From: an uncultured Elusimicrobium sp.
GTDB lineage: Bacteria > Elusimicrobiota > Elusimicrobia > Elusimicrobiales > Elusimicrobiaceae
Direction of reading: 5' to 3'
Assembly (NCBI GenBank): GCA_902766765.1
Contig: CACXER010000037.1
Coordinates: 1 to 35,159, forward strand
DNA length: 35,159 bases
Below are positions 1 through 35,159 of this stretch, one piece after another (within the stretch, counting starts at the first letter, position 1; each line of letters starts with the position of its first letter). Below the pieces are notes generated by a model. That model made no database searches. It was not told where the DNA came from and worked only from the letters and a program-made list of their open reading frames with translations. The translations under genes were made by a program, and so were the position numbers.

Positions 1-423
1 CACTATTTTTTTACGTTGCAAACGTTTGAGTAAAATTTGTGCGTTGCCGTCTTTTTGCACCACAATCTGAATTTGCGGCAAAGCCGTTACCGGATAGGCC
101 AGTGCATTAAATGCAAAATCACGCCGGAGTAAATCGGCTTTTAGATTTTTGCCTTGATAGGCCGTTAAATCAATTTGGATTTTATCCTGGTGAGTAACGA
201 GCCGCCACACACCGTACTCCGCGTCCATTTCAAACGCGGCGGCTTTTAATTCTTTGGCAAGGGCCAACGCGGCAGGTTTAACATCTTCGGGAGGTAAAGT
301 TAAATCAATATCGGTAGAAAACCGACCCAGTAGACTGCTGCGCACAATTCCCCCCACGTAGTGGGCTTGTGGCACGACCCGGGCCAGTACGCGCGCCAAA
401 TCGGCGTGCTTGGCCTTAGGCAA
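1..423 (-). CDS. CCA-adding enzyme / poly(A) polymerase family nucleotidyltransferase, N-terminal part (cut by window start)
   Basis: Class II nucleotidyltransferase head domain, the family that adds or repairs the tRNA CCA end or polyadenylates RNA. My translation of the minus strand shows the signature YVGGIVRSSLLGRFSTDIDL near residues 21-40, containing the DxD metal-binding pair, and later RRDFAFNALAYPV, equivalent to the RRDFTINA motif. Only about 141 residues are inside the window; the C-terminal part is missing. The start is chosen as TTG at 423-421 because GGAGG lies six bases before it and an in-frame stop lies a short way upstream; no ATG is available. It overlaps the 3' end of the acyl-CoA ligase gene by eight bases, so it is translationally coupled to it. 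The Asp usually following GGxVR is Ser here. CCA-adding and poly(A)-adding members cannot be separated from this fragment. Confidence 0.85.
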   Translation of the reverse strand, partial: MPKAKHADLARVLARVVPQAHYVGGIVRSSLLGRFSTDIDLTLPPEDVKPAALALAKELKAAAFEMDAEYGVWRLVTHQDKIQIDLTAYQGKNLKADLLRRDFAFNALAYPVTALPQIQIVVQKDGNAQILLKRLQRKKIV

Positions 424-2044
424 GGGTTTCCTCCGAGGCCGGAGCAGCAGCGGTGCGCGCCGCCAATTTGGCTACGGCATCTTTGCGCAGTTCACGTTTG
501 AGCACTTTGCGTAGCGCATTCTTAGGTAGCTCTTCCACAAATTCAAAATCACGCGGACGCTTGTAATTATCCAAATGGGTTTTAAGGAACATGCGGAATT
601 CTTTTTCGTTGAGTTCCACGCCTTCGCGTTTAACGGCATAGAGTTTAATAAATTCCCCCCCACGTCCATCGGGTACGCCGATAATGGCACATTCTTCCAC
701 CGCCGGGTGCTCGCAAATAATAGCTTCCACTTGTGCAGAAAACACTTTGAGCCCCTTGATAATAATCATGTCTTTCTTGCGGTCTTTAATGAAGATAAAT
801 CCGTCATCATCCACTTCCACGATGTCTCCCGTCTTAAACCAACCGTCTTCGGTAAACGCATCGCGGGAAGCAGTTTCGTTGCCCCAGTATCCGCGGAACA
901 CGTTCGGCCCTTTTACACAGAGTTCCCCTTCGTGGTTGCGCGGAACTTCTTTTCCGTTTTCGTCCACCACAATCGTGCTGACTGCCGGAATAGCGGGCCC
1001 TACCGATTTGATTTTCTGGAGTTCTTCGGTGTTTACACTGACCACCGGGCTCGTTTCGGTAAGCCCATATCCTTCCAATATCGGTACATTAAATTTCTGT
1101 TCAAAACGGTCTTTGATTTCTTGCGTGAGCGGCGCCGCGCCGGACACACAAAACCGGATGTTTTTAAACGGCCAGAAACGCAAGTAGAGTTGTTTTAGGC
1201 CCTTGGCTTCTTTTGATAATACCGCGTAGATTTGCGGTACGGCTAACATCAAAGTAACGTTTTCCGAGCCCATGGCTCCGAGCCATTTGCTCGCCGGCAT
1301 CACGTTGGCTACTACCACTACTTTTAAACCCAAATAGAGCGGAATAACCACACACGTTGTCCACGCAAAAGAGTGGAACATCGGGAGCAGACACAAGAAA
1401 ACATCGGTGTCATTGATTTTGAAAATTTGCGCGCACGAAATCACGTTAGAGGCCAAATTCCCGTGGGAAATCATGGCTCCTTTAGGAAGCCCCGTCGTCC
1501 CGGACGTATACAAAATGAACGCCAAATCATCCAGCCCCGCTTGCGGTTCGGCGGTTTCATCGTGGAAAGTAGATTTTTCTACTTGTTCCCAGAACAGTTG
1601 CACTTTATCGCACCCAGCGGCAGAAGAAGGCACTTCATCGGTCGTAAAAATATAATTTACAGTAGGGGTACTCGGAACGGCTTTAACGTAGTGACGCAAA
1701 AATTCGGCCTGTGTCACTACGGCTTTGGCCCCGGCATTATTTAAAATAAATTGGATTTCTTCCTGTTTGGTAACCATGAAGTTGATCGGAATACTTACCG
1801 CACCTAATTTATAGAGGCCGTAGTTGGCTACCACCGTATCAATGGCGTTACGATGGGCAATACCTACGCGATCGCCTTTGCGGATGCCGTGTTCAAAAAA
1901 CATATCGGCGGCACGGTCTACCTTCATTAAAAGTTCGTGATAAGATACTTTCTTGCCTGTGCTTGTTTCCACAAGCGCAATACGGTCAGGAAACCGAAAT
2001 GCGCTATCAGCCAATGAAGTATATAAATCTTTGCGACGAATCAT
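416..2044 (-). CDS. AMP-dependent synthetase/ligase, probable long-chain acyl-CoA ligase
   Basis: Adenylate-forming enzyme of about 542 residues that activates a carboxylic acid with ATP and loads it on CoA, probably fatty acyl. The core motifs are present in order: FILYTSGTTGLPKGAMISH (ATP-binding loop), EGYGLTETSPV (adenine site), GWFKTGDI with the KDRKKDMIIIKG hinge, and the C-terminal lysine motif PKNALRKVLKR, in which the usual Gly before the catalytic Lys is Arg. No signal peptide is seen, so it is probably cytoplasmic. The ATG at 2044 is preferred over a GTG two codons upstream because AGAGG sits five bases before it. It follows the dppC-type permease by 45 bases and may be co-transcribed. 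The exact substrate (long-chain versus other acids) cannot be told from sequence alone. Confidence 0.9.
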   Translation of the reverse strand: MIRRKDLYTSLADSAFRFPDRIALVETSTGKKVSYHELLMKVDRAADMFFEHGIRKGDRVGIAHRNAIDTVVANYGLYKLGAVSIPINFMVTKQEEIQFILNNAGAKAVVTQAEFLRHYVKAVPSTPTVNYIFTTDEVPSSAAGCDKVQLFWEQVEKSTFHDETAEPQAGLDDLAFILYTSGTTGLPKGAMISHGNLASNVISCAQIFKINDTDVFLCLLPMFHSFAWTTCVVIPLYLGLKVVVVANVMPASKWLGAMGSENVTLMLAVPQIYAVLSKEAKGLKQLYLRFWPFKNIRFCVSGAAPLTQEIKDRFEQKFNVPILEGYGLTETSPVVSVNTEELQKIKSVGPAIPAVSTIVVDENGKEVPRNHEGELCVKGPNVFRGYWGNETASRDAFTEDGWFKTGDIVEVDDDGFIFIKDRKKDMIIIKGLKVFSAQVEAIICEHPAVEECAIIGVPDGRGGEFIKLYAVKREGVELNEKEFRMFLKTHLDNYKRPRDFEFVEELPKNALRKVLKRELRKDAVAKLAARTAAAPASEETLA

Positions 2045-2089
2045 AAGCACCTCTTATAAATTTAGGACTATACCTATATTGTATAAAAA

Positions 2090-2965
2090 TCAGACCTGTC
2101 TGGGGTCTAAAATATCTCTAAATGCATCTCCCAGCAAATTCCACCCGAGGACAAACAGGAAAATCGCCGCCCCCGGCACCGCCACCGTATACCAATAGGC
2201 AAACGGGTTTTGGGCCGTCCCCAGCACCCAGTTACGGGCCATGGCAATCAGTTGTCCCCAATCGGCCGTACCCGGTTGTGCGCCCAGCCCCAAAAAAGAA
2301 AGTGACGCGGCCGTTAGCACCACATAACCGATGTCCAAACTCGCTACCACGACAGATGGATAAATAGAATTGGGTAAAATGTGACGTAACAAAATACGCG
2401 GTCCTCCGGCCCCCAACGTACGCGCAGCCGTTACATAGTCACGCCGCTTGACCGATAAAATATCCCCGCGTATGAGCCGCGCATAAGACGGCCACGCCAC
2501 TGCCGTCAAGGCAATCATCATATTTTTAATATCCGGCCCGAGCATAGCGGCAATTACCATGGCTAGCACCAAAGACGGCACCGCAAATACAATGTCGGTA
2601 AGCCGCATTAAAATTTCGTCTACTTTCCCACCAAAATATGCCGCTGTCGCCCCTACCAGTAGTCCGAGTAAGAACGCAAAAAAGGTGACGGTTAGCCCGA
2701 TTTCAAAGGCCAATCGGGTTCCCCAAACGACCCCATAATAAAGATCATATTGTTGTTCGGTCGTGCCGAACCAATTTTGCGCAGAGGGCGGTTGCGGAGC
2801 AATTTGGTAACTTTTCTGCGGCATTTGGTATGGATTGTTTTTATTGTGTACCGGAGCCAACCACGGAGCAAATAAAGCAACCAGTACAAAGAAGGTCACC
2901 AACATAAACCCCGCCAACGAAGTCTTATGCGTGCAAATGCGTTGAAAAATACGGTTTTTAAACAT
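2090..2965 (-). CDS. dppC: Peptide ABC transporter permease, DppC/OppC type
   Basis: Inner-membrane permease (291 residues) of a dipeptide/oligopeptide importer. The N-terminus HKTSLAGFMLVTFFVLVALFAP is the typical OppC_N segment with the first helix. A long periplasmic stretch ending in NWFGTTEQ, the family's 'GTD' region, leads into the permease domain. The cytoplasmic EAA loop is DYVTAARTLGAGGPRILLRH, which docks to the ATPases. The start is only three bases after the dppB stop, and the stop region of dppB (TTGGAG, six bases upstream) provides the ribosome site. Length and motifs match the family. Substrate specificity within the peptide/nickel family is not visible. Confidence 0.93.
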   Translation of the reverse strand: MFKNRIFQRICTHKTSLAGFMLVTFFVLVALFAPWLAPVHNKNNPYQMPQKSYQIAPQPPSAQNWFGTTEQQYDLYYGVVWGTRLAFEIGLTVTFFAFLLGLLVGATAAYFGGKVDEILMRLTDIVFAVPSLVLAMVIAAMLGPDIKNMMIALTAVAWPSYARLIRGDILSVKRRDYVTAARTLGAGGPRILLRHILPNSIYPSVVVASLDIGYVVLTAASLSFLGLGAQPGTADWGQLIAMARNWVLGTAQNPFAYWYTVAVPGAAIFLFVLGWNLLGDAFRDILDPRQV

Positions 2966-2968
2966 ACG

Positions 2969-3994
2969 CTACTCCAACCGGATGCGCGGATCCACCGCTG
3001 TATATAAAATGTCTGATAGCAAGTTACCCAACACAAACAATACCGCTACCATCAGCGAAAACCCCAAAATTCCCGCAATATCCAACTGTTGTGCGGCGAG
3101 TACCCCAAACCGACCAATTCCGGGATAATCAAAAATAGTTTCCACAATGACCGTTCCGCCCAATAGACGAATAAATTGAATACTGGCCAGTGTAATCACG
3201 GGGATGATGGCATTTTTTCCGGCGTGCTTATAAATAATTTGCCGCGGAGTAAGGCCTTTAGCGCGGGCCGTACGCACATAATCTTTATTTAATTCTTCCA
3301 ACATACTGGAGCGCATTACCCGCACCATCAGCGCAAATGAACCAATACACAACGTTACCGCGGGCAACACCAAGTGCGAAAGAACATCCCAAAACACCCG
3401 CCAATTACCATTTAATAGGGAGTCTATAAGTAAGAAGCCGGTATAGGTTTTGAACGTAGATCCGTGGATGATAAGATCGGTCTGAAATGAATATCCGCCC
3501 GGGGCAAACCAACCGAGTTTCCCGTAAAAAATCATCAGCAGCAACAACCCAAGCACAAAAATAGGAAGCGAAAATCCCCCCACGCTGATAATCCGTGCCA
3601 AACTGTCTTGCCATTTATCTTTATGCACCGCAGAAAAGGCCCCAAACCATACCCCAAAAAACACCACCAGCAACATCGTTACAAACGCCAGCTGTACCGT
3701 GGCCGGCAAATATTCTTTAAGGGCACGCGACACCGGCATATTCGCGCTGGGGCTATATCCCAAATCACCGTGAATTACCTGACCGAGCCAACGCCCGTAT
3801 TGCTTAAATACATTGTCCCGCAGGCCGTACTGCCGGATGACTTCCTCCAGCGCGCCCATTTGGCGCGGATCTTTGACATACAAAGACGCGCGCATCTCCG
3901 GGCTTAAACGCTGGGTGAGGAAGAACAACAAAAAAGTCACCCCGAGCACCACGAGCGGTAAAAGTAACAACCTGCGGGCAATGTAACGAACCAT
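2969..3994 (-). CDS. dppB: Peptide ABC transporter permease, DppB/OppB type
   Basis: Partner permease of 341 residues. It starts with the classic MVRYIARRLLLLPLVVLGVT membrane helix, followed by the periplasmic segment (RQYGLRDNVFKQYGRWLGQ, then GDLGYS) found in all DppB/OppB proteins. The EAA-type loop is DYVRTARAKGLTPRQIIYKHA and the end is TAVDPRIRLE. It would form the heterodimeric channel with the downstream dppC-type permease. The start follows the peptidase gene by eight bases with an AAGGGA ribosome site. Placing a peptidase gene directly before the permeases suggests that imported peptides are cleaved at once. Confidence 0.93.
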   Translation of the reverse strand: MVRYIARRLLLLPLVVLGVTFLLFFLTQRLSPEMRASLYVKDPRQMGALEEVIRQYGLRDNVFKQYGRWLGQVIHGDLGYSPSANMPVSRALKEYLPATVQLAFVTMLLVVFFGVWFGAFSAVHKDKWQDSLARIISVGGFSLPIFVLGLLLLMIFYGKLGWFAPGGYSFQTDLIIHGSTFKTYTGFLLIDSLLNGNWRVFWDVLSHLVLPAVTLCIGSFALMVRVMRSSMLEELNKDYVRTARAKGLTPRQIIYKHAGKNAIIPVITLASIQFIRLLGGTVIVETIFDYPGIGRFGVLAAQQLDIAGILGFSLMVAVLFVLGNLLSDILYTAVDPRIRLE

Positions 3995-4002
3995 AAATTC
4001 CC

Positions 4003-5145
4003 TTATTTCTTATACGACGTAACGGCTGCCCACGTCAGTGCCAGCGCCGCGTAAAATTCTTTAAGTACCAATTTCTCATGCACCGTATGGCACCCGTAAA
4101 CACCCACGCTCAAATTGGGGAGTGTAAACCCTTTTCCGGAAAGCACGTTGGCATCACATCCTCCGCCGGACGAACGCGGATAAAGCGGGAATTTGAGCCG
4201 TTTGGCCGCCGCCACTAAGGCTTTAACCACCGGGTGCGATTTGGAAATTTGCACAGAATGATACCGCTTGGTAGCGTTGAAATTCACCACCGGTTTGCAA
4301 ACTTTTCCGTCAATTTTCTTAGTATATTTTTTGATAGCCAGTTCAAACGCTTTTCTCATGTGTTCGGTTTGTTTGGCTAATTTTTCAATTTTCAAACTGC
4401 GTGCTTCGCCAATGAGGGTTAGTTTTTCCATCACGGCATTAGGCACCTGTCCGCCTTGTACGGCTCCGAAGTTAGCCACCGTTTCTTTATCAATGCGGCC
4501 CAACTTCATATGCGAAATGGCATACGCGGCCACTTCCAAAGCGGAAATGCCTTTTTCCGGGCACGCACCGGCATGTGCGGAAATACCAATTACGTCCACT
4601 ACGACATCATTGACCGCCGGGCCCTGAATCAGGAGTTCATCGCCCCCCTCATTATCTAAAATCATACCTTCACGGCCTTTAAGTTGTTTGTAATCCAAAT
4701 TTTTAGATCCGTGCATACCGCGTTCTTCGCACAGGGTAAATAACACTTCCACCGGCGGATGCGGAACTTTATTTTCTTTGAGCGAACGCAACACTTCCAG
4801 AATAATCGCCACACCGGCTTTATCATCGGCCCCTAAAATCGTTTTCCCGTCGGAAACGATACAATCTTTTTTAACTACCGCACGAATACCCCGACCGGGT
4901 TGAACGGTATCCAAATGCGCCACAAGCACAAACGGTGCACTCTTGACCGTACCCGGGAAAAACCCCATCACGTTTCCTTTTGCATTGGTATTAAAGTGTT
5001 TCCCGGCGTTATCCACTACCACGCGGCAACCCAATTTTTTAAGTTCTGCGGCCACGTATTCTTGCATCTTTTTTTCATTGCCGGATTCACTATCTATCTG
5101 TATCAGTTTCAGAAAAGTATCTACGGCACGTTTTTGATTTATCAT
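4003..5145 (-). CDS. M20-family metallopeptidase, PepT-like (tripeptidase T type)
   Basis: Cytoplasmic di-zinc aminopeptidase-type enzyme of 380 residues. The metal and catalytic positions of M20 are all present: VAHLDTVQPG (His77, Asp79), GADDKAGVA (bridging Asp around 107), CEERGMHGS (catalytic and metal Glu 140-141), LDNEGG (Asp164) and a final His in GVYGCHTVHE. There is no signal peptide. The start is taken as ATG 5145 (AAGGAG seven bases upstream), not the longer frame, because it forms an ATGA overlap with the upstream ATPase gene. It sits in the middle of a peptide ABC operon, so it most likely hydrolyses the imported peptides. The closest known types are peptidase T and YqjE-like tripeptidases; the true specificity is inferred. 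Confidence 0.9.
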   Translation of the reverse strand: MINQKRAVDTFLKLIQIDSESGNEKKMQEYVAAELKKLGCRVVVDNAGKHFNTNAKGNVMGFFPGTVKSAPFVLVAHLDTVQPGRGIRAVVKKDCIVSDGKTILGADDKAGVAIILEVLRSLKENKVPHPPVEVLFTLCEERGMHGSKNLDYKQLKGREGMILDNEGGDELLIQGPAVNDVVVDVIGISAHAGACPEKGISALEVAAYAISHMKLGRIDKETVANFGAVQGGQVPNAVMEKLTLIGEARSLKIEKLAKQTEHMRKAFELAIKKYTKKIDGKVCKPVVNFNATKRYHSVQISKSHPVVKALVAAAKRLKFPLYPRSSGGGCDANVLSGKGFTLPNLSVGVYGCHTVHEKLVLKEFYAALALTWAAVTSYKK

Positions 5146-6113
5146 TTTGTTTCTCCTTGTGTAAGTTGCACACACGCGCAAAAATGGTCTGGCGCGGCGG
5201 CCTTAAAAATAGGTTCTTGTTGGCGGCACAACTGCGCCGCTTGCGCACATCGCGGGGCAAATGCACATCCGGCGGACACACCGGAAACATCACCCACCGT
5301 CTGGGCTAGTGACGCTGCCAGCGGACGGCCCACTTGTGGCACCGCAGCCAAAAGCGTTTTCGTATACGGATGAAGCGGGCGGGAAAATAATTCGTCCGCC
5401 GAAGCCGCCTCTACGATGCGGCCTTGATACATGACTGCAATATCATCACACAAAAAACGCGCAACGGCAAAATCATGCGTAACAAAAATCATGGATAATT
5501 TCCGCGCGCTTTTAATGTCACGCAGTAAATTTAAAATCTGCGCCTGTACGGAAACGTCCAACGCCGATACAGGTTCATCGGCCACTAAAATTTGCGGATC
5601 CAGCGCGAGGGCCCGAGCAATACAAATACGCTGACGTTGCCCGCCGGAAAATTCATGCGGGTAACGACCCAAATAGGATTCGGAAAGGCCCACGGAAGTA
5701 AGCAACTCTTTCAAAAAAGTTTCCCGGGACGTCTTATTGGGATACAAACCGTGTATCGTTAGCGGCTCGGATAAGAGTTGCCGCACCGTCATGCGCGGAT
5801 CCAAACTGGAATACGGGTCCTGAAATACGGCTTGCATGGCACGGCAGCGTTGCTTGCGCGCTCCGGAAGATTTGTCCGTAACGTCTTGTCCGTTGACAAG
5901 CACCGTACCGGAAGTCGGTTCTTCTATTCCGAGTAACACTTTACACAACGTGCTTTTGCCGCAGCCGGATTCCCCCACCAGGCCAAGCACGCGGTTTTCC
6001 GGCAGGGTTAAAGATACGTCCTTGAGCACCGGCACCGATTCGCCGGCTCCAAAGAACCATTTGCGACGCGTATACGTCTTATACAAATTTTTGATTTCCA
6101 CGCGGGCCGTCAT
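5142..6113 (-). CDS. dppF: Peptide ABC transporter ATP-binding protein, DppF/OppF type
   Basis: ATPase subunit of 323 residues. Walker A is GESGCGKSTL, the signature is SGGQRQRICIARAL, and Walker B is ILVADEPVSALDVSVQ followed by the switch His (VTHDF). The C-terminal oligopeptide/dipeptide transporter extension holds CAFAPRC..A...C, the cysteine cluster typical of Opp/Dpp ATPases. The ATG at 6113 is chosen over an upstream frame because GGGAGG lies seven bases before it and because it gives an ATGA overlap with the preceding ATPase gene. It pairs with the upstream OppD-type ATPase to energise the DppB/DppC channel. Confidence 0.92.
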   Translation of the reverse strand: MTARVEIKNLYKTYTRRKWFFGAGESVPVLKDVSLTLPENRVLGLVGESGCGKSTLCKVLLGIEEPTSGTVLVNGQDVTDKSSGARKQRCRAMQAVFQDPYSSLDPRMTVRQLLSEPLTIHGLYPNKTSRETFLKELLTSVGLSESYLGRYPHEFSGGQRQRICIARALALDPQILVADEPVSALDVSVQAQILNLLRDIKSARKLSMIFVTHDFAVARFLCDDIAVMYQGRIVEAASADELFSRPLHPYTKTLLAAVPQVGRPLAASLAQTVGDVSGVSAGCAFAPRCAQAAQLCRQQEPIFKAAAPDHFCACVQLTQGETK

Positions 6114-7081
6114 TTTACTACCTCCCGCCAGCAACGTACTTCGTGCGCCCCGTTTTTAGTAAGCGGCGGCAACTCTTGGCGGCATTTATCCGTAGCATAC
6201 GCACAGCGCGGAGCAAACGGACAACCCAACAAAATTTCGCCGGCTACCGGCGGTTGTCCGGCAATCGCGGGTAACCGTTCCGGCCGCGTCTGCACCGAAG
6301 CAAGTGACTCTAGTAACCCTTGCGTATAGGGATGTAACGGACGCAAAAACAGTTCGTCTGCCGGAGCACTTTCCATACACAACCCACCATATAGCACAAG
6401 CACGGTATCGGCCACCTGACTGGCAAGCGCCAAATTGTGCGTAATAAAAATAACGGACATTTGACTATGCTGTTGCAACTCTTTAATAAGACGGATAATC
6501 TGCGCCTGAATGGTAACATCTAAAGCGGTAGTCGGTTCGTCAGCGATTAAAATATCGGGCGAAAGAGCCAGCGCCATAGCGATCATCACACGTTGGCACA
6601 TACCGCCCGAAAATTGAAAGGGATATTCATGCACCCGTTTTTCGGCCTGGGCAATACCTACTTTTTCCAGTAGTGTTATCGCCTCTTTCCACGCTTCTTT
6701 TTTGGACAACGAACGGTGGGCACGCAACGTTTCCACCAGTTGTTCTCCCACCGTCAACACGGGGTTCAAACTGGCGGCCGGGTCCTGAAAAATCATGGCA
6801 ATTTGTTGTCCACGTACTGTACGTAGTTGGTTTTCATTTAAGGCAAGCAAATGTTTCCGCTGAAATACAGCATCTCCCCGGCGCACACTGGCTCCCGGAG
6901 GCAATAGCCCGAGCAAAGACAAAGCGTGTATGGTTTTCCCACTGCCGGATTCCCCTACTACCGCTAGCACTTTTCCGGCGGGTAAAGTGTAAGAGAGGTC
7001 GCGCACCACAGGCACGGGTTTTTTATCTACAGTAAAGGTAACTTGCAAGTTTTCCACTTGCAAAAGGGGCATATCGGCCAT
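6110..7081 (-). CDS. dppD: Peptide ABC transporter ATP-binding protein, DppD/OppD type
   Basis: First gene of the peptide-transport operon, 323 residues. Walker A is GESGSGKTI, the signature is [15 protein letters not shown], Walker B is [16 protein letters not shown] and the switch His is in FITHNLAL. The C-terminal [10 protein letters not shown]...C segment marks the Opp/Dpp family. Two ATG codons are possible (7081 and 7072). A TATAAT box ends only seven bases before ATG 7081, which would make the mRNA leaderless. AAGGA lies ten bases before ATG 7072, so the shorter form cannot be excluded. No periplasmic binding-protein gene is next to it, which is unusual for this transporter class. Confidence 0.92.
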
Positions 7082-7088
7082 ATCCTTT

Positions 7089-7094
7089 ATTATA
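7089..7094 (-). promoter_or_regulatory. -10 box of the peptide-transport operon
   Basis: Reading the minus strand, a perfect TATAAT lies seven bases before the first ATG of the dppD-type gene. No convincing -35 box is seen. The geometry predicts transcription starting at or next to the start codon. Confidence 0.5.
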
Positions 7095-7146
7095 CCAAGT
7101 TGAAAGTGGTACTAGATACGCGTTTTTGTTACGTTAGCAAGACGTT

Positions 7147-8235
7147 TTATTGTGGGCGGGCGCGGCCGGTGTATACGATATTTTTTAAATACGCTATGAA
7201 TTCGGGAATGTCAAAATCACACATAACCGGCGGATATTGTCCAACGATATTATAGGAAAGCAACCAACTGTCTACAGAACTTTCATTAGAATTAGAAATA
7301 ACGGGTATATTTAGATGATGGTTATACACATACATCGGCACTTCTAACATAGACTGGTACCAATTATCTGCCAAAGCCAAGTCTAACAAAATAACATCCA
7401 CGAAATTTGGGCGTTTTTCCAACCATTCTTTGGCTTTTTCCGGGCTGGCAATCCATTTCATAGTTACGGTTGGGTCATTCAATCCGTCGTACATTCGGTT
7501 ATATCCCCAAGGATCATCGTTGACAACCAAAATACGTAGTGGTTGATTGCGGTACGGGGCATTATCCGGTATAACAAACGGTTTAAAATCGTCACCATAT
7601 CGGCGTGAACGAAATTGATAATCCGTCACATAGTTTTCTTCAAAATAGTCCGGCTGACTCTCGACCCATTTCTGTGCGGTCATAGCTTGCTCCCCCGTAG
7701 ACAAAGAGAAATTTTCGCGCCGTTTTAAATTAGTAATCGGCAACTTTTGTGCTTGCGCTTGCAATTTTTGTGCCTGTGTTTGCACTTTTCGGGGAATTAT
7801 ACCTTTGGTTATATTGCGAAACGATAAGTATGTACCCAACCACTCTTGTAATTCATCGCGGGACATTTTCTCGGCGATATGTGCCGGCATATCGTAGGCC
7901 GTCGCTTCTAACTCCAAACTCTCGCGCGAACGCTTAGCCGGGCCGGCTGCCACACGGGGTTTTACCTCAAGCGCGGGTAAAGAAATCGGCTCGTGCCAAA
8001 ATTCCATGTTGCCTTCCCGGTGGAAAAAAGCCGTCATACTCATCGGTTGCAACTGCGCATTTGCGGCTTTGCGTTGTACCGTATTTGTTGGCCGGACTTT
8101 TGTACCGCTGTGATGGGTCGAGCGTCGCAAATGAAATGTACGGGACGGTCTTTTGAACAAAGGAAACTTCTGGGCGTGTACAAAAGACACCCCCAACAAA
8201 GCAACCAGCACACCCAATATAAAATGCTTTTTCAT
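7147..8235 (-). CDS. Exported protein with C-terminal CheY-like (pseudo)receiver domain
   Basis: Protein of 362 residues with a clear Sec signal peptide (MKKHFILGVLVALLGVSFVHAQ). The region to about residue 230 is basic, low in predicted structure, with a Gln-Ala-Lys stretch near 151-165, and I do not recognise it. Residues 233-356 read like a response-regulator receiver: ILVVNDDP (acidic pair 240-241), VILLDLALAD (Asp285, exactly 44 residues after the second acidic residue, as in CheY), IPVISNSNE (Ser at the Thr position) and GQYPPV, where the conserved Lys is Tyr. Phosphotransfer outside the cytoplasm is not expected, so it may be a structural pseudo-receiver. It is monocistronic. A TACAAT box lies eight bases before the ATG, and GGGG sits too close to be a good ribosome site. 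The function is unknown. Confidence 0.75.
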   Translation of the reverse strand: MKKHFILGVLVALLGVSFVHAQKFPLFKRPSRTFHLRRSTHHSGTKVRPTNTVQRKAANAQLQPMSMTAFFHREGNMEFWHEPISLPALEVKPRVAAGPAKRSRESLELEATAYDMPAHIAEKMSRDELQEWLGTYLSFRNITKGIIPRKVQTQAQKLQAQAQKLPITNLKRRENFSLSTGEQAMTAQKWVESQPDYFEENYVTDYQFRSRRYGDDFKPFVIPDNAPYRNQPLRILVVNDDPWGYNRMYDGLNDPTVTMKWIASPEKAKEWLEKRPNFVDVILLDLALADNWYQSMLEVPMYVYNHHLNIPVISNSNESSVDSWLLSYNIVGQYPPVMCDFDIPEFIAYLKNIVYTGRARPQ

Positions 8236-8275
8236 ACCCCTTCATTGTAGAAAAAAACCAAGTAAAACAAAAGGG

Positions 8276-8302
8276 AAAAAAGGCCTATATCCACCCTAGG
8301 CC
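8276..8302 (-). terminator. Terminator-like hairpin upstream of the receiver-like gene
   Basis: On the minus strand GGCCTA and TAGGCC form a six-base-pair stem with a nine-base loop, followed at once by TTTTTT. It lies between two divergent genes. It would stop leftward antisense transcription from the plus-strand unit rather than end a gene. Confidence 0.4.
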
Positions 8303-8309
8303 CTGAATT

Positions 8310-8318
8310 TGCTACACT
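8310..8318 (+). promoter_or_regulatory. Extended -10 box of the DUF192 gene
   Basis: TGCTACACT has the TGn extension and a 4/6 -10 hexamer. It ends seven bases before the ATG and there is no Shine-Dalgarno, so a leaderless or nearly leaderless mRNA is predicted. Confidence 0.4.
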
Positions 8319-8325
8319 TATATAT

Positions 8326-8769
8326 ATGAGACATTTGGCGTTACTTCTTTTAACCGTGTTGTTAGGGGCCTGCGCGCACCCATCCGTCGTTACCGTTACT
8401 TTGCCTGACGGGTTTGAAGTATCCGCCCGTGTGGCCGATACCCCAAAAATGCACGAAAAAGGGCTCATGTTCGTCACCGAACTGCCGGAAAATGAAGGCA
8501 TGCTATTTGTTTTTGACGAAGAAGATGAACTTGTGTTTTGGATGAAAAATACGCTCATTGACCTAGATATGATTTTTATAGACGGCGAAAAAACAGTTAC
8601 CTCTGTAGCGGCAGAAATGCCCCACTCTTACACCTACACGCCCGATGATCAAGTGGCTTATGCGGGCGGCTGGGGAAAATATGTGCTGGAACTGGCATCC
8701 AAGACGGCTGCGCGCCACGGCGTAAAAGAAGGATCAACCCTTTCCTTTTCGTTATCGGAGGGAAAATGA
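8326..8769 (+). CDS. DUF192 family lipoprotein
   Basis: Small protein of 147 residues. The N-terminus MRHLALLLLTVLLGAC is a lipoprotein signal with the lipobox LGAC (lipidated Cys16). The rest is a DUF192 domain: the patterns GLMFVTELPENEGMLFVFDEED and FWMKNTLIDLDMIFID are diagnostic of this family of small beta-barrel-like, exported proteins of unknown biochemical role. The start ATG has no ribosome site but lies seven bases after an extended -10 box. The stop overlaps the next start (ATGA) and the two genes form an exported-protein pair. Confidence 0.9.
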   Translation: MRHLALLLLTVLLGACAHPSVVTVTLPDGFEVSARVADTPKMHEKGLMFVTELPENEGMLFVFDEEDELVFWMKNTLIDLDMIFIDGEKTVTSVAAEMPHSYTYTPDDQVAYAGGWGKYVLELASKTAARHGVKEGSTLSFSLSEGK

Positions 8770-10244
8770 AAAAGATCTTCCTATTGGCTTTGCTTTTCTC
8801 GCTTTGTGCCGGAGCCGTTTGGGCGCAAGCGGACGTTTCGCCGTGGGAAGAACTCAACCAAAACGTCGTGCATCATTTGATGAATCTAATTGACATTGAC
8901 ACCTCACAACCCGAGCCGCAGGAATTGCAAGCCGCACGCTACTTATATAAAGAATTTAACAAACATCACATTGACTGGGATATTTTCCGTCCGGACAAAA
9001 ACCATGCCAATTTATTAGCGCGTATCAAAGGCACCGACTCCACCCAAAAACCCTTGTTACTCATTTCCCATTTAGACACTTCCCCCGCCACTGAAGGATG
9101 GACGTTCCCCCCTTTCCGCGCCACAAAGCAAGACGGTAACATTTATGGGCTAGGTTCCACCGATGCCAAAAATTATACGGCTATTTATTTAACATTACTT
9201 ACCTGGCTTAAAAACCAACCCATTGCCCCCAAACGCGACATTATTTTCTTGGCTACGTCCGGCGAAGAAGTAGGCAGCGCAACCGGACTTCAATGGTTGG
9301 GCGATACGCATTGGAAAGAAATTGCCCCCGGATATGCCCTTAATGAAGGCGGCGGCATTATTAAAAACGAACCGGCCGATATCGTCTTCGCGGAGGCCTC
9401 TACCAAAATGTATATGGACATCAAGGTAACGGCTTACGGAACGGGTGTTCATTCGTCTATGCCGGTCAACGATAACGCGGTTTACGCACTTTCGCAAGCA
9501 CTTGCCAAGATTGCCGATTACAACCCGCCCGCCCGCTTGACGCCGCCGGCACGCACTTTCTTTAAAGCCATTGCTCCTTTGCAAGACGAAGACGGTAAAA
9601 CCACGATTCACTTTTTACTCAACGGCTCGGCGCAAAACCAACAATCGGCCGCACAAATTATGGCGTTAGATCCGTTCTTCCGCACCCAATTGCAAGACAC
9701 GCTAAACCCGACGGTCTTGTCCGCCAGCCAGGATGCCGGATCCACCAGCGACGAGGCCTCGGCGCTTATCAATGTGCGCTTATTGCCCGGGTCTGATCCG
9801 GATAAATTACTGGCCCAACTACAAGCATTATTTACACCGCAAGATAATATTTCGCTGGAAATTGTGGAACGCCCACAACTACCGTTCCCGGCTCCGATGG
9901 ACGGCACGGATGCTTTGTTTGCTTCTATTGCCAAAACAGCGGATAAACTCATGCCGGGGGCCATTACGGTACCGGGGTTAAGCCCTGCGTCCGGCGATAA
10001 CGAATTTTTACGTAAATTGGGCGTTATTACTTACGGCCTGGGCCCGGAAATGGACCCCACCAGCGAAAGCCGCACCCACATGCCGGATGAATTTATCAGT
10101 CAGCAAAGTTTGGAAAACCAACTCAAATTCATCGCGGGCATCGTCTTTGATTTTGCTTACGGGCAAGATTTATTGCCGCTTACGCCCAGCGCGAAAGAAA
10201 CACCGGCGGCCACCGCCGACAACGCGCCGGAAGATGCCGTGTGA
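8766..10244 (+). CDS. Exported M20-family peptidase (carboxypeptidase / ArgE-DapE group)
   Basis: Zinc peptidase of 492 residues with a Sec signal peptide (cleavage after AVWA). Catalytic and metal residues of M20 are present: LISHLDTSPA (His102, Asp104), LGSTDAKNY (Asp133), ATSGEEVGSA (catalytic and metal Glu pair), LNEGGG, and a C-terminal His in SRTHMPDE. The length and the dimerisation insert resemble the PM20D1/CPS carboxypeptidase group more than short DapE enzymes. The tail after about residue 470 is Ala/Pro-rich and looks disordered. It is translationally coupled to the DUF192 gene, with GGAGGG just before the ATG. It is probably periplasmic; the substrate is unknown. Confidence 0.88.
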   Translation: MKKIFLLALLFSLCAGAVWAQADVSPWEELNQNVVHHLMNLIDIDTSQPEPQELQAARYLYKEFNKHHIDWDIFRPDKNHANLLARIKGTDSTQKPLLLISHLDTSPATEGWTFPPFRATKQDGNIYGLGSTDAKNYTAIYLTLLTWLKNQPIAPKRDIIFLATSGEEVGSATGLQWLGDTHWKEIAPGYALNEGGGIIKNEPADIVFAEASTKMYMDIKVTAYGTGVHSSMPVNDNAVYALSQALAKIADYNPPARLTPPARTFFKAIAPLQDEDGKTTIHFLLNGSAQNQQSAAQIMALDPFFRTQLQDTLNPTVLSASQDAGSTSDEASALINVRLLPGSDPDKLLAQLQALFTPQDNISLEIVERPQLPFPAPMDGTDALFASIAKTADKLMPGAITVPGLSPASGDNEFLRKLGVITYGLGPEMDPTSESRTHMPDEFISQQSLENQLKFIAGIVFDFAYGQDLLPLTPSAKETPAATADNAPEDAV

Positions 10245-10246
10245 AA

Positions 10247-10255
10247 TGATATAAT
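10247..10255 (+). promoter_or_regulatory. Extended -10 promoter of metK
   Basis: TGATATAAT is a perfect extended -10 box, three bases after the peptidase stop codon. It predicts a leader of about 40 bases, too short for a SAM riboswitch. AGGAG at 10287-10291 is the ribosome site. Confidence 0.6.
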
Positions 10256-10300
10256 ATAAAAAACCGTTTTCCCCTCAAATTTATTTAGGAGTTGTTGTAT

Positions 10301-11461
10301 ATGATTAAACAAGGTACTTGTTTTTTTACGTCGGAGTCGGTCTCTAAAGGCCACCCGGATAAAGTCTGCGACCAAATTTCAGACGCTATTTTAGACGAAA
10401 TTTTACGCAAAGATAAAACAGCCCGTGTAGCGTGCGAAACGTACATTACGCGCGGACTTGTAATCGTCGGCGGGGAAATTACCACTCGCACGTGGGTAGA
10501 TGTGGAACAAATCGCGCGCGATGTAATTAAAGACATCGGTTATGATGCTGCCACCTACGGCTTTAACGGTAACACCTGTGCGGTAGTAAATGTGATCGGC
10601 AAGCAATCGCCGGATATCAGCCAAGGGGTAGACGTAGGCGGTGCGGGCGATCAGGGGCTGATGGTGGGATACGCCGTCAACGAAACGAAAGAATTTATGC
10701 CGCTTTCTCTCGTGCTTTCTCACGAGATTTTGAAGAAACTGGAAAGCGTGCGTAAGAGCAAAAAACTAGACTATCTCGGCCCGGATGCCAAAAGCCAAGT
10801 AACCGTGGAATATAAAGACGGCAAACCCGTGCGTGTAGATACGGTGGTCGTTTCTACCCAACACACGGAAAAAATTTTAGATAAATCGGGCAATCAAATC
10901 ACAGAAAGATCTAAAAAGGAAATTGCCGACGCCGCTATTTGGCCTGTGGTCAACAAATGGGCCGATAAAAACACAAAAATTTACATCAACCCAACGGGAA
11001 AATTTGTGATCGGCGGCCCGCAATCCGACACGGGGCTTACCGGCCGGAAAATCATTGTAGACACCTATGGCGGACGTTGTCCGCACGGAGGTGGTGCTTT
11101 CTCCGGCAAGGACCCGACCAAAGTGGACCGCTCGGCGGCGTATATGGCACGCTATATTGCTAAAAACATCGTGGCTGCCAAATTGGCCAGCGAGTGCACC
11201 GTGCAAATTGCGTATGCTATCGGGCGCGAAGAACCCGTTGGATTTTATGTAGATACCGACGGCACAGGCATTTTACCCGATGAAAAACTGGCACAAATCG
11301 CGCGCAAAGTTTTCCCGCTTACGCCGCGCGGTATTATTGAGCACTTCAAGTTGCGCCGCCCGATTTACCGCGAGACCGCGGCCTTTGGACACTTCGGGCG
11401 CAACGGCTTTCCGTGGGAACAAACAGATAAAGTGGTTGCACTCAAAGCACTTGTTAAATAA
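10301..11461 (+). CDS. metK: S-adenosylmethionine synthetase
   Basis: Makes S-adenosylmethionine from methionine and ATP in the cytoplasm. All family marks are visible in the 386 residues: [20 protein letters not shown] (ATP site), [12 protein letters not shown] (methionine/ATP loop), [21 protein letters not shown] (phosphate-binding P-loop-like motif) and DTYGG. The length matches the family. ATG 10301 is chosen over the in-frame TTG at 10292, which directly abuts the AGGAG site; from the ATG the spacing is nine bases. It has its own promoter and is followed by a short hairpin before the DJ-1 family gene. Confidence 0.97.
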
Positions 11462-11466
11462 TTTAT

Positions 11467-11490
11467 GCCCCACCTAACCGTGGGGCTTTT
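11467..11490 (+). terminator. Hairpin terminator / attenuator between metK and the DJ-1 family gene
   Basis: GCCCCAC and GTGGGGC form a perfect seven-base-pair stem with a six-base loop, followed by TTTT. The T run is short and the next ribosome site follows within seven bases, so partial read-through is likely. Confidence 0.65.
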
Positions 11491-11503
11491 ACAAGGAGAT
11501 TCT

Positions 11504-12043
11504 ATGAAAAAAGTATGTTTGGTTTTAGCAGACGGATTTGAAGAATTAGAAGCCGTAGGCACGTATGCCATGCTCAGCCGCGGCGGATTAGATGTGGATA
11601 TTTATGCATTGTCCGACAAAGATACCACCGGGCGCTTTGGCCTCACGTGCACCAACTTACATGCGTTTTCCACACTCAATGCCTCGTATTATGATGCGCT
11701 CGTCTTACCGGGTGGGCCGGGTTACGAAAAACTGGAAAAAAACGGTTACGTGCAACAACTGATTAAAAAATTTTTAGATAATGGAAAAGTGGTTGCCGCG
11801 ATATGCGCCAGCCCCACTATTTTAGGCCGGGCGGGTTATTTAAAAGGCAAAAAGTATACGTGTTTTACGTCTATGAATGCCGATTTTGGCGGCACTTTTA
11901 CCGGAGACTATGTAGCCGTGGACGGCAATTTAATTACCGGACAAAGCGCAGCGGCTACAGTGGATTTTGGACTGGCCATTATTGAAAAATTACTCGGCCA
12001 AGAAAAAGCCGATGAAGTCAAAAAGAGTATTTATTACAAATAA
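11504..12043 (+). CDS. DJ-1/PfpI/ThiJ family protein
   Basis: Class I glutamine-amidotransferase-like fold, 179 residues. The nucleophile-elbow cysteine is Cys101 in AAICASPTILG and the supporting Glu lies in the N-terminal DGFEELEAV segment, as in YajL/DJ-1 deglycase or chaperone proteins. LVLPGGPGYEKL matches the oxyanion region. ATG 11504 is used because AAGGAG lies six bases upstream; the longer frame begins inside the hairpin. The activity within the family (deglycase, glyoxalase III, redox sensing) is debated and cannot be read from sequence. It ends just before a bidirectional terminator. Confidence 0.9.
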   Translation: MKKVCLVLADGFEELEAVGTYAMLSRGGLDVDIYALSDKDTTGRFGLTCTNLHAFSTLNASYYDALVLPGGPGYEKLEKNGYVQQLIKKFLDNGKVVAAICASPTILGRAGYLKGKKYTCFTSMNADFGGTFTGDYVAVDGNLITGQSAAATVDFGLAIIEKLLGQEKADEVKKSIYYK

Positions 12044-12058
12044 GTGAAGTGTTAACGC

Positions 12059-12094
12059 AAAAAAATCTCCGGCAATTTTTGCCGGAGATTTTTT
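12059..12094. terminator. Bidirectional rho-independent terminator
   Basis: TCTCCGGC and GCCGGAGA form a perfect stem with an AATTTTT loop, flanked by an A run on the left and a T run on the right. It can end both the plus-strand DJ-1 family unit and the convergent minus-strand pilin gene, whose stop codon touches it. Confidence 0.9.
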
Positions 12095-12632
12095 ATTGAA
12101 TCACATAAACTGTTCTTGTTGTACCTTCTACCGTTGTGGTTATGTTTTTACTAAACGATTGGCAAATCTTTAGCGGATCCCCTAACCCACCCGCTATACA
12201 ATACGTATTTGGATCATTTTCTATACGGAAAAACTCATAATAGGCGCTACCAGTACCTACTTCATTTTCTTTCCAACGATTTGAAATAGCAACACAAGCA
12301 ACGTCCCCAACACACTTTGTACCAAAATCAAAATGCTTTGTTTTTTTACGAGCCAACCCAGAATAAGTAAAATCCTCGCCCGGAATCCCAATATCCAATT
12401 CATCAAAATCATCGGCATATTTCCCGTTAGCTAAAAAATATCTTTCTTGTGCATCCCCAATAGCCTTTACCATCGTAAGCGCCTGCGTAGCACGTGATTT
12501 TTCCACCGCTTTATTGTATTGTGGCAAGGCCACTGCGGCTAAAATACCGATAATCAAAACAACTACCAGTAATTCGATTAGCGTAAATCCTTTGGTATCT
12601 AAAATACCCGATAAACAACTTTCCTTTTTCAT
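12093..12632 (-). CDS. Type IV prepilin (PilE/PilA-like major or minor pilin)
   Basis: Prepilin of 179 residues. A 14-residue leader ends in KG, followed by [24 protein letters not shown], so prepilin peptidase would cut before Phe and methylate it; Glu5 of the mature form is present. The globular part contains a disulfide-type pair (near CVGDVAC) and a late Cys pair (YCIAGGL..KIC), plausible for the pilin D-region. GGAGGG lies six bases before the ATG. It is monocistronic, with a promoter whose spacer is a T11 run. The form is strongly reminiscent of the many pilin genes of Elusimicrobium. Whether it is a pilus or pseudopilus subunit is open. Confidence 0.92.
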
Positions 12633-12665
12633 ACGTATCCCTCCATGTAAACTAGGTACACATAA

Positions 12666-12697
12666 ATTAAAGCAAAAAAAAAAACAAAGTCAAGGGG
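12666..12697 (-). promoter_or_regulatory. Pilin promoter with T11 tract in the spacer
   Basis: Minus-strand TTGACT (12688-12693) and TTTAAT (12666-12671) are separated by 16 bases, of which 11 are a pure T run (12674-12684). CCCC directly precedes the -35 box, as in three other promoters in the window. Confidence 0.65.
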
Positions 12698-12733
12698 TAT
12701 TTTTCCACGACGATGAAATAACATAAAAACAAT

Positions 12734-12804
12734 GTCATTCCGTACTTGATACAGAATCTCACCTTATGAATAACAACGAGATCCTGAATCAAGTTCAGGA
12801 TGAC
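12734..12804. repeat. Palindromic dispersed repeat (MITE/REP-like hairpin)
   Basis: Two 27-base arms (12734-12760 and 12778-12804) are inverted copies with five mismatches, separated by 17 bases. The right arm holds an inner perfect palindrome, TCCTGAA with TTCAGGA. The GATCCTGAATCAAGTTCAGGATGAC core resembles palindromic repeats known from several unrelated bacterial genomes. It lies between rsmA and the pilin promoter and may also act as a terminator. Confidence 0.7.
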
Positions 12805-12858
12805 GGCATTTTTAGTTTAGCATAACGCCTTATCTAGATTTACACCTGACCGATATGT

Positions 12859-13617
12859 TTACAACAGATGAGTTAGACGGACATACTCCGTAGGAGTCAA
12901 TTGTTCGGCACGGACGGTAAGCGGTAAGTTTAATAAAGTAACGGCAGACGAAATTTTTTCTTTATCATACCCCGCCAGCGCAAGCGCATTAAATAAAGTT
13001 TTCCGACGGTGTAAAAAAGAAGATACTACCACACGGCGTAGTTTTGCCCAATCTACACCGGGCGGCGTAATTTTTTCAAAGGCCAGTACCGCACTTTCCA
13101 CTTTGGGCGGTGGCGTAAAACAACCGCGTCCCACTTTGCAAATAAAACTCACACGCGCGCGTAATTGGCTCAAAATACTTAGCGGCCCGTAAAATTCATC
13201 CCCGACCTTGGCGCGGATTTTTTGCGTATGTTCTTTTTGAAACATAAACACTGCCGTCTGAAAATACGCCCACGACAATACTTTATCCAAAATTTCTGCC
13301 GCGTCAATATATGGCAAATTGCTGATAAACGTCGTTGGCAGTGTAGGTAAATCCGCCAGATTAAACTTTAAAAAATTTTCCTGCACAATTTTTATGCCCG
13401 CCTCTTTGGGCAAGTGGCTAGACAGATATGATACCATATCCGGATCAATTTCTACGACGGTAAACTTTTCCTCTCCGCGCGCAATCAAAGCACTTGTCAG
13501 CGCGCCTTTGCCGGGGCCGATTTCCACCACCTGTTCCGCCCGCAACAAAAGGGCGGCGTCCACAATTTGCGTCACCACATGGTTATCGGTCAGAAAATGT
13601 TGCCCGTATTTTTGCAT
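12859..13617 (-). CDS. rsmA: 16S rRNA dimethyladenosine transferase
   Basis: KsgA/RsmA, which dimethylates the two adjacent adenosines at the 3' end of 16S rRNA using SAM. The 252-residue protein shows YGQHFL at the N-terminus, the SAM motif VEIGPGKGALT (31-41), acidic VVEIDPD, the catalytic SNLPY (99-103) and the late FTPPPKVESAVL motif. The FQKEHTQKI segment matches the family's 'QKEVA.R' region. It starts two bases after the TPR gene stop, so it is coupled to it, with only a weak GGA ribosome site. The length is close to typical, slightly short. Confidence 0.95.
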   Translation of the reverse strand: MQKYGQHFLTDNHVVTQIVDAALLLRAEQVVEIGPGKGALTSALIARGEEKFTVVEIDPDMVSYLSSHLPKEAGIKIVQENFLKFNLADLPTLPTTFISNLPYIDAAEILDKVLSWAYFQTAVFMFQKEHTQKIRAKVGDEFYGPLSILSQLRARVSFICKVGRGCFTPPPKVESAVLAFEKITPPGVDWAKLRRVVVSSFLHRRKTLFNALALAGYDKEKISSAVTLLNLPLTVRAEQLTPTEYVRLTHLL

Positions 13618-13619
13618 AG

Positions 13620-15308
13620 TTATTCCGCTAAAATTTTTAAGTTGCGTTTGGCTGTTTTGTTTTTGGAATCCAACTCCAACGCCCGACGGTAAAACTGCCG
13701 TGCGCTTTCGTCATTATCCGCAATGACGGCCGCCGTGCCGAGCCCCAATTGCGCAAGCGCGTCAGTCGGGCTTTGCGTAGCGGCCTCATTAAAATTTTTC
13801 TGCGCTGCGGCCGCATTTCCGCGTGCCAAAGCGGCTAGCCCTTTCAACAAGGCACATATATTTCCCGCCGGACACGTATATTCTTGTAAATCTTCCTCGG
13901 CTTCGCTTACGAACTTGAGCCATGTGCGCCCCATAACCCACAGCCCCATATCGTTACCGACAATACGCGGGTCATATACGGCTTTCGGAGCCGTCGTGCG
14001 GTTCTGCGTAAGCGCACCGGGCGCGGCATAATCGGCAGTGCGGCCCTGTAAAGATAAATTGACCTGCATATCTTTCCCCTCTTTTACCGCTTGACGCACG
14101 GCCTCCGTAAAATCCTTGATTTGTTTAGCACGCACGTCAGATGCCGCCGCAGGGAGCGTAAACATCCGCTTAAATGCGCGGGGCATCTGATTAGATTGCA
14201 CCGACGATCCACCTATTCCCGATGACATCCGCATTTTTTGATACTCCCGCTCAAAACTGCCGCCCGCGCGGCCTTTGGGCAAAGAGTCTTCCTGCGGCGG
14301 CACATATTCCAGCGCCACTTCCACCTGGATCGGTTTTGAGGACGATACTTTAGATAAACTTTGCGCGAACTGTTCAATCTGTTTTTCAAACGCTTGCGGG
14401 GTTGTTCCGCTGGCCCGGTAGGCGGCATTTAATGCCAAGCCCTCATCGTTAAATTTGGAAATGGAAAAAGATTCTTCCAACACCTCACGGGCGGCGGCTT
14501 CGTTACCTAAACGAGTGAGCAAGAACGCATAACGAAGACGCGCCACGTAATCGCCGGGCTTTGTTTTAACGGCTTTTTTATAAAATTTGAGTGCCTCTTG
14601 GTTGCGGCCCATATTCTCGTACAAAGCGGCTAAACTGAGTTGCGCGTCTTCGTAATTTGAAAAATAATGCAGGGCCTTCTTGAACGATTCTTCCGCCTGG
14701 GCATCTCGTCCTAACGCTTCATAGAGCGTGCCGAGTTGGTAGTGATAGAGCGGCTCGCGCGGGGCGAGTTCACTGGCGCGGCGAAAATGTTCTAATGATT
14801 TCTCTAAATCTTTTTGCACGGCGTAGGTGGAACCTAAATTCATGTGCGTATCGGCTTTGTTAGCGTCCAAACGATTAGCCGTTAAAAAATAATCTTGCGC
14901 GGCGGAAATATCGCCTTTCCACCCGGCGGCAATCCCCAAAAGTTGATAAGCCATCGGATTTTGCGGGTCCAAACGCAGGGCTTCTTTATATTCGCTGATA
15001 GCATCGTCCACCTTGCCCGACCAATACAACGACGCGCCCAATAGCAGGTAACCCATAGGGTCTTTGGTGTTTTTTACGACGGCTTTAGCAAAACTGTTGG
15101 ACGCGTCTTGATAGCGGGCTTGGCTCATTTCGCCCATGCCGCGCAAAATATCGGAACGGGCCTGGTCTACCATCATCTGGTCCCAGACGGTTTGGGAATA
15201 ATCGGTTTTAATCGTAGGTTTACTAAATGAAAAAGGAAAGCGCGCGTGGGAAAATTCCGCGGCTACAAACAGAAAAATGCATATAAATAAACCGATTTTT
15301 TTCGTCAT
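13620..15308 (-). CDS. Exported TPR-repeat protein
   Basis: Protein of 562 residues with a Sec signal peptide (MTKKIGLFICIFLFVAAEFSHA). Tandem TPR units run from about residue 50 to 290, with typical W/Y-L-x-x-G and A-x-x-x-Y-x-x-A-L-x-x-x-P patterns, for example KVDDAISEYKEALRLDPQNP and KDLEKSLEHFRRASELAPRE. A central unassigned part (about 290-460, with VEVALEYVPP) follows, then two more TPR units at the C-terminus. Its role is presumably scaffolding in the periplasm. It stands directly downstream of the unassigned envelope cluster and may be a partner, but it has its own start region: TATCAT lies six bases before ATG and there is no ribosome site. rsmA follows in the same transcript. Confidence 0.85.
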   Translation of the reverse strand: MTKKIGLFICIFLFVAAEFSHARFPFSFSKPTIKTDYSQTVWDQMMVDQARSDILRGMGEMSQARYQDASNSFAKAVVKNTKDPMGYLLLGASLYWSGKVDDAISEYKEALRLDPQNPMAYQLLGIAAGWKGDISAAQDYFLTANRLDANKADTHMNLGSTYAVQKDLEKSLEHFRRASELAPREPLYHYQLGTLYEALGRDAQAEESFKKALHYFSNYEDAQLSLAALYENMGRNQEALKFYKKAVKTKPGDYVARLRYAFLLTRLGNEAAAREVLEESFSISKFNDEGLALNAAYRASGTTPQAFEKQIEQFAQSLSKVSSSKPIQVEVALEYVPPQEDSLPKGRAGGSFEREYQKMRMSSGIGGSSVQSNQMPRAFKRMFTLPAAASDVRAKQIKDFTEAVRQAVKEGKDMQVNLSLQGRTADYAAPGALTQNRTTAPKAVYDPRIVGNDMGLWVMGRTWLKFVSEAEEDLQEYTCPAGNICALLKGLAALARGNAAAAQKNFNEAATQSPTDALAQLGLGTAAVIADNDESARQFYRRALELDSKNKTAKRNLKILAE

Positions 15309-15314
15309 AGATAT

Positions 15315-15320
15315 ATGATA
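15315..15320 (-). promoter_or_regulatory. Possible -10 box of the exported TPR gene
   Basis: Minus-strand TATCAT lies six bases before the ATG. TTGCTC is found 17 bases upstream as a weak -35. No ribosome site is present, so a leaderless mRNA is possible. Confidence 0.3.
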
Positions 15321-15356
15321 GAAAAAAGCGCGCGCGGGAGCAAATGGGAAAAGGGA

Positions 15357-15391
15357 TTAAAACACCGGGGCGGCTATTATTGCCGCCCCGG
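15357..15391 (-). terminator. Rho-independent terminator of the giant Cys-repeat gene
   Basis: A perfect ten-base-pair GC stem (15365-15374 with 15382-15391) with a seven-base loop is followed on the minus strand by TGTTTTAA. It lies about 30 bases after the stop of the 1333-residue gene and separates it from the TPR gene. Confidence 0.85.
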
Positions 15392-15420
15392 GAATACAAA
15401 TTACTTCTTGACGTATGTTC

Positions 15421-18400
15421 CTAGTTGGAAGGGTCCGTTCCAGGAGCACCGCCGTCACTGGTAGGCGATTGTCCGGGCACATACTCGGCTTTGCCCATAC
15501 CTTTGGGTTTATAATCCAACCCGGCGGAACAGACACCTTGTATGTACTTCAATACATCGGCGACTGCCATGGTATTATTGCCGGCAAAGGCCTCACACGC
15601 CGTACCGTTACCGAAGCCGCCTTGGTCTTTAATCAACCCGGCAAAACCACTAAACGAGTTGTATTGTGACACATAATTAGTACCACTTATATTTCTACAA
15701 CCGCGTGTATTGCCTTGGCAATCATGCCGTAAGTCACTATGACCTTTCACCAAGTCTTTAAGCGGCGCATCTCTCATGATGGGCGTTAGCGTTTCTTTGA
15801 ACTTGGCTAAGTTATTAAACCTAGTCCCGTTGTAGTTGTTGTACGCATACCCTTTACCCATTTCTATACCTTGTGCAGACGGACATCCGCCAAACACGAG
15901 ACCTTTGGGTTGGAAGCGCCAGTCGCAAACTTCTTGACCGTCTACCGACACGTACGCATCCGGATATAACACCGACGTATCGTGGATGTAGGCCAAGTAA
16001 GCACCTAACTCGTTATGGAAGTAACGTTCTTCCGCTTTTTGCCCTGGCGTACCAATCATTTTCCGTCCGCCAGCGTGTTTATCTTTGGACATACGGGTGA
16101 AATCGCGTCCTAATTCACACACGGCCGCCGTGGAAACTTTATCCAAACCTGGCAAGTTTTCCTTAGCCGCAATTTGCAAGGCATCGATGAATTCGCCGTC
16201 CGTCGGATATTCAGCGGTAAACTGAATCGGCAAGACATCCGCATTGTCTTTATATTTTGTGTTATACGCGTCACGTACTGCCTTGACGAATTCAGTTGCT
16301 TTTTTAGAATCCATGGTATAGCCGAACAAGTCGTCGCAGAATTGCCGCCCTTGGCAACCGCGGCAGGAACTGCCCGCCGAGTGAGGATACGTCTTCACAA
16401 GCGGACTTGTAAACGTACTCGCGCTAAGCGGATGTTCTGCCGTTACGGCTTTACGATCTTGCGGTTGAGTCGGCACCCATTTGATGTACGGGGCAAACAC
16501 AGTAACCGGGGTCGTAGCCGGAGGAGGCGTGCGTTTCGTTTTGGGTGTCACGTTACATTTCGTACCGTCCCACGCATACGTATTGGCGGGATCTTGCGCA
16601 CCGAACTTAGCACAGCAGTCTTCACTATCGTCTTTGGTCCGACAATCCTCCGGAATCGTTCCTTTCGGCGTCACGTTACATTTTGTACCGTCCCACGCAT
16701 ACGTATTGGCGGGATCTTGCGCACCAAACTTAGCACAGCAATCCTCACTATCGTCTTTGGTTTTGCACTCCGCAGACGGATCCGTTTTCGGCGTGAGGTT
16801 ACATTTGCCGTCTTTCCACTCAAAGTTATATTTGTGGTTTTCGGCAAATTCCGCACAACATTCCGCGCTCGTTTCAGCCCCTTTCGGACATTCCTTTTCT
16901 TCTACGGTAATAGAAGTACCGTCCGCAGCCAAATTGACTTTACACTCAGCATAGTCAACCACTTGTCCGCCACGGAGCAAGTCCCACCGGACCGTACCTT
17001 GTAATTGTGAAGGGTCTAACTTGTTGTTTACACCCGTAACATTACCTTTATCATCTACAGACACTACTAAAGGCCGTGTAAACGTATAGGTAAATGTCTG
17101 TCCGACTTGTTGAGCAGGTTTTTGCTCAAAGTCTTGAATGACTCCTTCTTGTCCTCCAACTAAAGGCGTATATGTTGCCTTCACTTTGATATCTTTCCAA
17201 TTTGCTTGCGGTATGGAAAGTCCTTTGTAACCTTGCTTGAAAGTTACCGTAGCCGTTGGTAACGATGCAGCATCCGATACGTTAGTACAGTTGATACTTA
17301 CCGTATCGTTGAACATACACCGTTCACCCATTACGTAGTTTTCACCCTCTTTACGGAGTTTGCGATTGTCTACGTTGAGATGCCACACGGCACTGTTGCG
17401 CTGGGACGAAGTTTTCTGATGCCGCACATACGCATCATAGAACCGCCAATATAACATCGGTAAATTGACGGCATCCCCGTCAGAGATAATCCCAAACCAA
17501 CCACGGGCCGCTAAGCGTTTTTTAGCCGCGAAAGACTCAATAAACATCAAGTCCAACTGGTTAAAAGCATTGCGAGCTTCCACCGGGATTTTTTCTTCTT
17601 CCATGCCTTGTTTCTTAAGCAAAGCGGCAAACTGTTCAATCATCGTTGTTTGGAAGTTATCATAATTGAACGTATCGCCCTTTTGCACATAAATCACACA
17701 GCCATGTTCCGGGTTTTCCGGATCAATTTGCGCCATATCCGAAACTAACGGAGCGTCTTTAGTGCGGCGGGTTCTGGTTGTTTTATCATCTTTTTCATCT
17801 CTGGCCGTTTGACCGTCGAATTCTTCTTCGTACTGCCGATATCCGGCCCCCGCAGACACTTCAGCCCCAATTTTGAGGCGATCGCTTTCTTTGGAGCACA
17901 GGAAGTTGCGCTTTCTATCGCTACCTTTCAACTGAAGTTTGGAAGATTCCGGCAGATAGTTACGCGCCACTACATAGATGTACGTGTTCCATTTGCCGAC
18001 TTCGCCATCTGCTTTGACCTGATACAGGTTCTTCATGTTTCCGCACGCAGTTGCCTCTTTCAAAGAACCTCCGACGAGTGCACCCAAACACTGCTTGCGG
18101 ATTTGCCAACCGGAAAGATGTTGGTCACCGCCACCATGGCCAGCATCCCACCATTTGGCTTTTGAGCAAGAGATATTTTTGTCAAAATTGGCACGTTTTT
18201 TTAATTTATCACAACTCGCTTTTCCAAAAGGGCCATATTCGTCAGCATCCCAATCTTTTTCTTTGACACCACAGCAGGTCGGGGCTTTCCCACCAGCACC
18301 ATCTCCGGAGCCTAAGAATGTTTCCGGGTCACCAGAATCGTTACCCATCACTAAACAGTTGAAGATACCTCCTAACCACGTCTGCACCAACTTCGTGGCC

Positions 18401-19422
18401 CAGTCCGCCCAGCCCCAAGCGTAGTTGAACCATTTTTCCCAGCGCATTTGTTCGCGGGTTTTCATCAGGTCCCACCACCACGGTTCTTTGCCGTTAAAGG
18501 CAAATTCGCGGTGTAAGTTGCCGTTGCCGCCGCCCGGGCCGCCCAAATCGCCTCCCATAATTCCGCCGATACGGCCGGGTTCAATGGGTTTCATTTGCGC
18601 GTCCATAAGGGCTTGCATGGCGTTGCCTTTAGACATGGCGTCTTTACTGCGTTGCGCTTCTTTAGCGGCGCCTTGCCCAAAGTACGAGCGCGACGGTTTA
18701 CCCGCCGCTTGCAACGGTTGCAACGAAACAGGTTTCGTGCTGTTTCTCGGGCCTTCGCCACGCACACGTTGGGCCGCGGCTTTGAGGTTACCACCCCACG
18801 GAACTACCCGCAGACCACCACCGCCCCGGTTTACACCGCCGGGTTTAAGATTACCGATCGGCGTAGCCGCACGACGGAACGCCGCACGCGTTTGCGGAGC
18901 GGCATTTTTGCGGTGTCTGTAAATATTGGTGATGTTTTCTTCTTCGTCCATATCACTGCGACGATACGAAGACGCGGCCGAAGAATCTGCCAAGCCGCTG
19001 CGGTAAATATCCGCGAGCGATTCTTCTTGTTCTTCTTCGCCGCGGCGTTTACCGAAACCCACAATCAAATCCATGGAATCGCGGCCGGAAAGTTGTGAAA
19101 TCTGTCCGTCCGGGTCACCGGAAAAGTCAAAACCGGAACGATCCGGATTGACGATCGAATCCTCGTAACCGGGGGTAATCATCGGCACTTCGCCGTCTTC
19201 TACGTGGCCGCTGTACTTGTACAAGAACGGCAACAACAGAAGCGCGACCGCCGCCGCAATCAAGAACGGTGCATCCCGTTTCGTGCGCTCAAAGAGCGTT
19301 TGGCGGGGTTTACCGTCACTCCCGATTTTGGAGGGCATACGAGCAGCGAAAGATTTGGAAGCATTTTTGCTTTTAATCTTATCGCTAAAGGTGAAACTCT
19401 CCTTCTTTTTTTCCTCTGGCAT
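15421..19422 (-). CDS. Giant membrane-anchored Cys-rich protein of unknown function (cluster protein 1)
   Basis: Protein of 1333 residues that I cannot assign to a family. A basic/acidic cytoplasmic head of about 50 residues is followed by one membrane helix (51-70), so the bulk would lie outside the inner membrane. Then come an acidic/Arg-rich, Gly-rich flexible zone to about 305, a Trp-rich block (315-349, with WWW and WGWADW), a Cys-containing globular zone, an apparent beta-rich part (about 690-820), three 41-residue tandem repeats with CC and WDGTKCN motifs (about 835-958), and a C-terminal Cys-rich domain (about 960-1300, starting near SCRGCQGRQFCDD). Many cysteines suggest disulfides in an oxidising compartment. 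AGGAGG lies five bases before the ATG. It has its own strong promoter and a long leader, and is the last gene of the cluster. It may be a surface adhesin or a structural subunit; this is inference. Confidence 0.75.
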   Translation of the reverse strand: MPEEKKKESFTFSDKIKSKNASKSFAARMPSKIGSDGKPRQTLFERTKRDAPFLIAAAVALLLLPFLYKYSGHVEDGEVPMITPGYEDSIVNPDRSGFDFSGDPDGQISQLSGRDSMDLIVGFGKRRGEEEQEESLADIYRSGLADSSAASSYRRSDMDEEENITNIYRHRKNAAPQTRAAFRRAATPIGNLKPGGVNRGGGGLRVVPWGGNLKAAAQRVRGEGPRNSTKPVSLQPLQAAGKPSRSYFGQGAAKEAQRSKDAMSKGNAMQALMDAQMKPIEPGRIGGIMGGDLGGPGGGNGNLHREFAFNGKEPWWWDLMKTREQMRWEKWFNYAWGWADWATKLVQTWLGGIFNCLVMGNDSGDPETFLGSGDGAGGKAPTCCGVKEKDWDADEYGPFGKASCDKLKKRANFDKNISCSKAKWWDAGHGGGDQHLSGWQIRKQCLGALVGGSLKEATACGNMKNLYQVKADGEVGKWNTYIYVVARNYLPESSKLQLKGSDRKRNFLCSKESDRLKIGAEVSAGAGYRQYEEEFDGQTARDEKDDKTTRTRRTKDAPLVSDMAQIDPENPEHGCVIYVQKGDTFNYDNFQTTMIEQFAALLKKQGMEEEKIPVEARNAFNQLDLMFIESFAAKKRLAARGWFGIISDGDAVNLPMLYWRFYDAYVRHQKTSSQRNSAVWHLNVDNRKLRKEGENYVMGERCMFNDTVSINCTNVSDAASLPTATVTFKQGYKGLSIPQANWKDIKVKATYTPLVGGQEGVIQDFEQKPAQQVGQTFTYTFTRPLVVSVDDKGNVTGVNNKLDPSQLQGTVRWDLLRGGQVVDYAECKVNLAADGTSITVEEKECPKGAETSAECCAEFAENHKYNFEWKDGKCNLTPKTDPSAECKTKDDSEDCCAKFGAQDPANTYAWDGTKCNVTPKGTIPEDCRTKDDSEDCCAKFGAQDPANTYAWDGTKCNVTPKTKRTPPPATTPVTVFAPYIKWVPTQPQDRKAVTAEHPLSASTFTSPLVKTYPHSAGSSCRGCQGRQFCDDLFGYTMDSKKATEFVKAVRDAYNTKYKDNADVLPIQFTAEYPTDGEFIDALQIAAKENLPGLDKVSTAAVCELGRDFTRMSKDKHAGGRKMIGTPGQKAEERYFHNELGAYLAYIHDTSVLYPDAYVSVDGQEVCDWRFQPKGLVFGGCPSAQGIEMGKGYAYNNYNGTRFNNLAKFKETLTPIMRDAPLKDLVKGHSDLRHDCQGNTRGCRNISGTNYVSQYNSFSGFAGLIKDQGGFGNGTACEAFAGNNTMAVADVLKYIQGVCSAGLDYKPKGMGKAEYVPGQSPTSDGGAPGTDPSN
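16547..16915 (-). repeat. Three 123-bp in-frame tandem repeats inside the giant Cys-rich gene
   Basis: The string GT(CA/GA)CGTTACATTT-like begins at 16547, 16670 and 16793, an exact period of 123 bases (41 codons). The first two units are almost identical at DNA level, which suggests a recent duplication; the third is clearly diverged. Each unit encodes a pattern of one C, a CC pair and a final C within YAWDGTKCNVTPK or its variant. Confidence 0.92.
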
Positions 19423-19526
19423 AAGAGCCTCCTATCAAAAAAACGACTGTTTTTGGGGTCTCCCCCGGGGAACCTGGCTACTAAGCGCGGCTCCCGTATA
19501 CAACCAACTACATAAATAAAAACTTC

Positions 19527-19560
19527 GTTGTTCGGAGATGGCTACCCACTCCGTAACAAC
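19527..19560 (-). promoter_or_regulatory. Attenuator-like hairpin in the 5' leader of the giant Cys-rich gene
   Basis: GTTGTT-A-CGGAG pairs with CTCCG-AACAAC: 11 base pairs with one bulge and an 11-base loop, followed by GAAGTTTTTATTT on the minus strand. It lies inside the roughly 155-base leader between the promoter and the start codon. The leader also holds a G/C-rich stretch (about 19455-19475) and a T7 run just before the ribosome site. Confidence 0.5.
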
Positions 19561-19585
19561 TTACCCTTGAATACTACCTACTATT

Positions 19586-19617
19586 ATTATAACACTATTT
19601 CTCATTTTTTCAAGGGG
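19586..19617 (-). promoter_or_regulatory. Promoter of the giant Cys-rich gene
   Basis: Minus-strand TTGAAA (19608-19613), a 16-base spacer ending in TGT, and a perfect TATAAT (19586-19591) give an extended -10 promoter. CCCC precedes the -35 box. It starts just after the stop of the neighbouring cluster gene. Confidence 0.8.
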
Positions 19618-19654
19618 TAATTTTAAAGTTTTCTTAAACGACCTATTTATACTA

Positions 19655-21226
19655 CTATTTGGCAATATCGCCGTCCAACCACAACCCGGAACCCCAATCA
19701 AATCCGGGGAAGTAATCCGTATTTAAACGGTTATTTTTATAAAAGGTGGTCTGCACTTCTCCCGCTAAATCATCACTATCCCACGGATATCCTTCGTGCG
19801 ACTCATTAGAAGATATGCCCCCCCAATCTGCAAAACATTGGGCCTTGGCTTGGGCGCTTTCTTCGCTGTCGTCCGGCATTTCTTCACACTTTTGTTTTTC
19901 GGCGGCGCACATAGTCGCAAAATCTTCGTAGTAAGAGGCCAACTTGACAGACTCGCACTGGGAATCATTGACGAGCGAAAGCGTGGAACATCTATTTTGA
20001 ATTTGTTCATAGGCGGTTTTCATATTTTTACATGTATTGCTAATACTGGTCAACGTGCCCATATAGGTGCCGCCACCGTCTTCTACCGCCTCGCAATTTG
20101 CCGGGAAACTACCCGCCAATCCTTGGATTTGGGAGGCCAACTCTTCGTCATTAGCCATACCCATGCCCTGGTTGATGGCCTCCTGGCAATTTTTATCTTG
20201 ATCTAAATATTGTTGCACGCTATCCATATCGGCCAACACGTCATCGGCCCGGATACCCACGCCCGAAAACCCGGACGCAGTAAACACACTGCGCGGCATC
20301 TCGGCACCGTCAAAACTGGCGGAAGCGAGCGTCTTTTTAAGTAAAGTTTGCGGCGTGCGGCGGGCAGCGCGGCCCATCAGCCACGCCCAATACATATCGC
20401 GTTTGGCACGGGAATCACCCACTTTTGCCACATTACCGATTTGCGCAAGTGCGGTACCGCTATTATCTAATGCTTTGGAAAAATCGGTTAAATCGGTATC
20501 ACTGCGAACGGCTTTATCAATCGTGCGGCCCAGCCAGTCCATACCCGATGAACCCGCTATAGGTTTTATAGCCACTTTTTTAAATGTGTTGACGGAATTA
20601 TAACCGTCTTTTTTATCCCGAGCAATTAAAGAAGAATCTTCACCAAAAAACACATCCGCATTTTTGGCATTGTTGGCTTGTGTATTGGCAGTAGCGTCTT
20701 TATTGCCGATGCGCACCGTAGCATCATCTTCGCTAGCGGCCCCATTGGCACGCGCGGCATCTTGCGCGGGGTCGTAATAAGCACCGGCTAATTTGTCCCC
20801 TTTCTTGCCAGATTTTGCAAGTGCGGCATTGACGGAATTGATATCAATCAGTTTATTTTGCGCTTTATTCGTCGCCGAATTGAAAGCCCCCGCGTCTGCA
20901 CCGAAAACGGACATTTCATTGGGGTCGGGGATTTCTCCATTTAAAATTTTACGGTGCTCGTTCCAGGATAAAAGTGCTTTTAGAAAAGAAGTTTTCTGCC
21001 CTTCTTCGTAGGAATAACCCATGGCATACATCAGTTGCCGCAAGAACGGTATTTTACCGGCGGGAACAAAGGACAAAATCCCCAGTAAAATAAGCAACAC
21101 TACCGCCACACTCCATACTTTTTTGGAGTGATACCACCGCCGCCCCGACACCACCGGCACAACCGGTTGCGCCGCGACTTGTGCGGGAGCAGGTACAGTA
21201 GGTTGTTCTTGCGGTAAATTATCCAT
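19655..21226 (-). CDS. Membrane-anchored Cys-containing protein of unknown function (cluster protein 2)
   Basis: Protein of 523 residues, not recognised. A Pro/Gln/Ala-rich cytoplasmic head is followed by a basic stretch (RRWYHSKK) and one membrane helix (about 36-55), giving an N-in topology. The middle is Ala/Asn/Asp-rich. The C-terminal third (about 350-480) has eight cysteines in a mostly helical pattern (NCQEAI, NCEAV, TCKNM, RCSTL, QCESV, MCAAEKQKC, QCFADW), compatible with four disulfides. The last part is rich in aromatic residues and acidic. AGAGG lies five bases before the ATG. It follows cluster protein 3 after a strong intercistronic hairpin. Nothing suggests an enzyme; a structural or surface role is inferred. 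Confidence 0.75.
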   Translation of the reverse strand: MDNLPQEQPTVPAPAQVAAQPVVPVVSGRRWYHSKKVWSVAVVLLILLGILSFVPAGKIPFLRQLMYAMGYSYEEGQKTSFLKALLSWNEHRKILNGEIPDPNEMSVFGADAGAFNSATNKAQNKLIDINSVNAALAKSGKKGDKLAGAYYDPAQDAARANGAASEDDATVRIGNKDATANTQANNAKNADVFFGEDSSLIARDKKDGYNSVNTFKKVAIKPIAGSSGMDWLGRTIDKAVRSDTDLTDFSKALDNSGTALAQIGNVAKVGDSRAKRDMYWAWLMGRAARRTPQTLLKKTLASASFDGAEMPRSVFTASGFSGVGIRADDVLADMDSVQQYLDQDKNCQEAINQGMGMANDEELASQIQGLAGSFPANCEAVEDGGGTYMGTLTSISNTCKNMKTAYEQIQNRCSTLSLVNDSQCESVKLASYYEDFATMCAAEKQKCEEMPDDSEESAQAKAQCFADWGGISSNESHEGYPWDSDDLAGEVQTTFYKNNRLNTDYFPGFDWGSGLWLDGDIAK

Positions 21227-21238
21227 AAAAACCTCTAC

Positions 21239-21265
21239 CGGGGGAAAGTGTTATCTTTCCCCCGG
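21239..21265 (-). terminator. Intercistronic hairpin between cluster proteins 3 and 2
   Basis: GGGGAAAG and CTTTCCCC form a perfect eight-base-pair stem with a TGTTAT loop, extended by CC/GG across a bulged C. On the minus strand it is followed by TAGAGGTTTTT and the start codon, so it could be a partial terminator or an mRNA-stabilising/processing stem that sets gene ratios. Confidence 0.55.
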
Positions 21266-21272
21266 GGTTAAA

Positions 21273-22811
21273 TTAGGATTTGTTGTCTCCGTCACCATTT
21301 TTAAATACATCGCCGTCAGAATGGATGGCCTCTCCAAACATCTGGGCCACCGGCGTTAGAGAAGAAATACCGGCTTGTATAACTGCTTCTTTAAGTCTAT
21401 TCTTAGGACTGACGGCCTTACCACCGCCCTCACCGGCTTTATCAGCAGCATCTTCAGCACCGGACGTTGCATCTGCGCTAGCGCCTTTAATGGCCGTAAT
21501 GAGCGCCCAAGCAGCCCCAGCCAGACCGGCCGCCATACACGCGCCGGAGAGCAGGCCAAATTTATAGGTAGCCGCATAACGAATTGCGTGTGCCACCAAC
21601 GCCAAACAAGCCGCTATCACGATACCGGCCACAATCCAACCCAAGGCCTTCATGCTGATTCCCAAAATCGGGGCGTGGCTGGAAGCCATCAATGCTTTGA
21701 TAGCCGCCACACCAAGGACGGTTACCGGAATCATGACCAAAAGCATGGTATATAGCATATCCCGGGCCTTGTTACGTTCATCCTCAAAATCTTGGGTTTC
21801 ATCTTGTTTCTGTTTGATAGATCTATCTATTTCGGGCAACGCAGCCGCATACAAATCCGTGGAACCCGTCGACTGGGTATCTTCGCCAACCATTTCCACG
21901 CTCATGCCGCCGGATTGACTTTTATCCGCTAAGAACGGCATAGCACCTTCGTTGGATCGGCGGAAAGCATTGGCTGCCACTTTGGCCGACATCCGGCTCA
22001 TGTCTTTTAATTCATTTCCGGATGCTTGAATTTGGCTTGAACGGCCAAACGAAGATGAATTACGTGCACCACCTATGCCGTCCGAACGTCCCCGGCCGTC
22101 TAAACCGCCGAGTGAAACGGGATTCGTACCGCCGGGCATCGCGCCGGAAAATTTGTATCCGTCACTTGAGGAAGAAGGACTACCGCCACTCGCCCCGGAA
22201 GACACATTACCAAACGAACGCGCACCGGAAGAAGCCGTGTTGTTTATCCCGGAACCGGAAGCGCGCGTCATAGAAGCAGAGCCGAGTTGGTTACCCGCGC
22301 CCGCCGCCACTTTACCGGAGGCACCTTGTGCGTTGTTAGCACCCGTTGCGCCATTGGCACCACCCGCATTACCGGACGCTCCGGCAGAAAGGTCCATGGC
22401 TTCGTTACCACCCATGCCAAGCCCTTCGGTGTCGGACGTTTGCGCCGCCGCACCCGGAAAAGCCGCTCCGACGGAACTACCCAAATTATCCGCCGCACTC
22501 AAACCGAAATCGCCACCGCCGGTTCGTGCATTTTCCATTTGGGCACGTTCTTCCGCCGTAGCCACTTGGTTCAAAGAGTCCTTTACATTGATGGAGGTCA
22601 ACCCTTCCTGACCGCGTTGTTGCATTCCCCCATAGTTGTACGCGTTGGAAATAGACGAAAGCGAACGCACCGGTCTTCTTGCATCTATTTTTTTATCGCC
22701 CTCAAACGCAGTAAAAGCAATCACTAAACCTACCCCGGTAATCGTTACCATTTGCGGGATACCGAGGGTCAGTTTACCTGCTTTGTTTTTAAGTAAGCCA
22801 AACCAATTCAT
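21273..22811 (-). CDS. Multi-pass membrane protein with Gly/Ser-rich linker, unknown function (cluster protein 3)
   Basis: Protein of 512 residues, not recognised. One membrane helix is at about 17-36. A very Gly/Ser/Ala/Asn-rich, probably disordered segment (about 95-265) contains TEGLGMGGN (128-136) and QLGSASMTRASGSG (175-188). A conserved-looking block follows, AAN..RRSNEGAMPFLA....SGG (279-302), then a charged coiled-coil-like stretch (327-350). Three C-terminal membrane helices come next (about 352-372, 388-409, 418-441), with a charged, Gly-rich tail. The first motif and the block also occur in cluster protein 5, and QLGSAS in protein 6, so the three are related or interacting. AAAGGAG lies seven bases before the ATG. 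The three-helix end may form a membrane platform; this is inference. Confidence 0.78.
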   Translation of the reverse strand: MNWFGLLKNKAGKLTLGIPQMVTITGVGLVIAFTAFEGDKKIDARRPVRSLSSISNAYNYGGMQQRGQEGLTSINVKDSLNQVATAEERAQMENARTGGGDFGLSAADNLGSSVGAAFPGAAAQTSDTEGLGMGGNEAMDLSAGASGNAGGANGATGANNAQGASGKVAAGAGNQLGSASMTRASGSGINNTASSGARSFGNVSSGASGGSPSSSSDGYKFSGAMPGGTNPVSLGGLDGRGRSDGIGGARNSSSFGRSSQIQASGNELKDMSRMSAKVAANAFRRSNEGAMPFLADKSQSGGMSVEMVGEDTQSTGSTDLYAAALPEIDRSIKQKQDETQDFEDERNKARDMLYTMLLVMIPVTVLGVAAIKALMASSHAPILGISMKALGWIVAGIVIAACLALVAHAIRYAATYKFGLLSGACMAAGLAGAAWALITAIKGASADATSGAEDAADKAGEGGGKAVSPKNRLKEAVIQAGISSLTPVAQMFGEAIHSDGDVFKNGDGDNKS

Positions 22812-22829
22812 AAGTAGTCTCCTTTATGT

Positions 22830-23105
22830 TTACCGTTTAATACCGTCCATGGCGTTTTGCACACCGCTGCGGGTGGCTTTTTCCTCTAACAGACGCTGCT
22901 CATACGCCGCTTGGCGCCGCTGACGCTCCACCTGCACACGATGCTTTTCTTGTTGGGCGCGTTGCGCTTCTTTAATGACGCGGTATTCATTACACGCTAC
23001 AAAACACCCGCCGAACAACCACCCAAGCCACAACCCCAGGAAAATCAACCCGGGTAAAACTCTGTGTTTCTTTTGAGGTACAATCACTATATTATCTAAT
23101 TCCAT
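22830..23105 (-). CDS. Small membrane protein with coiled coil (cluster protein 4)
   Basis: Protein of 91 residues. A short cytoplasmic head (MELDNIVIVPQKKHRV) is followed by one membrane helix (about 15-37, LPGLIFLGLWLGWLFGGCFVA). After that comes a long, highly charged helix (about 42-80) rich in Arg, Gln, Glu and Ala, typical of a coiled coil. It is reminiscent in layout of FtsB/FtsL-like bitopic proteins, but no specific motif supports homology. GAGGT lies five to six bases before the ATG. It starts eight bases after the cluster protein 5 stop and ends 18 bases before protein 3, so it is surely part of the operon. Confidence 0.8.
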   Translation of the reverse strand: MELDNIVIVPQKKHRVLPGLIFLGLWLGWLFGGCFVACNEYRVIKEAQRAQQEKHRVQVERQRRQAAYEQRLLEEKATRSGVQNAMDGIKR

Positions 23106-23113
23106 GTTCTACC

Positions 23114-24688
23114 TCATTTAAATGGTATAAGGCCTTTCATATACTCCAAGAGTTGGCCCGGATTTTTGAGTGCTTGACCAAAACTGGAGAGGGCATCCTT
23201 CGCACCTGACATCCAACCTTTGATAGCCGCAATACCGTCCTTCATCCAACCGTAAATATCCAAGAAGAACGACGCTCCAATACCAAGTGCAAAAACAATA
23301 CCCGAGATACCAGCCCACGTACTCCACGCCGATCCGCCATACTCACTGGCATACTTCCCGGCCCTGATACACAGGTTCACACAGGCAGCGAGTGCAACAA
23401 ATGCCACTGCGGCGGCAATCAAGTAAAACACCCACGCGTAAGGACCTCCTGCGGCAGCACCCTTCATGGCAGCGCTAATTAAAATCATAGCAATAACCGT
23501 ACCAATAGCTACACCTATCCACAGGTTAAACAATTTAGTGTAATCCACTAACTTTTTGGTATTGAAATCAAGCGTCTCTGTCCCAAACGTTTGAATGGCA
23601 CCTAACGTATTACCAAAGGATGTATTAAAATCTGTAGAAGTCCCCTGGCTGGAGTTGGCTTGAAAATTATCTTTCGTTACCATGACCCCGCCGGAAAGTT
23701 GCGTGCTGGCTAAGAACGGACGCATCCCTTCGTTAGCCGCACGGTTTTTATTGGCAGCAATATCCGCAGAGTGCTTGCGGATTTGTTCTAATTCCACATC
23801 GCCTTTTGTACTGCGGCCACCTTTGCCAATAGTGGCATTGCGGTTGTTACCCAAATTTTCCGTATCGCCAAACGAGGATTTCCCGCGGATGCGTGCCCCG
23901 TCTAACATGCTTTGGGCTTGCGCCTGCATATTGGCTATTTGCTGGGTCACATCTCCCGCCGCCGCTCCGTTACCTTTATTTTTATTTTTTCCGCTATCCT
24001 GTATGCTAAAGGTAGAACTGCTGCTCCCGGATCCACCGGAACCGCCACTACCAAATTTAGAACCCCAATCCGCTTGCGCACTGGCTAAGGCAGGAGCACC
24101 CGCAGCAGCGGCTTCGCCACCCGGGGCTTTACCCTGGGCCGCGGCTTGGGCTTGCTGTTGGGCGTTGGCAATCATACCTTGAATATTACCCATGGAACCG
24201 GCCATCGCCGCCATCGGGTTATTACTGCCGCTGGCTAAGCCGTTATCATTGACGGCATTTGCCCCCATTCCCAATCCTTCCGTACCGCCTGTTTCATACG
24301 CGGCTAACGGATCAGACGAGGCCGAAGACGACGCCTGAATACTGGAAGATTCTTCCGCCATTTCACGCGCGGCTTGTTCGGCCTGTGCTTGACGGTCTAA
24401 CCGGTTGAGCGCTTTGGCCGACACATTAAACGACGAATTTTGTTCTGCCGCACCATTACCATAGTACGAGCCCCGCTCATAACTACCCGAATTGGCCCCG
24501 GCCACATACACCACTTCGCCCGCGTCCTGTTGGAACGGGTTATAGGCGGTATTATCTTCCCCGCTACCGCCGATATATTGCCACGCGGCCAAACCGGCCA
24601 CGCCCACTACAGCGGCAATCCCCCCTGCCTGCAAGGCAGAAAGTGCCATTTTACCGCTGCGGTTAAAAAATTTCAGTAAGTTTTTCAT
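23114..24688 (-). CDS. Multi-pass membrane protein with disordered linker, unknown function (cluster protein 5)
   Basis: Protein of 524 residues, a likely paralogue of cluster protein 3. It has one membrane helix at about 17-38, then a Gln/Ala/Ser/Gly-rich region with TEGLGMGAN (136-144) and a GSGGSGGSGSSSS linker (213-225). The block AAN..RAANEGMRPFLAST.LSGG (311-334) matches protein 3. Three C-terminal membrane helices follow (about 388-410, 416-440, 455-477), then an amphipathic tail. ATG 24688 is used rather than an upstream in-frame codon, because AGGAGG lies six bases before it, overlapping the stop of protein 6. No enzyme motif is seen. VirB6/TrbL-like channel proteins were considered but have more helices and different layouts. 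Confidence 0.8.
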   Translation of the reverse strand: MKNLLKFFNRSGKMALSALQAGGIAAVVGVAGLAAWQYIGGSGEDNTAYNPFQQDAGEVVYVAGANSGSYERGSYYGNGAAEQNSSFNVSAKALNRLDRQAQAEQAAREMAEESSSIQASSSASSDPLAAYETGGTEGLGMGANAVNDNGLASGSNNPMAAMAGSMGNIQGMIANAQQQAQAAAQGKAPGGEAAAAGAPALASAQADWGSKFGSGGSGGSGSSSSTFSIQDSGKNKNKGNGAAAGDVTQQIANMQAQAQSMLDGARIRGKSSFGDTENLGNNRNATIGKGGRSTKGDVELEQIRKHSADIAANKNRAANEGMRPFLASTQLSGGVMVTKDNFQANSSQGTSTDFNTSFGNTLGAIQTFGTETLDFNTKKLVDYTKLFNLWIGVAIGTVIAMILISAAMKGAAAGGPYAWVFYLIAAAVAFVALAACVNLCIRAGKYASEYGGSAWSTWAGISGIVFALGIGASFFLDIYGWMKDGIAAIKGWMSGAKDALSSFGQALKNPGQLLEYMKGLIPFK

Positions 24689-24698
24689 ATCTGGCCTC

Positions 24699-25778
24699 CT
24701 AAGAGTTACATTTAACATTGCCATCTTTATCTACTGTATATCCTTTACCTTTACAAATACCACTACCACTATTGTTATTTCCAGAAGAACTGCCGGACGG
24801 AGTAATATCCCAGTGCTGATACAAATAGTCCTTCCCTAAACTCATTGCCGCGTCTGTAAGGCCGTTGACTAAGCCCTCCACCCACGCATGCCACAATCTT
24901 GTCCAAAAATCTTCTTTGGGGTCATTATTATTTTTTGCATCATTAACCCCATCATTTACTTTATCATCCAAATTGCTCAAATCGGCAGATGAAACTGGCG
25001 CGTTGGTATCTAGTGCTAATCCTCCGGTCTTGCTCAAATCTACCCCTTTATCGGTAAACGCTTCGCTCCCAGCGATATCGCCCCCCATTAGGGCTCTTTT
25101 GGCATTGCCGGATTTACCGTCTTTTAATCCCGCAGCCGCCTGACTGCCGCGCGCAAATTGATAAAGCGCTTTGCGGGCGTCTTGGTTTTTGAGTTGGTAA
25201 TTGGTCGGAATTTCGCGGCCCTTATTCTGGTTCTTGAAATTAGAAAAATCGCCGCGCGGCGCACCGAAACTGCCACTCACCCCACTACCGCTTGCATGCG
25301 TCGTGCTGGCCGAACCTAACTGATTGATTTGCGTAGGCGTACCTGTTCCGCGGCCACCGCCATAACTGCGTCCGCTATATCCGTTACTCGTTACATCACT
25401 GGAGGAATAAGACGAATCACTATTACCGGAGGAAGAATCTTCCTCATCATTTTCTTCTTCCGCCAAAGCATCGGCTTCCTGCCGGGCTTCTTTTTCTTCG
25501 GCAGAGTATAATAAGGTGGAGCCGTTTTCTTGCATATCCGGGTATTTATTAGCAAGCAGGAATTGTTCGGCTTCGTCGTTGACGAACGGCATTTGGGCTA
25601 AGTCGTAGCCGCGTGTGTCCATGTTTGTAAATGACGGATCAGCCGGCGTAGAAATAAATGAAATGAGCGTAAGTAGCGAAATTAAACATACAATAATAAT
25701 CGCCCCCCACGTATAGGCTTGTTTCCTATCCATGTGGTTTATCTTTTGGAATACGTTTCCCGGTTTTAATTTAAACAT
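24699..25778 (-). CDS. Membrane-anchored disordered protein of unknown function (cluster protein 6, first gene)
   Basis: Protein of 359 residues, first gene of the cluster. One membrane helix lies at about 24-43. An acidic stretch (about 92-114, many Glu) is followed by a Ser/Gly/Tyr-rich linker. QLGSASTTHASGSG (153-166) matches the motif in cluster protein 3. A Trp-rich amphipathic segment (292-323, FWTRLWHAWVEG) resembles the Trp-rich block of the giant protein. The tail holds two cysteines (CKGKGYTVDKDGNVKC), similar in style to the Cys repeats of the giant protein. The ATG at 25778 is chosen (GAGGG four bases upstream) over a TTG 63 bases earlier. The function is unknown; an extracytoplasmic structural part is inferred. 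Confidence 0.78.
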   Translation of the reverse strand: MFKLKPGNVFQKINHMDRKQAYTWGAIIIVCLISLLTLISFISTPADPSFTNMDTRGYDLAQMPFVNDEAEQFLLANKYPDMQENGSTLLYSAEEKEARQEADALAEEENDEEDSSSGNSDSSYSSSDVTSNGYSGRSYGGGRGTGTPTQINQLGSASTTHASGSGVSGSFGAPRGDFSNFKNQNKGREIPTNYQLKNQDARKALYQFARGSQAAAGLKDGKSGNAKRALMGGDIAGSEAFTDKGVDLSKTGGLALDTNAPVSSADLSNLDDKVNDGVNDAKNNNDPKEDFWTRLWHAWVEGLVNGLTDAAMSLGKDYLYQHWDITPSGSSSGNNNSGSGICKGKGYTVDKDGNVKCNS

Positions 25779-25872
25779 AAAGCCCTCGCGCACATAATAA
25801 TAAAAATCACTCTCGTTGACCCGCCCTTCCCAGGCACTCAAACAAAGAGTTTATACACACTGCTTCTATTAA

Positions 25873-25906
25873 AGTATAGGTAGAAAAAGGAAAATTGTCA
25901 AGGGGG
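25873..25906 (-). promoter_or_regulatory. Promoter of the unassigned envelope cluster
   Basis: On the minus strand a perfect TTGACA (25896-25901), a 17-base spacer and TATACT (25873-25878) form a near-consensus promoter, preceded by CCCCC. The leader to the first gene is about 90 bases. Confidence 0.88.
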
Positions 25907-25941
25907 AAACTGACAAAATCAACAACCCCATGCGGAGACAT

Positions 25942-25969
25942 AAAAGCCCCCCTCACTGTGGAGGGAGGC
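25942..25969 (-). terminator. Rho-independent terminator of the small exported-protein gene
   Basis: GCCTCCCTC and GAGGGGGGC pair over nine positions with one mismatch and a six-base loop, followed by TTTTA on the minus strand. It lies 24 bases after the stop of the 184-residue gene and just upstream of the cluster promoter. Confidence 0.85.
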
Positions 25970-25993
25970 AACTTAAATATATCAGACTGCTTG

Positions 25994-26548
25994 CTACGGC
26001 GCAACACATACGTGAGCGGAATCTTTGGTTATGACCCCTTTGTCTTTCGCCGCCGCGACCTCAGCCGGGCATTTTTCCCACGATCTAAACGCTTCCGCCA
26101 TGGATACATAACGTACATTCATGTGAGAAACCACTCCCGTAATCCAAGCGAAGAAACCGTCCTGTCGAACTAAGGAAGGATTTTCCTCTACTGCCTGGGC
26201 TAAACTGACCTTTCCCAACATGATTTGCGCCAGCACCAAAAATTCCGGTGCTACCGAGGCCTCAAACACCACATAACCGGGCGTTGCTCTGCCGTTCACA
26301 ATGGCTACCGGAGCATCCGGAGGTAATTGTTTTTTTAATCGTTGAGATAGTACAATTACCTGATCCGCCAACTGAGCAACCTTCTCGAACTGGCCGTCTT
26401 CGACCGCTTGATTCATATCCACAATCTTTTCTTCCAATGTATCCGCCAGGGCGTTAGCAGAACCTTGATTCGAATGTGCAGAAAGAGTGCCCGCTACCGC
26501 GAAAGAACCTAGTCCGACCATAAACATAATGAGTAACAGTTTTTTCAT
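25994..26548 (-). CDS. Small exported protein of unknown function
   Basis: Protein of 184 residues with a Sec signal peptide (MKKLLLIMFMVGLGSFAVAG). The mature part begins with a helical, acidic segment (about 33-80, heptad-like ALADTLEEKIVDMNQAVEDG and LADQVIVLSQRLKK), followed by a region with WITGVVSHMNVRYVSMAEAF. Two cysteines near the end (KCPAEV and HVCVAP) could form a disulfide. I do not recognise the family. GGGAGG lies seven bases before the ATG. It is monocistronic, with a good promoter and terminator of its own, and its promoter shares the CCCCTTGA string with the adjacent cluster, so joint regulation is possible. Confidence 0.75.
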   Translation of the reverse strand: MKKLLLIMFMVGLGSFAVAGTLSAHSNQGSANALADTLEEKIVDMNQAVEDGQFEKVAQLADQVIVLSQRLKKQLPPDAPVAIVNGRATPGYVVFEASVAPEFLVLAQIMLGKVSLAQAVEENPSLVRQDGFFAWITGVVSHMNVRYVSMAEAFRSWEKCPAEVAAAKDKGVITKDSAHVCVAP

Positions 26549-26575
26549 AAAGAAACCTCCCTAATCTACTTAGAT

Positions 26576-26608
26576 AGTATAACGACCCAACTCCTAAATT
26601 TCAAGGGG
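26576..26608 (-). promoter_or_regulatory. Promoter of the small exported-protein gene
   Basis: Minus-strand TTGAAA (26599-26604), a 17-base spacer and TATACT (26576-26581), with CCCC immediately before the -35 box. Confidence 0.8.
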
Positions 26609-26685
26609 TTAACCACAATGTCGTCATACAACAACAGTCCAGCGCGAACCCTTATTTCAGGCAGTAACCTGACGGACCGCTTGAC

Positions 26686-27411
26686 CTACAATACTTGTTT
26701 AAGTTCCAAAGGTAAGTTCTGCTTATCCACAACTACCACGCTGTGCGTGTTCGTCTTTTTATCCAGCCCAAATACACTTACGCGATACGTAACAATACGT
26801 TTACCTTTTTCATCCGTAACCGCTTGGATTTCAAACACTTTATCCGGCAGATTGCTGGCAGATTGTAACACGAGTACATTTTGTTTGGCAAAATCCACTT
26901 CCGGATAATTCCCGCGCGCTTGGCGTTTGAATTGGCGGTAATCCTCCAAAGAGGACAATACGCGTGCTTCCACCGGGGCTTCTATCAGGGTGATTTTACT
27001 TTCCCCGTCCGGCCGGGCTACTTGAATAGGCATCGGTTGCGCCTGGGCCACAACGGCAGACGCATCCACTACGGGGAGCGTATCTGCAGTTGTTTCCTCG
27101 CCGGAAGGCGGTGTGAACTCCGCCCCGGAGCGGGAAATAATCGTTCGCACTTCGGGCAAATCTATCTTAGAAAGTTGGGAAGGCACCGTAACACGTTGCA
27201 CTTCCGGCGTCTCTTGGGCCGGAGTTACTCCCTCGGGCAGAGCGGCTTTTTCCATATCCGTTACCCAAACCGACGGTGCATCCGGCAACGTATCAAACAG
27301 GGCTTTATCTTCACGTGCACGGTATACATGCCACCCTTGTACAAGGGCCGCCCCTGCCACAAACGCAAGTACGCCCACTAGTATCATGCCAATAAATGAA
27401 GTCTTATTCAT
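26686..27411 (-). CDS. Membrane-anchored protein with PrcB-like C-terminal domain
   Basis: Protein of 241 residues. An N-terminal membrane helix (about 6-27) is followed by a Pro/Glu/Thr-rich linker to about 145. The C-terminal hundred residues have the order seen in the PrcB C-terminal family of protease-complex subunits: SSLEDYRQFKRQ, then YPEVDFAKQNVLVLQ and alternating beta-strand-like segments ending in TNTHSVVVVDKQ. The usual GGY turn is not visible, so the match is tentative. The start overlaps the queF stop (ATGA), so it is the last gene of the ileS-lspA-queF chain. An envelope location is expected; its role is unknown. Confidence 0.55.
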   Translation of the reverse strand: MNKTSFIGMILVGVLAFVAGAALVQGWHVYRAREDKALFDTLPDAPSVWVTDMEKAALPEGVTPAQETPEVQRVTVPSQLSKIDLPEVRTIISRSGAEFTPPSGEETTADTLPVVDASAVVAQAQPMPIQVARPDGESKITLIEAPVEARVLSSLEDYRQFKRQARGNYPEVDFAKQNVLVLQSASNLPDKVFEIQAVTDEKGKRIVTYRVSVFGLDKKTNTHSVVVVDKQNLPLELKQVL

Positions 27412-27815
27412 TTTTGTTTCCCGTATCTGGCGACAATCACAGAGCGCAACCCACCACGCGGTGTAAACACGCCGGTTACCGTAGCGCGTTTGGGCTTGCA
27501 GGCCTTAACGACATCATCCAAAATTTTATTGGCGATGTTTTCCATAAAAATCCCCATATCGCGGTATTCCAACAAATAATATTTAAGGGATTTAAGTTCC
27601 AAACAGAGTTTATTTGGCACATATTCAATGGTAATCGTACCAAAATCCGGCAATCCTGTTTTCGGGCAGACGGACGTAAACTCCGGGAGTTCGATTTTAA
27701 TATCGTAATCCCGCTTATACTGGTTAGGCCAGCATTGAATTTCCGGCAGCACCGCATCTGCATTTTTGCGGGCGTGTGCCGAAGTATATCCGAAATCAAT
27801 ATCTTTGTTTTTCAT
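27408..27815 (-). CDS. queF: NADPH-dependent 7-cyano-7-deazaguanine reductase (preQ0 reductase)
   Basis: Reduces the nitrile of preQ0 to preQ1 in queuosine biosynthesis. The 135-residue protein is the short, type I (unimodular) form. The catalytic Cys50 is in EFTSVCPKTGLPDFGT, the acid/base Asp57 follows, and the QueF substrate motif is ELKSLKYY. FTPRGG near the end is also typical. It is shorter at the C-terminus than the Bacillus enzyme. The start overlaps the end of the P-type ATPase gene by 20 bases, so it is coupled to it. No other queuosine gene is nearby, so the rest of the pathway must lie elsewhere. Confidence 0.95.
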   Translation of the reverse strand: MKNKDIDFGYTSAHARKNADAVLPEIQCWPNQYKRDYDIKIELPEFTSVCPKTGLPDFGTITIEYVPNKLCLELKSLKYYLLEYRDMGIFMENIANKILDDVVKACKPKRATVTGVFTPRGGLRSVIVARYGKQK

Positions 27816-29763
27816 AAGACTGTAATAACCTCATAGAATTTAAAAATACTAAAAACAAAATGACTAAACTTCCCCCCATGGTCCAACGCCAATCGGATAC
27901 GTGTAAAGTTCCCCAAAACAAAAACTCCACCCATACCACACTGAGCAACACCGCCAACACCGCATTGGCTCGGCTGATGTGCACCAACTCGCGACGCAAG
28001 CGGAACAGTTCTATAATCGGGTACAAGTCCCGACGGGAAATGATAATATCCACCCAGTTCGTATAGACATTTTTACTAGACGCATACGCCATCCCCGCAT
28101 CGGCTTTTAATAAAGCAATAATATCGTTAAATCCGTCCCCCACCATGACCACTTTTTTGCCTAAGGCACGTAAATTGGCCACGATTTCCGCCTTTGTTTT
28201 GGGTAGCACATTGGCATTTCGTTTTTCAATTCCCGTTTCTTGGGCAATGGCATCTACGGCCGGTTCGTTATCGCCGGAAATCAGCATCACTTCTTTACCT
28301 TGTTTTTTAAGGAAGTCCACCGTTTCTTTGGCCCCGGGTCGCAACGAATCCGCCAACGTTAAATAGCCCAAATAAGTTTTATTTTTCGCCACACAAATAA
28401 CGGTTTTTGGTGTATTATATACTTCCTTGGGTAAATTCACGCCCTGTTCTTCCATCCATTGGATACGTCCGGCTAAAATGGTATTTTTACCACACACGGC
28501 CCGCGCCCCGATCCCCGGTAAGATTTCCAACGAATCATTGGGTTTAGGTTGAATGTGACGGGCGTGCGTGTACTTTTGGATAGCCGCCGCAAATGGGCCT
28601 TCGGCCTGTTGTTCGGCACAAGCCACGGCTTCCAGTAGGGCACGCTCTTGCTTGGGGTTGGACGGGTGCACGCTACTAACCGTTAAATACCCATAAGTCA
28701 ACGTACCGGTTTTATCAAAAAAGACTAAGTCCGACTGGGTAAACTGATCCAATGCGTACCGGTTTTGAATATGCATCCCGTGCGAAGAAGCATACCACTT
28801 GGCAAAAAAGACAGGAAATATTTCTGAAAACAACAACGCGATGGGAGCACACAATGATAATATAATCCAAATGATACTGCTTTCGTGCCACCAGGACGCG
28901 ACCCCTTGCGTATATAACACAAAGGCATACTGCCCACCGGCTAGCAGCAGTAACGCAATAAATGTCCAGGCGGCATATAGATCCAACTCATTTGTAAAGG
29001 TACTGCGTCGACGTTCACTGTTCTGTACGGCTTCTACCACGTGCATCAAGGCAGAAACAGATAAAGTTTTTTCCACACGCACGATTACTTCGGCCGATTT
29101 ATTGATTGTTCCCGCATATACTTTATTACCCGGCTGCTTATACGCCGGAACACGGTTGCCGGTAATGAGTTGTTCATCCACCGAGGTTTTCCCTTCTCTG
29201 ATTTCCCCATCGCAAGCAAAACGTTCCCCGGGTTTTACTAACAACTCATCCCCCGGTTTGATTTCCGCCGCGAAGATCATACGTTGCGTTTTTCCGTTTA
29301 TTTTCCGGCCGGCTTTCGGGAGAAAATCATCTATTTTCTTGATATATACATTGGCCCGTTCACCTTCTTGCACGCGGCGGCGTTGTACCCACAACGAAAG
29401 CGTCAGGAACAAAGACACATACAAGTATAATTCTTCCACCGGGCCCGCCATGGAAAGTATGGAAAAGGTATGACAAGCCGAATAGAAAAGTCCGGCATAC
29501 ACGACCACACTAACTAAAAAGGCAAAACCTATTTTCCCGTGGCACAAATCCGCCCAGGCACTACGCACAAACACGTCCGCACAAAACAACGCATTGACAA
29601 AAACAAGGATAAAAAAACCCACTTCGGAATAGTGAAACGCCAACAAAAACAACATCAAGAAAAACAAACTGGCTGATAGCGCAAAACGATATCCAAAAGC
29701 CCCCGACGGCATTTTTAGCGCCGCCGAGACATAAGGTCTTTTGGCCGTTTTTTGCTGTGCCAT
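27796..29763 (-). CDS. Divergent P-type ATPase, P1B-like, substrate unknown
   Basis: Membrane ATPase of 655 residues. The phosphorylation site FFDKTGTLT (Asp350) and the hinge motif MVGDGFND (542-547) are intact, and the overall layout (two N-terminal helix pairs, actuator at about 140-235, catalytic domain, two late helices) is P1B-like. Several family marks are changed: the actuator TGES is TGNR (201-204), so the catalytic Glu is missing; the membrane CPC/CPx is CAP (305-307); the N-domain SEHP is AEGP (387-390); and no N-terminal CxxC metal-binding domain is present. It may be an altered metal pump or a non-transporting relative. It starts five bases after the TPR lipoprotein stop without a clear ribosome site. 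Confidence 0.85.
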   Translation of the reverse strand: MAQQKTAKRPYVSAALKMPSGAFGYRFALSASLFFLMLFLLAFHYSEVGFFILVFVNALFCADVFVRSAWADLCHGKIGFAFLVSVVVYAGLFYSACHTFSILSMAGPVEELYLYVSLFLTLSLWVQRRRVQEGERANVYIKKIDDFLPKAGRKINGKTQRMIFAAEIKPGDELLVKPGERFACDGEIREGKTSVDEQLITGNRVPAYKQPGNKVYAGTINKSAEVIVRVEKTLSVSALMHVVEAVQNSERRRSTFTNELDLYAAWTFIALLLLAGGQYAFVLYTQGVASWWHESSIIWIILSLCAPIALLFSEIFPVFFAKWYASSHGMHIQNRYALDQFTQSDLVFFDKTGTLTYGYLTVSSVHPSNPKQERALLEAVACAEQQAEGPFAAAIQKYTHARHIQPKPNDSLEILPGIGARAVCGKNTILAGRIQWMEEQGVNLPKEVYNTPKTVICVAKNKTYLGYLTLADSLRPGAKETVDFLKKQGKEVMLISGDNEPAVDAIAQETGIEKRNANVLPKTKAEIVANLRALGKKVVMVGDGFNDIIALLKADAGMAYASSKNVYTNWVDIIISRRDLYPIIELFRLRRELVHISRANAVLAVLLSVVWVEFLFWGTLHVSDWRWTMGGSLVILFLVFLNSMRLLQSYEKQRY

Positions 29764-29768
29764 AATTT

Positions 29769-30749
29769 TTACCGCGGGAAGAAACGGTTAGACAGCACGC
29801 GCTCGCGTCCTTCTTCGCTACGCATGAGATTGATTTTTGCTTGGTAACGGGCGGCGTGTTTCGGGTCCAGTTTAGCGGCCACCATATAGTTGGCCGTAGC
29901 GGCGACCGGATCTTGCATGGCTAACATATCGCCCATGAGTTCATAGGTAGGCACGTATTTACTGGCCAGTTCTTTGGAACGGACCAGTAATCCCAACGCC
30001 TGGTCCACTTCCCCCTTACGGAACATCAAATCACCCATATAATAATAGGCAAGTGCGTAAGAAGGTTTAATAGTGACGGCGGTTTCCAAATCGGCATAGG
30101 CGTTAGCCGGGTAGCCCATTTTGATGAGTGCGCGGGCGCGTTCTAAATAAGCGCGGGCATTATCCGGATCCAACGAAATAAGATACGATAAATCTTCCGC
30201 AGCCGAAGCATATTGCCCCGCTTCATAATAAGCCAAAGCCCGATTTAAAAACACAAGCGGATCCCGCGGACGGAGAATAGCCGCACGGTTAAAATCTTCT
30301 AACGCTTCAATAAAACGCCCCGTACGGTGAAGGGCAATCGCATGATTCATCCGCGCGGTAAAGTAGTTGGGGGCAAAGGAAAGCGCATTTGCCAAATTGG
30401 CCTCCGCTTCAGCATTACGTCCCATATCAATATACAAAGCGCCCAAATTGTTATAGGCCTCGGCACTGGTGGGATTTAAGGCAATGGCTTTCAAGTAATC
30501 CTGTTCAGCATTTTGACGGTTTTTCAAACGTTCTTTGGCATCTTTAACCGGTAAGCGTTCCCATACGACACCGCGGTTGATATGCGCGGCGAAATTGTTC
30601 GGATCCTGACGCAGAACACGCGTATAAAGTTCCAACGCTTCTGTCAATTGGCCTTGCGCAGTTGCCAAGCGTGCTTTTTTAAACAGTTGCGTATCGGAAC
30701 CACACGCCACCAGACCACATAACATAACCCACAAAATTAGTTTTTTCAT
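29769..30749 (-). CDS. TPR-repeat lipoprotein
   Basis: Protein of 326 residues with a lipoprotein signal (MKKLILWVMLCGLVAC, lipobox LVAC, Cys16). Seven or so tandem TPR units follow, for example GQLTEALELYTRVLRQDPNN, GRNAEAEANLANALSFAPNY and GRFIEALEDFNRAAILRPRD, filling about residues 20-310. It is probably a periplasmic, membrane-tethered scaffold. Its start overlaps the lspA stop (ATGA), an apt neighbour since LspA would process it. No catalytic domain is seen. Confidence 0.9.
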   Translation of the reverse strand: MKKLILWVMLCGLVACGSDTQLFKKARLATAQGQLTEALELYTRVLRQDPNNFAAHINRGVVWERLPVKDAKERLKNRQNAEQDYLKAIALNPTSAEAYNNLGALYIDMGRNAEAEANLANALSFAPNYFTARMNHAIALHRTGRFIEALEDFNRAAILRPRDPLVFLNRALAYYEAGQYASAAEDLSYLISLDPDNARAYLERARALIKMGYPANAYADLETAVTIKPSYALAYYYMGDLMFRKGEVDQALGLLVRSKELASKYVPTYELMGDMLAMQDPVAATANYMVAAKLDPKHAARYQAKINLMRSEEGRERVLSNRFFPR

Positions 30750-31249
30750 TTTTCTTCTCCTTTTTTGACGGTATTTAACAGTAGAGAAACTACAAACAAA
30801 CCACCGCCTACTGTGATGGCGCTGTCAGCCACGTTAAATACGGGCCAAACTAAAAAATCCAAAAAGTCTACTACATACCCTAACGTTATTCTATCATAAA
30901 GATTGCCCAATGCACCGGCCAAAATAAATACACATCCCCATTTGACCAGTTTCCCTTGCGCGCAGAGTTCCCGCCAACTGTGTAGCAAATAGCCAATAAT
31001 AGCCAGCATGACAAAAATGAGCAACACATTGGCACCTTGCATCATACCAAAAGCCGAGCCGGTATTTTCCACATAGCGCAAGTGAAAAAATGGGAACACC
31101 ACCACAGGCGCTTGTACCCAAAACAGTTGCGCACATACCTTGGTAATACGGTCCAACGCAAGCACGAGTGCAATAACTACCAGCACACTTACATTTTGCG
31201 CCGTCCATATTTTGGCCCGACTAAACCAATCACGCAGGGACTGTTTCAT
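30746..31249 (-). CDS. lspA: Lipoprotein signal peptidase (signal peptidase II)
   Basis: Inner-membrane aspartyl protease that removes signal peptides from prolipoproteins. The 167-residue protein has four membrane helices and the two catalytic Asp motifs GNLYDRITLGYVVDFLDF and FNVADSAITVG. VENTGSAFGM is the conserved first-loop motif. ATG 31249 is used: GGAGG lies three bases before it, and the upstream extension would run inside ileS. It overlaps the ileS end by 20 bases, the well-known ileS-lspA pair. The DUF192 and TPR lipoproteins in this window are possible substrates. Confidence 0.96.
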   Translation of the reverse strand: MKQSLRDWFSRAKIWTAQNVSVLVVIALVLALDRITKVCAQLFWVQAPVVVFPFFHLRYVENTGSAFGMMQGANVLLIFVMLAIIGYLLHSWRELCAQGKLVKWGCVFILAGALGNLYDRITLGYVVDFLDFLVWPVFNVADSAITVGGGLFVVSLLLNTVKKGEEK

Positions 31250-34046
31250 TTTCCTCCACGGTAAAACCTTCGCGGGTAAGGACCTCTTCACACCGTCCGC
31301 ACAGATCTGTATGTGGGTGAGAGCCAACGTCTTCTTTCCACTGCCAGCAGCGGGCGCATTTGGCCCCTTTGGCGTGGATAACTTCCACAAATAACGGGTC
31401 GTTACCGTCTTTGATTTCCACTTGCGACACAATTAAAATTTCCGGCCACAGATCTTTTGTTTCGTCCAAGAACGCCCGTGTAGACGGATCGTTGGTGCTG
31501 AAAATCACTTTGGCTTCCAGCGAAGACCCGATGATTTTTTGTTCGCGCGCACTTTCCAAAAATTTCTGTACGCCTTCGCGGATACGGCGGATCTCGTTCC
31601 ATTTTTCTTCCAAACGCAAATCGGGCACCAGAGAGGCATTCGTCGGCATGTTGGATAAAAATACACTTTGCTCAAGCGTTCGTCCCAGCGCCGTTTTGCG
31701 AAGTTCCTGCCACGCTTCTTCGGCCGTGAAAGACAACACCGGGGCCATCAGTTTAAGTAACGCCACCGTAATTTCCGCAAGCACCGTTTGCGCACTGCGG
31801 CGGGAAGGTGCCGACACCCCTAAGGTATATAGGCGATCTTTAGACGCATCTAACATGAAGGAAGATAAGTCCAAAATGCAGAAATCGGACAGGGCCCGCA
31901 TGGCCCGGCGGAAGTTAAATTCCTCGTAGCCGTTGTGCACTTCTTCAATCAGCGTATTGAGCCGTCCAAGCATATATTTATCCATCTCGCACAATTCTTT
32001 GGCAGGTACTTGGTGCAAGGCCGGGTCGTAATCGGATAAGTTCCCTAGCGCATAACGCACCGTGTTGCGGATTTTGCGGTACGTATCAATCGGACCGCCT
32101 AAAATTTCTTCGCTGATGCGCACGTCGCCTTGGTAGTCGCTAAACGACACCCACAAACGCAAGATATCTGCGCCGTATTTGTTGATGACATCTTCCGGAT
32201 CAACGGCGTTTCCGAGCGACTTATGCATCGGGCGCCCTTGACCGTCCAACACCATACCGTGCGTCAAAATCGTTTTGAATGGCGCCGTACCTTCCAGTGT
32301 ATACGACGGAATATACGAACTTTGGAACCAACCGCGGTGTTGGTCGGAACCTTCGGAATAAACGTCGGCCGGGAAATCTAAGCCGCGGTCTTTTAACACC
32401 GCCGCCCAGGATACACCGGAATCAAGCCATACGTCCAAAATATCGGTTTCTTTGCGAAAGTCGTGACTACCGCACTCACACGTATAATTTTCCGGCATGA
32501 GTTTTTCTACCGGGTCGGTAAACCAAAAATCAGACCCTTCGGCCATGGCACGTTTTTTGATAAATTCAAACAAGTCGTGATTTACTTGCGGTTTGCCACA
32601 TTTTTTACAATAAAGCACCGCCACCGGGGTTCCCCAGAACCGCTGACGCGACAAACACCAGTCGGGGCGCAACCCAATCATAGAGCGCATACGTTCTTGA
32701 CCGCCGGCGGGATAAAACTGTACGTTTTTGAGATTATCCATCAGTTTCTGCCGCAACCCGTCTTTATCAATGGACATAAACCATTGTTCCGTCGCACGGA
32801 AAATAATGGGATTGTGGCAACGCCAACAATGCGGATAACTGTGCACGATTTCTTGCTCTTTAATTAGAGCGCCGAGTTCATCCAGTTTTTTTACCATGAG
32901 CGGATTGGCCTCAAATACGTGCATCCCTTCAAACACGCCCGCGTCTTTGGTGTAGCACCCTTTTTCGTCTACCGGGCAAACGGTTTCCAACTTCCATTGT
33001 TTGCCGGCTTGGGCGTCTTCTTCCCCGTGGCCGGGCGCAATGTGCACCACACCGACCCCGGCATCCATAGTTACAAAATCCGTCCAGATAACCGGGTTTT
33101 CTTTATGGGAAAGCGGATGATAGTATTTCATACCGACGAGTTTTTCGCCCGCCACTTTGCCGGCCTGCGTACAATCCAGCCCGGTGTTCTTCAAAAATTC
33201 TTCGGCCAGTTTCTCCGCAACGATATAATATTCGCCCGTTTTACCGTCTTGCAAAATCGCGTAGTCTTCTGTATTGGAAACGGCAGCCGCAACGTTGGCG
33301 GGAATCGTCCACGGGGTTGTCGTCCAGACGGCTAAACTCACGGGTTTAGTGTAATCCAATTCGCCCAATACTTTTTTATTGGGGTCCACTAATTTAAAGC
33401 GCAAATAAATAGACGGCGAAGAAATATCTTTATATTCCGTTTCCGCATCGGCGAGCGCGGTTTCACAATGCGGACACCACGTAATCGTCTTTTGCCCTTT
33501 GTAGACGTAGCCCTTTTCAATGAGGTCCAAAAACGCACCAACGGTAATGCCTTCGTATCGCTCCGACATCGTCAAATACGGATTATCCCAATCCCCCTGT
33601 ACACCCAGGCGTTTGAAACCTTGGCGTTGGAGGTCAATAAATTTAGCGGCAAATTCGCGCGCACGTTTGCGGAACGCGGGCACGTCGGTAATGTGTTTTT
33701 TATCTTGTTTGAGTTCTTTTAAAAGTGCCTGTTCGATAGGGAGTCCGTGGCAATCCCACCCCGGCACGTACGGCGTGTAGTGACCCGTCATGGCGCGGGA
33801 TTTTAAGATGATATCTTTAATGGTTTTATCTAACGCGTGGCCGATGTGGATTTTGCCGTTAGCATAAGGCGGCCCGTCGTGGAGTACAAAATGCTTGCCC
33901 TGCTCGTTTTTCTTAAGCATGGCCTCGTAGAGGTTGATGGATTTCCAAAAATCTAAAATTTTGGGTTCTTTTTGCGCCAACCCCGCCCGCATCGGGAAAT
34001 CGGTTTTAGGTAATAAAACAGTATGGGAATATTTATTTTTTGCCAT
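31230..34046 (-). CDS. ileS: Isoleucyl-tRNA synthetase
   Basis: Charges tRNA-Ile. The 938-residue protein is of bacterial type: class I HIGH motif at 67-70 (GKIHIGHAL), the KMSKS equivalent MHKSLGN near 605-612, and an editing domain with CDWHGLP-like WDCHGLPIE before it. The C-terminal zinc finger is CARCW...C..C. GGAG lies eight bases before the ATG. It is preceded by its own TATAAT box and followed by lspA. The length is normal. Confidence 0.98.
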   Translation of the reverse strand: MAKNKYSHTVLLPKTDFPMRAGLAQKEPKILDFWKSINLYEAMLKKNEQGKHFVLHDGPPYANGKIHIGHALDKTIKDIILKSRAMTGHYTPYVPGWDCHGLPIEQALLKELKQDKKHITDVPAFRKRAREFAAKFIDLQRQGFKRLGVQGDWDNPYLTMSERYEGITVGAFLDLIEKGYVYKGQKTITWCPHCETALADAETEYKDISSPSIYLRFKLVDPNKKVLGELDYTKPVSLAVWTTTPWTIPANVAAAVSNTEDYAILQDGKTGEYYIVAEKLAEEFLKNTGLDCTQAGKVAGEKLVGMKYYHPLSHKENPVIWTDFVTMDAGVGVVHIAPGHGEEDAQAGKQWKLETVCPVDEKGCYTKDAGVFEGMHVFEANPLMVKKLDELGALIKEQEIVHSYPHCWRCHNPIIFRATEQWFMSIDKDGLRQKLMDNLKNVQFYPAGGQERMRSMIGLRPDWCLSRQRFWGTPVAVLYCKKCGKPQVNHDLFEFIKKRAMAEGSDFWFTDPVEKLMPENYTCECGSHDFRKETDILDVWLDSGVSWAAVLKDRGLDFPADVYSEGSDQHRGWFQSSYIPSYTLEGTAPFKTILTHGMVLDGQGRPMHKSLGNAVDPEDVINKYGADILRLWVSFSDYQGDVRISEEILGGPIDTYRKIRNTVRYALGNLSDYDPALHQVPAKELCEMDKYMLGRLNTLIEEVHNGYEEFNFRRAMRALSDFCILDLSSFMLDASKDRLYTLGVSAPSRRSAQTVLAEITVALLKLMAPVLSFTAEEAWQELRKTALGRTLEQSVFLSNMPTNASLVPDLRLEEKWNEIRRIREGVQKFLESAREQKIIGSSLEAKVIFSTNDPSTRAFLDETKDLWPEILIVSQVEIKDGNDPLFVEVIHAKGAKCARCWQWKEDVGSHPHTDLCGRCEEVLTREGFTVEENETVPA

Positions 34047-34077
34047 GGTTAAAACTCCAATAAAAGATATTTTTTAT

Positions 34078-34083
34078 ATTATA
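34078..34083 (-). promoter_or_regulatory. -10 box of the ileS-lspA operon
   Basis: Minus-strand TATAAT lies about 31 bases before the ileS ATG, in the gap after the mntR-like gene. No good -35 box is visible, and read-through from the regulator gene is possible. No T-box-type leader is seen in the 69-base gap. Confidence 0.45.
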
Positions 34084-34115
34084 GAAAATTTTACGCGCGT
34101 GCGTACGGCAGGGAA

Positions 34116-34493
34116 TTATTTACCGGCGATTTGGTGCAGATAAGCGTGGAGTTTTTCCAACGTTTCTTTACTAACCGCGTGTTCCATTTTGCACGCGTCC
34201 ATATCCGCCGTTTTGGGGTTAACTCCGAGCACTTGCGTCAGGAAACGGCTTAAAATAGCGTGGCGTTTTTTAACGTCCTGGGCGGCGCGGAGTCCTTTGG
34301 AGGTAAGTTGAACCCCGCCATACGGTTGATGAATGACATATCCGTTTTGCGCAAGCAGTTTGAGCGCACCCGTTACGCTGGGTGTTTTGACGCCGAGCAA
34401 ATCGCGTATATCACTCACGCGCGCCAGCCCGTCTTTATTGGCACAGAACAAGACGGCTTCTACGTAATCTTCCATATTAGCGGATAGTTTCAT
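34116..34493 (-). CDS. DtxR/MntR-family metal-dependent transcriptional regulator
   Basis: Winged-helix repressor of 125 residues, shorter than full DtxR because it lacks the SH3-like third domain, thus MntR-like. The N-terminal MEDYVEAVLF helix supplies the first metal ligands, the recognition region is VKTPSVTGALKLLAQNGYV, and the dimerisation/metal part holds H-x4-FL and DACKMEHAVS with Cys, Glu and His ligands. It would bind Mn2+ or Fe2+. The start has no ribosome site but an extended -10 box (TGTTACACT) seven bases upstream, suggesting a leaderless mRNA. It is upstream of ileS, with no transporter gene adjacent; the P-type ATPase further down the same strand is a possible but unproven target. 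Confidence 0.9.
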   Translation of the reverse strand: MKLSANMEDYVEAVLFCANKDGLARVSDIRDLLGVKTPSVTGALKLLAQNGYVIHQPYGGVQLTSKGLRAAQDVKKRHAILSRFLTQVLGVNPKTADMDACKMEHAVSKETLEKLHAYLHQIAGK

Positions 34494-34500
34494 ATTAGGT

Positions 34501-34509
34501 AGTGTAACA
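34501..34509 (-). promoter_or_regulatory. Extended -10 box of the mntR-like gene
   Basis: Minus-strand TGTTACACT ends seven bases before the ATG, with no Shine-Dalgarno. It is the same arrangement as at the DUF192 gene. Confidence 0.45.
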
Positions 34510-34568
34510 TATTTTTCTTACCAGAGTAACTGCCTTTATGTAAATTCTCGGTAGAGAAAAAAAGAAAA

Positions 34569-34577
34569 TGATATAAT
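34569..34577 (+). promoter_or_regulatory. Extended -10 box of the merR-like gene
   Basis: TGATATAAT, a perfect extended -10 box, ends six bases before the ATG. There is no ribosome site, so a leaderless mRNA is predicted. Confidence 0.55.
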
Positions 34578-34583
34578 AACAGC

Positions 34584-34925
34584 ATGGGACTGGAAGAACT
34601 GGAACAAAAAGAGTATTTTTCCATCGGCGACGTCAAACGTATTACCGGCGTGCCGGAGTATTCCGTACGTTATTGGGAGAGTGAGTTTAACCTCATTCGT
34701 CCGATTCGTTTGGAAAGCGGCCACCGACGGTATACCAAAGAAGATGTGTATACGATTTTGAAAATCAAAGACTTGATTTATAAACACAAACTCACGTTGG
34801 AAGGCGCCAAAAAACAACTCAGCCATTACCAGTTCCCGACGCAAAACGGCGAAAAACGCCCCCGAACCGATGTCAAACTGCTCGGCGAAATTAAAGAGAT
34901 GCTGGCAGATTTGTTAAAAGAATGA
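34584..34925 (+). CDS. MerR-family transcriptional regulator
   Basis: Small regulator of 113 residues. Residues 11-80 form a MerR-type winged helix: YFSIGDVKRITGVPEYSVRYW with the first helix-turn-helix, then SGHRRYTKEDVYTILKIKDL with the wing and second helix. A short helical tail follows with no effector domain and no metal-binding cysteines, so it belongs to the small HTH_17/MerR_1 group found next to tRNA or integration-host-factor genes in many bacteria; the ligand is unknown. The start is set by the preceding extended -10 box. Confidence 0.9.
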   Translation: MGLEELEQKEYFSIGDVKRITGVPEYSVRYWESEFNLIRPIRLESGHRRYTKEDVYTILKIKDLIYKHKLTLEGAKKQLSHYQFPTQNGEKRPRTDVKLLGEIKEMLADLLKE

Positions 34926-34931
34926 TATAAT
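34923..34931 (+). promoter_or_regulatory. Extended -10 box of the proline tRNA pair
   Basis: TGATATAAT overlaps the merR-like stop codon and lies about 32 bases before the first tRNA. CTGGCA, 18 bases upstream, is a weak -35. Confidence 0.55.
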
Positions 34932-34962
34932 ATAAGTGTGCCGCGAAAGCGGTGCTAATTTT

Positions 34963-35037
34963 CGGGGAGTGGCTCAGAGGTAGAGCGCTCGCTTGGGGTG
35001 CGAGAGATCGCGGGTTCGATTCCCGCCTTCCCGACCA
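34963..35037 (+). tRNA. tRNA-Pro (anticodon GGG)
   Basis: A cloverleaf can be drawn: acceptor CGGGGAG with CTTCCCG (one G-U pair), anticodon stem CTCGC/GCGAG, loop TTGGGGT with anticodon GGG, TpsiC loop GGTTCGATTCC. The discriminator base is A and CCA is encoded. It reads CCC and CCU. Confidence 0.96.
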
Positions 35038-35077
35038 TTTGAAAACTTGATTTGCGCCGATTATCGGCGAATATTTA

Positions 35078-35153
35078 CGGGGCGTAGCGCAGATGGTAGC
35101 GCGCACGGTTCGGGACCGTGAGGTCGCTGGTTCAAATCCAGTCGCCCCGACCA
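35078..35153 (+). tRNA. tRNA-Pro (anticodon CGG)
   Basis: Acceptor CGGGGCG with CGCCCCG, anticodon stem CACGG/CCGTG, loop TTCGGGA with anticodon CGG, T loop GGTTCAAATCC, discriminator A, encoded CCA. It reads CCG. It lies 40 bases after the first proline tRNA; the spacer contains a small CGCCGA/TCGGCG hairpin that may help processing. Confidence 0.96.
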
Positions 35154-35159
35154 TTTAAA

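What the first reader, a model, noticed from the sequence alone, without database searches (positions are those of the whole stretch)
15421..25906. Six-gene cluster of unassigned membrane-anchored proteins, possibly a new envelope or surface machine
Seen: six adjacent same-strand genes (359, 524, 91, 512, 523 and 1333 residues) all begin with a short cytoplasmic head and one membrane helix. Three carry long Gly/Ser/Asn-rich linkers, two end in three membrane helices, and three have Cys-rich C-terminal parts. None shows a motif of an enzyme, ATPase or known secretion system that I recognise. The cluster has a near-consensus promoter, tight spacing and a strong final terminator. Inference: the proteins form one assembly that crosses or decorates the envelope, with the giant Cys-repeat protein as the probable exposed part. 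No ATPase is encoded, so any energy source or export route would have to lie elsewhere.
Basis: partly seen in the sequence, partly recalled or inferred. Interest (0 to 1): 0.85.

Follow-up and report, generated by a model that had tools for sequence, protein, structure and literature searches.

The report
Tad-pilus-linked six-gene envelope module
Six side-by-side genes of unknown families in gut Elusimicrobiaceae turn out to be the fast-evolving tail end of a Tad (type IVc) pilus locus, so they most likely build a membrane-anchored attachment of that pilus rather than a free-standing new machine.

Summary
The six genes are real, and Pfam, NCBIfam, PHROGs and PDB searches name no family for them. 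They are not a stand-alone machine. In 38 of 42 testable loci from relatives, the cluster (p1-p6) starts 73-357 bp after a TadE-like minor pilin gene, which follows a TadG-like gene. The complete Tad core lies upstream: CpaB/RcpC, secretin, TadZ-TadA fusion ATPase, TadB, TadC, TadE. In the window's own genome the same core sits on another contig (C20), so the missing ATPase exists and p1-p6 has been moved. Gene order is conserved through the genus and, with divergence, in other genera of the family and in one genome of a second family. p2 and p4 are paralogues. p6 carries an Ig-like domain and 34 cysteines; p5 has a helical Cys-rich domain without a fold match. Best reading: an inner-membrane-anchored accessory module that couples to the Tad machine and its minor-pilin tip, with p6 the most exposed part. 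The link to Tad is strong; the mechanism is inferred. Tad in Elusimicrobia was already reported; I found no description of this module. Verdict: new variant of a known kind.

The parts
24699..25778 (-). p1, 359 aa: basic cytoplasmic head, one TM helix, conserved RGYDLAQMPF-NDEAEQYLLA-KYPDM block, linker, variable C-terminus
   Evidence: ORF; alignment of 51 rows; hydropathy
23114..24688 (-). p2, 524 aa: N-terminal Gly/Ala-rich TM helix, Gly/Ser/Ala linker with GLGMGAN and RSADxAxNxxRxANEGxxxFLA motifs, three C-terminal TM helices; paralogue of p4
   Evidence: (HHalign probability 100, E 6.5e-51 to p4)
22830..23105 (-). p3, 91 aa: one TM helix and a charged helix
   Evidence: order p2-p3-p4 or p2-p4-p3 in relatives
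21273..22811 (-). p4, 512 aa: paralogue of p2, same architecture
19655..21226 (-). p5, 523 aa: one TM helix, mostly helical, C-terminal Cys-rich helical domain (about residues 325-510) modelled with high confidence and without a fold match
15421..19422 (-). p6, 1333 aa: very conserved cytoplasmic head (SFTFSDK...TLFERTKRDAPF) and TM helix, long linker, PWWWD block, variable Cys-rich part with an Ig-like domain (about residues 707-836), 41-residue Cys repeats and a helical C-terminal part
25873..25901 (-). promoter-like TTGACA-17-TATACT before p1; not conserved upstream of p1 in relatives, where p1 follows tadE2
19586..19613 (-). promoter-like TTGAAA-16-TATAAT before p6 (11 of 12 also in L073, L087 and L110)
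15365..15391 (-). terminator-like hairpin after p6
13620..15308 (-). TPR-repeat protein (562 aa) that follows p6 in many relatives but can be absent from the unit

Best explanation
p1-p6 are an accessory module of the Elusimicrobiaceae Tad (type IVc) pilus, encoded in the common arrangement right behind its minor-pilin cassette (Flp-like, TadG-like, TadE-like). Shown: gene linkage, conserved order, presence of the Tad core in the same genome, absence of any known family. Inferred: the proteins sit in the inner membrane by their N-terminal helix (p2 and p4 also by C-terminal helices) and reach into and across the periplasm with flexible Gly/Ser linkers; they meet each other, or a shared partner, through linker motifs of the kind shared by p1 with p4 and by p1 with p6; the complex docks on the TadB/TadC platform and the unusually short secretin, guides or holds the minor-pilin tip, and presents the variable Cys-rich, Ig-containing p6 as the most exposed part. 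TadZ-TadA supplies the energy. In this genome the module has moved away from the Tad core but should still work with it.
For: Linkage: of 42 loci with p1 and enough upstream DNA, 38 have tadE2 73-357 bp upstream of p1 on the same strand, and tadG overlaps or abuts tadE2. Own genome: contig C20 has RcpC/CpaB (PF16976, 1e-18), secretin (PF00263, 2e-42), TadZ-TadA fusion (PF00437 6e-61; TadA model TIGR03819 3e-98), two T2SSF proteins, two TadE sites, a TadG-like and three Flp-like ORFs, one of them directly before tadG. Unit: three relocated cases (window, G019, G105) keep p1-p6 together in different surroundings; in G105 the relocated module still lies on the same contig and strand, p6 ending about 11.6 kb before TadZ-TadA. 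Age: distant versions in genus g6 (p5 2e-5, p6 1e-5), genus g4 (p1 1e-40, p4 8e-13, p5 2e-17) and a second family, G030 (p5 1e-16). Shared motif p1/p4 and p1/p6 beats local-shuffle and reversed controls. The secretin has 247 aa and matches only the C-terminal part of secretin models (GspD 401-591 of 600). Module genes evolve faster (median identity 30-53%) than the neighbouring TPR and ksgA (62%) and than TadZ-TadA (83-94% in the genus).
Against: No protein of the module resembles any known Tad component, and no physical contact is shown. The tadE2-p1 linkage is broken in four of 42 loci and in the probable E. minutum genome, where p5 and p6 lie apart from each other and from Tad. Two related f2 genomes (G111, G045) have Tad with TadG/TadE2 but no p5 match, so Tad can work without the recognisable module. 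Inside the family both Tad and the module are close to universal, so their co-occurrence there is not informative. Whether p6 is outside the cell or in the periplasm cannot be told from sequence.
Confidence: 0.62

Rival explanations
1. The module proteins are the cargo: surface adhesins or contact-dependent effectors that the Tad pilus exposes or delivers, comparable in use to the Kil system of Myxococcus. Conserved N-terminal halves dock in the envelope; the variable C-terminal parts (Cys-rich p6 and p5, membrane-active C-termini of p2 and p4) act on target cells.
For: C-terminal parts are much less conserved than N-terminal parts; p6 has an Ig-like domain and species-specific Cys repeats; the cassette in front (Flp-like, TadG, TadE) resembles tip-gene clusters with adapter pilins described for Kil in PMC12075869.
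Against: All six keep an N-terminal membrane anchor and no release or cleavage site was found; no toxin or enzyme family matches; nothing is known of predation in these bacteria from this work.
Confidence: 0.2
2. An independent envelope complex that only happened to sit next to the Tad locus in the ancestor; it works without the pilus.
For: The unit moves as a block away from tadE2 in several lineages and keeps its internal order; no sequence relation to Tad parts.
Against: Adjacency in 38 of 42 testable loci over wide divergence, and diverged but still tadE2-adjacent versions in genera g4 and g6.
Confidence: 0.13
3. A remnant or new form of a conjugation-type (type IV) secretion system, with p2/p4 as VirB6/TrbL-like and p6 as VirB10-like.
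For: Architecture only: signal-anchor proteins, Gly-rich linkers, C-terminal helices.
Against: No such match in Pfam, NCBIfam or PDB sequence searches for any member, including a 37-row p2/p4 alignment and a 54-row p5 alignment.
Confidence: 0.03

Closest known systems
Tad / type IVc pilus (Flp, TadV, RcpC/CpaB, RcpA/CpaC, TadZ, TadA, TadB, TadC, TadE-G)
   Same: The genes upstream in relatives, and contig C20 of this genome, encode recognisable Tad core parts; p1-p6 are encoded with them
   Different: None of p1-p6 is a known Tad component; TadZ and TadA are fused in one 772-aa protein; the secretin has only 247 aa
Kil system of Myxococcus xanthus (Tad pilus with exchangeable minor-pilin tips, PMC12075869, PMC8460266)
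   Same: A cassette of a small Flp-like pilin with TadE/TadG-like minor pilins
   Different: Kil tip proteins are pilins; p1-p6 show no pilin signature that I could support; no predation is known here
Tad systems detected in Elusimicrobia by Denise et al. 2019 (PMC6668835)
   Same: Same phylum; presence of Tad was reported there
   Different: The passages read name only the presence of Tad systems; the accessory genes are not mentioned in them

Membership tests
Tad / type IVc pilus (for the locus as a whole) | TadA-type ATPase | tested here: met
   PF00437 5.7e-61 (over cut-off) and TIGR03819 3.4e-98 (329 bits, below its 373-bit cut-off) on L056:5635-7950, own contig C20
Tad / type IVc pilus (for the locus as a whole) | TadZ ParA-like protein | tested here: met
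   N-terminal CbiA/ParA domain of the same fused protein, PF01656 3.4e-7, over cut-off
Tad / type IVc pilus (for the locus as a whole) | Two platform proteins TadB and TadC | tested here: met
   Two adjacent T2SSF proteins, 2.4e-17 and 1.3e-15
Tad / type IVc pilus (for the locus as a whole) | Outer-membrane secretin and RcpC/CpaB | tested here: met
   PF00263 2.2e-42 (247-aa protein) and PF16976 1.4e-18
Tad / type IVc pilus (for the locus as a whole) | TadE-like minor pilins | tested here: met
   PF07811 over cut-off twice on C20, 43.9 and 25.1 bits
Tad / type IVc pilus (for the locus as a whole) | Flp pilin | tested here: inconclusive
   PF04964 below cut-off (18.2 bits, C20:16172); small ORFs of 58-76 aa with G-Q-x-x-(V/I)-E-Y motifs in the right places
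Tad / type IVc pilus (for the locus as a whole) | Prepilin peptidase TadV | tested here: inconclusive
   One PF01478 protein on contig C4, 4e-21, not near Tad and possibly shared with type IVa pili
Known Tad components (for p1-p6 themselves) | Sequence match of p1-p6 to a Tad or pilin family | tested here: not met
   No match over cut-off in Pfam, NCBIfam, PHROGs; none in PDB sequences for p2/p4, p5 and p6. Hence p1-p6 are filed as associated genes, not as Tad components
Conjugative / type IV secretion (VirB6, TrbL, VirB10) | Profile match of p2/p4 or p6 | tested here: not met
Kil-type tip system | Tip complex of TadE/F/G-like pilins that primes the pilus and recognises prey | not testable with these tools
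   TadE/TadG-like genes precede p1; function needs experiments

The most novel reading that the evidence does not exclude
The Elusimicrobiota Tad machine uses an undescribed set of six inner-membrane-anchored, flexible-linker proteins as its own periplasmic bridge between platform and a truncated secretin, with a giant variable Cys-rich protein at the exposed end: a new class of accessory complex in type IV filaments.
Probability: 0.33. Interest if true: 0.75.

Novelty: new variant of a known kind. Interest (0 to 1): 0.55.

Why it matters
Tad pili are widespread, and what their variable tips and accessory parts do is being worked out only now. This locus gives an old, conserved, lineage-specific module without known relatives that can be tested against a well-understood machine, and it turns six unnamed gene families of gut bacteria into a concrete hypothesis.

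Tried and rejected
A stand-alone machine: rejected because of Tad linkage and the Tad core on C20. Known-family assignment by Pfam, NCBIfam, PHROGs and PDB sequence profiles: nothing over cut-off. p5 fold search: no match with E <= 0.001, helical-bundle level only, best Z 7.6. p6 fold search: only the Ig-like segment is covered; other parts remain untested. Prepilin-like N-termini for p2/p4: a conserved Gly before the TM helix was noted, but no Glu at +5, so I do not claim pilins. Homology of all six to each other: only p2/p4 are paralogues; p4/p6, p1/p5, p4/p5 and p5/p6 do not exceed shuffled controls. A conserved promoter before p1: not conserved in relatives, so the window's promoter is probably tied to the new location. 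The p6 Cys-repeat pattern was seen again only in the nearest relative among the loci checked. Neighbour u25 is rare in the genus and gives no hint.
Full report
Observation. One N-terminal hydrophobic helix each and three extra C-terminal helices in p2 and p4 are borne out by hydropathy. Cysteines are plentiful in p6 (34) and p5 (8) but not in p1. The promoter and terminator exist. A 232-bp gap before p6 with its own promoter-like site suggests that p6 may also be transcribed apart.

No known family. Single-sequence scans gave nothing over a curated cut-off for p1-p6 in Pfam and NCBIfam and nothing in PHROGs. Alignments of p2/p4 (37 rows), p5 (54 rows) and p6 (58 rows) found no credible PDB sequence, and member-by-member Pfam scans of p2/p4 and p5 gave only scattered weak membrane or coiled-coil hits.

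Conservation. p6 is found in 39 of 150 sampled genomes of the phylum, all in one family: 30 genomes of the window's genus counting itself, eight of genus g2 and one of g3. The single contig of the g3 genome (1,643,562 bases) has the size I remember for Elusimicrobium minutum; the handle itself is unnamed. A scan of one genome per species (GTDB r220) gave 73 loci; the titles name Elusimicrobium, Elusimicrobia, Elusimicrobiaceae, Elusimicrobiales, Elusimicrobiota or Avelusimicrobium, a few only 'uncultured bacterium'. In these the order is p1-p2-p3-p4-p5-p6 or, in one subgroup, p1-p2-p4-p3-p5-p6, followed in many by the TPR gene and ksgA.

The Tad link. Reading further upstream in relatives showed two-component regulators, a TadG-like gene (AQILLPAVLLAP...) and a TadE-like gene (GQATTEVVLLFP...) directly before p1. 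The TadE domain rings in 39 of 40 family genomes, usually at two sites about 16 kb apart. The stretch between them encodes RcpC/CpaB, a secretin, a fused TadZ-TadA protein, TadB and TadC. Of 42 loci with p1 and at least 1.5 kb upstream, 38 have tadE2 73-357 bp before p1. The window's genome holds the same core on contig C20, where tadE2 is followed by unrelated genes: here p1-p6 has been moved. G019 shows another relocated copy with different neighbours. In G105 the module lies on the other side of the Tad locus, on the same contig and strand, p6 ending about 11.6 kb before TadZ-TadA. p1-p6 stays together in each case. The near-consensus promoter of the window is not found before p1 in relatives (0 of 27 reach 10 of 12 matches), which fits a unit that was read from the Tad side and gained its own promoter after moving; this is inference. 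A misassembly of the window's contig is possible but would not explain the other relocated copies.

Depth. The distal module reappears in diverged form in genus g6 (eight genes of similar architecture after tadE2; p5-like 2e-5, p6-like 1e-5), in genus g4, and in a genome of a second family, G030, where p1-, p4- and p5-like genes and, by eye, a p6-like gene lie side by side, away from its Tad ATPase. Two other f2 genomes have the TadG/TadE2 pair followed by one or two genes, one of them with a membrane helix and a Gly/Ser-rich linker, and no p5 match. So the module is accessory to Tad, not part of every Tad system. TadZ-TadA itself is found in 39 of 48 sampled genera of the phylum. Tad in Elusimicrobia was reported before (PMC6668835).

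Anatomy. p2 and p4 are paralogues over nearly their whole length. p1 shares a 26-residue linker motif with p4 and with p6, above locally shuffled and reversed controls. The p6 head and membrane helix are the most conserved parts of the protein; the part after the PWWWD block varies and carries the cysteines. The p6 model (residues 311-1333, mean pLDDT 74) contains an Ig-like domain at about 707-836 (Z up to 9.1 to antibody variable domains, about 95 residues, rmsd about 3; a fold likeness only). The p5 model has a confident helical Cys-rich C-terminal domain with no fold match. Module genes diverge faster than their neighbours.

Mechanism. Shown: linkage, order, envelope-type anatomy, a Tad core in the same genome. 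Inferred: the products form an inner-membrane-anchored set that reaches through the periplasm and serves the Tad pilus. The secretin of these Tad loci is short (about 245-260 aa) and matches only the C-terminal part of secretin models, so other proteins probably make the periplasmic connection; from my own knowledge typical Tad secretins are longer. A small Flp-like gene, tadG and tadE2 stand in front of p1, a layout that recalls the adapter-plus-tip cassettes of the Kil pilus (PMC12075869). Hence I favour a role in holding, guiding or exposing the pilus tip, with p6 the most exposed part. The cargo/effector reading is the main rival.

Verdict. New variant of a known kind; moderate interest.

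Noticed in passing
L056:5635-7953 (own contig C20): TadZ and TadA are fused into one 772-aa protein; related fused-length proteins (about 720-790 aa) occur across the class and parts of the phylum.
   Followed up: partly
L056:4887-5630 and equivalents in L058, L060, L062, L064, L065: The Tad secretin is only 245-260 aa long and lacks the N-terminal part of known secretin models.
   Followed up: partly
L056:3149-3334, 3357-3587, 18092-18268: Three small Flp-like ORFs in one Tad locus, one of them directly before tadG, as an adapter pilin would be.
   Followed up: partly
L056:14392-18091: A sensor kinase and two response regulators lie inside the Tad locus in most relatives; two-component control of Tad or its tip is likely.
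   Followed up: no
L180:3626-5272 (probable E. minutum): A type IV pilin of 548 aa with 50 cysteines in tandem repeats, unusual for a pilin.
   Followed up: partly
window 12093-12632: An isolated type IVa-like pilin gene ([25 protein letters not shown]) near ksgA; similar lone pilins are scattered through relatives' loci.
   Followed up: no
window 25994-26548: A secreted-type 184-aa protein directly upstream of the module, found in only 4 of 41 genus genomes (own included).
   Followed up: partly
L034, L131-L134: In genus g2 p1 is duplicated (two p1-type genes of about 450 and 330 aa before the p2/p4-type gene).
   Followed up: no
window 34963-35153: Two tRNA-Pro genes (GGG and CGG anticodons) at the right end of the contig.
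   Followed up: no
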